Below are positions 1 through 64,000 of a stretch of 64,000 nucleotides of DNA, in pieces; the stretch's first letter is position 1; the number at the start of each line of letters is the position of its first letter. Under the pieces are notes generated by a model. It did no database searches. It had not been told where the DNA came from and saw only the letters and a program-made list of their open reading frames with translations. The stretch is from contig CAIXWN010000168.1 in assembly GCA_903923135.1 (NCBI GenBank), positions 1 through 64,000 on the forward strand. The letters are read 5' to 3'. Source of the DNA: an uncultured Caulobacteraceae bacterium (GTDB taxonomy: Bacteria > Pseudomonadota > Alphaproteobacteria > Caulobacterales > Caulobacteraceae). Made by a program: the position numbers and the translations under genes.

Positions 1-23
1 CGCCTGGTTCCGACGCGGGCGAC

Positions 24-455
24 TTGACCGGCATGGTCGGCGCCCGGCGCCTCAACGCCGCCCTGTTCACGCTCTTTCAGGAATCCTGGAAATACCTCCT
101 GGTGAGCCTCGTCGCCCTGGGCGTCGATACGGGGATCAACTTCGTCCTGAAGTATCAGGCCGGCGCGCCGTGGCCGCTCGCCGTCGCCGCGGGCTTCGTG
201 GCCGGTGTGCTGGTCAACTACGGCCTGAGCATCCGGTTCGTGTTCCATGAGCACCGGCTGGGCAACCGGGCGATGGAGTTCCTCGGCTTCCTGGCCATCG
301 GCATCCTGGGCCTGCTGGTGAAGGAGGCGGCGACCTGGGCGGCCTTCAAAGGTCTGGGTCTGGACTACAGGATCGCCACCGGCGCCGCGGTAGGGGTGGC
401 GTTCGTGTTCAACTTCGGCGCCCGCAAGGTGCTGCTGTTCTCGGCGAGGACATGA
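24..455 (+). CDS. GtrA family membrane protein (polyprenyl-phosphate-sugar flippase type)
   Basis: A 143-residue, very hydrophobic protein with about four membrane segments (roughly residues 20-45, 50-75, 83-107 and 113-138). It ends in the family-typical FNFGARKVLLF, and has NYGLSIRFVF in the middle. GtrA proteins are thought to move polyprenyl-phosphate-linked sugars across the inner membrane for later GT-C transfer. The start is uncertain: a TTG at 24 and an ATG at 33 are both possible, and the frame is open to the window edge. Its stop overlaps the next start (ATGA), so translation is probably coupled to the GT-C-like gene, which fits a donor flippase and transferase pair. Confidence 0.8.
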   Translation: MTGMVGARRLNAALFTLFQESWKYLLVSLVALGVDTGINFVLKYQAGAPWPLAVAAGFVAGVLVNYGLSIRFVFHEHRLGNRAMEFLGFLAIGILGLLVKEAATWAAFKGLGLDYRIATGAAVGVAFVFNFGARKVLLFSART

Positions 456-2230
456 GCGTCGCCGGCCCGGACAAACCCGCGAGGGACGGCTGGGCCCGCT
501 CCGTGGCCCTCACCTGGCTGAAAGCCCTCGGGGTGCTCGGCCTGATCTGCGCGGTCTACATCGTCACCCGACACGGTTACAGCATCAGCGACGTGTTCCT
601 GCTGCGTCAGGACCTGCCGGTGGCCTTTTCGTGTGCGGCGCTCATTGCGGTCGTCGCCCTGTCCTCGCTGCGCCTGCCCGCCCCGGCTCTGGCCTTCCTC
701 GATCGGCTCGTCGAGCGCCAGGGCCTGGCGATCGTCCTGGCCGCCGCCCTTCTGGTGGCCGGCGGCGCCTTCGCCGGCTGGTGGCTGGTCTACCAGACCT
801 ATCCGCTGTCGCTGGATGAATTCTGGGCGGCGTTCGACGCCCGTATTTTCGGCAGCGGCAGGTTTCTCGCGCCGGTGGCGGCGCAATGGCGGGCCTATGT
901 TCCGGCGCTCGAACCGATGTGGCGGCTGGAGATACCCGGCGCCCAGGCCTGGGCGTCCACCTATCTGCCGGTGAACGCCGCCTTCCGGGGTCTGTTCGGC
1001 CTGATCGGCTCCCAGGCTCTGTCGGGGCCGTTCTGGGCGGCGATGTCCATCCTGTTGGTCTATGTCCTGGCCCGGCAGTTCTGGCCCGCACGCCGCGACG
1101 CCGCCTTCGTCGCGGGCATCCTGCTGGCCACCTCGTCCCAGCTCATCGTCACGGCCATGAGCCCCTACGCCATGTCGGCCCACCTGGCGCTGAACCTGGC
1201 CTGGCTCTGGCTCTTCCTGCGCAAGGGCCCGCTGGCCATGTGCGCGGCGCTGGTGGTGGCCTTCGCCGCCACCGGCCTGCACCAGTTCATTTTCCATCCC
1301 CTGTTCGCCGGCCCGTTCATCCTGCAGCTGTGGTTCCAGCGCCGCTGGCGTCCAGCGGTGATCTACACCCTCGCCTACGCTGCCATCGGCCTGTTCTGGG
1401 TCTCCTGGTGGCCGGTGCTGTTCGCCCTTCAGGGCCTGCCGGCCGGGGCCGCGCACGCCGCCGCGGCCGGCGCCAGCGCCGAGGCCCTGGCCATGGCCTT
1501 CAACCCGATCGGCGTCAACCTGATGGCCGAGAACCTCCTCCGCCTGGTGCTCTGGCAGAATCCGCTCACGGTTCCCCTCGCCATGATCGGCGCCCTGGTC
1601 GCCTGGCGTGACCGTAACCCTGTGATGCTGCCCATGGCCGCGGGGATAATCCTGACCGTCCTGTTTCTGGTCGTCATCACGCCGTTCCAGGGCCACGGCT
1701 GGGGCTACCGCTATCTCCACGGGTACCTGGGCAGCCTGTGCCTGCTGGCGGCCCTGGCCTGGATCAGCTTGACCGGCGCGGCCGATGAGACCGGACGAGC
1801 GCGGGGCTGGGCCTGCCTGGCGGTCACCTCCCTGGCCGCCGTTGGCCTGTGGCTGCCCATCCGCCTGAAGGAGGCCCACGAGTTCATCCAGCCCTACGCG
1901 CGTTCGTGGGCGGCCATTGAGCATGCCCATGCCGATGTTGTGATCGTCGACGCCTCGGGGCTCTGGTACGCCAACGACCTGGTGCGCAACGACCCGTTCC
2001 TTGAGCAGGGACCGAAGATCATGCATCGCTATCTGCTCAGCGACACACAATTGAAGGCGCTGTGCGCGCGCTACCGGGTCGCCTATTTCGACCGCCGCGA
2101 CGGCGTGCGCTACGGCATCACGCCGGTGCTCGGCGAGACCTCCTTCGCCGGCCAGAAGGCCCTGTCCCCGTTGGCCGGACGTGGCCGCCTGCAGCCGCCC
2201 GACTGCGCCCGTCCGGTGACGGCGCCGTGA
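452..2230 (+). CDS. Polytopic membrane protein, GT-C glycosyltransferase-like (paralog 1)
   Basis: A 592-residue protein with at least ten hydrophobic segments. After the second or third segment, a loop carries LSLDEF (D122, E123), the place where GT-C enzymes keep their acidic metal- or donor-binding residues. GLHQFIFHPLF and GHGWGYRYLHG lie in later loops and are shared with the next gene. GT-C enzymes use polyprenyl-phosphate sugars on the outer face of the inner membrane; the adjacent GtrA supports this. The family was not identified precisely, so substrate and acceptor are unknown. The C-terminal 120 residues look extracytoplasmic and soluble. Confidence 0.6.
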   Translation: MSVAGPDKPARDGWARSVALTWLKALGVLGLICAVYIVTRHGYSISDVFLLRQDLPVAFSCAALIAVVALSSLRLPAPALAFLDRLVERQGLAIVLAAALLVAGGAFAGWWLVYQTYPLSLDEFWAAFDARIFGSGRFLAPVAAQWRAYVPALEPMWRLEIPGAQAWASTYLPVNAAFRGLFGLIGSQALSGPFWAAMSILLVYVLARQFWPARRDAAFVAGILLATSSQLIVTAMSPYAMSAHLALNLAWLWLFLRKGPLAMCAALVVAFAATGLHQFIFHPLFAGPFILQLWFQRRWRPAVIYTLAYAAIGLFWVSWWPVLFALQGLPAGAAHAAAAGASAEALAMAFNPIGVNLMAENLLRLVLWQNPLTVPLAMIGALVAWRDRNPVMLPMAAGIILTVLFLVVITPFQGHGWGYRYLHGYLGSLCLLAALAWISLTGAADETGRARGWACLAVTSLAAVGLWLPIRLKEAHEFIQPYARSWAAIEHAHADVVIVDASGLWYANDLVRNDPFLEQGPKIMHRYLLSDTQLKALCARYRVAYFDRRDGVRYGITPVLGETSFAGQKALSPLAGRGRLQPPDCARPVTAP

Positions 2231-2254
2231 GGGCTGAGGCCGGGCGCTGGCGGT

Positions 2255-4072
2255 ATGCTTGAACGTGTCCTCAAGACCTGGCTGATCCTGGGGGCGGCGC
2301 TTCTGCTGGCGCTTCTGCCTGGCGTGGCCCAGTGGACGTGGTTCCAGCTCCCGGCTCACTTTTTCATCACGCAGGACCTGCCGGTCCTGGCCGGCGTCCT
2401 GGGCGTCGTCGTGGCCCTGCGTGTGCTTCCCCGGATGGCCACGGGCCTCTCGGCGGACGTCGGCGCCCTGGGCGCCCGGCTGTGGCCAGCCGGGCCGCCG
2501 ACCATCCGCCCCGTCTGGATCGTCGCCGGCGCCGCCCTAGGCTGCGGCGTCGTCTGCCTTGCCGGCGCCCACTGGATCGCCGAGGACTACGCCCTGACCA
2601 TGGATGAATTCATGGCGCGGTTCGGGGCGGCCATCGCCGCCCGCGGCCAGCTGGTCGCGCCGCTGGCGGGGCCCTGGCGAGAGTTCGCCGACGCGCTGTC
2701 GCCGCGTTTCCTGTCCCGCGCCGCCGACGGCGCCTGGTGGGCTTCGGGCTATTTTCCTGTCAACGCCGCCCTGCAGGGGCTGGGGATCGCACTGGGCGTG
2801 GGGGGGCTGGTGATTCCCTCGCTCGTGACGATCTCGGTCCTGGCCGTTTTCGGGGTCGGACGCAGGCTATGGCCGGACCGGTCGGACACGGCGCTCGTGG
2901 CGATCCTGCTTCTGGCCACCTCCAGCCAGTTCCTGGTCACCGGCATGACGCCCTATGCGATGACCGCGCACCTGGCGCTCAACATGGTCTGGCTCTGGCT
3001 GTTCCTGCGCGGCGGCTGGCCGGGCCATATCGGCGCCATCGCCGTGGGGGCGGTCGCTGTGGGCCTGCACCAGTTGCTCTTTCATCCGCTGTTCGTAGCG
3101 CCCTTCGTTCTGCAGCTCTGGCTGGAGCGCCGCTGGCGCCTCGCCCTGCTCTACACCGTCGCCTATGGCGTCATCTGCCTGGCCTGGATCGACTACTGGC
3201 CCCTGGCGCTCGCGGCGTCGGGGCTGACCGGACAGGGAGGTGGCCCCGCCGCATCGGCGGCGTCCGGCGCCGCCTCCGGAGCCACGTCGGCGGTCGGCGG
3301 GTTCTTCGGTCACTTTGTGACGCTGATCACCCAGCCGCCGCCCGACAGCCTCGGTCTGATGGCCAAGAACCTCATCCGCTTCGTCACCTGGCAGAACCTG
3401 TTGCTGGCGCCGCTGGTCGTTCTCGGCGCCGCCGCCGCCTTCAGGGCCGCCGGAACGCTCCGGTCGATGATCGTGGGCCTGGGGCTCACCATCGTCGCCA
3501 TGGCCTTGATCCTGCCGGACCAGGGACACGGGTGGGGCTACCGCTATCTGCATGGCCAGCTGGGGGTGGCGTGCCTGCTGGCGGCCTGGACCTGGACGCG
3601 GTTCACCGATGGCCTTGATGCGAGGGGGCGGGCCGGCGCCAGGGTGGCGTTCCTGGCCGTTGGCGCCCTCTCCCTGTTCGGCCTGGCTCCCCTGCGCGCC
3701 TGGCAGTATCACAGCTTTCTTCACCCCTACGCCGCCGCCCAGGCCGAGGTCGATCGCGCGCCGACGCCTTTTGTGCTGGTCGATGACGCCGGGGTCTACT
3801 TCGGCTGTGATCTGGTGCGCAACGATCCCTATCTGCGCAACCGTCCGCTCAAGCTGTGCCTGCGGGTCCTCACCGACGATCAGATCCGGCGGCTCTGCGC
3901 CGGCGGCGCGATCTCGTTTTCAGGCAAGGCCGACGCCGCCAGACATCACATCCGGACGTTCCCCGATCCGGCCGAGCTGGGCGACCACGCCCGTCGGATC
4001 GCCACCCTGCGGTCAATGAGCTGCGGAGCCGGCAAGACGCCGGTCCGCGACGTGGCGGGTGGGCCGATCTGA
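2255..4072 (+). CDS. Polytopic membrane protein, GT-C glycosyltransferase-like (paralog 2)
   Basis: A 605-residue tandem paralog of the preceding gene. The acidic loop is LTMDEF (D117, E118), and it also has LATSSQFLVTGMTPYAM, GLHQLLFHPLF and GHGWGYRYLHG, each with a close counterpart upstream. It differs by a Gly/Ala/Ser-rich insertion around residues 325-350. The ATG lies 24 bases after the previous stop, and no terminator is seen between them, so the GtrA gene and the two paralogs are probably one operon. A duplicated transferase may act on two acceptors or linkages. Function is inferred from topology and context only. Confidence 0.6.
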   Translation: MLERVLKTWLILGAALLLALLPGVAQWTWFQLPAHFFITQDLPVLAGVLGVVVALRVLPRMATGLSADVGALGARLWPAGPPTIRPVWIVAGAALGCGVVCLAGAHWIAEDYALTMDEFMARFGAAIAARGQLVAPLAGPWREFADALSPRFLSRAADGAWWASGYFPVNAALQGLGIALGVGGLVIPSLVTISVLAVFGVGRRLWPDRSDTALVAILLLATSSQFLVTGMTPYAMTAHLALNMVWLWLFLRGGWPGHIGAIAVGAVAVGLHQLLFHPLFVAPFVLQLWLERRWRLALLYTVAYGVICLAWIDYWPLALAASGLTGQGGGPAASAASGAASGATSAVGGFFGHFVTLITQPPPDSLGLMAKNLIRFVTWQNLLLAPLVVLGAAAAFRAAGTLRSMIVGLGLTIVAMALILPDQGHGWGYRYLHGQLGVACLLAAWTWTRFTDGLDARGRAGARVAFLAVGALSLFGLAPLRAWQYHSFLHPYAAAQAEVDRAPTPFVLVDDAGVYFGCDLVRNDPYLRNRPLKLCLRVLTDDQIRRLCAGGAISFSGKADAARHHIRTFPDPAELGDHARRIATLRSMSCGAGKTPVRDVAGGPI

Positions 4073-4090
4073 GTCGCCGTCGGCCGCGGC

Positions 4091-5308
4091 TCAGTCGCGG
4101 GCCTTCAGGAACTTCGCGTCGTTGCCGTTGATGATCGCCAGCAGGAAGCCGCCCAGAATGGTCTGGGCCCCCAGCGTGATCAGCAGGGTGCCCAGCACCG
4201 CCGGCAGCGCCGAGAACGCGCGCTGATAGTGCCTGGCCGACCAGTCGGCGACCACCCACAGCAGATCGGCCAGGCCCAGGGCGCCAAAGACCAGGCCGGC
4301 GAAGATCATCGTCTCCAGGGTCACCCAGCGCGACAGGGCGAGGATCCAGGCCTTCGGCCGCCGGTAGCCGGCCCTCACCCCGTGCAGATGGCTGGCCATG
4401 GCCAGGATCGCGGCGATGTGGCCCAGCCCGACCATGGCGCTGGCCAGGATCACCCAATAGTCGCCCAGCGCGGTCTCGACATGGGGCTGGAACACGAACC
4501 GCCAGGCGGCCAGGCCGAGGATCGCCGACCCGGCGGCCACGGCCAGCACGGCCGGCAGGGCGAACAGCCACGCCGGGCTGAGCATGAACAGATAGCGAAG
4601 GTGACGCCAGCCGTCGCGCCAGGGCCGCAGGTGCGGTGGGCGGTCACGCAGGTCGGGCGACAGGGTGGCGGGCCTCTCGACGATGGTCTCGCCCAGCAGG
4701 GCCGCCTTGATCACCATCTCGCTGGCGAACTCCATGCCGGCGCCGGCCAGCTGAAGCCGGTCGAAACAGTCGCGCGTCAGCGCCCGCAGGCCGCAGTGAG
4801 CGTCGCCGGCGCCGGTCCTGAACAGCAGGTTCAGAATGCCGGTCAGCACCGGATTGCCGATGTAGCGGTTCTTCCAGGGCATGGCGCCAGGCTTGATGCC
4901 GCCCTTGAAGCGGTTGCCCATACACAGGTCCGCGCCGTCGATCAGGGCGCCGATCATCGGCGTGGCCTCGCGGAAGTTGTAGGAGCCGTCGGCGTCGCCC
5001 ATCACCAGATAGCGGCCGCGCGCGCCGCGGAAGCCGCCGCGCAGCGCCGCGCCATAGCCCTTCTCGGTCACGTCGACCACGCGAGCCCCCAGACGCCCGG
5101 CCAGGGCCTGGCTGCCGTCGGTGCTGCCGTTATCGGCGATGATCACCTCGCCGGTAAGGCCATAGCGCGTTCGGATATCCGCCAGCGCCTCGTTGCAGGC
5201 CGCGATGCACGGCTCGAGGCAGCCGACCTCGTTGAGGCATGGCATGACGAAGGAGACGTCCACGCTCCCTGTCTCCCCCGTCTGGCTCACCTGACCGCCG
5301 TCCCCCAC
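4091..5308 (-). CDS. GT2 polyprenyl-phosphate glycosyltransferase (DPM1/GtrB-like) with C-terminal membrane segments
   Basis: The GT-A domain opens with VSFVMPCLNE and has IIADNGSTDGS, and a DAD motif near residue 105 (VMGDADGSYNF), as in dolichol/undecaprenyl-phosphate mannosyl- or glucosyltransferases. The second half has four hydrophobic segments (from about residue 240), typical of the membrane-anchored GtrB type. It likely makes a polyprenyl-phosphate hexose used by the nearby GtrA/GT-C proteins. The frame is open upstream to 5488. A GTG at 5308 preceded by GGAGAAG was chosen; a GTG at 5290 is an alternative. It converges with the GT-C gene, with 18 bases between the stops. Confidence 0.8.
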   Translation of the reverse strand: MGDGGQVSQTGETGSVDVSFVMPCLNEVGCLEPCIAACNEALADIRTRYGLTGEVIIADNGSTDGSQALAGRLGARVVDVTEKGYGAALRGGFRGARGRYLVMGDADGSYNFREATPMIGALIDGADLCMGNRFKGGIKPGAMPWKNRYIGNPVLTGILNLLFRTGAGDAHCGLRALTRDCFDRLQLAGAGMEFASEMVIKAALLGETIVERPATLSPDLRDRPPHLRPWRDGWRHLRYLFMLSPAWLFALPAVLAVAAGSAILGLAAWRFVFQPHVETALGDYWVILASAMVGLGHIAAILAMASHLHGVRAGYRRPKAWILALSRWVTLETMIFAGLVFGALGLADLLWVVADWSARHYQRAFSALPAVLGTLLITLGAQTILGGFLLAIINGNDAKFLKARD

Positions 5309-5433
5309 GATGTCACCGCTTCTCCAGATCGGACGCCCAGTGTGACCCCTTGTCGACCCTAAGCCAAGGTCGGCCATTGTCCACGCCTTCGGCGCGCGTG
5401 TGGCCTTCCCGCCGCCCGTTGGGCCGGGCGCGG

Positions 5434-6252
5434 TCAATAGCCAAGGCCATAGGCCCAGGCGATGGCCTCCGCCAGGGGGCCGGGCCACAGCCGGCGGAAC
5501 AGGATCAGGTCCTCTCTCTGGCGGACCCCCTCGCGGATCAGGCGCGACGTCGCGGTCAGGGGGTTGTGTCGTCGGCCGACCAGCCGGGCCGGCGCCCGGG
5601 CGAACACCTGGCCCGCGTCCGCCAGCCGCAGCCAGGCGTCCCAGTCCAGATTAGACTGAAAGGCGTCGGAAAAGGCGAAGTCGCCAAGCCGGTCCCGGTC
5701 GAAGGTCACGGACGAGCAGGGAAGGGGATTGCCCAGCGCCAGGAAGCGCCGCAGCCGGGTCGGCGCGACGCGCGTCGCCGCCCCCAGCGTCAGGCGCTCC
5801 AGCAGATGTTTGACGACGCTGATCCGGGACGTGACCACCGCGCCCTGGTCGTCGATCTCGTCATAGCCGGTGAAGGCCAGGGCCGCGCCGCGCGCGTTCC
5901 GCAGGGCGGCCAGGCTGAGATCCAGGAAGGCCGGACGATAGACATCATCCTGGTGGGCGAGGGTGACATGGCGCGCCGGGGTGGCGGCGAGTGCGAAATT
6001 CCAGTCGGCGGCGATGCCGGCCCGACGCGGGTTGATCATCACCGGAACCCCGAAGGCCGCCGCCGTGTCGGTGATGAAGTTCGAGGGGGTCGACGTGGTC
6101 AGCACGAGCGTCGAGGCGCGGGTCTGGTCCCGCAGCGACCTGAGGCAATCGCCGAGGAACGGAGAGTCGCCGTAGGCCATGACCGCGAAGCTGTGGTCGG
6201 CGGTCGGCGCGCGGTCGAGCCGTGATCCCGGATCGGGGTGATCGGTCGCCAT
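5434..6252 (-). CDS. GT2 family glycosyltransferase
   Basis: A 272-residue cytoplasmic protein with a degenerate GT2 fold. The N-terminal strand SFAVMAYGDSPFLGDCL replaces the usual VSVIIPTYN, and the metal-binding acidic motif is HQDDVY near residue 100, following AGIAADWNFALA. The ATG falls one base after the stop of the upstream GT2 gene, so the two are translationally coupled. It probably adds one sugar to a lipid-linked repeat unit. Donor and linkage cannot be read from the sequence. Confidence 0.75.
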   Translation of the reverse strand: MATDHPDPGSRLDRAPTADHSFAVMAYGDSPFLGDCLRSLRDQTRASTLVLTTSTPSNFITDTAAAFGVPVMINPRRAGIAADWNFALAATPARHVTLAHQDDVYRPAFLDLSLAALRNARGAALAFTGYDEIDDQGAVVTSRISVVKHLLERLTLGAATRVAPTRLRRFLALGNPLPCSSVTFDRDRLGDFAFSDAFQSNLDWDAWLRLADAGQVFARAPARLVGRRHNPLTATSRLIREGVRQREDLILFRRLWPGPLAEAIAWAYGLGY

Positions 6253-6253
6253 G

Positions 6254-7183
6254 TCAGTAGAATCCGGCCGCCACCAGCAGCCGGCCGCTGATCGCGCCCA
6301 GGACGGTGGTGCGCGGCATCCGCCCGAACAGGGCGAACAGCAGCCGCGCGATCAGCGAGCGCCGTGACGACACCAGCGCCTGGGTCATCATCCGCAGGTC
6401 GGCCGGCAGCTGATCACCGAACAGCCGGAGCAGTTCGGCGGCCTGCCCGTGAATGGGGTAAAAGCGTGACGGGTCCCTCAGAAGGGCCGGCGCCTGGGCC
6501 AGGATCGACGACAGTCGGCTGGGCCGCGAGCCGAAGACGTTGCCCGGGTGCTGGCGATAGAGGACGCCCGGACGCTCGTCGAACAGGATCACGCCGAACG
6601 CCGAGATCACCAGGGCGCACCACCAGTCGTGCATGATGACGCCCCCGGCCGGCGGGCGGGAGCGGATCAGCTGGAACGCGGCGGCGTTCATCACCACCGT
6701 ATTGCCGATGGCCATGTTGGCGAAGAGCAGCTCCTCGAAACGCCCTGTTCCCATGAACAGGGATTCCCCCATGGGCCTGAGCGCCTCATCGACACAGAGC
6801 GCCTTGGAGCAATAGAGCGCCGGCCGGTCCGGGTCGGCGTCCGCCAGTGTGGCCACCGCCCGGGCCAGCTTGTCAGGCAGCCAGACGTCATCCTGGTCGC
6901 AGAAGGCGTAGTGGTCGAAGGTCGCGGGAACCGCGCCCAGCAGGGCCAGAAAGCTCCTGGCCGGACCGAGATTCCCGCCACCCAGAGGAGAGGCCAGTTG
7001 CGGCCAGAGGCGGGCGTAGTCGGCGAGAATGTCCAGGGTGCGGTCCGACGATCCGTCATCCCGGGCGAACACCTCAAGCCGAACGCCGTCCTGGGCGGCC
7101 AGGCTGTCCAGTTGGGCCGCGAGGAAGGCCTCTCCGTTGTAGGTCGACAGAAGCGTTGCAACCGTGTGCGGGCGAGTCTTCAT
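6254..7183 (-). CDS. GT2 family glycosyltransferase, rhamnosyltransferase-like
   Basis: The N-terminus VATLLSTYNGEAFLAAQLDS and the following FARDDGSSDRTLDIL are characteristic of the GT2 subfamily that includes bacterial dTDP-rhamnosyltransferases. The acidic motif is CDQDDVWLPDKL. The longer open frame begins at 7228, but the ATG at 7183 has an AGAGGAG ribosome site in front, giving 309 residues. It heads a leftward pair with the next GT2 gene and is divergent from the GT2 pair starting at 7360; the 176 bases between them should hold both promoters. Confidence 0.8.
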   Translation of the reverse strand: MKTRPHTVATLLSTYNGEAFLAAQLDSLAAQDGVRLEVFARDDGSSDRTLDILADYARLWPQLASPLGGGNLGPARSFLALLGAVPATFDHYAFCDQDDVWLPDKLARAVATLADADPDRPALYCSKALCVDEALRPMGESLFMGTGRFEELLFANMAIGNTVVMNAAAFQLIRSRPPAGGVIMHDWWCALVISAFGVILFDERPGVLYRQHPGNVFGSRPSRLSSILAQAPALLRDPSRFYPIHGQAAELLRLFGDQLPADLRMMTQALVSSRRSLIARLLFALFGRMPRTTVLGAISGRLLVAAGFY

Positions 7184-7359
7184 TGGCGAGACTCTCCTCT
7201 GCCCTGGCGTGCCTTTACGAGCGGCCATCCGGGGCCGATATCAGATTATTGGGCTGTCGGCGCGCATTCAAGTTCGGGCGATCGCCCGGGCGGGGGCGCC
7301 GATCGCCGCCGTCCCCGCGAGACTGGATGGGGAGACCGAAAAGGGGTTGAAGCCGCGGC

Positions 7360-8295
7360 ATGCCGTCCCGTGAATCCACCCTCCCCGTTGCCTACAGCGC
7401 GCCGCTCGCCGATGGTCTGGCCGTTGTGGTCACCTACAATCCGGATGGCGGCCTCGCCGCCCGCCTTGCGGCGCTGAGGGCCCAGGTCGAGGCCGTCGTG
7501 GTGATCGACAACGGTTCGGTGAACCTCGACGGGATCGCCGCGGCCGCCCGGTCGTCAGGGTGCCGCCTGGTCGAAAACGGCCGCAACCTCGGCATCGCCG
7601 CAGCGCTCAGCCAGGCGGCGGGCATGGCGGTCGACGGCGGCTATGAATGGCTGGCGACCTTCGACCAGGACAGTTCGGTGCGGCCGGGGTCCATAGCCGG
7701 CATGCTCGAGGTCTATCGCAGTCATCCGGCGCGCGACCGGATCGGGGTGATCTCGCTGTCCCATCGGGACCGCGCCACCGGGCGCGACTACCACCTGCCC
7801 TGGGACATCCTGGCCGAGGGCGAGGCCTGGCGGTCGGTGCGAAGCGCCATCACCTCGGGCAACCTCATTCCGGTCCGCACGTTCGAACGGGTCGGGCGCT
7901 TCGATGATCGGCTGTTCATCGATTCGGTCGACCACGAGTTCTGCCTGCGTTGCCGCGCCAGCGGCCTGCTGATCATCGAATGCCGGCGCCAGGTCCTGGA
8001 TCACGCCAAGGGTGACGCGACGGAGCACCGGTTTCTCGGGTTGAAAGTCCCCTCATCCAATCACTCTGCGAGCCGGCGGTACTACATAGCGCGCAACCAG
8101 CTGGAGCTCTTCCGGCGTTTCGCCCTCGTCGATCCGGCGTGGGTGTGCCTCTCCGCCTTCCTTCTGGCGTGCGAGGCCGTCATCATCCTGCTCTACGAGA
8201 CCGACCGGCGGGCGAAATTCGCGGCGATGATCGCCGGTGCGCGGGATGCGGTCCTGCGCCGGTTCGGCCCGCGTCGGTTGCGGAGCGGCGCATGA
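7360..8295 (+). CDS. GT2 rhamnosyltransferase-like protein (tandem copy 1)
   Basis: A 311-residue GT2 protein with the rhamnosyltransferase-type signature set: LAVVVTYNPDGG, VVVIDNGSVN, NLGIAAALSQA and the acidic TFDQDSSVRPG. The C-terminal 60 residues contain a hydrophobic patch that may contact the membrane. The ATG at 7360 follows AAGGGG. Its stop overlaps the next start (ATGA). The following gene is a clear duplicate, so the pair may add two successive deoxyhexose residues. The donor (likely dTDP-L-rhamnose by family) is inferred, since no rml genes lie in this window. Confidence 0.82.
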   Translation: MPSRESTLPVAYSAPLADGLAVVVTYNPDGGLAARLAALRAQVEAVVVIDNGSVNLDGIAAAARSSGCRLVENGRNLGIAAALSQAAGMAVDGGYEWLATFDQDSSVRPGSIAGMLEVYRSHPARDRIGVISLSHRDRATGRDYHLPWDILAEGEAWRSVRSAITSGNLIPVRTFERVGRFDDRLFIDSVDHEFCLRCRASGLLIIECRRQVLDHAKGDATEHRFLGLKVPSSNHSASRRYYIARNQLELFRRFALVDPAWVCLSAFLLACEAVIILLYETDRRAKFAAMIAGARDAVLRRFGPRRLRSGA

Positions 8296-9236
8296 ACCGG
8301 CCGTCGGCCGAGGGCGGGACCGGGACCGGGACCGGCGAGGGCGTCCTGGCGCCCGGACTGGCCAACGTCCTCGCCGTGGTGGTGACCTACAATCCCGGCG
8401 ACGACCTGGCCTGGAATTTGGCGGCGCTGCGGGATCAGGTCGACCAGGTGGTGGTGATCGACAACGGCTCGGCCAACCACGCCGCGATCTCGCGCACAGC
8501 CGCCGCGGCGGGCTGCGAGTATATGGGGAACCTCCAGAACCTGGGGATCGGCGCCGCGCTCAGTCAGGCGGCGCGCCTGGCCCTCGATCGCGGGGCCGAC
8601 TGGCTGGCGATGTTCGACCAGGACAGCCTGGCCCCGCCCGGCGGCCTGGTCGGCCTGCTCCGGCTCTTTGACCGTCACCCCCAGCGCGACCGTATCGCCG
8701 TTCTGGCCATGAGCCACCGGGACCGTGTGACGGCTGGCGACTACCACCACGGACGGGACGTGGTCGAGGCGTCGGGGGATTGGCGATCGGTGCGCACCAC
8801 GATCACGTCGGGAAGCCTGGTCCGGACCGCTGTCTTCGGCGAGGTCGGCCTCTTCGACGAGGCCCTGTTCATCGATTCCGTGGACCACGACTTCTGCCTG
8901 CGCTGCCGCAGCCGCGGATATCTGATCATAGAGGGGCGGGATCAGGTCATGCAGCATTCGCTTGGGGCGATCACGACCCATGAGCTTCTGGGCAGGCGGG
9001 TCACCTGTGGCAATTACAACGCCATTCGACGGTACTATATCACCCGAAACACGCTGGAAGTGGCGCGCCGGTTCGCCTTTTCGGAAACGGGTTGGGCCGC
9101 CTTGTCGGTGGTCTATCTGCTGGTGGATAGCCTGATGGTGCTGCTGTATGAAAGCCAACGGCCAGCCAAGCTTGCGGCGATGGCGCGGGGCCTGGTCGAC
9201 TTTCTGACCCGGCGTTTTGGTCCGCGGTCGTTGTAG
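8292..9236 (+). CDS. GT2 rhamnosyltransferase-like protein (tandem copy 2)
   Basis: A 314-residue paralog of the preceding gene with the same order of motifs: LAVVVTYNPGDD, VVVIDNGSAN, NLGIGAALSQA, MFDQDSLAPPG, and the shared C-terminal RRYYITRN block. The frame extends upstream, but the ATG overlapping the previous stop is the natural coupled start. The first 17 codons include three copies of a six-base repeat encoding Gly-Thr pairs, absent from the sister gene. It probably transfers a deoxysugar in the same chain. Confidence 0.82.
   Translation: MNRPSAEGGTGTGTGEGVLAPGLANVLAVVVTYNPGDDLAWNLAALRDQVDQVVVIDNGSANHAAISRTAAAAGCEYMGNLQNLGIGAALSQAARLALDRGADWLAMFDQDSLAPPGGLVGLLRLFDRHPQRDRIAVLAMSHRDRVTAGDYHHGRDVVEASGDWRSVRTTITSGSLVRTAVFGEVGLFDEALFIDSVDHDFCLRCRSRGYLIIEGRDQVMQHSLGAITTHELLGRRVTCGNYNAIRRYYITRNTLEVARRFAFSETGWAALSVVYLLVDSLMVLLYESQRPAKLAAMARGLVDFLTRRFGPRSL
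8316..8333 (+). repeat. Hexanucleotide GGGACC repeat, three copies, inside a GT2 gene
   Basis: Three perfect in-frame copies of GGGACC (plus two further bases) near the 5' end of the second tandem GT2 gene, encoding Gly-Thr pairs. Changes in copy number would keep the frame, so it would alter a linker rather than switch the gene off. Confidence 0.7.
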
Positions 9237-9307
9237 CGATCAGGTTTGCATCGGGTTTCGTTGGCTTGAATTGACTACCAGCAGTACGCTCCAACTACCG
9301 GAGACGT

Positions 9308-10153
9308 TTGGCACGGGGTGCAACGTTGATCACTCGATTGAAGCGACTGTTTCAGAATGATCGGGCGCTGAGCATTGTGGCGGGCGAACTGGGACGATTG
9401 GTCTGCAGCCTTGTCGCCAGTATACCAGTAAATGAATCCCGAATTTGTGTAATGTGCGAAAATCGGGTTGGCAATTTCTTGCCGTACCGCGGTGGTTGGC
9501 GAAATATGCCTCGGCTCATGGCTGCTCTGGATGTTGTCGGTAGTGACGTAGACCACTTTGAATGCCCCAGGTGCGGTGCGCATGATCGAGAGCGGCATAT
9601 CTTCCTCTATATGCGAGCTTCCGGAATTCTCCCGTCCATAAACGGAGGATCTGTTCTTCATTTCGCTCCAGAAAGACGTTTGGCGCGAAAGATAACCGAG
9701 TGTTCCCCCGGCCAGTATATAAAATGCGATCTATTTCCAAATTCGGATGATATAAGGAAAATTGATATGTTAGACATTGATTTTCCAAATGAAAGTTTCG
9801 ATTTTGTGATTGCGAACCACGTTCTCGAACACGTGGATGACTGTCAACGTGCGGTGAGCGAGATTCACCGTGTTCTTAAAGTGGGCGACCACGCCATTCT
9901 CCAGACGCCCTTCAGTCGAATTTTGACGCAGACTTGGGAAGATCCTGGCATCAAGACAGTTGAGGCCAGGACCGAGGCCTATGGGCAAGGTGATCACGTC
10001 CGACTGTTCGGCCGTGACGTGTTCGAGCGGCTTTCCTTTTCAGGCTTGGTGTCGAGGGTCGAGGAGCATGATTGCCTTCTGACTGAATGTGACCCAAGTC
10101 AATTCGGCGTCAATCGAGCCGAACCGTTCTTCCATTTCCAGCGCGCAGCCTGA
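9308..10153 (+). CDS. SAM-dependent methyltransferase with N-terminal zinc-ribbon-like motif
   Basis: About 281 residues. Two CxxC pairs (CVMC and CPRC, near residues 43 and 86) precede a class I methyltransferase core: LHFAPERRL, IKCDLFPNSDDIRKIDMLDI and FVIANHVLEHVDDC, then REIHR/VLKVGD-type elements. Proteins of this layout occur in polysaccharide loci and probably methylate a sugar or sugar-linked group. The start is unclear: TTG at 9308 or TTG at 9326, with no ATG before the conserved part. The gene is clearly AT-richer than the upstream GT2 genes, and marks the left border of a low-GC segment. Confidence 0.75.
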   Translation: MARGATLITRLKRLFQNDRALSIVAGELGRLVCSLVASIPVNESRICVMCENRVGNFLPYRGGWRNMPRLMAALDVVGSDVDHFECPRCGAHDRERHIFLYMRASGILPSINGGSVLHFAPERRLARKITECSPGQYIKCDLFPNSDDIRKIDMLDIDFPNESFDFVIANHVLEHVDDCQRAVSEIHRVLKVGDHAILQTPFSRILTQTWEDPGIKTVEARTEAYGQGDHVRLFGRDVFERLSFSGLVSRVEEHDCLLTECDPSQFGVNRAEPFFHFQRAA

Positions 10154-10650
10154 AATCCCGCCTCGCCGCCCTGATCGTCGGCGTGTCGTCGCCGGGATGT
10201 CCGGAGTGGGCGTAGCTTTTTGGAGCCTTGGTCAAGGGGACAGAGCGACATTCTTTGGCCTTGAAAAGCCGCGACCCTTACGCCGCACCGAAAGGTCCTC
10301 CGTTCAAACGGGCGGATCCTTTGGCAGGGATCTGATGACGAGACCGGGTTGCGGTCCGCAACACAGGTTCTTTGGATGCTCTCCAGGTGTTTTTTTGAGG
10401 CGCGTGAGGCTGGGCCGGTGCACGCCTTCCGCAGGCCTGAAATGAGACGTAATGCTTGTTTGTAGTTGGTGGGTGTCGCTAGCTCGGCGAAGTCGATGCT
10501 CGGCAAGCCTTCGTGGCCCACGTGGTCCACGCTTCCGATCTCTGAGGACTATGATGGGTCTTGTGCAGCGTCGGCGGACCCAGTGTGATCAGGGGGCTTG
10601 CGCCGGCCGTCGCATTTGGCCAGACGCCGTGATGGGGAGTACTTTGGCCT
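10154..10650. other. 497-base stretch without a recognisable gene
   Basis: Short frames on both strands cover parts of this stretch, but none has family motifs or a convincing ribosome site. The sequence looks like degraded DNA between two cassette genes. It may be remnant DNA of a lost gene or an old mobile element; no terminal repeats were seen. The promoter for the aminotransferase gene should be near its right end, where GGGGAG at 10634-10639 could serve as the ribosome site. Confidence 0.5.
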
Positions 10651-11757
10651 TTGACTGACGATCCAATCTACGTCACGCGCCCCCTCCTGCCGCCCCTGGC
10701 GGAATTCATCCCTTACCTTGAGAGGATCTGGGAGTCGCGATGGCTGACCAATGGCGGCCAGTTCCACGTGGAACTCGAGGCGCGACTAGCTGCCCACCTT
10801 GGGGTGGAGCACCTGGCCCTGTTCACCAATGGCACGATCGCTCTTGTGACTGCCCTGCAGGCGCTGGGCGTCGGCGGTGAGGTTATCACAACGCCTTACT
10901 CCTTTGTTGCCACGGCGCATTCACTGATCTGGAACAATATAACGCCAGTATTTGTAGATATCGACCCTGTTACTTGTAATATGGATCCGGCGCGCATCGA
11001 ATCCGCTATAACGCCGCGCACGACAGCCATTCTTCCCGTTCATTGCTATGGCGGCCCCTGCCAAGTGGCGGAGATTCGCGAGATTGCAGACGCTCACGGG
11101 TTAAGGGTGATCTATGATGCTGCGCATGCTTTTGGGGTGAAATTCGAAGGTCAGAGCCTCCTCTCGCACGGCGATCTGGCCGTCCTGAGCTTTCACGCCA
11201 CCAAAGCATTTCACACTTTTGAAGGGGGAGCCATCGTCTGCCCGAATTCCGAGACCAAGAAACGTATCGATCATCTGAAAAATTTTGGCTTCGTAGACGA
11301 AATTACGGTTGTCGAAGTTGGTATTAACGGAAAGATGAATGAAATACAGGCCGCAATGGGATTGCTTCAACTTGAATACGTAGATGAAGCCATACGTCGA
11401 CGAGGCACTATAGACTCGATATATCGGGATGCGTTGTCTGGTATTCGGGGTCTGACGATGTTGCCGATCGATCGAAAATGCGAACCCAACTACTCATATT
11501 TCCCAATCTTCGTCGGCCCTGATTTCGTGGAGAGCCGTGACAGGCTATACGAACGTTTGCGTCGGGCCGGGATCTTCGGGCGCAGGTACTTCTACCCACT
11601 GATCAGCGACATGCCGATGTATAGGTCCCTGTCGTCTGCATCACCGGAAAATCTGCCTCGCGCGCGCGAGGTGGCAAACCGGGTTCTTTGTCTCCCTATT
11701 TACCCCGACCTAACGGACTCCGACGCCATGCGAGTGGTCAGGGCCATTCGTGGTTAG
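10651..11757 (+). CDS. DegT/DnrJ/EryC1 family sugar-nucleotide aminotransferase
   Basis: A 368-residue PLP enzyme. The pyridoxal lysine is in SFHATKAFHTFEGGAIV (near residue 190). VIYDAAHAFGVKF supplies the Asp that contacts the ring nitrogen, and TNGTIALVTALQALG holds the phosphate site. The HATKxFxTFEGGA form is typical of the VioA/FdtB-type enzymes that aminate dTDP-keto-6-deoxyhexoses, more than of the perosamine synthases. The start is TTG at 10651, preceded by GGGGAG. With the NeuD-type acyltransferase downstream it suggests an N-acylated amino-deoxysugar in the polymer. Its 3' end overlaps the flippase gene by eight bases. Confidence 0.85.
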   Translation: MTDDPIYVTRPLLPPLAEFIPYLERIWESRWLTNGGQFHVELEARLAAHLGVEHLALFTNGTIALVTALQALGVGGEVITTPYSFVATAHSLIWNNITPVFVDIDPVTCNMDPARIESAITPRTTAILPVHCYGGPCQVAEIREIADAHGLRVIYDAAHAFGVKFEGQSLLSHGDLAVLSFHATKAFHTFEGGAIVCPNSETKKRIDHLKNFGFVDEITVVEVGINGKMNEIQAAMGLLQLEYVDEAIRRRGTIDSIYRDALSGIRGLTMLPIDRKCEPNYSYFPIFVGPDFVESRDRLYERLRRAGIFGRRYFYPLISDMPMYRSLSSASPENLPRAREVANRVLCLPIYPDLTDSDAMRVVRAIRG

Positions 11758-13351
11758 GCGCGCCGTGCCTCCTGTTCGCTCCGATGCCAATCCCAATATT
11801 GCTGTCGCTCGACCCGGACCGGGCGCCTCCCTGCGCGCCAATGTCGTGGCCAACTACGCCAGCCAAGCCTATGTCGTCTTGGCCGGTATCATTATGATGC
11901 CACTTTATCTGAGCCGCATGGGCTCGGAAGCCTACGGCCTCATCGGCTTTTTCACTTTGATGAACGCCTGGTTTCAAATTCTCGACGCAGGGCTTTCGCT
12001 GACGCTGGCCCGTGAGAGCGCCCGCTATCGAGGCGGTGTCATAGATGCGGCTACCCTCTATGGTCTCGTTGTTACGCTTGAGTTCTTCTTTTCCGGCGTG
12101 GCGGCGCTCGGCGCCGTGCTGATAGTGAGCGGTGCCCATTTTATCGCGACGTCCTGGCTCAATGTCGAGAAACTGCCCGTCGAGGAGGTGGCCCAGGCTG
12201 TGTTGCTGATGGGTCTGACGGTGCCGTTGCAATGGGTCACGGGACTGTATCGCGGCATACTGAATGGTTTCGAGCGGCAGGTCTGGCTTGCCCTGTTCAA
12301 CACCGTGATCGCGACCCTTCGTTTCGGCGGCGCTGCAATTGTCCTCCTGTTTATCAACCCAGGTCCACTGGTGTTCTTTGCCTACCAACTTACAATCTCG
12401 ATTCTGGAACTTCTTGTCCTTGTCGTGATGGGCCGTCGTATTTTGCCAATCGTCGCGCGCAAGAGTCGGCGCGCACTTCGCTGGATCGAGGTCCGGGAAC
12501 TGCTGCGATTCTCAGGCAGTCTCGCGTTCGCGGTCGTTGTCTGGGTGCTGGTGACCCAGGTCGACAAGTTGGTGCTCTCGAAAATACTGCCGCTCGCTGA
12601 GTACGGCACCTACACCCTCGCCGTGGTGGCGGCTGGCGGCGTGCTGCTAATTGGTGGGCCGATCGCCCAAGCCTTGCTGCCCCATCTTACCAAGCTGGCA
12701 GCGGAGGGCGCCTGGAACGACGTTATCAAGCTTTACAGGAACGGGACCCAGTTCGTCTGCATAATCACGGTCCCGACGGCGCTCGTTCTCGCCTTTTTCG
12801 CCAGACCTGTGCTCTACGCCTGGACCGGCAACGCCGCCGCCGCGAATTCCGCCGGTCCAATCCTTGTGCTCTACGCGCTCGGGAATGGCATTATGACACT
12901 GGGCGCCTTTCCCTATTACTTGCAATATGCGAGGGGCGATCTACGCCTTCATGTGTTCGGCAATCTCATCTTGATGGTCCTGCTCGTTCCATCCCTGTTC
13001 GTCGCCGCCTCCCGCTATGGAGCCTTGGGGGCGGGCTATGCTTGGCTGACGATGAATGCGATCTACGTCGCGGCGTGGATCCCCTGGGTGCACCATCGGA
13101 TTGCGCCGGGTCTGCACGGCCCATGGTTGGCGCGCGACATCCTTCCGATCGTGGCGGCGGCCGCGCTGACGGCTTGGTTCCTGTCTCTATGGATCGTCTG
13201 GCCAATCAATCGATTGGCGATCGTCGCCCTCCTCGCGGTGGCCGGGGGCGCTGTAGCCGCCGCCGCCGCCGCCGCCTCCTCCGTCGCGCGGAACTGGGTA
13301 CGGTCGGCCCTGATGCTTGCCCGTGTGCGAGCCAGGGCCGCCTCGATATGA
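11750..13351 (+). CDS. Oligosaccharide flippase, Wzx/polysaccharide-transporter family
   Basis: A 533-residue protein with about 12-14 hydrophobic helices, beginning after a polar N-terminus with NVVANYASQAYVVLAGIIMM, the usual first helix of MOP-superfamily Wzx proteins, followed by PLYLSRMGSEAYGLIGFF. It likely moves the undecaprenyl-pyrophosphate-linked repeat unit to the periplasm, implying Wzy-type assembly, although no Wzy polymerase was recognised in this window. GTG start at 11750, coupled to the aminotransferase. Its stop overlaps the next start (ATGA). Confidence 0.85.
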   Translation: MVRRAVPPVRSDANPNIAVARPGPGASLRANVVANYASQAYVVLAGIIMMPLYLSRMGSEAYGLIGFFTLMNAWFQILDAGLSLTLARESARYRGGVIDAATLYGLVVTLEFFFSGVAALGAVLIVSGAHFIATSWLNVEKLPVEEVAQAVLLMGLTVPLQWVTGLYRGILNGFERQVWLALFNTVIATLRFGGAAIVLLFINPGPLVFFAYQLTISILELLVLVVMGRRILPIVARKSRRALRWIEVRELLRFSGSLAFAVVVWVLVTQVDKLVLSKILPLAEYGTYTLAVVAAGGVLLIGGPIAQALLPHLTKLAAEGAWNDVIKLYRNGTQFVCIITVPTALVLAFFARPVLYAWTGNAAAANSAGPILVLYALGNGIMTLGAFPYYLQYARGDLRLHVFGNLILMVLLVPSLFVAASRYGALGAGYAWLTMNAIYVAAWIPWVHHRIAPGLHGPWLARDILPIVAAAALTAWFLSLWIVWPINRLAIVALLAVAGGAVAAAAAAASSVARNWVRSALMLARVRARAASI

Positions 13352-14250
13352 GTGAATTGGGTGCCCTACCGAAACTGTCGGTCTGCATAATCACTTACAA
13401 CCATGCCGGGTTTATCCGGACATGCGTGGAAAGCGTGCTTGATCAGGAAGTCGACTTCCCCGTCGAGATCATCATCGCCGATGACTGTTCGACGGACGGC
13501 ACCAAGGAAATAGTCGACGCTCTCGCCGCCGAAAGACCACACAGGATAAGGGTATTGAGTCGATCGGCCAACCTCGGTCCAACCCAGAATTTTCTATCAC
13601 TACATAACGCCGCGACTGGGGAGTATGTCGCGCATCTCGACGGCGATGATCTCACGCTTCCGGGCAAACTGTCACGTCAGGTGGCCTTCCTGGAAGCCAA
13701 CCCCCGCTTAGCTGTTTGTGGTCACCGCATGGGTGTCATCACGGAAGATGGGGTCATTACTGGAGGCCAGTTTCCCCGCAACCTTCCAGAACAGGTGAGC
13801 GTTGGAAAGGTTATTCGCTGCGGAATGCCCTTCTTGCATTCCTCAATGATGTACCGGCGCAGTTCACGCAGTCTGAAATCCGCAAATTTCGAAATTTTCG
13901 ATTGGTATATTCTCACCGACATTATGATGTCAGGTGGAGCTGGTTTTATACCGTTGATGCTAGGACTCTATAGAATCAACTCTGGTTCGTACATCGGAAC
14001 TGTCAGGCAGTCTGAAATGCGGGCAAGAATGCTTGAAAATGTGGCAAGGCGATATCAGGATATGCCCCGAAATCGGTCGGACTTTTTTGCTTTTGCATTG
14101 CTCGAGTTGTCTGATTCTCTTTTGTTTGGGCTCGAGCGGGCCTCCGTACACTGGCGCCTCTTGCGCGATAGCGCCAGTTTACTAGGTTTGTTCAAGGCCT
14201 TCGATGTATGGGTATGGCGCCGTCAAAACGGAAGGGCTCTTTCCCGATGA
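13348..14250 (+). CDS. GT2 family glycosyltransferase
   Basis: A 300-residue GT2 enzyme starting MSELGALPKLSVCIITYNH, with IIIADDCSTDGTKEIVDAL and the acidic HLDGDDLTLPGKL. This is a textbook GT-A glycosyltransferase that uses a nucleotide sugar in the cytoplasm. The open frame extends far upstream inside the flippase gene, but the ATG overlapping the flippase stop is the natural start. The 3' third is AT-rich compared with the 5' part, so the gene sits in the low-GC segment. The sugar donor is not predictable. Confidence 0.82.
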   Translation: MSELGALPKLSVCIITYNHAGFIRTCVESVLDQEVDFPVEIIIADDCSTDGTKEIVDALAAERPHRIRVLSRSANLGPTQNFLSLHNAATGEYVAHLDGDDLTLPGKLSRQVAFLEANPRLAVCGHRMGVITEDGVITGGQFPRNLPEQVSVGKVIRCGMPFLHSSMMYRRSSRSLKSANFEIFDWYILTDIMMSGGAGFIPLMLGLYRINSGSYIGTVRQSEMRARMLENVARRYQDMPRNRSDFFAFALLELSDSLLFGLERASVHWRLLRDSASLLGLFKAFDVWVWRRQNGRALSR

Positions 14251-14380
14251 CGTCCGCCCTGGGCTTTGAGTTTTTCCGATCGCCCCCTACAAACAACTCT
14301 CTGACCTTCACCGGCGCATCGCCGAAACTCAACACTGATCCGGCCCACAGGATCGTGACCTAGAGAACGGACGGAAATAC

Positions 14381-15058
14381 ATGTCCAGAAAGAACATCTT
14401 TGGGCTCTATGGAGCCGGCGGTTTTGCCCGGGAAACGATGCCAGTTGTTCTGGAAAACGTAAGAAATAGGTCTTTTGGTGGAGGCGTATCGGTTGATGAA
14501 GTCGTATTTATAGAAACGAACCCCTCGGCCAGAGAGGTTAATGGAATAAGGATATTGTCCGAAAGGGAATTTCTGGATAGCGATTTCGACAGAAAATATT
14601 TCAATGTTGCCGTCGCAGATTCATTTTCCAGGGCGCGGTTATCGGAAGCCATGGTTCAAAATGACGCAATTCCGCTGTCAATAATTTCAAAGAATTCTAT
14701 TGATTATGGCTTCAATGAATTGTCGGCGGGTGCGATAGTCTGTGCCAACACAATTATTACGTCAAATGTAACTATTGGGAAATTTTTCCACGCTAATATA
14801 TATTCCTATATTGCACATGACTGTGTTATTGGCGATTTCGTGACGCTGGCGCCGCGGGTTAATTGTAATGGAAACGTTGAAATTGGGTCTTTTGCTTACA
14901 TTGGCACCTCCGCGGTTATAAGGCAGGGTGAGTTAGGGCGGCCCTTGGTCATCGGTGAGGGCGCTGTCGTTGGCATGGGTGCGGTCGTAACAAAGGATGT
15001 ACCGCCAAATACGACGGTGGTGGGCAACCCTGCCCGTATCTTGGAGAGAAAATATTGA
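14381..15058 (+). CDS. Sugar O/N-acyltransferase, NeuD family (left-handed beta-helix)
   Basis: A 225-residue protein. The N-terminus FGLYGAGGFARETMPVV is the Rossmann-like glycine-rich start of NeuD/PglD-type acyltransferases. From about residue 110, hexapeptide repeats ([IV]-G-x4 steps such as VTIGKFFHAN, CVIGDFVTLA, VEIGSFAYIG) form the acyl-CoA-binding beta-helix, ending VVTKDVPPNTTVVGNPAR. The PglD/VioB type N-acetylates UDP- or dTDP-4-amino-deoxysugars, which fits the DegT aminotransferase nearby. The gene is strikingly AT-rich for this genome and was probably acquired by transfer. Confidence 0.85.
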   Translation: MSRKNIFGLYGAGGFARETMPVVLENVRNRSFGGGVSVDEVVFIETNPSAREVNGIRILSEREFLDSDFDRKYFNVAVADSFSRARLSEAMVQNDAIPLSIISKNSIDYGFNELSAGAIVCANTIITSNVTIGKFFHANIYSYIAHDCVIGDFVTLAPRVNCNGNVEIGSFAYIGTSAVIRQGELGRPLVIGEGAVVGMGAVVTKDVPPNTTVVGNPARILERKY

Positions 15059-15145
15059 TTGGAAAGGGAAGTTTGGTTCGGCGGCAACAAATGGCGTGGA
15101 ATAATGCTGATGCAATCTTTGCCAACGCCGGTGGGCCTCTTCCAA

Positions 15146-16975
15146 CTATTGGGATCGGGGTTTTCCTGGTTGGTTGGCTGGGCTGACCGGGGCGTAGATC
15201 GCCTCTGGCAGAACGGCGAGGGCCTCGCCGATCCGGCAGGTCGTGTGGCCGTCATCCATCAGGGCGAACGCGGTGACGCCGGTCGGGTCGCGGCCGGAGA
15301 AGGCGCCAATCCACTCATGATCCAGCGCGCCGCCAGCGGGGATCTTTCCGGTTAGGCGTCTCAGGTCCTGGCCACCCAGTCCGTATCCGATGACCTCGCC
15401 CGCCGCGCTGGCCAGGAGAATCCGCGGGTGCGCCTGACGCGACTTCGCCAGCCGGACCCACCCCGTGGCGCGCCAGCCAGGGGTGGGGGTGTCGGCGACG
15501 CGCCGCGTCGCGCCGAATTCGCCGACGCAGCCGCCCGGCGTGACCGTCACATGGGCTCGAAGCGGCGTCCCCAGCCAGGTTGACCAGGCATCAGCGAACA
15601 CCGAGGTCCTGGCCGCCACCAGCAACGGACGTCGGGCCAGAGGCGTGGGAGGGTCGGGGTATGTCACCGCCAGGATCTGACCGTCGGCGACATTGGCGAG
15701 CACCGCCGGAATCACCCAGTTTCGAACCGCGGTGGCTCCGCGGGCGACGGCGACGAACTGGGCCTCACTGGTGACCAGCAGCACCTGAAGCGGCAGGGCC
15801 AGCAGCATGAGGCCCGTCCGCATCCTGGCCGTTGGCTCGCGCCCCGAGGCGCCGAAAAGGACAAGCGTCAGCCAGAAGACGATGACGGGCGTCTGGTAGC
15901 GGCTGGCCAGAGCCTGCCCGGGGCCGAAGTTGACCCGGCCGATCGCGGTGAGCAGCACCATGCCGAAGGCGAACGCGCAGAGGGCGAAGGTGGCGGCGCG
16001 GGCCGGAGGTTGATCGTCGCGCCGCCGCAGCATTCGCCAGCCGCTGAAGGCGAACAGGGCCGCTCCGATGGCGCCCAGTTCGGCGGAAAGGGCCAGTCTG
16101 CGGCCCGGCAGGAGGTCGCCGATCGTCACGCCGACCGGCCCGCCGAGTTCCACGAGGGCGTAGACGCCTATGGCCCCCAGCCGTCCGAACACCGCGAACG
16201 GATCGGAATGATAGGCGGGTGTCCTGTACCCGACCAGATACGAGGCGGCGATCGCCAGAGCGGCGCCCAGGAACAGCAGCTGTTCCGACCGCGGTCGTTT
16301 GAGCTATACCGCCAGGGCGACGGTCATGAAGGGCACGATGATGCCGCTGGCCAAGGTGTAGGTCGCCAGGAATTCAACGGCGATCACCAGGAGGGGGGTG
16401 ATCATCGATCCGGCCCCTCTGGTCAGCAGGGTGAAGGTGATCGCCGCCGCGAGAATGACGCCAAAGAATACGATCTGATAACCCCAGGTAAAATTCTCCC
16501 ACTGTCCCGACCAGAACAGGCACGTGAAAATAAAACCCGCAACCCACAATTCGAAGGGCGATATTATAAGGCGATTTTTTATAAAATTATAATAAATAGT
16601 GGCGGCAAGAGTCAGTTGTAATATTACTGATATGGTGGCGCTCACGGCGCCGTTTTCCTTAGAAATAAAATGGTCTACTATGAAAACGAGCCTTGAAAAC
16701 AACAATCGGTGTTCGTTGTGCTGAGAAAACAGATAGGAAAGAGTGATCTTGCGTCCGGAGATGATATCGTCCCATTGATCCGCGAATGGAATTGGCGACT
16801 GCGACAGAACAACCATCAGCAGCGTTTGCAGCGCCACGTACACGCCGAAGGCGATGGACAGGTAACTCAGCAGTCTCGACGTCGTATCCCCCGCCAGCTG
16901 GCTGGGGGTCAGCGCCGCCTCGCGAGACTCTCGTCTGTCGGCAAGGTCCGGTCGGTCGGGGGCGGGGGGGGTCAT
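15146..16975 (-). pseudogene. GT-C-like polytopic membrane protein interrupted by one in-frame TAG
   Basis: Two same-frame open segments, 16975-16307 (223 residues) and 16303-15146 (385 codons), are separated only by a TAG at 16304-16306. Read through, they make a 609-codon protein with about ten membrane segments. The first segment has PFADQWDDI and FSQHNEHRLLFSR, typical of a loop in GT-C-type proteins. Membrane helices continue directly after the stop, and the C-terminus is a soluble domain of about 170 residues. The 5' half includes AT-rich stretches. It could be a recent nonsense mutation (TGG or CAG to TAG), a readthrough gene, or a sequencing error. It lies convergent to the NeuD gene. 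Confidence 0.75.
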
Positions 16976-17301
16976 GCGGGTCGTCGCCGTGTCGGCGGCA
17001 GGGTTCCCGGACTCGCGTTGATCGCCACCATGCCCAAGTCTATCCCGTCCGTCGTCTTCGTCCAGCTTGCTGACCCGGCTTCACGGCGGCGATGCCGGAA
17101 GATCGCTCCGCGGCTCTGGCGCCGCGCGGGGGCCGTTCAGCGCGCTTGAAAGAATGAATCGGCCTCAGTATGTTCGAAACGAAACCTCGGTCACTGTTGA
17201 TTTTCAGAATCGCGGGGGTTTCGGGGCAGACTCGGTCGTCGATATCCGGTTGACCTCTTCATGCTGCTCCTCACGGCAGTATTGGTGAAACACATCCGGG
17301 C
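16976..17301. other. Divergent intergenic region (326 bases)
   Basis: It lies between the leftward interrupted GT-C gene and the rightward epimerase operon, so it should hold both promoters. No frame with family features was seen. The half next to the epimerase (about 17150-17300) is less GC-rich than the rest, but no confident -35/-10 pair or operator could be assigned. Confidence 0.5.
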
Positions 17302-18228
17302 ATGAGTAAGCGCATATTCCTGCCCGGCGCCGCGGGCCTTGTCGGGCAGAATCTTGTCGCCCGCATCGCCGCCAGCGGCCAGGAGATCGTCGCCGTCGAC
17401 AAGCACCGCGCCAATCTGCAGGTGCTCGGCCGGTTGCATCCCGAAATCACCATCATCGAGGCCGATGTCGCCGAACCCGGGCCGTGGCAGGCCGAGGCGG
17501 CGACCTGCGACTGCGTGGTGATGCTTCAGGCCCAGATCGGCGGCCTCCACCGGCAGGAGTTCGAACGCAACAACGTCACGGCCACCCGGCGCGTGCTCGA
17601 CGCCGTCGGCGCCAGGGCTCCCTATCTGGTCCACGTCAGTTCATCGGTGGTCAATTCGGCGGCCGAGGATTTCTACACAGAGACCAAGGCCGCGCAGGAA
17701 TCGCTGGTCCAGGCCTGTGGCCTCAAACAGGTGATCCTGCGCCCGACCCTGATGTTCGGCTGGTTTGATCGCAAGCACGTCGGCTGGTTGAAACGCTTCA
17801 TGGACCGCACACCCGTGTTCCCGATTCCCGGCAATGGGCGCTACCTGCGTCAGCCGCTCTTCGCCGGCGACTTCGCCGCGATCATCGCCGCGTGCATCGA
17901 ACGCGAACTGACGGGCGCCTACAATATTTCCGGCCAGGAACGGATCGACTACGGCGATCTGATCAGGCTGATCCGGTCGGTGACCGCCAGCCGTACGCCC
18001 ATTGTGCAAATCCCCTACGCCCTCTTCTGGCTCCTGCTGGCGACCTACGCCATCTTCGACAGGAACCCGCCGTTCACGACCCGCCAGCTGGAGGCCCTCG
18101 TCACCCCGGATGTCTTCGAGGTGATCGACTGGCCGACGATCTTCGCCACCCCCGCCACCCCCCTCCGACAGGCGCTGGAGATCACCTTCCTCGACCCCGT
18201 CTATGCCTCCGTCGCGCTGCAGTTCTAG
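17302..18228 (+). CDS. NAD-dependent epimerase/dehydratase family protein
   Basis: A 308-residue extended-SDR protein. The nucleotide site is PGAAGLVGQNL (residues 8-18) and the active site is VHVSSSVVNS followed by YTETK (YxxxK). ILRPTLMFGWFD and LFAGDFAAII are the later family blocks. It likely modifies a nucleotide- or lipid-linked sugar. It is followed with no gap by an FAD oxidoreductase and then a GtrA gene, so it may belong to the same lipid-linked sugar pathway. The exact reaction (epimerase, dehydratase or reductase) is not known. Confidence 0.8.
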   Translation: MSKRIFLPGAAGLVGQNLVARIAASGQEIVAVDKHRANLQVLGRLHPEITIIEADVAEPGPWQAEAATCDCVVMLQAQIGGLHRQEFERNNVTATRRVLDAVGARAPYLVHVSSSVVNSAAEDFYTETKAAQESLVQACGLKQVILRPTLMFGWFDRKHVGWLKRFMDRTPVFPIPGNGRYLRQPLFAGDFAAIIAACIERELTGAYNISGQERIDYGDLIRLIRSVTASRTPIVQIPYALFWLLLATYAIFDRNPPFTTRQLEALVTPDVFEVIDWPTIFATPATPLRQALEITFLDPVYASVALQF

Positions 18229-19527
18229 ATGGCCGCCCCCCGGATCCTCATCATCGGCGCGGGCCCCATGGGGCTGGCCGCGGCGTACTACGCCGCCAGG
18301 GCGGGCTATTCGGTCGAGGTGCTCGAGGCGGGCGACAGGCCGGGCGGAATGGCGGCCCATTTCGATTTCGATGGTCTGTCCCTGGAACGGTTCTATCATT
18401 TCTGCTGCCGCAGCGATGTCGACACCCTGCAACTGATGTCCGATCTGGGCATGACCCGGCCGATGAACTGGGTGGAAACCCGCATGGGCTATTTCGTCGA
18501 TGGCAAGCTCTACCGCTTCGGCGACCCGGTCTCGCTCTTGCTGTTCCCGAAGCTGGGCCCGGTCGAAAAGGTCCGCTACGGGCTGATGGCCTTCTGGTCG
18601 ACCCGTCGATCAGACTGGGCGAAGCTCGACCGGATCAGCGCCCGCGACTGGTTCATCGGGTGGTGCGGGAAGCGGGTCTACGACAAGCTCTGGCGGCCGC
18701 TCTTCCAGCTGAAGTTCTTCGAGCACGCCGACAGGGTGTCCGCCGCCTGGGTCTGGCAACGCATCAAACGCCTCGGCAATTCCCGCAAATCCATCTTCCA
18801 GGAGGAGCTTGGCTATATCGAGGGGGGCACCCAGAGCCTGGTTGACGCCCTGGTCAGGGCCATAGAGGCGCTCGGCGGAACCCTCCGCCTCAACGCCCCG
18901 GCGCGCCACATCCTGGTGGAGGATGACGCGGTCTGCGGCGTCGAAACCGCTGACGGCGACGTGCGGGCGGCGGACATCGTCATCTCGACCGCGCCGCTGC
19001 CCTATGTTCCCGACCTGCTGGCCAGGACGGCGCCCGACCTGGCCGGCGCATACGCCGGCTTCGACAACGTCGGGGTGGTCTGCGTCATCCACAAGCTGAA
19101 GCGCCGGGTGAGCGCGAACTTCTGGGTCAACATCTCCGACCCGGCGATCGAGATCCCCGGCTTCGTTGAGTTCTCCAATCTTCGTCCCACCGGGGATGTC
19201 ATCGTCTATGTGCCCTACTACATGCCCGCCGTTCACCCGAAGTTCGCCTGGACGGACGCGGACCTGGCCGACGAAAGCTTCGCCTATCTCCAGCGGGTCA
19301 ATCCCGCCCTGACCCCGGACGACCGCATCGCCAGTCACGTCGGCCGCCTACGCTACGCCCAGCCGGTCTGCGACGTCGGCTTCGCCGCCAGGATCCCGGA
19401 CCCCAGGACCCCCGTGTCGGGCCTCTATGTCGCCGACACCTCGTTCTACTATCCGGAGGACCGCGGCGTTTCCGAAAGCATCAGGTTCGCCAGGGCTCTT
19501 GTCGCGAACCTGGGAGCCCCGGGATGA
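18229..19527 (+). CDS. FAD-dependent oxidoreductase (amine-oxidase/UDP-galactopyranose-mutase-like fold)
   Basis: A 432-residue flavoprotein. ILIIGAGPMGLAAAYYAARAG is the FAD dinucleotide motif and VEVLEAGDRPGGMAAHF continues it. The C-terminal SGLYVADTSFYYPEDRGVSESI is the second FAD contact block. Such proteins are frequent in polysaccharide loci, often beside an epimerase, but their reaction is poorly defined. UDP-galactopyranose mutase is a distant relative, not a confident call. The start immediately follows the epimerase stop and the end overlaps the GtrA start (ATGA), so this is one operon. Confidence 0.8.
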   Translation: MAAPRILIIGAGPMGLAAAYYAARAGYSVEVLEAGDRPGGMAAHFDFDGLSLERFYHFCCRSDVDTLQLMSDLGMTRPMNWVETRMGYFVDGKLYRFGDPVSLLLFPKLGPVEKVRYGLMAFWSTRRSDWAKLDRISARDWFIGWCGKRVYDKLWRPLFQLKFFEHADRVSAAWVWQRIKRLGNSRKSIFQEELGYIEGGTQSLVDALVRAIEALGGTLRLNAPARHILVEDDAVCGVETADGDVRAADIVISTAPLPYVPDLLARTAPDLAGAYAGFDNVGVVCVIHKLKRRVSANFWVNISDPAIEIPGFVEFSNLRPTGDVIVYVPYYMPAVHPKFAWTDADLADESFAYLQRVNPALTPDDRIASHVGRLRYAQPVCDVGFAARIPDPRTPVSGLYVADTSFYYPEDRGVSESIRFARALVANLGAPG

Positions 19528-19970
19528 CAGGCTTTCTCATCCGGACCTTCCTGACGCCTCAGTTCGGCCGGTTTCTGCTGGTCGGCGGCGTCGCCGCCGG
19601 GCTGCAGTGGACCTCGAGGTTCCTGTTCAGCCTCTACATGCCCTATGCCTGGGCGATCGTCTGCGCCTTCTTCGTGGGACTGTTTTCGGGCTATTGCCTG
19701 AACGCCCTTTTCGTCTTTCGCGGCTCCCGGGGCAGCCGGATCCGGCAGATATCCTACTTTTCCGCGATCAACGTCCTGGCGCTGCCGTTCGTCTGGGGGG
19801 TCTCGATGGTCCTGGGCGCGTGGGCCCTGCCCCGGATCATGCCGCTAGGATTGGCGCAATCCGTCGGCAACGGCGTGGGCATCCTGTCGCCGGTCGCCTT
19901 CAATTTTGTCCTGCACCGCGCCGTCACCTTTCGGAGCGAGCCGCAGGCCGGAGTGTCGACCGATGGCTGA
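19524..19970 (+). CDS. GtrA family membrane protein (second copy)
   Basis: A 148-residue protein with four membrane segments. FGRFLLVGGVAAGLQWTSRF opens the first, CLNALFVF follows the second, and VAFNFVLHRAVTFR is the family C-terminal block. In mycobacteria, the GtrA protein Rv3789 lies beside dprE1 and dprE2 and acts with decaprenyl-phosphoryl-arabinose. Here the copy is one gene from a HAD-UbiA fusion and close to DprE1-like and SDR genes, so it is a candidate flippase for polyprenyl-phosphoryl-pentose. It overlaps both neighbours by a few bases. Confidence 0.8.
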   Translation: MTGFLIRTFLTPQFGRFLLVGGVAAGLQWTSRFLFSLYMPYAWAIVCAFFVGLFSGYCLNALFVFRGSRGSRIRQISYFSAINVLALPFVWGVSMVLGAWALPRIMPLGLAQSVGNGVGILSPVAFNFVLHRAVTFRSEPQAGVSTDG

Positions 19971-20631
19971 TCTCGCCGCCCTCTACAGGTTCCGCTTCAA
20001 GGAAAGCGATCTTCCGCAGAAGAACGCCATCTGGAAAACCCTTTGCGACAATTTCTTCGGCGCGATCGTCGGCAAGACCGACGTCGTGCTCGATCTCGGC
20101 TGCGGCTATGGTGAGTTCATCAACAACATCCACGCCGGCCGGAAGCTGGGTGTCGATCTGAATTCGGATGTCCGAAGGTTCCTGTCTCCGGACGTCGTGT
20201 TCATCGAGGGCCGGGCGGACGCCATCGCCGTCGATCCCGCGTCCGTGGACGTGGTGTTCTCTTCCAATTTCATCGAACATCTCAAGTCCAAGGACGAACT
20301 TGACCTCGTTTTCAGGGAAATCCTGCGGGTTCTGAAGCCGGGCGGTCGCCTGATCCTGCTCGGCCCGAACGTGAAATACCTCGCGAACGCCTATTGGGAT
20401 TTCTATGACCACTATCTGCCGCTCTCCCACCTGTCCCTCGAGGAAGGGCTTTCCATCGCCGGATTTCAGGTGCGCGACGTGATCCCGCGGTTCCTGCCCT
20501 ATACGACCCGTTCCGCTCTTCCCAAGGCGCCCTTTCTGATCGCCGCCTATGTGCGCATGCCCTTCGTCTGGCCGCTGTTCGGCAAGCAGTTCCTGATCCA
20601 GGCGGTCAAGCCGGCCCGCGTCGATGGTTGA
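19963..20631 (+). CDS. Class I SAM-dependent methyltransferase
   Basis: A 222-residue protein. VVLDLGCGYGEFINNI (near residue 40) is motif I, IEGRADAI the acidic loop, and FSSNFIEHLKSKDELD with VLKPGGRLILLGPN the later motifs. The ATG at 19963 overlaps the GtrA stop by eight bases. The gene ends overlapping the HAD-UbiA start by eight bases, so it is tightly embedded in the lipid-linked sugar operon and probably methylates the sugar or its glycan product. The target position is unknown. Confidence 0.82.
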   Translation: MADLAALYRFRFKESDLPQKNAIWKTLCDNFFGAIVGKTDVVLDLGCGYGEFINNIHAGRKLGVDLNSDVRRFLSPDVVFIEGRADAIAVDPASVDVVFSSNFIEHLKSKDELDLVFREILRVLKPGGRLILLGPNVKYLANAYWDFYDHYLPLSHLSLEEGLSIAGFQVRDVIPRFLPYTTRSALPKAPFLIAAYVRMPFVWPLFGKQFLIQAVKPARVDG

Positions 20632-22099
20632 CACCGACCCTGGCCAAGGCCGAACGGCCGACCGAGGCGCCGCTGGCGGCCTTCCGCTGGCCGTGGACAT
20701 GGACGGCACCTTCCTGGTTGGCGATTCGCTCGTCGAACTGTTCGTGGCGGGTGTGTTCCGACGACCGCTGCCGACCCTGGGGGCCCTTGGCCGCCTCGTC
20801 GAGGGCCGCCCGGCGTTCAAGGCCGCGCTCGCCGCCAACATCGACCTGTGCATGGCCGATGCGCCTGTCAGGCGCGACCTTCTGACCTACCTTCAGGATC
20901 AGAAACGGGAGGGCCGCCCGGTCTATCTGGTCAGCGCCGCGGACCAGCGCGTGGTCGACCATGTCGCGGCCGGCGCCGGGATTTTCGACGGCGCCTTCGG
21001 AAGTTCGGCGGGGATCAATCTCAAGGGGATCCGTAAGGCCGACTTTCTCAAGGACCGGTTTCCCGGCGGGTTCGCCTACGCCGGCGACAGTCGCGCCGAC
21101 CTGCCGGTCTGGAGCGAGGCCGCCGGCGTGGTGATCGTGGGCGGCAGCGACGGCGTGGCGGCCCGGGCCCGCGCGCTGGGCCGGCCTGTCGAGGCGGAAT
21201 TTCCGGCCGGTCGACGGACTGTCGCGCTCTGGCTCAGGGCCCTCAGGGCCCATCAGTGGGCCAAGAACATTCTGATCTTCATACCCTTGATCCTCAGCGT
21301 GCACGCCCATTCCCTGCGGCATATCGGGGCGTCCGTCATCGGGTTCGCCGTTCTCAGTCTGGCGGCTTCGGCGACCTATATCCTCAATGATCTTGTCGAT
21401 CTGAACTCCGATCGCCAGCACCGCAGCAAGCGCGCCCGTCCCCTGGCCAGCGGCGCCCTGCCCCTCGGCGCGGCCGCCCTGGCGGTTCCGCTGCTGCTGC
21501 TGCTGTCGTTGCTCGGGGCGGCTGCGCTCAACGCCGGCGTTTTCGTGGCGCTGCTGGGCTATCTGGCCCTGACCCTGTCCTATTCCCTGCGCCTGAAGCG
21601 GACACCGCTGCTGGACGTCATCGTCCTCGCCGGCCTCTACACCATGCGGCTGGTCATGGGCACGATCCTGGCGGGCGTCGAGTTCTCGGCCTGGCTGCTC
21701 ACCTTCGCCGGGTTCTTCTTCTTCGCCATGTCGCTGGCCAAGCGCCATGTGGAGGTGACCGCCGCCAGGGACTGGCCCGCCGATCTGGACCTGCCGGGGC
21801 GCGGCTACAGGCCCGGCGATGCGCCGTTGACCCTGGCGCTGGGTGTCTCGGCCAGTGTCGCGTCGGTGCTGATCGTCGTTCAGTACATGATGGCCGAGGC
21901 CTTTCCCTCGGGAGTCTACGCCCGGCCTGCCTGGCTATGGGCGGCTCCCGTGCTTCTCAGTGTCTGGATCTGCCGGGTGTGGTTCCTGGCCCATCGCGGT
22001 GAGTTGCACGATGACCCCGTCGAGTTTGCGATCAAGGATCCGGCCAGCCTTGGCCTGGGAGCGCTGCTCGCGCTGACCTTCGTCATAGCCCGCCTCTGA
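20624..22099 (+). CDS. HAD phosphatase - UbiA prenyltransferase fusion (polyprenyl-phosphoribose synthase-like)
   Basis: A 491-residue fusion. Residues 20-200 are a HAD domain with nucleophile motif VDMDGT (D25, D27) and the late FAYAGDSRADL block. From about residue 205 to the end is a multi-helix UbiA domain with RAHQWAKN, NDLVDLNSD and the basic KRARPLASG. In mycobacteria, Rv3806c (UbiA family) joins decaprenyl phosphate to PRPP, and a separate protein removes the 5-phosphate. Here both steps could be in one chain. Rhizobial nodulation enzymes for arabinosylation use related proteins. The function is inferred from the neighbouring DprE1-like gene. Confidence 0.8.
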   Translation: MVDTDPGQGRTADRGAAGGLPLAVDMDGTFLVGDSLVELFVAGVFRRPLPTLGALGRLVEGRPAFKAALAANIDLCMADAPVRRDLLTYLQDQKREGRPVYLVSAADQRVVDHVAAGAGIFDGAFGSSAGINLKGIRKADFLKDRFPGGFAYAGDSRADLPVWSEAAGVVIVGGSDGVAARARALGRPVEAEFPAGRRTVALWLRALRAHQWAKNILIFIPLILSVHAHSLRHIGASVIGFAVLSLAASATYILNDLVDLNSDRQHRSKRARPLASGALPLGAAALAVPLLLLLSLLGAAALNAGVFVALLGYLALTLSYSLRLKRTPLLDVIVLAGLYTMRLVMGTILAGVEFSAWLLTFAGFFFFAMSLAKRHVEVTAARDWPADLDLPGRGYRPGDAPLTLALGVSASVASVLIVVQYMMAEAFPSGVYARPAWLWAAPVLLSVWICRVWFLAHRGELHDDPVEFAIKDPASLGLGALLALTFVIARL

Positions 22100-23443
22100 A
22101 TGGCTCCCCGCGGCTACCATGTCGCCAGAGGGCTGCGGCCCTGGGGGCGGGTCCAGACCGGCGATCAGCTGGTCGCCCGGCCGCGGTTCGTCGACGAGAT
22201 CGCGACCCTGGTTCACGCCAGCCGCGCCGGCGGCCTGACGAGCCTGTGCACGGGTCTGGGCCGATCCTACGGCGACAGCGCGCTCAACCAGGGGCAGACC
22301 GTCATCGACATGTCGCGGCTCGATCGCGTGCTCGCCTTCGACGCCGTCAACGGCGTCCTCCGCGCCGAGGCGGGCCTCGGCCTGAGCGACGTGATCACGC
22401 GGATCGTCCCCCACGGCTGGTTCCTGCCGACGACGCCGGGCACGCGGTTTGTCACCCTGGGCGGAGCCGTGGCCAACGACGTGCATGGCAAGAACCACGG
22501 GCGAGCGGGAACCTTCGGCGCATCCGTGCGCCGGATCGGCCTCTGGAGATCGGATCGGGGCGAGGTGGAGATATCCCCGGACCTCACGCCAGAGTTGTTC
22601 TGCGCGACCGTTGGCGGCCTCGGCCTGACCGGCGCCATTCTCTGGGTGGAAATCCAGCTGGCCAGGATCGGAAGTTCGCGGCTGGACGTGGAGACCATCC
22701 CGTTCGGAAATCTGGATCAGTTCCTTCAGATCGCCCTGGAGAGCGAGGCCGGCCATGAGCACACCGTCGCCTGGGTGGATTGCTCGAGCCGCGGGCCGGG
22801 CTTCGGACGCGGGGTGTTCACGCGGGCCAACTGGCGCGACGATGGACCCCTGACGGTGCACACGGACCGCCGCCGCCTCACCCTCCCGGTTGACCTGCCC
22901 GGTTTCGCCTTGAACGGGCTTTCGCTGGCCGCTCTGAACGCCCTTATCCATGCGCGCCAGACCACCAGGCCGCGGCGGGAGATCTGCCACTACGCCCAGG
23001 CCTTCTATCCCCTGGACGCGATCGGCGCGTGGAACCGCCTGTACGGGCCCCGCGGATTCTTTCAGTTTCAGTGTGTTACGCCCCTCGGGGCGGGCATGCA
23101 GCCGGTGGCGGACCTTCTCGCCGCAATTTCGGCGGTAGGGCAGGGGTCCTTTCTGGTCGTCCTCAAGACGTTCGGCGAACGGGCCTCGCCCGGTCTGCTG
23201 TCCTTTCCCCGGCGTGGGGTGACCCTGGCGATCGACGTCGCCAACCGCGGCGAGCGGACGCTGGCCCTGCTGTCCCGGCTGGACCGGATCGTCATGGCCG
23301 CCGGTGGGCGTCTCTACCCGGCCAAGGATGGCCGCATGCCGCCGGCGATGTTCCGGGCCGGCTACCCTGAGCTTCCCCGCTTCATCGGCCAGATCGATCC
23401 GGCCTTCTCCTCAAGCTTCTGGCGGCGGATGTGTCATGACTGA
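22100..23443 (+). CDS. FAD-binding oxidoreductase, DprE1-like (decaprenylphosphoryl-ribose 2'-oxidase type)
   Basis: A 447-residue VAO-family flavoprotein. GLGRSYGDSALNQG (residues 52-65), TTPGTRFVTLGGAVANDVHG and VHGKNHGRAGTFG (residues 128-140) match the DprE1 signature, including the His of the VHGKNH motif at the family position. WVDCSSRG and GVFTRANW follow. DprE1 oxidises the 2'-OH of polyprenyl-phosphoryl-ribose to a keto intermediate. The start abuts the HAD-UbiA stop, and the stop overlaps the SDR start. Together the three encode the complete logic of a ribose to arabinose epimerisation on a lipid carrier. Confidence 0.85.
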   Translation: MAPRGYHVARGLRPWGRVQTGDQLVARPRFVDEIATLVHASRAGGLTSLCTGLGRSYGDSALNQGQTVIDMSRLDRVLAFDAVNGVLRAEAGLGLSDVITRIVPHGWFLPTTPGTRFVTLGGAVANDVHGKNHGRAGTFGASVRRIGLWRSDRGEVEISPDLTPELFCATVGGLGLTGAILWVEIQLARIGSSRLDVETIPFGNLDQFLQIALESEAGHEHTVAWVDCSSRGPGFGRGVFTRANWRDDGPLTVHTDRRRLTLPVDLPGFALNGLSLAALNALIHARQTTRPRREICHYAQAFYPLDAIGAWNRLYGPRGFFQFQCVTPLGAGMQPVADLLAAISAVGQGSFLVVLKTFGERASPGLLSFPRRGVTLAIDVANRGERTLALLSRLDRIVMAAGGRLYPAKDGRMPPAMFRAGYPELPRFIGQIDPAFSSSFWRRMCHD

Positions 23444-24206
23444 ACCCAAACCTTCCGAGCGCGTCTGCATTCTGGGCGCAGGCTCGGCGATGGCCGAACA
23501 CACCGCGCGTCTCCTGGCGGCCCGCGGCGCCCGCCTGGCCCTGGTGGCGCGCAACTCGACCCGCCTGCGCTCCATCGCCGCCGATCTCTCCGCCCGCGGG
23601 GCCGGCGCGGTGGTGGAGCGGTGCGTGGATTTCGCCGACCTGAACGATCCCGACGCGCTGCTGGACTCGGTCTCCCTGGCGTTGGGCGGGCTCGATGCGG
23701 TGTTGATCTTCTACGGCGATCTGGGCGACCAGACGGTCGCGGAATCCGATACGGCGGAAGCAGCCCGCCTGCTGAACGTCAACTTCCTCAGCGCCGCGAC
23801 CCTCTCGCTCGCCGCCGCCGCCCGGCTCGAGGCCAGCGACTTCCCGCGTCCCGTGCTTCTCTGCATCGGAAGCGTGGCGGGCGATCGCGGACGGGCTTCG
23901 AATTTCATCTACGGCGCGGCCAAGGGCGGGCTGGCGGTCCTGTACCAGGGGTTGCAGCACCGTTTCGCCCTGAAGCGTCTCGCCGTGAGGGCGGTGGTGA
24001 TCAAGGCCGGTTTCGTCGACACGCCGATGACCGCTGCCTTCGCCAAGGGCGGGCCGCTCTGGGCCAGGCCGGAGGCGGTTGCCCGAACCATCGTCGCGGC
24101 CATGGAAAAGGGCGGTCCGGTGATCTATGCGCCCTGGTTCTGGCGCTGGATCATGCTGATCATCCGGCTCCTGCCGCAGTCGCTCATGAACCGGCTCAAC
24201 CTCTGA
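23436..24206 (+). CDS. Short-chain dehydrogenase (DprE2-role candidate)
   Basis: A 256-residue classical SDR. CILGAGSAMAEHTARLL is the nucleotide site, GSVAGDRGRASN carries the catalytic Ser region and YGAAK the Tyr/Lys pair. The long frame upstream is inside the DprE1-like gene; the ATG at 23436 overlaps its stop by eight bases, with the usual glycine-rich start directly after. In the DprE1/DprE2 scheme the SDR reduces the 2'-keto sugar to arabinose. Sequence alone shows only an SDR; the specific role rests on its position. The C-terminal residues are hydrophobic and may touch the membrane. Confidence 0.75.
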   Translation: MTEPKPSERVCILGAGSAMAEHTARLLAARGARLALVARNSTRLRSIAADLSARGAGAVVERCVDFADLNDPDALLDSVSLALGGLDAVLIFYGDLGDQTVAESDTAEAARLLNVNFLSAATLSLAAAARLEASDFPRPVLLCIGSVAGDRGRASNFIYGAAKGGLAVLYQGLQHRFALKRLAVRAVVIKAGFVDTPMTAAFAKGGPLWARPEAVARTIVAAMEKGGPVIYAPWFWRWIMLIIRLLPQSLMNRLNL

Positions 24207-24235
24207 TCGCCCGGACGCACCGGAGCAGCGGCGGC

Positions 24236-25330
24236 TCAGTCCTCATACCGGCGGGCCTCATAGCCGTGCTTCACGACCAGCTCATCCCGCCGCGCCGCCT
24301 TCAGATCCTCGCGGACCATCTCGTGCACCAGCGCCTCGAAGGTGGTCTTCGGCGTCCATCCCAGGTCGCGCCGCGCCCGTGAGGCGTCGCCCAGCAGAGT
24401 GTCGACCTCCGCCGGCCGGAAATAGCGGGGATCGACGCTGACCACGGGCCGCCCCGCCCCGTCATAGGCCGTCTCGTCCGCGCCGGCGCCCTCCCAGCGC
24501 AGCGGCATGTCCAGTTCCGCCGCGACGGCGTCCACAAAGTCGCGCACGCTGTGCTGCAGCCCTGTGGCGATGACGAAGTCGCGCGGCTCGTCCTGCTGCA
24601 GCATCAGCCACTGGGCCTCCACATAGTCCCGCGCGTGGCCCCAGTCCCGTCGCGCGTCGAGGTTGCCCAGGTAGAGCCGGTCCTGCAGGCCCAGCTTGAT
24701 GCGCGTCAGGGCCCGGGTGATCTTTCGGGTGACGAACGTCTCGCCCCGCGCCGGGGACTCGTGATTGAAGAGGATGCCGCTGCAGGCGAACATCCCGTAG
24801 GATTCCCGATAGTTGACGGTGATCCAGTGGGCGTAGAGCTTGGCCGCCCCATAGGGCGAGCGGGGGTGGAAAGGGGTGTCCTCGTTCTGTGGCGTCTGCT
24901 GAACCTTGCCGAACATCTCCGACGACGAGGCCTGATAGAAGCGCGTCCTGCCGCCCAGGCCGAGAATGCGGATGGCTTCCAGGATCCGCAGGGTTCCCAG
25001 CGCGTCGGCGTTGGCGGTGTACTCCGGTTCCTCGAACGAGACCGCCACGTGGCTTTGCGCCGCGAGATTGTAGATCTCGTCCGGCTGGGTCTGCTGGATG
25101 ATCCGGCTCAGGTTGCTGCCGTCCGTGACATCCCCATGGTGCATGAGGAAACGTACCCCGGTCTCGTGGGGATCGCGATAGAGGTGGTCCACCCGGGCGG
25201 TGTTGAACAGGGACGTGCGCCGTTTGACGCCGTGGACGGTGTAGCCCTTGGCGAGCAGAAATTCGGCCAGATAGGCGCCGTCCTGGCCGGTGACGCCGGT
25301 GATCAGGGCGGTCTTCGTCGGTTCGCTCAT
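24236..25330 (-). CDS. gmd: GDP-mannose 4,6-dehydratase
   Basis: A 364-residue extended [22 protein letters not shown] is the NADP site, [11 protein letters not shown] and [20 protein letters not shown] are diagnostic of Gmd, and the active site is [16 protein letters not shown] with YGAAK. It converts GDP-mannose to GDP-4-keto-6-deoxymannose, a precursor of GDP-rhamnose, GDP-fucose or perosamine. No dedicated partner (Rmd, GmER, PerA) is adjacent. It converges with the SDR gene (29 bases between stops) and leads a leftward group downstream of the sterol-desaturase-like gene. Confidence 0.93.
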
Positions 25331-25337
25331 CCACGCC

Positions 25338-26114
25338 TCACGGGTTTGACGCCGGCGCCCGCCCGCCCCGTCCGCGTACGGGCCACACCGCCAGTTCGAG
25401 AGGCGATCGCACGGCCTCGTCGTCGAGTCCTGTGTCGGGATATTCGCCCGCGGCCGGGCGGCGGTATCCGCCGAAGATCACGTCATAGATCGGCAGCAGG
25501 GCGGCGAAGTTGGCGTTGAAGTGGGCCGGGTCCCGCGAATGGTGCAGCCGGTGATACTGCGGCGAATTCCACAGCCACGACAGCGGCCCGAAACCGATCG
25601 CCACATTGGTGTGGGTGAACAGGTGGTACAGGCTGGCCAGGAAATAGACGGTCAGGATCGTCCCGTCGGCCTTGAACAGCAGGCCGACCGCCAGCCACAC
25701 CGACACCGACTTCATCGCCGGATCCAGCCAGAAATGGCGCTGCGAGGTGCTGACGTTCATCCCCCGGTCGCTGTGGTGCAGCGAGTGCATCGACCATAGC
25801 CAGGGAAAGGCGTGCTGGGCGCGGTGAAAGGCGTATTCGCCCAGATCCATGGCGGCCAGATAGGTCGCGGCGCCCAGCACGGGAGGCCAGGCTCCCAGGT
25901 CGATCAGCCCGCCGCCGGCGGCGCTCATCAGGCCGCTCTCGGACACGGCGATCAGCGGGCTCAGCACGATGCGTCCCAGCAGCATCAGGCTCAGCACGAC
26001 GATATTGTTGGCCCATTCCCCCCGCTGAACGGCCGAGGCCGGTCGCAGGCGCTCCAGCAGCAGCAGGGCCGCGACGATCCCCAACTCCAGCGCAATCTTG
26101 GGATAGATCGGCAT
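25338..26114 (-). CDS. Sterol desaturase/fatty acid hydroxylase family protein
   Basis: A 258-residue membrane di-iron protein. All three histidine clusters are present: HRAQH, HSLHH with a following His, and HRLHH in the second half. Helices at residues 8-25, 35-60 and 75-95 precede them. Family members hydroxylate or desaturate lipids at the inner membrane. The ATG at 26114 was chosen over the GTG immediately before it. It lies eight bases before gmd and after an ICMT-like methyltransferase on the same strand. The lipid substrate is unknown; a carotenoid or hopanoid-type substrate is possible but not shown. Confidence 0.82.
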
Positions 26115-26154
26115 CACTCGTCCCCGGCCGGACGCCAGGCGTCCGGCGCTTGTC

Positions 26155-26802
26155 TCAGAACAGGCCGGGCGCCAGGCGGAATCGCACCTTGCTCATGTAT
26201 TCCGCATAGACCGGGTCCCTGGCCAGCACCCGCTCTTCGGCCAGGATGCGGATGACCAGCAGCGCCGTGGCCGCCACATAGACCCCGGCGTTCCACAGCG
26301 TCGGGTTGAGCAGCCAGAAGCCCACATAGAACACCACATAGCCCGCATAGATCGGATGACGGACGAAGTGATAGGCGCCGGTGTGCACCACGCCCCGGTT
26401 CGCGGCGGCCAGGCCGAAGCTGCGGGCCAGGATCAGCTTGCCCCAGATCGCGAAGAAGATTCCGGTCAGCATCAGCACCGCACACACCGTCGGCGTGACC
26501 AGCGGCGGGCCGCCCGGTCGGGCCAGCATCGGCGCACCGGTGCCGGCCAGGGCGAACAGCCAGTCCATCGGCCGGGTCGACACGTCCATCGATCCGCGCC
26601 GGAAGACGATGAACACCACCACCAGGCCTTCGTTGACGATGCCCAGGATGTCCCAGGGCGTATGGGTCAGGGCCATGCCGATACGCAGGGCGAAGCTTGC
26701 GAACAGAAGGGCGCTGAACGAGCGCTCGCCTACGTCCATGGCCAGCTTGAGCCGCCGCTCCGCGGCCTCGCTCAGCGGTCGGGCGTCCGCGTCCGATGCC
26801 AT
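26155..26802 (-). CDS. Isoprenylcysteine carboxyl methyltransferase (ICMT/PEMT-like) family membrane protein
   Basis: About 215 residues with four to five membrane helices. The family block FVRHPIYAGYVVFYVGFWLL, followed by EERVLARDPVYAEYMSKV, is the SAM- and lipid-binding region of bacterial ICMT-like methyltransferases. Bacterial members methylate small lipids or are uncharacterised. The start is ATG 26802 or the GTG just upstream at 26805. It is followed 40 bases later by the sterol-desaturase-like gene, suggesting a shared lipid-modification job. Confidence 0.78.
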   Translation of the reverse strand: MASDADARPLSEAAERRLKLAMDVGERSFSALLFASFALRIGMALTHTPWDILGIVNEGLVVVFIVFRRGSMDVSTRPMDWLFALAGTGAPMLARPGGPPLVTPTVCAVLMLTGIFFAIWGKLILARSFGLAAANRGVVHTGAYHFVRHPIYAGYVVFYVGFWLLNPTLWNAGVYVAATALLVIRILAEERVLARDPVYAEYMSKVRFRLAPGLF

Positions 26803-26913
26803 CACAAAGGTCCGCCGTGGTTTGCGCTGCTGGCCAAGCCTCGGTGGCTACCGGGCGCCGCATCCTTTGGCAAGGTTGTTGCGCCGCCGCCCTCGGACTG
26901 TGCCAGCGCCTCT

Positions 26914-26942
26914 TCCGATCTGATTGAACCAATCAGATCGGA
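26914..26942. promoter_or_regulatory. Perfect 13-bp inverted repeat, candidate operator
   Basis: TCCGATCTGATTG, a three-base spacer AAC, then CAATCAGATCGGA: a perfect dyad with 13-bp arms. It is in the 250-base space between two divergent genes (ICMT-like and CPBP), the usual place for an operator of a dimeric repressor. No regulator gene is adjacent. Part of it also resembles a sequencing-adapter end, so the read support should be inspected. Confidence 0.5.
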
Positions 26943-27053
26943 TCAGAAAGGGTCTAAACTTTTGATTCTAGAGAAAAATATCTCCGACCAGATGTTTTCA
27001 TCCGGCCGGTGTTTGCTCTAGTCTGGCCGCGGTTGCGCCGGCTGGAGCGAATG

Positions 27054-27926
27054 ATGAGCGTCTACGGGGACTACGCGGCGCGCGGCCGCACCGCCTGGTG
27101 GCTCTACCCCCTGGCCGTTGTCCTGGCGCTGGGCTTCTCGGCGGCGATTCTGGTGGTCCTCTTCGTGCCGATGTTCCTGATGCATCTGGTGCCGCCCACC
27201 CTGGCCGACGACCTCGTCCGACCCACCCACCCGGTGGTGTTCTTCCTCGGCACGGGGGCTGAATTCGGCATCGTCCTGCTGGGGTTCATCGGGGCGATCG
27301 CCCTGGTCCACGCCAAGCGCTTTGGCGACATCGTCGGCCGCTGGTCCTGGCGCCTCGCGCTGCTGGGCGCCGGAGTCTGGCTGGCGGTCCAGATGGTCGG
27401 CGCGTTCGTCGACTTCGCCCTCTTCCCGCACAGCTTCCGGTTCACCGCCACCTCCGGCACCCGCGCCCTGGCGCTGGCGGCTGTCGTCGGCCTGGGCGTG
27501 CAGACCTTCGCCGAGGAGTTCGTTTTCCGGGGCTACCTCACCCAGGCCCTCCTGCTTGCCGTGAAACGGCCGTGGCTGGCCGCGACGATCAGCGGCCTGC
27601 TCTTCGGCGCCCTGCACTGGGCCAACGGCCCCGCCCAGGCGGTCAATGCGGTGTTCGTCGGCATCGCCGCGGCGATCATCGCCATCCGCACCGGCTCCAT
27701 CGCCTTCACCTTCGGGCTGCACCTGGTCAACAATGTCTTCGGCGCGGTGTGCGTGGTCTCCAGCGCCGACGTCTTCCACGGCAGCCCCGGCCTGTTCACC
27801 CAGACCGCGCCCCAGCTGATCGGCTGGGATGTCGTCTTCGCCGTCGTCGCCCTGCTGGCGGTGCTGTGGTTCACCAGCCGCCTGGACCCGCCCGGCGGGT
27901 CGGCTCCCGGCGGCGACGCGTCATGA
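27054..27926 (+). CDS. CPBP family intramembrane metalloprotease-like protein
   Basis: A 290-residue protein with about eight helices. Motif 1 AEEFVFRGYL (EExxxR), motif 2 LFGALHWANG (FxxxH type) and motif 3 HLVNN are the three CPBP (CaaX protease, bacteriocin-processing) blocks in the right order. Members cut or scaffold membrane peptides. GGAG at 27044-27047 suits the ATG at 27054 better than the ATG at 27051. Its 3' end overlaps the convergent aldolase gene by six bases. Confidence 0.85.
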   Translation: MSVYGDYAARGRTAWWLYPLAVVLALGFSAAILVVLFVPMFLMHLVPPTLADDLVRPTHPVVFFLGTGAEFGIVLLGFIGAIALVHAKRFGDIVGRWSWRLALLGAGVWLAVQMVGAFVDFALFPHSFRFTATSGTRALALAAVVGLGVQTFAEEFVFRGYLTQALLLAVKRPWLAATISGLLFGALHWANGPAQAVNAVFVGIAAAIIAIRTGSIAFTFGLHLVNNVFGAVCVVSSADVFHGSPGLFTQTAPQLIGWDVVFAVVALLAVLWFTSRLDPPGGSAPGGDAS

Positions 27927-28934
27927 CCCGGCGATGCGCTTCAGGTCGCCGGCCAGTTCGTCCACCGCCTCTGCGGTCGTCGCCCAGGAGCACATGAACC
28001 GCACCGAGCCGTCGATGAACCGGTAGACGAACCAGCCCGCCGCCCGCAGGCGCCCGAGGGCGGCCTCGTCCATGGCCACGAACACGCCGTTGGCTTCCAC
28101 CGGGTGAGTGACGGGAAAGGGCATGGCGGCGGCCAGGCGGCGGGCCATGGCGTTGGCGTGCGCCGCCCGCGACGACCATGCGCCGCTTTCCAGCATGCCG
28201 ATCCACGGCGCCGCCAGGAAGCGGGCCTTGGAGGTCAGCTGACCGCCATGCTTGAGGCGGGCCCCGAAGCGGCGGCCGAGGGTCCTGTCGATCAGTACGA
28301 TCGCTTCGGTGGGCGTGGACCCCGCCTTGGTCCCGCCCAGCACCACCACATCGACGCCCAGGCGGCCGGGCGCGCGCGGATCGAACCCCGCCGCCACGGC
28401 GTTGGCCAGGCGAGCGCCGTCCAGATGCGCCTTCAGGCCCCGCCGTTTCGCGGGCGTGATCAGGTCCGCCAGGTCCGCCTCGGCGTAGACCCCGCCGAAT
28501 TCGGTGGCCTGGGTCACCGACAGGGCGGCGGGGGATTGGTGGTGGGCGCTGTCCTCGCCGGCCAGGACGGCGGCCAGGCCGGCCGGATCGATCTTCCCCG
28601 ACGGGCCCGCCAGGCCGATGACGCCGAGGCCCGAGCCGAAGAAGCCCGGCGCGCCCGTCTCGTCCGTGGCGATGTGGCTGTGCTCGTGGCCGATCACCGA
28701 TTCGTGCGGGGCGGCCAGCGCGGCCAGGGTCAGGGCGTTGGCGGCGGTGCCGCTGGCGGCGAACCAGATCTCGGCGTCGACGTCCAGCAGGCCACGGATC
28801 AGGTTGCCGGCGCGGGCGCTGACGGTGTCGCCGCCGTAGCCGGCCTCAAAGCCGCCGTTGAAGCGCCCGAGCGCCTCCAGCGCCTCGGGCATGGCGCCGG
28901 CCACATTGTCGGAAGCGAAGTCGTAACGGGCCAC
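27921..28934 (-). CDS. Low-specificity L-threonine aldolase-type PLP enzyme (beta-eliminating lyase family)
   Basis: A 337-residue fold-type I PLP enzyme. RYDFASDNVAGAMPEALEAL opens the protein as in threonine aldolases; HEHSHIATDETGAP, LKAHLDGARLANAVA (Asp and Arg for the cofactor) and VVVLGGTKAGSTPTEA (Schiff-base Lys) follow. It would cleave threonine or allo-threonine to glycine and acetaldehyde. The frame is open upstream in the DUF983 gene; GTG at 28934 begins just before the conserved N-terminus and overlaps nothing essential. Only a weak ribosome site is seen, consistent with coupling to the DUF983 stop six bases away. Confidence 0.85.
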   Translation of the reverse strand: MARYDFASDNVAGAMPEALEALGRFNGGFEAGYGGDTVSARAGNLIRGLLDVDAEIWFAASGTAANALTLAALAAPHESVIGHEHSHIATDETGAPGFFGSGLGVIGLAGPSGKIDPAGLAAVLAGEDSAHHQSPAALSVTQATEFGGVYAEADLADLITPAKRRGLKAHLDGARLANAVAAGFDPRAPGRLGVDVVVLGGTKAGSTPTEAIVLIDRTLGRRFGARLKHGGQLTSKARFLAAPWIGMLESGAWSSRAAHANAMARRLAAAMPFPVTHPVEANGVFVAMDEAALGRLRAAGWFVYRFIDGSVRFMCSWATTAEAVDELAGDLKRIAGS

Positions 28935-28939
28935 GGGGA

Positions 28940-29347
28940 TCAGTCGAGGCGGTCGGCGGTATGCATCACCGCATCCTCGCGGCGCACCTTCAGGGCGTAG
29001 AGCGCCCCGATCACGGCGCCTTTCACCCTTGGCAGTACGGCCATGGTCAGCAGGGCCAGCGGGATCAGCACGCCGGGCACGATCAGGGCCGCCGGCGCCT
29101 TCCAGATGACCGGAAACAGCAGCAGCGGCGCGACCACCACGTGGCCCACGAGCAGGATGGTGAAATAGGCGGGCCCGTCGTCCGAGGGGTACTGGTCCAG
29201 GTCGTGGCCGCATGCCGGGCAGGCCGCCGACACCTTCAGATATTTGTAGAAGATGCGGCCGCGGCCGCAGCACGGACAGAACCCCTTCAGGCCTCGGGCC
29301 ATGGCGGGGAGGATCGGCGTGCTGATCGCGGTTTGCATGCGAGGCAT
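28940..29347 (-). CDS. DUF983 family membrane protein with zinc-ribbon
   Basis: A 135-residue protein. Two Cys pairs (CPCCG and CPAC, residues 23-45) form the zinc-ribbon start, followed by DGPAYFTILLVGHVVVAPLLL and a second hydrophobic helix, as in DUF983 proteins of alphaproteobacteria. The function is unknown; in other genomes it lies near cytochrome oxidase or nudix genes. ATG at 29347 with GAGG six bases in front. Confidence 0.8.
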   Translation of the reverse strand: MPRMQTAISTPILPAMARGLKGFCPCCGRGRIFYKYLKVSAACPACGHDLDQYPSDDGPAYFTILLVGHVVVAPLLLFPVIWKAPAALIVPGVLIPLALLTMAVLPRVKGAVIGALYALKVRREDAVMHTADRLD

Positions 29348-29475
29348 ATGCAACCTCGCCGGCGGTTTAGAAAGGGCCCGCGCGGTCAAACCGCCGCACT
29401 GCCGGTGAAAAGCCCGCCCTGGCTCCGCCTGGACAAGCCCCGGGCGGGGTGGTTTGGTCGCGTCGGGAGACCGCC

Positions 29476-30834
29476 ATGACCAAGACCCGGATCGACGACT
29501 ACGCCAGCGCCGGCGCGGGCCAGATGGCCGCCGCCCTCGCCGACCGCACGGTTGGCGCGGTGGAGCTTTTCGACGCCGCCGTGCAGCGCATCGAGAGTCT
29601 CGACGGGCCGATCAACGCCGTGGTCGTGCGGGATTTCGAGCGGGCGCGGCTGGCCGCCCGCGCCGCCGACGCCGCCCTGGCCCGGGGCGAGCGGCGCCCC
29701 CTGCTGGGCGTGCCGATGACGGTGAAGGAGGCCTTCAACGTGGCCGGCCTGCGCACCACCTGGGGCAGCGAGGCTTTCGGCGAATGGATCGCCCCGGCCG
29801 ACGCCACCGCCGTTGCGCGGCTGAAGGCCGCCGGCGCGGTCATCCTGGGCAAGACCAATGTGCCGCCGTTCCTTTCCGACTGGCAGAGCATTAATCCCAT
29901 CTATGGTCGCACCAGCAATCCCCACGACCTAAGCCGGACGCCGGGCGGATCGTCCGGGGGCAGCGCCGCGGCCCTGGCCAGCGGCATGGTCCCCCTCGAG
30001 TTCGGCTCGGACATCGGCGGCTCCATCCGCGTGCCGTCGGCATTCTGCGGCGTCTACGGCCACAAGCCCAGCTACGATCTGGTTCCCCAGCGTGGGCACG
30101 CCCCCCCCGGCACGGACGGGGTCGGGCCGGCGTTGAATGTCGTCGGGCCGATGGCGCGCAGCGTCGCCGACCTGGCCCTCGCCCTGGAAATTGTCGCCGG
30201 TCCGGCCGACGCGGAGGCGACGGGCTATCAGGTGCGGCTGCCGGCGCCGCGCCACGGCCGTTTGGCCGATTTCCGGGTGCTGATCCTCGCCGAACACCCC
30301 CTGGCGGCGGTCGACGGCGAGGTCCGCGCCGCCCTGCACGGCCTCGCCGGCCGCCTGGAGTCCGCCGGCGCCCGGGTGGATCACGTCAGCGACCTCCTGC
30401 CCGATCTGGGCGTGGCGCACGGCGTCTATCTCGCCATCCTGATGACGGTGATGTCCCGCGGCGGCCCGCCGCCGCCCGGCGTGATTGACGCCCACGCCTA
30501 TCTCAACGCGCTCGATGGCCAGCTCGCCATCCGGCGGTTGTGGGCGCGCCTGTTCGAGGCCTTCGACGTGGTCATCGCCCCCTGCCTGGGCGTGCCGGCG
30601 TTCGAGCACAAGGACGGCGACTGGGGCGGCCGGACCCTCATCATCGACGGCCAGGTGACCCCGTTCGCAAGCCAGCTGGTCTGGCCCGGCATGGCCACCC
30701 TGGCCAATCTGCCGGCCACCGCGGTTCCCGTCGGCGCCACGGCTGGCGGCCTGCCCATCGGCGCCCAGATCATCGGTCCCTATCTGGAAGACCGCACCTG
30801 TCTCGCCTTCGCCGGCCTGATCGCCGGGCTCTGA
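29476..30834 (+). CDS. Amidase, amidase-signature family
   Basis: A 452-residue hydrolase. The amidase signature is TPGGSSGGSAAALASGMVPL with GSDIGGSIRVPSAFCGVYG, giving the Ser-cisSer pair. The catalytic Lys is in PMTVKEAFNVAG near residue 80. The family hydrolyses carboxamides in the cytoplasm; the substrate is unspecified. ATG at 29476 follows GGGAGA. It lies 15 bases upstream of the GMC oxidoreductase, so the two are probably one operon for catabolism of an amide or alcohol compound. Confidence 0.9.
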   Translation: MTKTRIDDYASAGAGQMAAALADRTVGAVELFDAAVQRIESLDGPINAVVVRDFERARLAARAADAALARGERRPLLGVPMTVKEAFNVAGLRTTWGSEAFGEWIAPADATAVARLKAAGAVILGKTNVPPFLSDWQSINPIYGRTSNPHDLSRTPGGSSGGSAAALASGMVPLEFGSDIGGSIRVPSAFCGVYGHKPSYDLVPQRGHAPPGTDGVGPALNVVGPMARSVADLALALEIVAGPADAEATGYQVRLPAPRHGRLADFRVLILAEHPLAAVDGEVRAALHGLAGRLESAGARVDHVSDLLPDLGVAHGVYLAILMTVMSRGGPPPPGVIDAHAYLNALDGQLAIRRLWARLFEAFDVVIAPCLGVPAFEHKDGDWGGRTLIIDGQVTPFASQLVWPGMATLANLPATAVPVGATAGGLPIGAQIIGPYLEDRTCLAFAGLIAGL

Positions 30835-30849
30835 GCCCGGCGGACCCGG

Positions 30850-32454
30850 ATGACCGAAACGTACGACTACATCGTCGTGGGCGCGGGCTCGGCCGGCTGT
30901 GTCCTGGCCAACCGCCTGACGGCCGACCCGCGCAACCGCGTGCTGGCGCTCGAGGCCGGCGGCGACGACAACTGGATCTGGTTCCACGTCCCCGTCGGCT
31001 ATCTGTTCTCGATGGGCAACCCGCGGGCGGACTGGCTCTACCAGACCGAGCCGATCCCCGGACTGGACGGCCGCCGTCTCAACTATCCGCGCGGCAAGGT
31101 GATCGGTGGCTGCTCGGCGATCAACGGCATGATCTATATGCGCGGGCAGGCGGCCGACTATGACGGCTGGCGACAGCTTGGCCTTTCCGGATGGGGCTGG
31201 GACGACATGCTGCCGCTGTTCCTCGCCCAGGAAGATCATATCGACGCCGCCGGTCCGTTGCACGCCCGCGGCGGCGAGTGGCGGGTCGAGCATCCGCGCA
31301 TGCGCTGGCAGGTGCTCGACGCCTTCGCCGAGGCGGCCGCCCTTGAGGGCATTCCGCAGGTCGCCGATTTCAACGGCGGCGACAACCTGGGTGTCGGCTA
31401 CTTTCAGGTCAATCAGAAGGCCGGTGTTCGCTGGAGCGCCGCGCGCGGTTTTCTCAAGCCGGTCCTGCGCCGGCCGAACCTCAAGCTGCTGACCGGCGTC
31501 ACGGTCACCCGCGTTCTGGTCGAGAACGGGCGCGCCGCAGGCGTGGCCTGGGAGTCCGGCGGGCGCGCCTTCGAGGCCCGCGCCGCCGGCGAGGTGGTGC
31601 TGACGGCCGGCGCGGTCAACACGCCCAAGCTGCTGGAGCTCTCGGGCATCGGCGATGGCGCGCGCCTGTCGGCTCTGGGCGTCGAGACGGTCAGCCACGC
31701 GCCCGGCGTCGGCGAGAACCTGCAGGACCACCTGCAGATCCGTCCCTACTACCGGGTCAGCGGCGTGCCCACGCTGAACACGATGTATGGCTCGGTGTGG
31801 CGCCGCCCGCTCATGGCGGCTGACTACGCCCTCAGGCGGCGGGGCCCGATGTCCATGGCCCCGTCCCAGATGGGCGCCTTCGCCCGCTCGTCGCCCGACC
31901 AGGAGACGCCCAACCTGGAATTCCACGTCCAGCCCCTGTCGCTCGACCGTTTCGGCGAACCCCTGCACAGCTTCGGCGCGATCACCGTGAGCGTCTGCAA
32001 CCTGCGGCCCAGCAGCCGCGGCTCGATCCACGCCGCCGGACCGGACATCGCGGCGCCGCCGGCGATCCAGCCTAACTATCTGGCGTCGGTGGAAGACCAG
32101 CGGGTCGCGGTGGAGTCCCTGCGTCTGGTTCGCCGCATCATCGCCCGGCCCCCCCTTCAGCGGTTCTCGCCAGAGGAACACCGGCCGGGAGCCGGGGCCG
32201 ACTCCGACCGCGATCTGCTGGCCGCCGCGCGGGCCCTCGGGGCGACGATCTTCCACCCCGTGGGCACGGCGAAAATGGGCCTAGCCTCGGACCCGATGGC
32301 GGTGACGGACGAACGCCTGCGGGTGCGGGGCGTGGGCGCCCTGCGGGTCGCGGACGCCTCGGTGATGCCGCGCATCACCTCGGGCAACACCAATTCTCCC
32401 ACCATGGTCATCGCCGAGAAGGCGGCCAGGATGATCGCCGAGGATCGACCCTGA
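30850..32454 (+). CDS. GMC family FAD-dependent alcohol oxidoreductase (choline dehydrogenase-like)
   Basis: A 534-residue flavoprotein. The FAD site is VVGAGSAGCVLANRLTADP (residues 9-27). VIGGCSAINGMIYMRGQ is GMC signature 1, and GAVNTPKLLELSGIG signature 2. The catalytic His is in FHPVGTAKMG, with SGNTNSPTMVIAEKAA at the C-terminus. It oxidises a primary or other alcohol to the aldehyde. The substrate cannot be told apart from choline, aliphatic or aryl alcohols. It is coupled to the amidase upstream and to a CPBP gene downstream (35 bases). Confidence 0.9.
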   Translation: MTETYDYIVVGAGSAGCVLANRLTADPRNRVLALEAGGDDNWIWFHVPVGYLFSMGNPRADWLYQTEPIPGLDGRRLNYPRGKVIGGCSAINGMIYMRGQAADYDGWRQLGLSGWGWDDMLPLFLAQEDHIDAAGPLHARGGEWRVEHPRMRWQVLDAFAEAAALEGIPQVADFNGGDNLGVGYFQVNQKAGVRWSAARGFLKPVLRRPNLKLLTGVTVTRVLVENGRAAGVAWESGGRAFEARAAGEVVLTAGAVNTPKLLELSGIGDGARLSALGVETVSHAPGVGENLQDHLQIRPYYRVSGVPTLNTMYGSVWRRPLMAADYALRRRGPMSMAPSQMGAFARSSPDQETPNLEFHVQPLSLDRFGEPLHSFGAITVSVCNLRPSSRGSIHAAGPDIAAPPAIQPNYLASVEDQRVAVESLRLVRRIIARPPLQRFSPEEHRPGAGADSDRDLLAAARALGATIFHPVGTAKMGLASDPMAVTDERLRVRGVGALRVADASVMPRITSGNTNSPTMVIAEKAARMIAEDRP

Positions 32455-32489
32455 CCGCCGCCAGGCTCAGATTCATCCTGTTTGTCGCC

Positions 32490-33236
32490 GTGGTCCTCGG
32501 CGGGCCGGCGGCCTTGATGGCTACGGGCGATCCGCGGCTAGCAGATCTGGGAAAGCTGGTCATGATCGCCAGTCCGGCCCTGGCGGGCCTGGCGTTGAAC
32601 CGGGGGGCGCCGGCCAGTGCGAGGCCTAGACGGTGGCTATGGGTAAGCCTGGCTGCGGCCGTCACCCTTGCGATCGCCATTGGCGCCCTGGCGGCGGCGC
32701 TGGCCGTCGGCGCCGCGCGGTTCGGTCCGCCGGTCGGCGGCGGGGGCGCCGTGGCGGGCCGTGCGGGTTTGTCGCTGGTGACCAGCGTCCTGGAGGAACT
32801 GGGCTGGGCGGGCGGCGGCCTGGGTCTGGCGACGGCGGCGCTTGGCCGCCGTTGGGGCGTCGGCGTTCTTGGGCTGGTTTGGGCGGCGTGGCATCTCGTG
32901 CCGACCGTCCTGCGCGTCGGCCTGTTCCCGGAACTGGAGGTCGCGCCGCCGGCCATGCTCGGAGCCTTCGTGGTCGCCTGCCTGATCTACCGAGAGTTGC
33001 TCACCACCCTGCGCGAGTTCGCCGGAACCTGGCTGGCCGCCGCCGCCGGCCATGCGGCTCCCAATATCCTGTTGGCCGTCCTGCTGGCCGGCGGGCTCGG
33101 CGGCTTGGAACGCCCGGGCGTCTGGCCGTTTTTCCCCGCCCCGGGAGGGCTGGTGTTCCCGGTTCTCGCCCTGGCCGCCCTTATGGCGCTGCGCCGCTGG
33201 GGGCCGGCTACAGCGTCTGGCCGTCGTCCAGAGTGA
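32490..33236 (+). CDS. CPBP-like membrane protein (second copy)
   Basis: A 248-residue hydrophobic protein. LEELGWAGGGLGLATAALGRR matches the first CPBP block (EExGW form) and LGLVWAAWHLVPTVLR the second (the His block). A third His is near AAAGHAAPN. This EExGW variant is common in bacteria and not always protease-active. The GTG at 32490 gives the shortest in-frame start; upstream codons to 32455 are open and hydrophobic, so the true start could be earlier. The 3' end overlaps the convergent SDR gene by 29 bases. Confidence 0.7.
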   Translation: MVLGGPAALMATGDPRLADLGKLVMIASPALAGLALNRGAPASARPRRWLWVSLAAAVTLAIAIGALAAALAVGAARFGPPVGGGGAVAGRAGLSLVTSVLEELGWAGGGLGLATAALGRRWGVGVLGLVWAAWHLVPTVLRVGLFPELEVAPPAMLGAFVVACLIYRELLTTLREFAGTWLAAAAGHAAPNILLAVLLAGGLGGLERPGVWPFFPAPGGLVFPVLALAALMALRRWGPATASGRRPE

Positions 33237-33978
33237 ACACCGAGCCGGTGATCGCGCGGGAGGCGTCGGAAGCGAGGTACAGGGCCATGGCGTCGAGGTC
33301 CTCCTCGGCCATCAGGCGACGGCGCGGGAAACCGGCCACCTGTTTCTTGCCGCCCTCCTCACCGAACCAGTCGGCGTTCAGTTCGGTGAGCACATAGCCG
33401 GGGCAGATGGTGTTCACATTGATGCCGCGGTTGGCCCATTCCCGGGCCAGGGATTTGCCCATCATCAGCACGGCGGCCTTGGAGGTGCAGTAGGCGGTCA
33501 GTCCGGGCAGCACTTTGAGGGCGCCGATCGACGAGACCAGAATGACCCGGCCGCGGCCGCTTTCCCGTGAACCGGCGGCCATCATCCGCCGGGCGCCTTC
33601 GCGGGCCGTGAGGAAGACGCCGCGCACGTTGATGGCCATCACCTCGTCCCAGGCCTCGACCGTGATCTCGGCGGCCAGGGCGCGGTTGTTCATGCCGGCA
33701 TTGGCGACGACCGTGTCGATCTGGCCGAGGGCGGCCTCGGCGGCGTCGAAGCCGGCGATCACCGACGCTTCGTCGGTGACATCCATGGCTACGGCGCAGG
33801 CCGTTCCGCCCGCTGTGGTGATCTCGGCGGCCAGGGCGCCCAGCCGATCCACCCGCCGGGCGGCGAGGGCCACCTTCGCGCCGCTGGCGGCCAGAACCCG
33901 CGCCATCCGGGCGCCGAGTCCCGAGGAGGCGCCGGTGATCAGGGCCGCGCGGCCGGTGAGATCGAAGGTCTGGGTCAT
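33208..33978 (-). CDS. SDR family oxidoreductase
   Basis: A 256-residue classical SDR. ALITGASSGLGARMARVLAAS is the cofactor motif, VVANAGMNN the NAG block, LVSSIGALKVLPGLTAYCTSK holds Ser, Tyr and Lys, and INVNTICPGYVLTEL the C-terminal loop. It is the FabG-like type with an unknown substrate. The start ATG at 33978 follows GGACCG. It is 83 bases downstream of the last Calvin-cycle gene on the same strand, and could be transcribed from it, but has no known role in that cycle. Confidence 0.85.
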   Translation of the reverse strand: MTQTFDLTGRAALITGASSGLGARMARVLAASGAKVALAARRVDRLGALAAEITTAGGTACAVAMDVTDEASVIAGFDAAEAALGQIDTVVANAGMNNRALAAEITVEAWDEVMAINVRGVFLTAREGARRMMAAGSRESGRGRVILVSSIGALKVLPGLTAYCTSKAAVLMMGKSLAREWANRGINVNTICPGYVLTELNADWFGEEGGKKQVAGFPRRRLMAEEDLDAMALYLASDASRAITGSVFTLDDGQTL

Positions 33979-34061
33979 GCGTCGGTCCTGGGCTCGCCCC
34001 GGTTCGGCGGGGCTCGGCGACGTGGAATAGTCGGCGCGGCGCGGTTTGCAACCCGCCGGTT

Positions 34062-34733
34062 TCAGCTCCACCCAAGCGCGGCGGCGATCCGGTCGGGAGA
34101 AGTAACCAGCGTCGCCTCGGAAAAGTCGTCCCCGGCGCTGTACAGGCTCGGGGTGGCGATGACCGTCAGCTCGGCGCCGCGGGCGGCGCGGACACCGTTC
34201 CAGGAGTCCTCGACAGCGATGGCCCGACTTGCCGGCAGGCCCAGTTCCGAGAGCGCGAGATGATAGACGTCCGGGGCGGGTTTCTTCGCCGGGACGCGGT
34301 CTCCGCAGGCGATCGAAACGAACCAGCCCAACGCCTCGGCGCCCAGCACCGCAGCGATCAGGGCGTCGACGTTGGGGCGGCTGGTGGTGGTGGCGATGGC
34401 CAGGGCGACGCCCCGCCGCCGCGCTTCGGCGATCAGTTCGACGATCCCCGGGCGGAAGTCGATCGTCCCCGGCTTCATCAGCGCGGCGTAGATCTCGGTC
34501 TTGCGGCCGTGAAGCTGGCGGACGAACGGATCTTGGGCCGGCCTTCCCGAAAAGGCGGCGATGCGTTCCTTGCCGCCGGTGACTTTCAGCAGCTCGCCGT
34601 AAAGACCCTGGTCCCACCGCCAGTCGAGACCCGCCTCGCCGAACGCCTGGTTGAAGGCGGCGCGGTGGGCCTCCTCGGTTTCAGCCAGAGTGCCGTCGAC
34701 ATCGAAGATCAGGGCCTCCAGGCGTTCGATCAT
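34062..34733 (-). CDS. cbbY: CbbY, HAD-family sugar phosphatase
   Basis: A 223-residue HAD protein: IFDVDGTLAETEEAHR (DxDGT nucleophile), IATTTSRPNVDAL (Thr motif), KKPAPDVYHLAL (Lys motif) and VEDSWNGVRAA (acidic motif). CbbY removes phosphate from xylulose-1,5-bisphosphate, an inhibitor made by RuBisCO misfire, so it serves with CbbX in keeping RuBisCO active. The ATG at 34733 was chosen over an upstream GTG at 34739. It sits 14 bases after rpe, at the end of the cbb operon. Confidence 0.88.
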   Translation of the reverse strand: MIERLEALIFDVDGTLAETEEAHRAAFNQAFGEAGLDWRWDQGLYGELLKVTGGKERIAAFSGRPAQDPFVRQLHGRKTEIYAALMKPGTIDFRPGIVELIAEARRRGVALAIATTTSRPNVDALIAAVLGAEALGWFVSIACGDRVPAKKPAPDVYHLALSELGLPASRAIAVEDSWNGVRAARGAELTVIATPSLYSAGDDFSEATLVTSPDRIAAALGWS

Positions 34734-34747
34734 CGTCACGTCCGTCG

Positions 34748-35416
34748 TCAGGCGCCGGCCGCCGCCCGTATCGCCGCGATGTTGCCGACGTAGGCGTCAC
34801 GCCCGCCCCTGAACACGGCCGACCCGGCCACAAGGGTGTCGGCTCCCGCCGCGGTGAGCAGGCCCGCATTGGCGGCGGTGACCCCGCCGTCGACCTCGAT
34901 GCGGACGGGCCGGTCGCCCGCCATGCGCCGGATGGCCCCCACGCGCTCCACCGCTTCCGGAATGAAGGCCTGACCGCCGAACCCGGGGTTGACCGACATC
35001 ACCAGCACCAAGTCCACCATGCCGATCACGCTCTCCAGGGTCGACAGCGGTGTGCCCGGGTTGAGGGTCACGCCAACCTGTTTGCCCAGGGCGCGGATGG
35101 TCTGCAGCGTGCGGTGTATATGAGGGCCGGACTCCACATGGGCCGTAATCACATCGGCGCCCGCCTTGGCGAAGGCCTCCAGATAGGGGTCGACCGGCGC
35201 GATCATCAGATGGACATCCATGACCTTGTCTGTCCACGGACGAAGGCTCCTGAGCACGTCCGGACCAATGGTGATGTTCGGCACGAAATGACCATCCATG
35301 ACATCGACATGGATCCAGTCGGCGCCGGCGGCGACCACGTCGCGCACCTCCTCACCGAGGCGGGCGAAGTCCGCCGCGAGGATGGAAGGGGAGATCATCA
35401 GGGGATTGGCGCTCAC
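34748..35416 (-). CDS. rpe: Ribulose-phosphate 3-epimerase
   Basis: A 222-residue TIM-barrel enzyme. PSILAADFARLGEEV, WIHVDVMDGHFVPNITIGP, VMDVHLMIAPVD, VMSVNPGFGGQAFI and EVDGGVTAANAG are the family blocks with the metal and catalytic His/Asp residues in place. It interconverts xylulose-5-P and ribulose-5-P to supply the CO2 acceptor. In cbb operons it is called cbbE. It lies 15 bases after cbbX and 14 before cbbY. Confidence 0.95.
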   Translation of the reverse strand: MSANPLMISPSILAADFARLGEEVRDVVAAGADWIHVDVMDGHFVPNITIGPDVLRSLRPWTDKVMDVHLMIAPVDPYLEAFAKAGADVITAHVESGPHIHRTLQTIRALGKQVGVTLNPGTPLSTLESVIGMVDLVLVMSVNPGFGGQAFIPEAVERVGAIRRMAGDRPVRIEVDGGVTAANAGLLTAAGADTLVAGSAVFRGGRDAYVGNIAAIRAAAGA

Positions 35417-35431
35417 GCTGTGTCGATCCTT

Positions 35432-36373
35432 TCAGGCCACGGGCCCGGAGTTGAGTTCGACCGATCCCGTCAGGCCGCCGCTATAGACCCGGCTGGCTCG
35501 CACGTCAGCCTCGCGGATGGTCATCAGGTCGTCACGCGAGACAAGCGGGGCGGCCGAGAAGATCCGGTGCGCCAGTCGCAGCCGCATCCTGTCAAGGGCG
35601 TTGCGGATCGAACGGGCGTTGGCGAAGTGCGGTTGACCGCGGCGCAGGGGAATGTACTCGGCGAAGGCGGCGCGGGCGGCGTCGTCGAAGCGAAAATTCT
35701 GCTGTTCGAGCATCTTGTCGGCGATCACCATCAGTTCGGCGTCGCCATAGTCGGGGAAGTCGATGTGGTGGGTGATGCGGGAGCGGAAGCCGGGGTTGCT
35801 CTCGAAGAACCTGGCCATCCGGTCGGCGTAGCCGGCCAGGATCACCACCAGATCGTCGCGGTTGTTCTCCATCACCTGCAGCAGGATCTCGATCGATTCC
35901 TGCCCGTAGTCCCGCTCGTTCTCGGGCCGGTAGAGATAGTAGGCCTCGTCGATAAACAGCACCCCGCCCATGGCCTTCTTGATCACGTCCTTGGTCTTGG
36001 GCGCGGTATGGCCGATGTACTGGCCGACCAGGTCATCACGGGTGACCGACACCAGATGCCCCCGGCGGCTGTAGCCCAGCTTGTGCAGGATCTCGGCCAT
36101 GCGCAGGGCGACGGTGGTCTTGCCCGTGCCTGGATTGCCGGTGAAGCTCATGTGTAGGGTCGGGTGCTCCGTGGCGAGCCCGAGGCTGGCGCGGGCGCGC
36201 TCGACCACCAGCAGGGCGGCGATCTCGCGTATCCGCTGCTTCACCGGCGCCAGTCCGACCAGTTCCCGATCCAGGCGGTCGAGCACCTCGGCGACGCCGG
36301 TCTGTTCTATATCCGCCTTCAGATCGATCAGATCCGGCGTTGGCCCGGCGGCGACCGGGCCGGCCTCAGCCAT
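35432..36373 (-). CDS. cbbX: RuBisCO activase CbbX (AAA+ ATPase)
   Basis: A 313-residue AAA+ protein. Walker A is GNPGTGKT (residues 79-86) and Walker B is [30 protein letters not shown] is the sensor/arginine finger region. CbbX hexamers pull the C-terminus of red-type RuBisCO large subunit to release inhibitory sugar phosphates, and are allosterically activated by RuBP. Its presence matches the red-type cbbL/cbbS next door. The start overlaps cbbS by eight bases. Confidence 0.95.
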
Positions 36374-36785
36374 AACGATCGCCTTCGGGCTTGTCCGTGG
36401 CGTAGGCGTGGGTGGTGTACTGGATATTGCGGCCGCCAGTCTCGGTGCGTTGCAGGCGGAACCCGGGCTCGATGGCCGGACGGTTGACGATGAAGCTCAG
36501 CCGCACCGTCTCCCAGCCATGGGTGGAGTCGAAGGCGTTGATGCGGATGTACAGGCCGCCATGGATCTTGCGGCATTCATTGAGCTCCTGCACCACGCCG
36601 ACCGCGTCCTGCAGGTCGAACATCGGCATCCCCCACATTTCCCAGTAGGTATTCCGGGGATGGGGGTCGTCGGTGTATTCGATGCCGAGCGCCCAGCCCT
36701 GGTCGAGGGCGTACTGCACCTGGGCGGTGATCTGGGCGTCGGTGAGGTCCGGCAGAAACGAGAAAGCGCCTTGAGTGATTCGCAT
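36366..36785 (-). CDS. cbbS: RuBisCO small subunit, red-type (form I C/D)
   Basis: A 139-residue protein starting [36 protein letters not shown] and [13 protein letters not shown] are conserved core blocks, and [17 protein letters not shown] follows. The C-terminal 35 residues (from [10 protein letters not shown] to the end) form the beta-hairpin extension of red-type small subunits that fills the central channel. ATG at 36785, 15 bases after cbbL. Confidence 0.96.
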
Positions 36786-36800
36786 GGGGGTCTCTCCTGA

Positions 36801-39396
<2,596 letters not shown>

Positions 39397-39418
39397 GGAG
39401 GTCTCCCGGGCTGAGGGT

Positions 39419-41425
39419 CTAGGGGGCGCGAACGCCGGCGGTCGTCTTCACACGGACGGCCGCGGCGATCGCCTCGGGGGTGATGCCGAAGTGGCTGTAG
39501 AGGTCTGCGGCCGGCGCGGATTCGCCGAACCCGGTCATGCCGATGAAGGCGCCATCGGGCCCGATCCAGCGGTCCCAGCCGAAACGGAGAGCCGCCTCGA
39601 CACCGATCCGCGGAGCCGCGCCAAGCACCGCCGCCCGGTATTCCGGGCTCTGGCGCTCGAACAGCTCCCAGGACGGCATGGAGACGACGGCCACGTTGAG
39701 ACCTTCGCCAGCCAGGGTTTCGGCGGCCGCCACCGCCAGATGGACCTCCGAACCGGTCGACAGAATCGTCGCCTGGCGCGGGCCGTCGGCCTCGCGGAGC
39801 ACATAGGCCCCCTTGGCCGAATGGTTCACGCCATCTGCCGCCATCCGGAGGGTCGGCAGATTCTGCCGCGACAGAGCGAGGGCCGAGGGTGCGTGGCGTT
39901 CGGCCAAGGCGACGGCGTAACACTCCGCGGTCTCCACCGCGTCGGCCGGCCGGTAGGTGATCAGGCCCGGCATGGCCCGCAGCGACGCCATGTGCTCGAC
40001 CGGCTGGTGGGTGGGCCCGTCCTCGCCGACCCCTATGGAGTCGTGCGTGAACACGTAGATCACGCGCTGTTTCATCAGGGCCGACAGGCGGATCGCGCCC
40101 CTGGCGTAGTCGGCGAACACCAGGAAGGTCCCGCCGTAGGGAACGAATCCGCCGTGCAGGGCGATGCCGTTCATCGCCGCGGCCATGCCGTGTTCGCGGA
40201 TGCCGTAGCGCATGTAACGGCCGGAGAAGTCGCCGGCGGTCACCGAGGTCATGCCCTTGGTGATGGTGTAGTTGGAGTGCGTCAGGTCGGCGGAGCCGCC
40301 GACGGTCAGATCGGTGGCCGCATTGATGACGCCGAGCGTGTTTTCCGAGGCCTTCCGGGTGGCGATGTTCGGCTTCGAGGCCACCAGTTCGGCGGCATAG
40401 GCCTTCAGGTCCGCCTGGACCGCGGCGGGCAGCTCCCCGGCGATGGCGGCGTCGAAACGCGCGCGATCAGCCGAGGCCGCATGACGCCCGGTCCAGGCGC
40501 GGCGGGCGCGGCTCCCGGCCCGGCCGGGTTTGCGCCAAGCGGCCGCGATCCCGGCGGGAATCTCGAACGGGGCGTAGGGCCAGTTCAGGGCGGCGCGGGC
40601 GCCGGCGGCTTCGTCAGCGCCCAGCGGCGAGCCGTGGACGCCTTCGGTGCCGGCCGTGGTGGGCGCGCCGAAGCCGATCGTCGTACGGCAGGCGATCAGC
40701 GACGGGCGTCGGTCGGCCTTGGCCTTGCGGAGAGCCCGGGCGATGGCGACCGGGTCGTGGCCGTCTATGGCCTGGGTGTGCCAACCGCTGGCGGCGAAAC
40801 GTTTCACCTGGTCGGTGGACGTCGAAAGCGACGTCGGGCCGTCGATGGTGATCCTGTTGTCGTCCCACAGGACGATCAGGCGGCCCAGTCCCAGATTGCC
40901 GGCCAGATCGATCGCCTCATGGCTGACGCCCTCCATAAGGCAGCCGTCGCCGGCGATCGCATAGGTGTGGTGATCGACCAGGTCGGCGCCGAAGCGCGCC
41001 GCCATCATCCGTTCGGCGATAGCCATGCCCACGGCGGTGGCGATACCCTGCCCCAAGGGGCCGGTGGTCGTCTCGACGCCCTGGGTGTGGCCGTATTCCG
41101 GGTGGCCCGGCGTCTTGGAGCCAAGCTGGCGAAAATTGCGGATCTGGTCGATCGTCACGTCCGGATAGCCGGTCAGATGCAGCAGGGCGTAGAGCAGCAT
41201 CGACCCGTGGCCGGCCGACAGCACGAACCGGTCGCGATCAGGCCAGGCGGGATCGCGCGGATCGAACTTGAGGAATCGGGTGAACAGCACCGTGGCGACG
41301 TCCGCCATGCCCATCGGCATGCCGGGGTGCCCGCTCTTGGCCTTCTCGACGGCGTCGACGGCCAGAAAACGGATGGCGTTGGCCATCTGGGCGGGGGTGA
41401 CTTTGGCGGCGGTCGGGTTTGGCAT
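39419..41425 (-). CDS. tkt: Transketolase
   Basis: A 668-residue ThDP enzyme. [20 protein letters not shown] is the N-terminal signature; [18 protein letters not shown] is the ThDP/metal site (GDG, then about 25 residues to the NN-like end), and [20 protein letters not shown] the PYR-domain block. It moves two-carbon units for RuBP regeneration (cbbT role). The ATG at 41425 lies 15 bases after the prk stop. A long open frame on the opposite strand is only a GC-rich shadow. Confidence 0.95.
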
Positions 41426-41439
41426 CTGATTCTCCTCGA

Positions 41440-42318
41440 TCAGCGAAGACTGCGTCGGCGACGCTCTATCAGCTTGAGGATCATGGGGGTGAGGATCAGT
41501 TGCATGGCCAGGTCGAGCTTGCCGCCAGGGATGCAGATCGAATTGGCGCGGCTCATGAAACTGCCGTCGATCATCGACAGCAGATAGGGAAAGTCGAAGC
41601 CCTGGGGCTTCCGGAACCGGATGACCACGATCGACTCATCAGGCGTGGGAATCCATCGCGCGACGAAGGGGTTGGAGGTGTCGACGGTCGGCACCCGCTG
41701 GAAGTTCACGTCGGTCTCGCTGAACTGCGGGCAGATGAAGTTGATGTAGTCGGGCATCCGACGCAGGATCGTGTCGGTCACCGCCTTGTCGGTGTAGCCA
41801 CGGGCAGACTTGTCCCGGTGAAGCTTCTGGATCCATTCCAGATTGATGACCGGCACGACGCCGATCTTCAGGTCGACATGCTGGGCGAGGTTCACGTCCT
41901 CGGTGACGATTGCGCCGTGGAGGCCTTCATAGAACAGCAGGTCCGAGCCGTCCTCGAAGGGCGCCCAGTCGGTGAAGTTTCCGGGCTCTACGCCGTATTT
42001 CTCAGCTTCCTGACGGTCGTGGATGTAGTGCCGGGTGCGCCCGCCGCCGGTCTCTCCGTAGGTCTTGAACACGGCTTCCAGTTCTGGAAGCAGGTTCGCG
42101 TAGTCACCGAAGTGGCTGTAGTGGGTGTTCCCCTCGGCCGCGGCGGCGCCCATGTTCGCCGCCATCTCCACGCGGTTGTATCGGTGGAAGGCGTCGCCCT
42201 CGATGTAGACGGCCTTGATCTCCTCGCGCTGGAAGATCTGCTCGAACGTGCGCTTCACCGAGGTCGTGCCCGCGCCTGAGGACCCGGTGATGGCGATGAT
42301 CGGATGTTTGTGGGACAT
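41440..42318 (-). CDS. prk: Phosphoribulokinase
   Basis: A 292-residue kinase of the proteobacterial (class I) type. The P-loop is [11 protein letters not shown] (residues 12-22); [27 protein letters not shown] and [10 protein letters not shown] contain the catalytic Asp and substrate-binding residues. It phosphorylates ribulose-5-P to RuBP. Class I enzymes are octameric and activated by NADH. The frame extends upstream, but [12 protein letters not shown] at 42318 is the natural start. It is the cbbP of the operon. Confidence 0.96.
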
Positions 42319-42337
42319 GGCGGCGAGACTTTCCCGA

Positions 42338-43405
42338 TTAGTTGCGGAGCAGGCCGCGGCGCCCGAACAGGGGCGCGTCACGGCTGGGGGGCGCGAGGTC
42401 CAGGTAGTACTGCCGGACCCTCTCGACCTTGTTGGCCGAGCCCATGACGAAGGGCACGCGTTGGTGAGGTGAGTGCGGTTTGCGGTCCAAAATGTTGTCG
42501 ATGCCGTCTGTGGCCGCGCCCCCGGCCTGCTCGGCCAGGAAGGCGATCGGGTTGGCCTCGTACATCAGCCTGAGCCGGCCCTGCTCATATCCGGGACGTC
42601 GATCACCAGGGTACAGAAAGATGCCGCCCCTCATGAAGATCCGGTAGGAGTCGGCGACCAGGGAGGCGACCCAACGCATGTTGAAGTTGCGCCCCGACGG
42701 TCCTTCCTCGCCCTTGACGCAGTCGTCGATGTAGCTCTGCACCGGCTCGTGCCAGTGCCGGTAGTTCGAGGCGTTGATAGCGTACTCCGGCACATTGGTC
42801 GGAATGGAGAGGTTCGATTCCACCAGCAGGAACTCCCCGGTGGCCTCGCTCAGCACCAGCAGGTGCGCGCCCTTGCCGAAACTGATCACCAGAGAGGTTT
42901 GCGGGCCGTAGATGAAGAAGCCGGCGGCGAGTTGGGCGCGGCCGGTCTGCCGGAAAGCCAACGCAGGTTCGTCGATGGCCTCCGGGACCATCGGGAAGAT
43001 CGAGAAGATGGTGCCGATGGGGGCGTTGACGTCAATGTTGGACGAGCCGTCCAGGGGATCGATAGCCACGGCCACCAGTCCTTCCGGGTCCATGACGCTG
43101 GCGGCGTCGACTTCTTCGGAGAGATAGGCCGCTATGCCCGCCCTGCGCAGGGCGCTGGAAAACAGGTCCTCTGCGACCAGGTCGAGCTTCTTCTGACCGT
43201 CCCCGTCAACGTTGGCGCTGCCGGCGTGGGCCCCCAGGCGACCATGCAGTGGAGGTGTGGCGATGAGTGTCGATAGCGCGACCGCCGCTTCGGCCATCTG
43301 CGTCAGGGCCCCGGCGACCGCCTCGGCCGCAACCCCGCCGCCGCCTGCGCGGAGGTCTGAATCCAGCAGTGTTTCGAGTGTCCCGCGGTGTTGCATCGTT
43401 TCCAT
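42338..43405 (-). CDS. fbp: Fructose-1,6-bisphosphatase class I (Calvin-cycle)
   Basis: A 355-residue enzyme. YLSEEVDAASV and AIDPLDGSSNIDVNAPIGTIF are the metal-binding signature, with YGPQTSLVISFGKG and a sugar-phosphate site near IFMRGGIFLYPGDRR. It hydrolyses fructose-1,6- and probably sedoheptulose-1,7-bisphosphate (cbbF role). It is the first gene of the leftward cbb operon, 129 bases from divergent cbbR. ATG at 43405 or 43396. Confidence 0.95.
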   Translation of the reverse strand: METMQHRGTLETLLDSDLRAGGGGVAAEAVAGALTQMAEAAVALSTLIATPPLHGRLGAHAGSANVDGDGQKKLDLVAEDLFSSALRRAGIAAYLSEEVDAASVMDPEGLVAVAIDPLDGSSNIDVNAPIGTIFSIFPMVPEAIDEPALAFRQTGRAQLAAGFFIYGPQTSLVISFGKGAHLLVLSEATGEFLLVESNLSIPTNVPEYAINASNYRHWHEPVQSYIDDCVKGEEGPSGRNFNMRWVASLVADSYRIFMRGGIFLYPGDRRPGYEQGRLRLMYEANPIAFLAEQAGGAATDGIDNILDRKPHSPHQRVPFVMGSANKVERVRQYYLDLAPPSRDAPLFGRRGLLRN

Positions 43406-43482
43406 CCAAACGCGCGCCGTGCCGGCGTCGCGGCGTCACCCTTAAAAGGGAAACCCTCCCGTACGAAACCGCTTTAGGCGTT

Positions 43483-43536
43483 TGCCGATAAATGAAAATT
43501 GGAAATTATCGGCACTTGAATTAGATAAAATCTAAT
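43483..43536. promoter_or_regulatory. Candidate CbbR operator region
   Basis: Two inverted repeats lie between fbp and cbbR. TGCCGATAA (43483-43491) and TTATCGGCA (43506-43514) form a 9-bp dyad with a 14-base spacer. Next to it is the perfect palindrome ATTAGATAAAATCTAAT (43520-43536) of LysR type (T-N11-A), which overlaps the cbbR start codon. The second would let CbbR repress itself, while the first could contribute to cbb operon control. The roles are inferred from family knowledge and position. Confidence 0.7.
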
Positions 43537-44503
43537 GCGAGGACTCACGCTCAAACAGCTCGAGGCGGTAAGGGCAATCGTCAGGCATGGCACGCTCACC
43601 GCGGCCGCCGGCGCCATTGGCATCACGCCGTCCGCCATGACCACGCGGCTGAAGGAGCTGGAGGCCGTTTGCGGTTTCGAGCTTTTTGACCGGGCTTCGG
43701 CGGGCCTGCAAATGAACCGGGCCGGCGAGACGATCCTGGCCCTTGCCAATCAGGTTCACGCCGCCATTGAGGTCGCCGACGGCTCCCTGTCCACGCTCCG
43801 GGGCGTGACCTCCGGCTCGCTGGTCATCGGAATCACCTCGACCGCCAAGTATTTCGCGCCGCGCCTGATCGCCGAGTTCGCGCGGCGATACCCCGGCGTC
43901 GACATCTCCCTGTCGGTCGGGAACCGCCTGGAAACCATCGACGCGCTCAAGCGCCTGAAGATTGACGTGGCGATCATGGGCCGCCCGCCGGCTTGGCTTG
44001 ATCTGGTGTCCGAGCCCTTCGGCGACCACCCGATGATCATGATCGGGCCTCCTGACCACCCTCTCGCCGGACAGGTCGACATCGACCGGTCCGCGATCGC
44101 CGAGGAGCGCTTCCTGATGCGCGAGGAGGGGTCCGGCACCCGGGTCGTGTTCGAGGAGTTCTTCCACGGGCCAGTCAGGCGGGACTCGAATTTCAACATC
44201 GAGATCGGGAGCAACGAGACCATCAAGCAGGGCGTCATGGCCGGGCTCGGCCTGGCGCTGATCTCGGCCCACACCGTCGCCTTTGAGGTGGAAACCGGCC
44301 GGCTGGCGGTGCTCCATGTCAAAGGGCTGCCGATCCGTCGCACCTGGTATGTCGCCTATCCCGCCGACAAGGCGGTTCTGCCAGCCATGAAGGCCTTCCG
44401 CGAGTTCACCCTCACAGAGGGGGCGGGGCATCTTCCGAAGCTGAGCGGGCTCGCGCCGGCTGAGTCGCCGAAGCTCCTCGGATCGGGCGTGGACGTGACC
44501 TAA
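43535..44503 (+). CDS. cbbR: LysR-type regulator of the Calvin-cycle operon
   Basis: A 322-residue LysR protein. LTLKQLEAVRAIVRHGTLTA and ITPSAMTTRLKELEAVCGFELF form the winged helix-turn-helix (residues 4-55), and the effector-binding domain follows from residue 90. CbbR senses metabolites such as RuBP or NADPH and activates cbb genes; the divergent arrangement with fbp is classical. The ATG overlaps a palindrome in its own control region. It is followed after 385 bases by the puc operon on the same strand. Confidence 0.93.
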   Translation: MRGLTLKQLEAVRAIVRHGTLTAAAGAIGITPSAMTTRLKELEAVCGFELFDRASAGLQMNRAGETILALANQVHAAIEVADGSLSTLRGVTSGSLVIGITSTAKYFAPRLIAEFARRYPGVDISLSVGNRLETIDALKRLKIDVAIMGRPPAWLDLVSEPFGDHPMIMIGPPDHPLAGQVDIDRSAIAEERFLMREEGSGTRVVFEEFFHGPVRRDSNFNIEIGSNETIKQGVMAGLGLALISAHTVAFEVETGRLAVLHVKGLPIRRTWYVAYPADKAVLPAMKAFREFTLTEGAGHLPKLSGLAPAESPKLLGSGVDVT

Positions 44504-44530
44504 CGGCGTCAGAAATGCGACTCCCGAGCT

Positions 44531-44562
44531 GCGTCACCTTGACGCGGATACGTCTTTGACGT
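44531..44562. promoter_or_regulatory. Two adjacent CGTC/GACG dyads upstream of puc
   Basis: GCGTCA-CCT-TGACGC at 44531-44545 and ACGTC-TTT-GACGT at 44550-44562, with centres 18 bases apart. Both have the same half-sites (CGTC facing GACG). They lie about 150-180 bases before the puc promoter. A pair of protein-binding sites is likely, but no known family could be assigned. Confidence 0.45.
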
Positions 44563-44696
44563 CCCGAAACAGTGTTCGCCGCCCTCTGTCTTCCCCTCGG
44601 CGGCGCCTCTCGCGCGTGGATATTGTCTGATCTGCGTCGCCGCGAGAATCCGGAGTCTCGCGGGGGCAGAACGTTCAGCATACCGCCCCAATTCGC

Positions 44697-44736
44697 TGTA
44701 ATTCTGCCTTGACACTTTGGACCGTCAGGCTAGGGT
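44697..44736 (+). promoter_or_regulatory. puc promoter with PpsR/CrtJ box
   Basis: A TGT-N12-ACA site (44697-44714) of the PpsR/CrtJ type overlaps a TTGACA -35 element (44709-44714); TAGGGT (44731-44736) 16 bases further on is a good -10. PpsR represses puc transcription in oxygen in relatives. The arrangement lets the repressor block the polymerase directly. Confidence 0.75.
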
Positions 44737-44888
44737 GACAGTGCCTTGGGAAGGCGCGGTTCGCCGCAACTGAACAGGACGCGACTTGGTGACTGTGGCC
44801 CGGGGAAGCCCGTTAGGCAGGCAGTCTTAACTTAATGACGTGCGGACCGGCAGGTGCCCGGCCCGGCGTCCTGAGAGGAGACGGTACT

Positions 44889-45044
44889 GTGGCGAATGAT
44901 GCTGATAGAGTTTGGCCGACCGGGCTGACCCGGGCCGAGTCCGAAGAACTACACACGCACATCATTGATGGCGCGCGCGTGTTCTTCTGTATCGCGCTGG
45001 CCGCCCACGCCCTGGCGTTCGTCTTGACGCCCTGGCTCAAGTAG
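44889..45044 (+). CDS. pucB: LH2 antenna beta polypeptide
   Basis: A 51-residue single-helix protein: [20 protein letters not shown] then [15 protein letters not shown]. It matches LH2 beta: H22 and R30 near the B800 site and H40 as the B850 ligand (H12, R20 and H30 in the Rhodoblastus acidophilus protein). The frame is open upstream, but GTG at 44889 with AGGAGA eight bases ahead is the start. It precedes pucA by 12 bases. Confidence 0.93.
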
Positions 45045-45056
45045 AGGGAACCCGCT

Positions 45057-45299
45057 ATGAACCAGAAAGAAATTTGGTTGGTTGTGAAGCCGACCGTTGG
45101 CCTGCCCCTTTTCCTGGGCAGCGTGGCCGCGACGGCCCTGCTGGTGCACTACGCGGTGCTGACCCACACGACCTGGTTTTCGGCCTATTGGGAAGGTGGC
45201 GCCAAGGCGAAAACTGACGCGGTCGCGGCGGCTCCGGCTCCGGCTCCGGCTGCGGTGGCGGCCCCGGTGGCGGCTGCCCCGGCTGCTGCGACGAAGTAA
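45057..45299 (+). CDS. pucA: LH2 antenna alpha polypeptide with Ala/Pro-rich tail
   Basis: An 80-residue protein starting [17 protein letters not shown], typical of LH2 alpha. H31 binds B850 and Y44-W45 (in SAYWEGG) gives the hydrogen bonds that shift absorption to about 850 nm, in contrast to FL in B800-820 forms. The N-terminal Met is the usual B800 ligand. The last 32 residues form an Ala/Pro/Lys extension longer than in many LH2 alphas. The identity is well supported. Confidence 0.93.
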
Positions 45300-45328
45300 A
45301 GACAGGGCTCAATTGATGGCCTGTCCAG

Positions 45329-45354
45329 GGGCCGGGATCCCGCGATCCCGGCCC
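45329..45354 (+). terminator. Stem-loop after pucA
   Basis: An 11-bp GC-rich stem with a four-base CCGC loop, followed by TTGTTCTTT. It could end or stabilise the pucBA messenger, leaving less pucC. This gives the high ratio of antenna to assembly factor. Confidence 0.7.
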
Positions 45355-45454
45355 TTGTTCTTTGCCTGGGGCCCGGGGAGTGCGGACGTTGCCCACTGTC
45401 GGGTTCGCGCGGAAAATATTCCGGTGAATCAACGATGTTGAGTATGTTGGTCCG

Positions 45455-46840
45455 ATGAACCCGCTCAGCACGGTGCTGATCAGGAGGCTGGCGAGTCTGG
45501 GCCCCCGCTTCCTGCCCTTTGCGGACGCCGCGACGCCCGACCTGCCGCTGTCGCGGCTTCTCCGGCTGTCTTTGTTCCAGGTCTCGGTCGGAATGGCGCT
45601 GGTGCTGCTTGTGGGCACCCTCAACCGCGTCATGATCGTCGAGCTCGGCGTGCCGGCGTCCCTTGTGGCGGTGATGATCTCTTTACCGCTGCTCTTCGCG
45701 CCCTTCCGCGCGATCATCGGATTCCGGTCCGATGTGCATAAGTCGGCTCTGGGCTGGCGGCGGGTGCCCTTCATCTGGAACGGTACCCTCGCGCAGTTCG
45801 GCGGTCTGGCGATCATGCCGTTCGCCATCCTGGTGCTCGCCGGATCGGGTCACGCGGCCCATGCGCCCAAATGGATCGGTTATCTCGGCGCCGGGCTGGC
45901 CTTCCTGCTCACCGGCGCCGGTCTACACACCATCCAGACGGTCGGACTGGCGCTGGCGACGGATCTCGCGCCGGCCGAATCGCGACCGAAAGTCGTCGGA
46001 CTCATGTACGTCATGCTGGCGCTGGGTATGATCACCACGGCGCTGCTGTTCGGCGCGCTGCTGGCCAATTTTACCAATGGTCGTCTGATCCAGGTCATCC
46101 AGGGTGCGGCGCTCGCCACCATGATCCTGAACGTCGTGGCGGTCTGGAAGCAGGAGACCCGCCACGCCCGGCGCGATCCGGCCGATGTGCGGCCGCCCGA
46201 GTTCCGCGATTCGTGGGCGAGCTTTATCCACGGCGGTTATGCGGTTCGCCGGCTGATCGCCGTCGGCGTCGGCACCATGGGCTTCAGCATGGAGGATGTC
46301 CTGCTCGAACCCTACGGAGGCCAGGTTCTTCATCTGACGGTCGGCGCAACGACCAAGCTCACCGCCACCCTGGCGATCGGCGCCGTGCTCGGCTTTGGCC
46401 TGGCGTCGCGGATACTCAGCCGCGGCGCCGACCCGTTCCGGATGGCCAGCTCGGGCGCTCTTGTCGGCATTCCCGCACTCATGGCGGTGATCCTGGCGGC
46501 TCCGCTCGGCAGCCCGTTTCTGTTCGGCGTGGGCACGCTTCTCATCGGCTTTGGCGGCGGCCTCTTCAGCCACGGCACCCTTACCGCCACCATGAACATG
46601 GCGCCGCGGGATCAGACCGGACTGGCCCTGGGCGCCTGGGGCGCCGTGCAGGCGACCGCTGCAGGAGCGGCGATCGCTCTGGGTGGCATCATCCGCGACC
46701 TCGTCGCTGGCGCGTTCAGTCACAATGTGCTCGGTCCGGCCGCGGGGTACGACTTCGTCTACGGCCTCGAGATGGTGCTCCTTTTCGTCACCCTGGCGGC
46801 GATGTTCCCGTTGCTGCGCCGGGTTGCTTCGGCGGCCTGA
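45455..46840 (+). CDS. pucC: PucC/LhaA family light-harvesting assembly protein
   Basis: A 461-residue membrane protein of the BCD/PucC subset of the major facilitators, with about 12 helices. LVGTLNRVMIVELGVPASLV, APFRAIIGFRSDVHKSALGW, FIWNGTLAQFGGLAIMPF and MEDVLLEPYGGQVL are family signatures. It helps LH2 polypeptides and bacteriochlorophyll assemble in the membrane. It is the third gene of pucBAC, and converges with pufM. Confidence 0.93.
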   Translation: MNPLSTVLIRRLASLGPRFLPFADAATPDLPLSRLLRLSLFQVSVGMALVLLVGTLNRVMIVELGVPASLVAVMISLPLLFAPFRAIIGFRSDVHKSALGWRRVPFIWNGTLAQFGGLAIMPFAILVLAGSGHAAHAPKWIGYLGAGLAFLLTGAGLHTIQTVGLALATDLAPAESRPKVVGLMYVMLALGMITTALLFGALLANFTNGRLIQVIQGAALATMILNVVAVWKQETRHARRDPADVRPPEFRDSWASFIHGGYAVRRLIAVGVGTMGFSMEDVLLEPYGGQVLHLTVGATTKLTATLAIGAVLGFGLASRILSRGADPFRMASSGALVGIPALMAVILAAPLGSPFLFGVGTLLIGFGGGLFSHGTLTATMNMAPRDQTGLALGAWGAVQATAAGAAIALGGIIRDLVAGAFSHNVLGPAAGYDFVYGLEMVLLFVTLAAMFPLLRRVASAA

Positions 46841-46852
46841 GGGCGCCCCAGA

Positions 46853-46885
46853 GCCTGACATCTTCGCCTGCGGTAGGCGTCAGGC
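46853..46885 (+). terminator. Hairpin after pucC
   Basis: An outer stem GCCTGA/TCAGGC and an inner stem CGCCT/AGGCG with a small bulge, starting 12 bases after the pucC stop. There is no T run, so an intrinsic terminator is uncertain; it could protect the 3' end. Confidence 0.4.
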
Positions 46886-47067
46886 CCACCGGTCTCTCTC
46901 CGCGCCTTCCCGGAAGGTCCGGTCCAGGACCCGCGTTGCTCCACCGTTGGTCGCGCTGAGGGCGATGTCGCCTCGCCCTCGCGCCAGGCGGGGTGCTCGA
47001 CTGTGTGGCGTCTCGCTGATCCTGAATTCGAAACGCCGGGAGGCTCACGGCCATCGCCTGAGCCGGG

Positions 47068-47105
47068 ACAAAGAAAAAGACCCAGGGCGTCAAGCCCTGG
47101 GTCTT
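47068..47105 (-). terminator. Intrinsic terminator of the puf operon
   Basis: AAGACCCAGGGC (47077-47088) pairs perfectly with GCCCTGGGTCTT (47094-47105). On the leftward transcript the 12-bp stem is followed by a T-rich run, from the A-rich bases at 47068-47078. It lies 27 bases after the pufM stop. Confidence 0.88.
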
Positions 47106-47131
47106 CCTGTCAGGACGCCTGCGGTGGGCGG

Positions 47132-48058
47132 CTATTCGGTGAAGGCGTAGTGGTGGACGACAGCCCAAGTATGCCAGTCGTCGACGACCGTTCCGGTGAT
47201 CAGGATGCCAATGCCACCGGACAGCGGCGTCAGCACGGCGAACCACCAGGCCCAGCGGTGAATGGATTCCATGGTGGCGTTGAAGCCCATGGTCCAGCGC
47301 CAGAAGAGGGCTGCGCGCTCCGAGGCCGTGCCGCGGTCGGTGATCTGCTCCACCTCCCGTTCTCCGCCGTAACGGCTGACCGCCAGAATGGTAGCCGCGT
47401 GCATGGCGAACAGCAGGGTCGAGCCATAGAGGAACGCGATAGAGAAGCAGTGGAACGGGTTGTAGAAGAGGTTGCCGTAGCGGATCGAGAACGCGTTCAC
47501 CCAGTCGAGGTGAGGGAATATGCCGAACGGCACCGCCTCACTCCAGCTGCCCATGAGGACGGGCCGGATGAAGCCCAGGACGAGGTACAGCCAGATGGCC
47601 GAGGCGAAAGCCCAGGCCACATGCGTGCCAAGTCCGAGAGCCTTGGCTCGCAGGTAGGTCCGGACCCACCAGAGCAGCAGGGACGCGGTCAGGAACAACC
47701 CGGTGATAAGCCACCACCCGCCGTGTTCTAGCGGCGGGAACACCGCCAGTCCGTATTCGGGGGCGGGTGGCTGTAGGCCCAGCCACGGCAGTTGCCGAAG
47801 GAACTCGGCGAAGTTCCACTTCACCGAGGCGAGCATGTTCAGCCCGATGATCTCGAAGGCGATGAAGCCGAAGAAGATCGAGGCGCAACCCGTGAGCCCC
47901 AGGTAGATCGGGCCGACCTGCGAGGCGCCCAGAATCCCGAGCAGGCGGAAGAAGAACGGACGCCCGCTCCGCGCGAGTTCGGCGCGCGCCAGCGGCACGC
48001 CCATTTCTGCGGGGCCGACAACCTGAACCTGGGTGAAGATGTTTTGATATCTTGCCAT
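47132..48058 (-). CDS. pufM: Photosynthetic reaction centre M subunit
   Basis: A 308-residue, five-helix protein. H203 ([11 protein letters not shown]) and H220 (FAMHAATIL) are the bacteriochlorophyll and iron ligands; H267 (ESIHRWAWW) and E235 also bind the iron. It matches PufM with the M-side quinone site. The frame extends upstream to 48082, but [13 protein letters not shown] is the standard start. It ends the operon, and no pufC follows. Confidence 0.96.
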
Positions 48059-48072
48059 GGTAAAAGAGTCCC

Positions 48073-48897
48073 TTAGCCCCAAATCGGAAGGTTACGCCAC
48101 CAGTTCCACCATTCCGGCCAGCCTTGTGACCAGACTGGACCACTGATGACAATGCACACCGCGCTGAAGAACACCGCCGCGAGCGCAAGGAACAGGCCAA
48201 GACGGTGAATTCCCAGGGTTCCGACCGAGTAACCCATGATATCCCGGAAGAACGAATCTTCGTGTTCGGGAGTCTTAACTTCCTCGCCCTTGCCCGGGTT
48301 CGACGCCGACAGGATCAGCGATCCGTGCAGACCAAGCGCGAACGTCGTTGTGAAGAACAACGAGATGGCGATCATGTGTGCCGGATTATAGTGAAAATTC
48401 ACGTACTTGTAGCCGGTGTTCGATACCCACTCGAGGTGGCTGAAAATCCCGTAGGGAAAGCCGTAGCCCCAGGCGCCCAACAGGATCGGCCGGATCACTT
48501 CCAGGGTGAAATAGGCGAAGATCGCCATGCTGAACGCGACCGGCACATGCAGCCCTATCCCCAATTTCCTGGAAATCTCCACCTCCCGGAGCGCCCAGGA
48601 TACGAAGGCGCCGAGAGCGAAGAAGGTGATGATCTGCCAAAGGCCGCCCTTCGCCATCGGCGCGAGGGACAGGCCGTAGGAGACGTCCGGCGGATCGATG
48701 CTGATCCGCCAGATGTCCCATGTCGGGCCCATGGCCGCGCCGTACACGATCAGGGCCGTGCCGACCATGGTGCACAGGGCCGCCGTCACCCCGAAGAAAC
48801 CGACGTAAAATGGCCCCACCCAGAAGTCGAACAGGTCGCCGCCGATCAGCGTGCCCCCTCGAACACGATATTTTCTTTCAAAACTCAGCAGGGCCAT
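48073..48897 (-). CDS. pufL: Photosynthetic reaction centre L subunit
   Basis: A 274-residue, five-helix protein beginning [21 protein letters not shown]174 (NPAHMIAIS) binds special-pair bacteriochlorophyll, and H191 (LGLHGSLIL) and H231 (GIHRLGLFL) bind the iron, each one position after the Rhodobacter number because of Met1. It is preceded by a large hairpin and followed 14 bases later by pufM. Confidence 0.96.
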
Positions 48898-48957
48898 GGT
48901 CGATCTCTCCGCCCATTGTCTGTCGAAAACGGTGAAACAAAGTTGTGCGCCGCCGCC

Positions 48958-49002
48958 GGGATACGGGCGACGCCGGTGATCGCCGGCGAGCGTCCGTATC
49001 CC
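48958..49002 (-). other. pufA-pufL intercistronic mRNA hairpin
   Basis: GGGATACGG at 48958-48966 pairs with CCGTATCCC at 48994-49002, with a further CGCCGG/CCGGCG stem inside. It lies between pufA and pufL. In Rhodobacter a comparable structure protects the pufBA segment from decay and sets the excess of LH1 over reaction centre; the same is inferred here. Confidence 0.8.
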
Positions 49003-49027
49003 TCACGCACGACGCGATAGCCTGCGC

Positions 49028-49237
49028 CTAAGCGGACGCGGCCGGCGCCCGCGCCGGATCGAGGTTGGGCGTCAGCGCCGCCGCCGCCGCCGGCTTCTTC
49101 GCACCCGGTCCTTCGATCCAGTTGAACCGCGGCGTGCCCAGAACCACGAAGTGGATCAGCAGCGCCAGGGAAAACAGGAAGGCGAACAGGGCCACGAGAA
49201 CGCGGCGCGGATCAAAAAGCAGCCAGATTCTCCACAT
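49028..49237 (-). CDS. pufA: LH1 antenna alpha polypeptide
   Basis: A 69-residue protein starting [20 protein letters not shown] with [21 protein letters not shown]29 ligates B875 and the start and FNW are diagnostic of LH1 alpha. It has an Ala/Pro-rich tail of about 25 residues. ATG at 49237 with AGGAGAAAG in front, 12 bases after pufB. Confidence 0.94.
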
Positions 49238-49249
49238 AGTCTTTCTCCT

Positions 49250-49480
49250 TTATGCGAAGTGGCCGAGGGCCGGTTGAAGGGCCATTTTCGCCCCGGTCAT
49301 CAGTTCGGCGTAGCCTTGAGGGCCAGGAAGCCACGGCCGCCACGACCACACCAGGATGTGGGCGGTGATCGCGATCATCACGAAGAGAAAGAAACTCCCC
49401 AGGAAAATCCGATGGAATTCTTTCGCCTCGGCCTCGGTGAGGCCGGTCAAGCTGCCTGTACTCGCATCTCTATCTGCCAT
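49250..49480 (-). CDS. pufB: LH1 antenna beta polypeptide with long C-terminal extension
   Basis: A 76-residue protein with [13 protein letters not shown] then [17 protein letters not shown]23 and H41 are the conserved histidines, and WRPWL ends the normal LH1 beta. Here about 25 more residues follow (from PGPQGYAEL to GHFA). Most LH1 beta chains stop within a few residues of the WRPW motif. ATG at 49480 follows GAGGAAGAG. Confidence 0.92.
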
Positions 49481-49491
49481 TACTCTTCCTC

Positions 49492-49674
49492 CTATCCCGC
49501 TGCTGCTTGGCCGACCTCCGGACTTGCGTTGACAGCGTTATCCGCCGCGACGACCATCATCGCGACATGGTCTGGGGGTCCTTCCGGAACGGCCCCATTT
49601 CGGCGCGGACCGGAACGACCAACGGTGGATCGCGGTTCGCAGGGTTGCAGCGAGGGCCAACCGGGGATTGTCAT
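49492..49674 (-). CDS. Possible 60-codon frame between bchZ and pufB
   Basis: The frame starts in an ATGA overlap with the bchZ stop and ends 11 bases before pufB, filling the gap exactly. The product is Pro/Ala/Gly-rich, has no membrane helix, and does not look like PufQ. It may simply be a leader holding puf control signals. The position is the only argument for coding. Confidence 0.2.
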
Positions 49675-51125
49675 GCCGGCTGCCCTTCCATCAGGCCCGC
49701 CTGGGCCTTCGCCACGTGGTCACGGGTGACAAGCGGGGCGCCTGCGAGACGGGCGGTGCGCTCGGCGGCGTCCCTCAGGCGCTTGGCCGCGGAAATCCGA
49801 ACCAGGACGGGCTGGGCTTCGACGATCCGGTCGAGGGCGGCCTTGGCCGCTTCGTCCCACGGCAGTTCCTGGTGCCGACGGGCCGGGGTGGCCTCCACGC
49901 GGTCCATCTGGGAGGCGAGAGGCAGGATATGGAAGAGGGCGTCGAAGAGCGCGTTGCAGACTTCCTGGATGAGGTAGGTGGCGCCCGAGTAGCCCATGAA
50001 CGGCGTGCCGGTGTGACGCCGGATGATCGCGCCGGGGAAGGAGGCCGGAATCCAGGTCGCCCTCGACCCGGCTTCCACCATGTACATGCGCTCATTGATG
50101 CTGCCGAACATCACCAGGGGCGGTGTCTCGCGAATGGCGCGCTGGACGGCGGCGTTGTCAGGCTTGATGCCCGCCGTCCGGGAGAACGAGAAGGCGCAGG
50201 GCAGGCCCATATCGGTCTCAAGGAAGTTACGCACGCCTCGGGCGTAGGTCTCGTTGGCCACGATGGCGAAACTGGCTGTGCCGAAGAAATCCTGGGTCAC
50301 CGAGCGCCAAAGGTCCCAGATCGGCTTGAGCGTGGTGTGTTTTTCCCGCTCGATGAACGGTTCAGGGTCCAGGCCAAGCAGGTCGCCGAGCTTCCGGAGG
50401 AATTTGGTGGTGGATTCAAGGCCGATGGGGGCCTGCAGATACGGGCGCTCCAGGGCCTCGCACAGTTGCCGGCCGAACTCGCGATACAGGCAGACGTTAA
50501 CCTCTGCGTCGGCCAGTTTCCGCACATCTGCCAGATGGCTGCCGAGCGGAAAGACCATGTTGACCTGGGCTCCCACGCCTTCGATCAGGCGGCGGATTTC
50601 GGCCAGGTCCGAGGCCATGTTGAACATGCCGTAGGTCGGCCCGATGATGTTCACCTTGGGGGCGGCGCCCTCCGCCCGCGGCCGCGCCTTGACCGATTTC
50701 TTCGGACCGAACTGTGTCCACAGCCAGGTAAGCGCCCGGTTGGCGCTCTGCCACTGATCCTCGTCGATCGTGCGGGGCAGGAAGCGCTGGATGTTGGTGC
50801 CCTCCGGAGTGACGCCGCCGCCGATCATCTCGGCGATGGAGCCGGTCACGACAACCGCGGGCAGGTCGGGGTCGAGGGTGCGCCAGGCGCGCTTCATCGC
50901 GCCTTCGGTTCCGGTCTGCCCCAGTTCCTCCTCGCCCAGGCCCGTCACCACGATGGGCAGTTCATGGGGCGGCAGGCCGTCGGTGTAGTGCAGGACGGAG
51001 GTGACTGGCAGGTTCTCGCACCCCACGGGCCCATCGATGATCACCTGCAACCCTTTGATCGCCGTGAAGGCGTAGACCGCCCCCCAGTAACCGCCCGCCC
51101 GGTCGTGATCGAGGACCAGAGTCAC
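49671..51125 (-). CDS. bchZ: Chlorophyllide a reductase subunit Z
   Basis: A 484-residue nitrogenase-like NifK-type subunit. [20 protein letters not shown] and [20 protein letters not shown] hold a cluster Cys (C36). [20 protein letters not shown] and [18 protein letters not shown] follow. With BchY it forms the catalytic part of chlorophyllide reductase, which receives electrons from BchX and reduces the B ring for bacteriochlorophyll a. It overlaps bchY by four bases and precedes pufB. Confidence 0.95.
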
Positions 51126-52687
51126 GTGCCCACCGCCTCTTCCTGGGCCCGCAGGGCCGCGGCGGTCTTGGCGTAGCGCGCCTTGAATTCCGGCCGGTCC
51201 GACGGCGTCTCTTCCCAGACGCCGGTGGCGTGGCCGACGCCGACGCCGTCGAAGAACGCGCTCATGTGATCGAAACGGCCCTTGTTGGCGAGGGCGGCGT
51301 TGATCACCTGGGCAAGGGATCCGGCGCCGGCTGGTCCCATGAGCGGGCGGGCCGAGATGAGGTTGGTGAAATAGAGCGCCGGGATCGACTTCTGTTTGGC
51401 GTGCTGCACCACCGGCGTGGTGCCGATCGCCAGATCCGGACCAAAAGTCTCGACAGCGGCGATATCCTGTTCAAGCGAGGCGCGGAACTGCACCTTCACA
51501 CCGCGGGATTCCAACCAGTCACGGTCGGGCTCGGACCATGGCGTCCGCGGGCAGGCCGTGCCGACGTAGGGGACATCGGCGCCGCTCTCGATCAGCAGCC
51601 GGGCCACCAGAAGCTCAGACCCTTCGTAGCCGCTGACGGTCACCCGCCCGCGAATCGGGGCGGCGGCCAGCGCAGCCTGGATGGCCGGCAGGAAGCGGTT
51701 CTTGGAGGCGTCGACGTGGCTCTGTGCGACGCCACAGGCCTGACCTATGGCGTCAAGCCAGGCGGCCGTCCCGTCTCGACCGACCGGCGCCGATCCGACG
51801 ATGGCGCGCCCGGCCGCGGAGAACTCCCGCACCGAGGCCGTATAGAAGGGATGGATCGCCGCCACTGCGGCGCAATCCAGGGCGGCGTAGAGCTCGCGCC
51901 ATTCGCGGGTGGGCACGACCGGCCCGGCGGCCAGACCCAGTGGGGCCAGCATCATGCCCACGCCCACCGGATCGGCGGGGAACATCTCGCCCAGGAGGGT
52001 TATGGTGGGCTTGTCGGCCTTCTCGCGCGGCGCCGCCACCGGCCCCTGCTCCGCCTCGGTGCGGGCGTACTTCAGCATGGCGCCGGCCAGCACGTCCTTC
52101 GCCTCGGCATGGGTCGGCACGCCGAAGCCGGGCACGTCTATGCCGACGATCCGGACGCCGTTGATTTCCTTGGGCAGCAGTTGCAGGGGTACGCCCGAGG
52201 CCGTCGGGACGCAGAGATTGGTGATCACCACCGTGTCGTAGAGTTCCGGGTCGGCAAGCTGGAAGACCGCCTCGCGAATGTCCTCGAACAGCTTGCCGGT
52301 GACCAGGGTCTCCGAGTTGAACGGCACATAGCCCACCGTGCGCCGTGCGCCATAGAAGTGGGAGGTGAAGGTCAGGCCATAGACGCAGCAGGCCGAGCCC
52401 GAAAGAATCGTCGCTGTGCGCCGCATCCGCAGGCCCACCCGCAGGGATCCGAAGGCCGGGCACATGCTCTGCGGCTGATCGTGCGGCCCCTTGGGATAGT
52501 CGGCCGCGTAGCGCTCGAGCAGTTCGGTCTTTCCGGCCGCCGAGGCGGCCTGACGCAAGGTGTCGGCTCCGCCGTGGCACCCCTCCGCGCCGGCGACCGC
52601 CGAGCCCGACACTGGCCTCTCCGCGGTCGCGACGGATTCGGCGGCGTGCCCGTCATTGCTGGAGTCGGCGAAGAGATATTTTCTCAT
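51122..52687 (-). CDS. bchY: Chlorophyllide a reductase subunit Y
   Basis: A 521-residue NifD-type subunit. [15 protein letters not shown] and [20 protein letters not shown] are the cysteine blocks for the 4Fe-4S cluster; [34 protein letters not shown] and [16 protein letters not shown] are BchY signatures. Partner of BchZ. The frame is open upstream into bchX; the ATG at 52687 with GAGG in front is used, six bases after bchX. Confidence 0.94.
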
Positions 52688-52694
52688 GCCGCCC

Positions 52695-53684
52695 TCACAC
52701 TGCGTCGTAGATGACTTCGAGGGTGCGCGGCTCGGCGAAGACGCCGCCGCGCATGTCGGCCTGGGTCGCCGGCCTAAGCACGAAGTCGCCGCCCGTCTGG
52801 TCCGGCGCGAACAGTCCGAGCAGGCCATCCTGTGTCAGGGGCTTCGGCCGCACCGGAGGGGCGTTGGCCACGTTCACGGCCAGCGCCTCGAAGAGCGGTC
52901 CCCAGCGCTCGCCAGGCCGGCCGATAATCTGGTAGTTGGCCGATTTGCGACGGATGTCCTCGTCCGCCGGAATCGCCGCCAGTACGGGGATGCCGACGGT
53001 GTCGGCGAAGGCCTGGGCCTCACCGGTGCCATCGTCCTTATTGATCAGCATGCCTGCCACGCCGACGTTGCCGCCGAGCTTGCGGAAGTACTCCACGGCC
53101 GAGCAGACGTTGTTGGCCACATAGAGCGACTGAAGGTCGTTGGATCCGACCACGATCACCTTCTGGCACATGTCCCTGGCGATCGGCAGGCCGAAGCCGC
53201 CGCAAACCACGTCGCCGAGGAAATCCAGCAGAACGTAGTCGAAGCCCCAGTCGTGAAAGCCCAGTTTTTCCAGAAGCTCAAAGCCGTGAATGATGCCCCG
53301 CCCGCCGCAACCCCGGCCGACTTCCGGTCCGCCCAGCTCCATGGCGAAGACGCCGTCGCGGGTGAAGCAGACGTCCTCGATCCGCACCTCCTCGCCGGCC
53401 AGCTTCTTCTTCGCCGAGGTTTCGATGATCGTCGGACAGGACTTGCCGCCGAAGAGAAGTGACGTGGTGTCCGATTTCGGGTCGCAGCCGATCAGCAGCA
53501 CGCGTTTGCCCTGCTGGGCCATCATGTAGCTGAGATTAGACAGGGCGAAGCTCTTGCCGCTGCCGCCCTTGCCATAGATGGCGATGACCTGGGTCTCCTT
53601 GGTCACCGGCCCGCTGTGCGCCGGGTCCGGCTCGATCGCCGCCTCCTGCCGAAGAGCACGATTGACGATCAGTGTAACAGTCAT
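52695..53684 (-). CDS. bchX: Chlorophyllide a reductase iron protein subunit X
   Basis: A 329-residue NifH-like ATPase. The P-loop is IYGKGGSGKSFALSN (residues 36-50). C126 (GRGCGGRGI) and C161 (DVVCGGFGLP) bind the 4Fe-4S cluster bridging the dimer. It passes electrons to BchYZ at the cost of ATP. It starts 248 bases after bchC, in a region with two PpsR-like boxes, so it may have its own promoter. Confidence 0.96.
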   Translation of the reverse strand: MTVTLIVNRALRQEAAIEPDPAHSGPVTKETQVIAIYGKGGSGKSFALSNLSYMMAQQGKRVLLIGCDPKSDTTSLLFGGKSCPTIIETSAKKKLAGEEVRIEDVCFTRDGVFAMELGGPEVGRGCGGRGIIHGFELLEKLGFHDWGFDYVLLDFLGDVVCGGFGLPIARDMCQKVIVVGSNDLQSLYVANNVCSAVEYFRKLGGNVGVAGMLINKDDGTGEAQAFADTVGIPVLAAIPADEDIRRKSANYQIIGRPGERWGPLFEALAVNVANAPPVRPKPLTQDGLLGLFAPDQTGGDFVLRPATQADMRGGVFAEPRTLEVIYDAV

Positions 53685-53855
53685 GACCCATCCCCCCAGA
53701 TGACGCCTTCAGGCGTCGGTGTTCCGCGCCGAAAGACGCGTCCGCAGGCCCCCGCCGCCTTGGACGCCGAACCTGTCGTTTCGTTCAGAACGCCGAGGGA
53801 AGCGATCATGTCCCGTTCCGGTAGCGGTTTGCGTGCCACTCTAACGAAGTCCGAG

Positions 53856-53899
53856 TGTCAAACTAAATTGACGGTCAAAGTTGTCAATCACAATGTACG
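53856..53899. promoter_or_regulatory. Two near-consensus PpsR-type boxes upstream of bchX
   Basis: TGT-N12-ACG at 53856-53873 and again at 53882-53899, each one base from the TGT-N12-ACA consensus, 26 bases apart. They are in the 248-base bchC-bchX space, with TTGACA-like elements for leftward transcription nearby. This may be a secondary promoter for bchXYZ-puf. Confidence 0.45.
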
Positions 53900-53932
53900 T
53901 CTGGACGGTGTTCATTGCCGCCGGTGGGCCGG

Positions 53933-54874
53933 TCAAGCGGCCTCCCGCCAGTCGAGCACCAGCTTCAGACACAAGGGGTCGCCGAAGGCGGTGCGGTAGG
54001 CCGCGTCGGCGCTCGCTGCGGGCACGCGGTTGGTGATCAGGCCGTCCAGGGACAGCGCCCCGGATTCGATCAGGCCTGTTGTCGCCGCCAGGTCCGCCGG
54101 CGCCCACTCCGCGGCGACCCGCAGGCGGGCCTCCCGCATGAACGCGGGCGGAAAATCGAAGGTCAGGGGCTGATCGTAGAAACCCGCCAGAACCACTTCG
54201 CCGCCGCGGGCCAGGCGCGAGATCAGCGCACCCAGCAGCCTCGAATCGCCGCTGACGTCATAGATCGCCCGGTAGTCGCGCCGCTCGTCCTGTTCCGGGT
54301 CGATGACGACGTAGCCCGTGGCGCCCTCCCGTCGCAGGGGATTGGTCTCCCACACCCTCGGCGGCGGCCCGCCGGCGGCGATCGCCAGTCGCGCCAGCAG
54401 TCGGCCCAGAACCCCATGACCCACTATCAGGTCGGCGGGCGACCCGTCGCCCGAGGCCAGGGCGTGTCGCGCGGTCGCTGCAAGGGCGATCAGCACTCCC
54501 TGCTCTCCCAGGGATTCGGCTATGGTGACCACCCGCGCGCTCGCCGCCACGAGGCGCCGGGCCGCTCCCCCAAAAAGGCCCCTGGCGTCCTTGAAGCCCG
54601 AGGACCCGGGCACGAACACGGTCTCCCCGATTCGGCCCCGCGCCGCGCCGCCGGCGTCGACCACGCGCCCCACCGATTCATAGCCGGGGACCAGGGGGTA
54701 ACCCAGGCCCGGGAAGGGCGGCATTCGCCCGCTCCAAAGCAGCCTCTCTGTCCCCGTGCTGATACCGCTCCACTGCACCTCGACGACGACATCGTCATCG
54801 GCGGGATCCTTCAGCGCCAGGGTGCGCAGGGACAGCCGTTCGGGCTCCTCGATGACGACAGCGAGTGTTTCCAA
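53933..54874 (-). CDS. bchC: Bacteriochlorophyllide dehydrogenase
   Basis: A 313-residue MDR-type enzyme that oxidises 3-hydroxyethyl bacteriochlorophyllide a. The TTG at 54874 with GGAG six bases ahead gives [19 protein letters not shown], the usual BchC start; [20 protein letters not shown] and [12 protein letters not shown] follow, and [13 protein letters not shown] is the cofactor loop. The long upstream frame (to 55045) is inside crtF. The gene is tight behind crtF (13 bases). Confidence 0.92.
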
Positions 54875-54887
54875 GGCGGTCTCCGGA

Positions 54888-56006
54888 TCAGGGTGTGGCG
54901 AGGATGGCGCGCAGCAGAAGCGGCGAGCGCGTGCGCAGCAGACGCGTGCGGCGAAAGCCCGCGCTGCGCAGCAGGGCGAACAGTTCGTTCGGCGAACGGG
55001 CGCGGCCGCGTCCCATGGCCAGCAGGTAGAAAGCGAAGTAGACATCGGCCACCCGATCGGGCCGTGGCGCCGCCGACATCGGTTCGGCCACCAGCAGGGC
55101 GCCGTCGGCCGGCAGCGCCGCCCGGGCGGCGCGCAGCAGGCGCAGCGCGCCCGCGTCGTCGTGGTCGTGCAGGATGCGGATCAGCGTTATCAGATCCGCG
55201 CCCCTGGGCAGGGGGTCGGCCAGGAAGTCGCCCGAGAACACGCTCGCCCGGTCCGCCAGGCCCGCGCGCTTCAGGGCCTCCGCCGCGATCCGTGTGACTG
55301 CGGGAAGGTCGAAGAGCGACAGTTCAAGGTCTGGCGCGCGCGCGCCGGCGGCCGTCAGAAACGCGCCCTGGCCGCCCCCGACATCGAGAAGGCGGCGATG
55401 GCGGGCGACAGGGTAGGCATCCAGGACGTCGGCGGCGACGCCCGGCTGACTGGCGTTCATCAGTTCCGAATAGGCGCGCACGCGGTCCGCATCCGCGTCG
55501 GCCGGCAGGGTGGCGGTGGCGTAGGGCCAATAGCGGGCCAGTTCGCCGCCGCCGGCCTCGCGCCGAAGCAGTCCTACGCAGTCAGCGAGGTCCGCATAGA
55601 GGTGCACGTGGTGTTCGACCATCCGGACAAGGCCCGGATTGCCCAGCAGGGTCGCCCCCTGTGGGCCGAGCGCCCAGCGCGATGGACCCGCCCGGCTCAC
55701 CAGGCCGAGCGTCGCCCCCGCCGCCAGCAGGCGCTCCAGCGAGGCTTCCGACAGGGCGGTGTCTTCCGCCAGGGTTCGCGTGACGGCCGGGCCGGCGGCC
55801 AGGCGCTCAAGCAGGCCCAGCCGGATGCAGGCCGCCAGGGTCTGGGAATAGACGAAGCCCGCCACCAGATCGAACAGGTCCTGGGTTCGCTGTCTGGCGA
55901 TCTGGCGGGTCATGGGGAAGGCGGCGGCCCAGCGCTGGAAGCGGGGGCTGGCCAGCCAGCGGTTGCGCCACACGATCCAGCGATCGCGCCATTGCGCTGT
56001 CATCAT
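54888..56006 (-). CDS. crtF: Hydroxyneurosporene/demethylspheroidene O-methyltransferase
   Basis: A 372-residue SAM enzyme. The N-terminal half has a dimerisation helical domain; [16 protein letters not shown] (near residue 208) is motif [15 protein letters not shown] the second, and [19 protein letters not shown] has the catalytic His. It methylates the 1-hydroxy group to the methoxy group of spheroidene-type carotenoids. ATG at 56006 or 56003, five bases after crtE. Confidence 0.93.
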
Positions 56007-56011
56007 AGGGA

Positions 56012-56875
56012 TCAGGCGGCGCTGCGCGCCAGTTGCTTGGGCGCGAGCCGCGTGGCCTGCATCCGCACCAGCTCACGCAGTTCCCTGGCTCCCGCGCAGG
56101 ACGGAATGGAGTCCACAGCCTCGCCGACGAGCGACTGCAGGCGATTGTATGCGCCTTTCAGACCCAGGTCCCGGACCAGACTTGGCCGGTGAAGCGCCTC
56201 GTCCCTGCCGGTGGGCTTGCCCAGGTCGGCCTCGGTCAGCACGGCGTCCGCCAGATCGTCGGCCACCTGGTAGGCTGCGCCCAGGCGCTCGCCCAGCGCC
56301 CTCCAAGGAGAGGGGTCGGCTCCCGCCGCGATCGCGCCGGACATTGTCGCCGCCACGAACAGGGCGCCAGTTTTCGCCTGATGATAGACCTCGACCGGCG
56401 CGGAGGGCTCGCTTTCCCAGGCCTGACCGGCCACGATGCCGGCGGGCATGCCCACGCCGCGGGTGATCGTGCTCAGCAGCGCGGGCAGACGAAGCGGCGC
56501 GGTCTGGCCGGCGTTGGCCAGGGTGTCGAAGGCCATGACGATGAGGGCGTCGCCGGCCAGAACCGCCAGGGGCGCGCCATAGAGCGCATGGACCGACGGT
56601 CGGCCGCGCCGCGTCGCCGCGTCGTCGAAACAGGGCAGGTCGTCGTGGGCCAGCGAGGCGCAATGAAGGAACTCGATAGCCACCGCCGCCGCGTCCGAAA
56701 GCCCAGGTTCGTCGTCGCCGCAGGCCTGGGCGATGGCGAGGCAAAGCTGTGGGCGCACTCTTGCGCCACCCGAGAAGACGGCGTGCCGCACGGCGGCCGA
56801 GAGAAGGGGGGGCGCATTGGGCGTCTCGGCGCGGGCGACCGCGGCTTCAAGAGCGGATTCGACTCGCTGCGCCAT
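56012..56875 (-). CDS. crtE: Geranylgeranyl diphosphate synthase
   Basis: A 287-residue polyprenyl synthase. SLAHDDLPCFDDAATRRGRP (residues 75-94) is the first Asp-rich motif DDxxxxD, and YQVADDLADAV the second. It makes GGPP for phytoene and for the chlorophyll tail. It heads the leftward crtE-crtF-bchCXYZ-puf series, divergent from crtD. Confidence 0.94.
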   Translation of the reverse strand: MAQRVESALEAAVARAETPNAPPLLSAAVRHAVFSGGARVRPQLCLAIAQACGDDEPGLSDAAAVAIEFLHCASLAHDDLPCFDDAATRRGRPSVHALYGAPLAVLAGDALIVMAFDTLANAGQTAPLRLPALLSTITRGVGMPAGIVAGQAWESEPSAPVEVYHQAKTGALFVAATMSGAIAAGADPSPWRALGERLGAAYQVADDLADAVLTEADLGKPTGRDEALHRPSLVRDLGLKGAYNRLQSLVGEAVDSIPSCAGARELRELVRMQATRLAPKQLARSAA

Positions 56876-56923
56876 GGGGAGGCCCTCCAGAGGGTTGGCT
56901 TGTTCCTGAGCTCAACTGGAGAG

Positions 56924-56941
56924 TGTCATGTAAATTGGACA
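56924..56941. promoter_or_regulatory. PpsR/CrtJ-type box in the crtE-crtD divergent promoter
   Basis: A perfect TGT-N12-ACA site, with a neighbouring GACAC-N6-GTGTC dyad, between the crtE and crtD starts. It probably mediates aerobic repression of both carotenoid directions. Confidence 0.75.
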
Positions 56942-56981
56942 CATGCTAGTGTCTAAATTGTGGTCGACTGGGCGTGGGGCG

Positions 56982-58514
56982 GTGCCGGAACAGGTGGTCG
57001 TTATCGGGGCGGGAATCGCCGGGTTGACCTGCGCGATCGAGCTTGCGCGGTCCGGCCATGCGGTGACTGTGGCGGAGCAGGCCCCCCGATCGGGGGGAAA
57101 GCTTCAGCAGGTCGCTTTCGGTTCGAGGTGCGTGGACGCGGGGCCGACGGTCTTCACCATGCGCTGGGTGTTCGACGAGATCTTCGCGGCCGCCGGGGCC
57201 AGCCTCGATGACCATCTCACTTTGGTTCCGACGGACCGCCTGGCGAGTCACGCCTGGAACGACAGCGAGCGGCTCGACCTGTTCGCTGATATCGACCGAT
57301 CCGCGGACGCCATCGGCGTGTTTGCGGGGGCCGTCGAGGCGCACGGCTACCGCCGCTTCTGCGCCGCATCGGCCGGCGTCTACGACAGTCTCCGCCATAC
57401 ATTTCTGGACGCTCAGCGTCCCGGCCTCTTCGGCCTCGCCAGCCGCATCGGGCTTCACCGAAGGCGGACCCTGGCCGGTCTTCGGCCGTTCGACACCCTG
57501 TGGGGCGCGCTCGGCGACTACTTCCAGGACGTGCGTCTGCGTCAGCTCTTCGCCCGCTACGCCACCTATTGTGGCTCCTCGCCCTTCGCCGCTCCCGCCA
57601 CATTGATGCTGGTGGCCCATGTGGAGCGAGAGGGCGTCTGGCTGGTGCAGGGCGGCATGCAGCGCCTCGCCGATGCGCTCGAGGGTCTCGCGGTCTCTCT
57701 GGGGGTCACCTTCCACTATTCGGCGCCTGCGACCCGTATCGAGGTCTCGCAGGGCCGGGTCGGCGCCGTCATCCTGGCCGGCGGCGAACGACTCGCGGCG
57801 GCGGCCGTGGTGGTCACCGCCGACCCGAGGGCCGTCGCCGCCGGTCTTTTCGGTCCCGATGTCCGCGCGGCGGTGTCGGCGCCCGCCGCGGCGCGGTCGC
57901 TTTCGGCCATCACCTGGTCGATGCTGGGGGCCACAGGGGGGGCGCCGCTGACGCGACACAATGTCTTCTTCTCCGACGACTATCGGGCCGAGTTCACCGA
58001 TATTCTCGAGCGCGGCCGACTGCCGCGGGCGCCGACTGTCTATGTCTGCGCACAGGACCGGGGCCCGGCGGTGGCGGCGCCGTCCGGCGACGAGCGGTTG
58101 CTGATCGTGGTCAACGCGCCGGCGAGCGGCGACGTGAGGACGTTTGACGAAGAGGAGGTATCGGCTTGCCAAACGCATATGCTCGATCGCCTGGCGCGCT
58201 GCGGCCTGCAGGTGGACCGGACGCCGGCGGGCAGCCGGATCATGACGCCGGCCGACTTCAGCCGGATGTTTCCGGCCACCGGCGGGGCTCTCTACGGGTC
58301 GGCGACCCACGGTTGGGCCTCGACCTTCCAGAGGCCGGGCGCCCGGACGCGCCTGCCCGGCCTGTATCTGGCGGGGGGCGGCGTCCATCCGGGAGCGGGA
58401 GTCCCCATGGCGGCCTTATCCGGGCGACTGGCGGCGCGGCGGCTGCTGAGGGACCGGGCTTCGACGCGCCCGTTCCGTCGGGCGGCTACGTCTGGTGGTA
58501 CGTCGACGCCCTGA
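56982..58514 (+). CDS. crtD: Methoxyneurosporene (1-hydroxycarotenoid 3,4-) dehydrogenase
   Basis: A FAD-dependent carotenoid desaturase of about 510 residues. VVVIGAGIAGLTCAIELARS is the FAD motif, PRSGGKLQQ and VDAGPTVFTMRWVFDEIF are conserved, and LYLAGGGVHPGAGVPMAALS the C-terminal block. It introduces the 3,4 double bond in the spheroidene pathway. The frame begins at 56943 (ATG), but that codon touches the PpsR box, so the GTG at 56982, six residues before the FAD motif, was preferred. It overlaps crtC. Confidence 0.9.
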   Translation: MPEQVVVIGAGIAGLTCAIELARSGHAVTVAEQAPRSGGKLQQVAFGSRCVDAGPTVFTMRWVFDEIFAAAGASLDDHLTLVPTDRLASHAWNDSERLDLFADIDRSADAIGVFAGAVEAHGYRRFCAASAGVYDSLRHTFLDAQRPGLFGLASRIGLHRRRTLAGLRPFDTLWGALGDYFQDVRLRQLFARYATYCGSSPFAAPATLMLVAHVEREGVWLVQGGMQRLADALEGLAVSLGVTFHYSAPATRIEVSQGRVGAVILAGGERLAAAAVVVTADPRAVAAGLFGPDVRAAVSAPAAARSLSAITWSMLGATGGAPLTRHNVFFSDDYRAEFTDILERGRLPRAPTVYVCAQDRGPAVAAPSGDERLLIVVNAPASGDVRTFDEEEVSACQTHMLDRLARCGLQVDRTPAGSRIMTPADFSRMFPATGGALYGSATHGWASTFQRPGARTRLPGLYLAGGGVHPGAGVPMAALSGRLAARRLLRDRASTRPFRRAATSGGTSTP

Positions 58515-59371
58515 GCGACGACGGGACCCAGGGGGTGACGCTGATCGCCTTCGTGGGCAGCGTCTTCTCCCCCTACTACGCCTGGTCGGGGCGCGACGAT
58601 CCGCTTGATCACTGTGCGCTCAACGTCGCCGTCTATGGAGCGGGCGGGCGTCGCTGGGCGATGACGGAACGCCGCCGCGCGGCGGTGACGCGTGAAGCGA
58701 CGGTGCTGTCGATCGGTCCGAGCCGACTCACCTGGGAGGGCGGGGCCCTGACCATCACCTTCGACGAGGTGACCAGTCCCCGACCATCGCGGCTGCGCGG
58801 GGTGGTCCGGCTCTTCCCGCAGGCGACCAACGAGCAGGTGTTTTCCCTCGACGCCGCACGGCGGCATCGCTGGCGACCCATAGCGCCCCGCGCTCGCGTG
58901 GAGGTGTCGCTGGACAATCCCGGGTGCGCCTGGCGGGGTGATGGCTATTTCGACACCAACGTCGGGGACGAACCCCTGGAGGACGCCTTTGTCGGCTGGG
59001 ACTGGTCGCGCGCCCATCTGCCCGAGGACACCCTGCTGTTCTATGACGTGACGCGCCGTGGCGGCGAGACCGCCAGTCTGGCCCTGGGCTTCGACCGGCA
59101 CGGTGCGCCGACGGAGGTCGAGTCGCCGGCTCCGGTTCGCCTGCCGTCGACGGCCTGGGGCATACCGCGCCTCGTCCGTGGCGACGCTGACGGCGGCGTC
59201 AGTCTCCGCCGCACGCTGGAGGACACGCCCTTCTACGCCCGGTCGGCCCTGAGCGGTCGTTTCGCCGGCCGGCCGGCGGAGATGATCCACGAGAGCCTGT
59301 CGCTCAATCGCCTGCGCTCGCCGATCGTGCGGGCGATGTTACCGTTCCGGATGCCCCGGACCCTCTGGTAG
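58313..59371 (+). CDS. crtC: Hydroxyneurosporene synthase (carotenoid 1,2-hydratase)
   Basis: The conserved part starts GFDAPVPSGGYVWWYVDALS (from about 58460), then LIAFVGSVFSPYYAWSGRD and YFDTNVGDEPLEDAFVGWDW, all CrtC blocks; it adds water to the carotenoid 1,2 double bond. The start is uncertain: no ATG or GTG lies between the crtD interior and the conserved N-terminus. TTG at 58313 is given here. GTG at 58535 would make the 278-residue short form but drop conserved residues. It overlaps crtD by about 200 bases with this start. Confidence 0.85.
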   Translation: MGLDLPEAGRPDAPARPVSGGGRRPSGSGSPHGGLIRATGGAAAAEGPGFDAPVPSGGYVWWYVDALSDDGTQGVTLIAFVGSVFSPYYAWSGRDDPLDHCALNVAVYGAGGRRWAMTERRRAAVTREATVLSIGPSRLTWEGGALTITFDEVTSPRPSRLRGVVRLFPQATNEQVFSLDAARRHRWRPIAPRARVEVSLDNPGCAWRGDGYFDTNVGDEPLEDAFVGWDWSRAHLPEDTLLFYDVTRRGGETASLALGFDRHGAPTEVESPAPVRLPSTAWGIPRLVRGDADGGVSLRRTLEDTPFYARSALSGRFAGRPAEMIHESLSLNRLRSPIVRAMLPFRMPRTLW

Positions 59372-59518
59372 GTCGCGCGCGTGCGGCGCGGGAGCGTCGG
59401 CCGGCGGTTTCCGGTCGGCCTTGCCCGGTCGGATGGACCAGTACTCCCAGGCCGCCCAGCCCAGGGCGACGGCGCCGAAGAGCAGGAACTCAGCGATGAA
59501 GACCGTGTTCGACGCCAT
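59339..59518 (-). CDS. Small single-helix membrane protein behind crtB
   Basis: A 59-residue frame. It begins MASNTVFIAEFLLFGAVALG and continues into WAAWEYWSIRPGK, giving one hydrophobic helix followed by a polar basic/Pro-rich tail. AGGAGG stands seven bases before the ATG, the best ribosome site in this area. It lies 64 bases after crtB on the same strand, and its 3' end overlaps crtC by 33 bases. The function is unknown; the position suggests a photosynthesis-related membrane peptide. Confidence 0.65.
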   Translation of the reverse strand: MASNTVFIAEFLLFGAVALGWAAWEYWSIRPGKADRKPPADAPAPHARDLPEGPGHPER

Positions 59519-59582
59519 GACCCGCCCTCCTCGCCGCTCGTCCGGTTCCGCCTTGGCTATACGCGCGCAACTGGCCGCCTGA

Positions 59583-60635
59583 TCACCGGGTCGAGCGGGC
59601 CGGCCGTCCCCGATCCTCCAGGGTCTTGAACAGTTCCACGGTCCAGATCAGGTCGCTGCGGACCGTCCGCCGGCGCCCCCGCCAGGGCGGGAGCAGTCGG
59701 TCCGTCTCCCGCGTCACGGCCTCGACCAGGAACAGGGTCTCGGCCAGGGGCGGCTCGTCCAGACCGGCCCGCGGCGGCCGAACGGCCTGACCCACGGCCC
59801 GGCCCAGCAGCCACAGCTTGCGTCCGGCCGACACCGAGGTGCGGCGGCTGACCGAATCCAGGCCCCGGCGCCTGAGAAGCTCGCCGATCTCGGCGTAGAG
59901 GTCGCGGGCCGCGAAGATCGCCGGCCGGAACGCCGGGTCGAGCCGGCCGATACCGGCGTCGGCGCGCCGGTAGAGATCATCGGCGGCCTTCAGAAGGCGA
60001 GCAACGACACCAGCCAGCGCCGGACTGAACTCCGGCCTGGCGAGGAAGGCCCCGGGGTCGATTCCGGCCTCGCGCAGCCAGTCCCGGGGCAGGTAGAGGC
60101 GGCCGATCCGGGCGTCCTCGCCGACGTCGCGGGCGATGTTGGTCAGCTGCATGGCCACGCCCAGGTCGCAGGCTCGCGCCACCAGATCGGGATCCCGGGC
60201 GCCCATCAGGGCCGCCATCATGCCCCCCACCGCACCGGCTACGCGCGCGCCATAGGCGTAGACGTCGCTGAGGGTCTCGTAGGTGCGGCCCGAGACATCC
60301 CACTCAAGGCCCTCCAGCAAAGCGTCCATCAGGGTGCGGGGGATGGCGAAGTGTTCGACGGCGTCGGTCAGCGCCCGGTCGACGGGCTCGGGCGCGGGAT
60401 CCCGGGCGTAGACGGCATCGAGCCGACGGCGCAGGCGCGCGACCGCGTCGCCCTCGCCCCCCTCGACATCCACCGCGTCGTCCGAAAGTCGGCAAAAGCC
60501 ATAGAGCGCGTAGGCCCCTTCGCGCACCTCGTCGGGCAGCAGCAGAGAGGCGGTGTAGAATGACCGCGATCCGCCGCGGATCATCTCGCGGCAGGCGGCC
60601 TTGTCGGCCGGTCGGGCGAAGATGGTCCTAGGCAT
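59583..60635 (-). CDS. crtB: Phytoene synthase
   Basis: A 350-residue enzyme. MIRGGSRSFYTASLLLPDEV opens the family fold; RLSDDAVD is the first Asp-rich motif and AMQLTNIARDVGEDARIGRL the second. It condenses two GGPP to phytoene. The frame is open to 60752 inside crtI; the ATG at 60635 is used and overlaps crtI by eight bases. Confidence 0.94.
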   Translation of the reverse strand: MPRTIFARPADKAACREMIRGGSRSFYTASLLLPDEVREGAYALYGFCRLSDDAVDVEGGEGDAVARLRRRLDAVYARDPAPEPVDRALTDAVEHFAIPRTLMDALLEGLEWDVSGRTYETLSDVYAYGARVAGAVGGMMAALMGARDPDLVARACDLGVAMQLTNIARDVGEDARIGRLYLPRDWLREAGIDPGAFLARPEFSPALAGVVARLLKAADDLYRRADAGIGRLDPAFRPAIFAARDLYAEIGELLRRRGLDSVSRRTSVSAGRKLWLLGRAVGQAVRPPRAGLDEPPLAETLFLVEAVTRETDRLLPPWRGRRRTVRSDLIWTVELFKTLEDRGRPARSTR

Positions 60636-62160
60636 GGGTCGCCGGATCGGGGACCAGCTGGTCGACCATATGCGCCGAGGACAGGACCGCGGGGACACCC
60701 GCGCCGGGCTGGGTTCCCGCCCCCACGAGGTAGAGCCCCCGGATGTCCTCACTCCGATTGTTGGGCCGGAACCAGGTGCTCTGAGTCAGTCGCGGCGCCA
60801 GGCTGAACCCCGCCCCCTTGAACGAACAGAGACGGTCCTGGAAATCCTGCGGGGTCGTCACCAGCGACGTGACGATCTCGTCTGCGAGGCCTGGCAGGAG
60901 GGTTTCCGATAGCCGGCGTTCGACGGCCTGGCGGTAGGGCTCCGCATGCCGCGCCCAATCCACGGGCGCGTCGAGGTGAGGCACCGGGGACAGCACATAG
61001 AAAGTATCGCAGCCCTCCGGCGCGAGGGACGGGTCGGTGGCCGTGGGCCGGTGCAGATAGAGGCTCATGTCCTCCGGCAGGGATTTGGCCGCGAAGATCT
61101 CCTTCACGTGATCGCGATAGCGCGGACCGACGAGGATGGTGTGATGCGGCACCTCCTCGTGGCGCCGCCGGGTCCCGAAATACCAGACGAACAGCCCCAT
61201 GGAATAGGTCGCCCCCTCAATCCGCCGGTTCGTCCAGCGTCGTCGGGCCTCGGCCGGGACCATGTTCCGGTATGTGTGGGCGACGTCGGCGTTGGACACC
61301 ACGATATCGGCCGGCACGACCTCGCCTGAGGTCAGCCGCACCCCCTTGGCCACGCCGTCGGTGACCAGGATGTCGGACACCTCCGTCTTGTAGCGGAAGG
61401 TCCCGCCCTGACCCTCGATCAGACTCACCAGCCCGTTGACCAGGGCCCCCGTGCCTCCCATGGGGAAATGGACGCCCCACCGCCGCTCGACGTCCGAGAT
61501 CATGCAGTAGACGGCGGTGGTGTCGAACGGATTGCCGCCGACGAACAGGGGGTGGAAGCTGAGCGCGAAGCGCAGGCGAGGGTCCTTGACATAGCTGGAC
61601 ACCATGCCGAACACGCTGCGGTAGCCGCCTAGGCGAAGGATATCGGGCGCTTGCCGGGCCAGGTCGGCGAGGGACATGAAGGGGAAGTGGCCCAGCTTTT
61701 CGAAGCCGATGGCGCACATCTCGCGAGCGCGGAGCATAAAGCGATCGTAGCCGGCCAGATCGCGCGGAGAGATTCGGGCGACCTCCGCCCGCATCGCCTG
61801 GGAGTCGGCGTGACATTCGATCTGAGACCCGTCGTCGAAGACGATCCGGTAGAACGGATCCAGCGCGCGAAGGTCGATGTCGTCGGCGAAGGTGCGTCCG
61901 GCGAGCCGCCAGAGATCCTCGAAAAGATAGGGCACCGTGATGATGGTCGGACCGGCGTCGAAGGTGAAGCCGTCGCGACGGTGGACATAGGCCCGGCCGC
62001 CGGGGGCGTCCAGGCGTTCGAGAACAGTGACCCTGTACCCCCGGGCGCCCAGCCTCACGGCGGTCGCCAGGCCCCCGAAGCCGCTGCCGATGATAACCGC
62101 GTGGGACCGTTTGTCCGCTCCGGAGGTGTCAACCAACGGCGCGCGCTCAAGTGTCAACAT
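60628..62160 (-). CDS. crtI: Phytoene desaturase (CrtI type)
   Basis: A 510-residue FAD desaturase. HAVIIGSGFGGLATAVRLGA (near residue 20) is the FAD motif, LERLDAPGGRAYVHRRDGF is conserved, and YLVGAGTQPGAGVPAVLSSA is the C-terminal signature. It makes neurosporene or lycopene from phytoene. The ATG at 62160 is inside a PpsR-type box and no good ribosome site precedes it. crtB overlaps its end. Confidence 0.94.
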   Translation of the reverse strand: MLTLERAPLVDTSGADKRSHAVIIGSGFGGLATAVRLGARGYRVTVLERLDAPGGRAYVHRRDGFTFDAGPTIITVPYLFEDLWRLAGRTFADDIDLRALDPFYRIVFDDGSQIECHADSQAMRAEVARISPRDLAGYDRFMLRAREMCAIGFEKLGHFPFMSLADLARQAPDILRLGGYRSVFGMVSSYVKDPRLRFALSFHPLFVGGNPFDTTAVYCMISDVERRWGVHFPMGGTGALVNGLVSLIEGQGGTFRYKTEVSDILVTDGVAKGVRLTSGEVVPADIVVSNADVAHTYRNMVPAEARRRWTNRRIEGATYSMGLFVWYFGTRRRHEEVPHHTILVGPRYRDHVKEIFAAKSLPEDMSLYLHRPTATDPSLAPEGCDTFYVLSPVPHLDAPVDWARHAEPYRQAVERRLSETLLPGLADEIVTSLVTTPQDFQDRLCSFKGAGFSLAPRLTQSTWFRPNNRSEDIRGLYLVGAGTQPGAGVPAVLSSAHMVDQLVPDPATHA

Positions 62161-62169
62161 GACATGACA
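62152..62169. promoter_or_regulatory. PpsR/CrtJ-type box over the crtI start
   Basis: A perfect TGT-N12-ACA site that spans the crtI ATG. Repressor bound there would block crtIB directly. Promoter elements should be between here and bchO (62246). Confidence 0.7.
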
Positions 62170-62245
62170 CTAAGCCCGTTGGTGAGGGCAAGACAAGGGA
62201 GGTGGCGGGTCCGAAATGGCCCGGTCGGCGACTCCGGCTCCGGGT

Positions 62246-63127
62246 CTAGAGTGGTTGGGCGGCCTGTCGAACGATCGCCGCGATCGTCGCGGGCGCCTCC
62301 TCGTGGGCCAGATGGCCCAGCCCCGCCAGACGGATGAGTTCGGCGTGGGGGATTCGCGCCTTGGCGTCTTCGGCCACACGCGGCGGCACCGCCCGGTCGT
62401 TCTCCGCCGCCACAAGGGTCAGTGGACCCTGAAACCGGGGCAGGTCGGCCTGCAGGGGCGCGAGGTTCCAGTGCGACATCATGCCCAGGGCCCCGTCAAT
62501 ATGGCCGGTTGTGCGAAGCAGCCGCTCGTACTGCTCCAGGCCCGCCCGATCGATGCGCGAGCCGGTGCTCTCCATCAGCCGGGCCACGGCGCCGCCCTGG
62601 GCGGCGCGCCAGGCGAACATCTGGATCGCCAGGGGGTTGAGGAACAGCAGTTTCGCCAGGGCCGGGAAGATGTGACCAGCCGCGCCGCCGAAGGGCTGTA
62701 GGGCGCCGTTCAGACTGACCACGCCGCCATCTCCGACTCCGTGGTCGAGTCTCAAGCGCAGGGCGATCGCCGCGCCCGCGGAGTGGCCCACCGCGAACCG
62801 CGGTCGCTGATCCAGCGCGGCCAGCAGGGCGACGAGGCCACGAACCATGCCGCTCAGCGACAGCCCGTCGCCGCCCGGCGTCTGGGTGAAGCCGTGTCCG
62901 GGCAGGTCCGGGGCGATGACGGTGAAGTCGGCGGCCAGCAGCGGGGCCAGATCCCGCCACGAATGGGTCGCCGCGCCGGCGCCATGCAGCAGCAGCATCG
63001 TCGGGCCGGATCCCATGACCTGGACGTGCCATCGCAGTCCGCCCGCCAACAGGAATCGGCTCGCCTCGCGATTGGGCCAGTCGCGTCCCTCGCGGCTCCA
63101 GTCCGGCTTTCCCATCAGCGGAAACAT
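62246..63127 (-). CDS. bchO: Alpha/beta hydrolase BchO (putative magnesium chelatase accessory)
   Basis: A 293-residue alpha/beta hydrolase. DWSREGRDWPNREASRFLLA is the typical BchO start, MLLLHGAGAATHSWRDLAPL the oxyanion region, and AVGHSAGAAIALRL the GHSxG nucleophile motif. It lies between bchD and crtI as in other purple bacteria. GTG at 63169 overlapping bchD is possible, but ATG 63127 is nearer to the conserved start. Confidence 0.88.
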   Translation of the reverse strand: MFPLMGKPDWSREGRDWPNREASRFLLAGGLRWHVQVMGSGPTMLLLHGAGAATHSWRDLAPLLAADFTVIAPDLPGHGFTQTPGGDGLSLSGMVRGLVALLAALDQRPRFAVGHSAGAAIALRLRLDHGVGDGGVVSLNGALQPFGGAAGHIFPALAKLLFLNPLAIQMFAWRAAQGGAVARLMESTGSRIDRAGLEQYERLLRTTGHIDGALGMMSHWNLAPLQADLPRFQGPLTLVAAENDRAVPPRVAEDAKARIPHAELIRLAGLGHLAHEEAPATIAAIVRQAAQPL

Positions 63128-63152
63128 GACGCCCGATGGCCACGGTGGAAGC

Positions 63153-64000
63153 TCATCGGCGGCCGCCACTCAGATCATCGACGAGATCGAAGACGGCGTT
63201 GGCGTTCGCGTAAGGCAGCGGAGCGTAGACAGCGCCCATGGCCCTTGCAAAGCGATCGCCGTCCGATCTCGGGCGGGGTGAGGTGTCGAGATAGGCGGCG
63301 TTCACTCCCGCCTCCCGGACCCGATTGGCCGCAGCCATGGCGTCCTCTTCCGCCGCGGCGCGTCCGGGCTCGCCCCCCCTGCCGATATTGGCTCGGCCAT
63401 CGGTGAGAAAGACCAGGGTGGGCGTACGCTGTCCTGCCCGCTCGGCGAGAGCCAGAAGAAGGGCGGCGTCCATCCCGGCCGCCAGGGGCGTCCCGCCGCC
63501 GCCCGGCAGGTCGGCCAGCCGTCGTTTGGCGCGGGTCAGCGATCGCGTCGGGGGCAGCAGAATATCGGCTCCGCCGCCCCTGAAGGCGATCAGGGCCACA
63601 CGCGTACGGGTCGCATAGGCCTTGGCCAGGAGCAGTTCGACCGCGCCCTTGGCCTCGGCCAGCCGTTGGAAGGCCGAGGATCCCGAGGCGTCGACGACAA
63701 AGATCGTGGTCGATTCCATCCGTTGCACGAAGCGGCGGATGCGGAAGTCGCCGTGGCGGACCTGCACCCGGCCGGCGGCCAGACCGCCGCCGCGCAGCTT
63801 TTGCCAGGGGGTGGCGGCGCGCAGGGTCTCGACGATGTTCAGCCGCTCGCCGGGATGCAGCGCGCCATGCCGCGACCCGACGGGCCGGCCGCGGCGCGTC
63901 GACTTGGCCCGCGCTCCGTCACCGCGCGACCGCGACGAGCGGCTCTGCGCCGCGCGCTCGAGCGCTACGCGTTCAAGGAAGTCCTCCGGCAGGGCGGCCT
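63153..64000 (-). CDS. bchD: Magnesium chelatase subunit D, C-terminal part (cut by window edge)
   Basis: The 3' 282 codons are present. LHPGERLNIVETLRAATPWQ is a conserved BchD block, followed by a VWA domain with the MIDAS motif VVDASGSSAFQRL and FLTDGRAN. It forms the ATP-driven complex with BchI that inserts Mg into protoporphyrin IX with BchH. The 5' part (AAA-like domain and acidic linker) is beyond 64000, where bchI is expected. Confidence 0.93.
   Translation of the reverse strand, partial: AALPEDFLERVALERAAQSRSSRSRGDGARAKSTRRGRPVGSRHGALHPGERLNIVETLRAATPWQKLRGGGLAAGRVQVRHGDFRIRRFVQRMESTTIFVVDASGSSAFQRLAEAKGAVELLLAKAYATRTRVALIAFRGGGADILLPPTRSLTRAKRRLADLPGGGGTPLAAGMDAALLLALAERAGQRTPTLVFLTDGRANIGRGGEPGRAAAEEDAMAAANRVREAGVNAAYLDTSPRPRSDGDRFARAMGAVYAPLPYANANAVFDLVDDLSGGRR

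Follow-up and report, generated by a model that had tools for sequence, protein, structure and literature searches.

Does the in-frame TAG at positions 16304-16306 of this 64,000-nucleotide stretch of Caulobacteraceae DNA (the window) interrupt a single gene, and if so, has the bacterium lost a step in the decoration of its surface with sugar? The window lies on contig C168 of a 279-contig draft genome (4.64 Mb, 98% complete, 2% contamination). The initial annotation described one stop in an otherwise open 609-codon frame of a GT-C-like gene, with both halves in phase and no other lesion, and this interrupted frame was confirmed. The minus-strand frame 16975-15146 comprises 223 codons (16307-16975), the TAG as codon 224, a further 385 codons (15149-16303) and a terminal TAG (15146-15148), and no second internal stop and no frameshift were found across the 609 codons. 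Codon-usage scoring, trained on 11 neighboring genes, gave 0.30 before the TAG and 0.36 after it, and the five other frames scored negative. Homologs align in one frame across the stop, as exemplified by locus L005, which matches residues 52-530 with 28% identity (E 1e-26). Because coding signal is present on both sides and homologs span the TAG in one frame, 15146-16975 is one interrupted gene, and two chance frames are excluded. A scan of the whole contig (89,950 bases) detected 12 stops flanked on both sides by coding-like sequence; at least one of them (18226) is a plain boundary between two Pfam-backed genes, and, among those examined, only 16304 was placed inside a gene by homology. As a separate observation, codons 51-150 of the interrupted gene (window about 16525-16825) have a GC3 of 0.40-0.58, compared with 0.76-0.90 in codons 151-600, and are possibly a mosaic segment.

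We next consider whether the TAG is carried by the organism or only by the consensus sequence. If the gene were intact in the organism and the TAG a miscalled or minority-strain base, the rest of the frame would be expected to be intact, as it is, and a draft genome in 279 contigs with 2% contamination leaves room for such an error. Against this, a chance single-base error that creates a stop is rare a priori, and 16304-16306 lies outside any homopolymer or repeat. We consider a consensus or assembly error unlikely, and rank it next after a recent loss-of-function allele. Tandem-repeat and inverted-repeat searches found neither a simple repeat nor a switchable inverted repeat at 16304-16306, which leaves classical phase variation, an option raised in the initial annotation, unsupported.

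The same annotation had raised readthrough, in which an amino acid would be inserted at the TAG often enough to be useful, yielding a full-length enzyme. Although the frame past the TAG is well preserved, the host genome encodes release factor 1 (above the cut-off), and the epimerase gene adjoining the interrupted gene (17302-18228, plus strand) itself ends in TAG. Among the 40 tRNAs found and typed in the host, an incomplete set that lacks some ordinary tRNAs, such as tRNA-Ile, and could miss a suppressor in the absent sequence, none has the anticodon CTA, TTA or TCA. Alignment and hydropathy put codon 224 in a variable column close to where a hydrophobic segment ends, and none of the intact relatives has a stop codon at that position. 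Because of the release factor, the typed tRNAs, the TAG-ending epimerase and the variable column, readthrough is disfavored, and we regard it as highly improbable. A naturally split gene, whose two half-polypeptides assemble after re-initiation of the second, is scarcely credible either. A GTG at 16192 does open a 348-aa ORF in the second half, but it lies 37 codons past the TAG, so that the second product would be without residues 224-261, and none of the 14 intact relatives is split at that point.

What the gene encodes was addressed through its family. The read-through protein has no Pfam or NCBIfam match at E up to 0.01, and neither have the 15 aligned family members, one GtrA domain excepted; matches of the downstream half to ThiP, DUF6796 and DUF7268 were weak, fell under the curated Pfam and NCBIfam cut-offs and were rejected. 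The family profile (A1, which includes the window's own row and therefore inflates own-sequence scores) matched no PDB chain at E up to 10, and a separate PDB sequence search returned a single match, to a disulphide isomerase (E 0.56), and no GT-C chain. The phage records searched contained no match to the gene. Hydropathy of the read-through protein indicates many membrane helices. GT-C folds have 7-13 membrane helices and a loop domain after helix 1, and the pilin arabinosyltransferase TfpW is a GT-C enzyme that uses a lipid donor, as is proposed here, the likeness being one of description. Gene context and conserved residues speak for a GT-C-like surface-sugar transferase, whereas the fold itself stays a prediction, given a single-sequence AlphaFold model that was unusable (pLDDT 38.9) and no GT-C chain from the PDB. 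The gene product probably adds a five-carbon sugar to a cell-surface polysaccharide.

Seven residues are invariant in the 15-row alignment (H89, N161, Q167, F335, R347, R359 and Y360), and D66 is nearly so. The open part 5′ of the stop contains the first membrane helices with D66, H89, N161 and Q167. The remaining helices, the C-terminal domain and four of the seven invariant residues (F335, R347, R359 and Y360) fall after codon 224. In the characterized GT136 enzyme, R349A abolishes activity and Y350A nearly abolishes it (PMC11127046). Mapped by eye, D66, H89, R359 and Y360 would stand opposite GT136 D31, H106, R349 and Y350, and we infer that R359-Y360 is the counterpart of the GT136 Arg-Tyr pair. 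The 223-aa product would lack the invariant R347, R359 and Y360 and is therefore expected to be inactive, and the correspondence with the Arg-Tyr pair, if right, would lead to the same expectation. The genome contains just this one copy of the gene, a profile search at E up to 10 having found no second full-length family member.

Divergent from the interrupted gene runs a plus-strand cassette. It begins with the NAD-dependent epimerase and continues with an amine-oxidase-like flavoprotein (18229-19527), a GtrA/DPMS membrane protein that is the presumed flippase (19524-19970; Pfam E 5.1e-15), a methyltransferase between the GtrA and UbiA genes (19906-20631), and a HAD-UbiA fusion (20624-22099) predicted to be a polyprenyl-phosphate phosphoribose synthase and phosphatase (UbiA E 2.1e-22; HAD E 1.6e-5, with a score just under the Pfam cut-off). 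Two genes in tandem complete it, a FAD-binding oxidoreductase (22100-23443; FAD_binding_4) and a short-chain dehydrogenase (23304-24206; adh_short) whose true start is probably further in; their likeness to DprE1 and DprE2 is one of Pfam domain and gene order alone. Judged by these domains, the cassette would be the set expected for synthesis and export of a polyprenyl-phosphate-linked pentofuranose. The DprE1-like and short-chain dehydrogenase genes make arabinofuranose the most likely sugar, the DprE1/E2 pair being the arabinofuranose marker of the published pathway (PMC11127046). The opposite flank is a surface-polysaccharide locus, with genes for a polysaccharide flippase, a family-2 glycosyltransferase, an aminotransferase and a hexapeptide acetyltransferase-like protein. 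The pair of epimerase and amine-oxidase-like flavoprotein (17302-19527) accompanies the lipid-pentose cassette in several genomes, and the known pathway does not account for its role.

The locus resembles the three-component pentofuranose/GT136 system of Citrobacter youngae O1/O2 (PMC11127046). Shared features are a UbiA-type polyprenyl-phosphoribose synthase with a HAD phosphatase domain, epimerizing enzymes and a large polytopic transferase whose C-terminal domain lies outside the membrane, and a conserved His with a later Arg-Tyr pair may be another. By contrast, the presumed flippase is GtrA here and MATE there, the amine-oxidase-like flavoprotein is extra here, and the transferase copy is broken here. 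The synthase with its HAD domain and a flippase in the cluster (GtrA/DPMS) are present, and a functional GT-C transferase is missing in this assembly; another transferase family could serve in its place. The gene kinds and the likely donor also recall the mycobacterial DPA pathway (Rv3806c, DprE1/DprE2, Rv3789 and Emb/Aft) as given in PMC11127046, whereas the transferase profile matches no solved chain, Emb and Aft included. With Gtr O-antigen glucosylation (GtrA, GtrB and a Gtr-type transferase), which PMC11127046 also mentions, the family shares the GtrA partner. Two relatives stand beside a family-2 glycosyltransferase and GtrA: in G052, the transferase is fused to GtrA, and in A. lipoferum it occurs with a glycosyltransferase and GtrA. 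In contrast to Gtr systems, the window's cassette (17302-24206) has UbiA and DprE-type genes instead of GtrB. A family that no Pfam or NCBIfam model covers is placed here beside a lipid-linked pentofuranose pathway, within a system of a known kind, and a single stop in such a gene is an ordinary event.

Of the three options in the initial annotation, loss of a surface-sugar step accounts best for one stop, invariant residues beyond it and a sole copy, and a recent nonsense loss of the final pentofuranose transfer step is, in our judgment, the probable explanation. The gene would encode a periplasm-facing GT-C-like transferase that takes pentofuranose from a polyprenyl-phosphate carrier and adds it to surface polysaccharide. 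One nonsense change, at codon 224, would halt translation once about six membrane helices have been made, leaving a product that retains the first-loop acidic residue and H89 and is without R347, R359 and Y360. The final sugar-adding step would then be switched off with the donor-making genes still in place. The loss appears recent because nothing else in the 609 codons is damaged. In favor of this explanation, the core is read in a single unbroken frame at 14 homologous loci, and the gene adjoins the cassette not only in its own genome but also on plasmids of Rhodobacteraceae SC52, Rhizobium tumorigenes and R. rhododendri, where it directly follows it; the intact SC52 gene lies at CP049031.1:250655-252391. 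Against this explanation, some relatives lie outside such a cassette: none was seen near the transferase in G760, G761, G293 and G331, as judged from ORF lists in which not every neighbor was Pfam-scanned.

The family is patchy in its distribution. Counting the host's own genome, the gene occurs in 6 of 385 genomes of its class and in 9 of 390 genomes of its family, four of these nine by the C-terminal domain only, and four plasmid records carry it. Comparison with sister strains, proposed initially as a check, found no copy to compare, since the 15 other same-genus genomes all lack the gene. Elsewhere, the gene directly follows an amine-oxidase-like gene (G698 and G677) or an amine-oxidase-like gene and GtrA (G436), and in G408 an amine-oxidase-like gene lies within the same 16-kb stretch as the transferase. 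The C-terminal domain also occurs without the membrane part at L066-L069 (G686, G714, G781 and G704; frames of 182-512 aa) and, in the host's own genome, at C33:7205-7501 within a 1525-aa frame. Family copies form tandem arrays of two or three at L087 (G408) and L006/L011 (G331). G331 (L006) was rejected as a second TAG-containing relative, its TAG being where the first copy of a tandem pair normally ends. The stops in G714 and G704 were also discounted, because frames with only the C-terminal domain end there, and L003 was a chance match whose matched stretch falls where other genes are coded.

A frame check against the family profile took in 21 loci, after overlapping duplicates (L001, L002, L005, L008-L010, L012-L015, L062-L065, L070 and L096) were left out. 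Nineteen loci carried the transferase core, in one frame in 14 and not in five, the host's own included; without the latter, 4 of 18 are broken or incomplete. The sequence that interrupts the G677 copy has 88-90% identical counterparts in two other contigs, and that interrupting one G180 copy matches five other places at 100% over about 100 bases. The other G180 copy, next to an IS630-like HTH gene, has a frame change and is missing its front part, and the third G408 copy has a frame change and lacks its middle. Profile positions 211-227 (of 581) contain three of the breaks, a clustering noticed afterwards that may be chance. Loss of the transfer step may thus be recurrent across the family, which points to the transferase as the weak spot of the lipid-linked pentofuranose system. 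A special case of nonsense loss would be a reversible or selected one, in which phage or immune pressure causes the step to be lost and regained again and again, with the TAG as one such off state. The four broken or incomplete loci, two of them cut by multi-copy repeats, speak for it; the missing switching device at 16304-16306 and the origin of the G677, G180 and G408 breaks in draft genomes speak against it, and we hold it to be doubtful. Equally tentative is the broader proposal that the cassette is kept while stops, mobile elements and deletions repeatedly break the transferase, three times within one short stretch; if true, selection such as phage attack would be what turns off the sugar decoration of the surface.

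In G003, of the same genus, the epimerase, flavoprotein, GtrA and UbiA genes lie on a 4.7-kb contig whose matched 2.2-kb part is 76% identical at the DNA level, and no transferase of the GT-C-like family was found in that genome. Because G003 has the cassette genes and no family transferase, it appears that donor genes can stand without one, or that another transferase serves. Near the start of the window, two tandem plus-strand ORFs (452-2230 and 2255-4072; 592 and 605 aa) are polytopic and have long motifs in common. Neither has a Pfam match; they resemble another GT-C-type pair and could also use lipid-linked donors.
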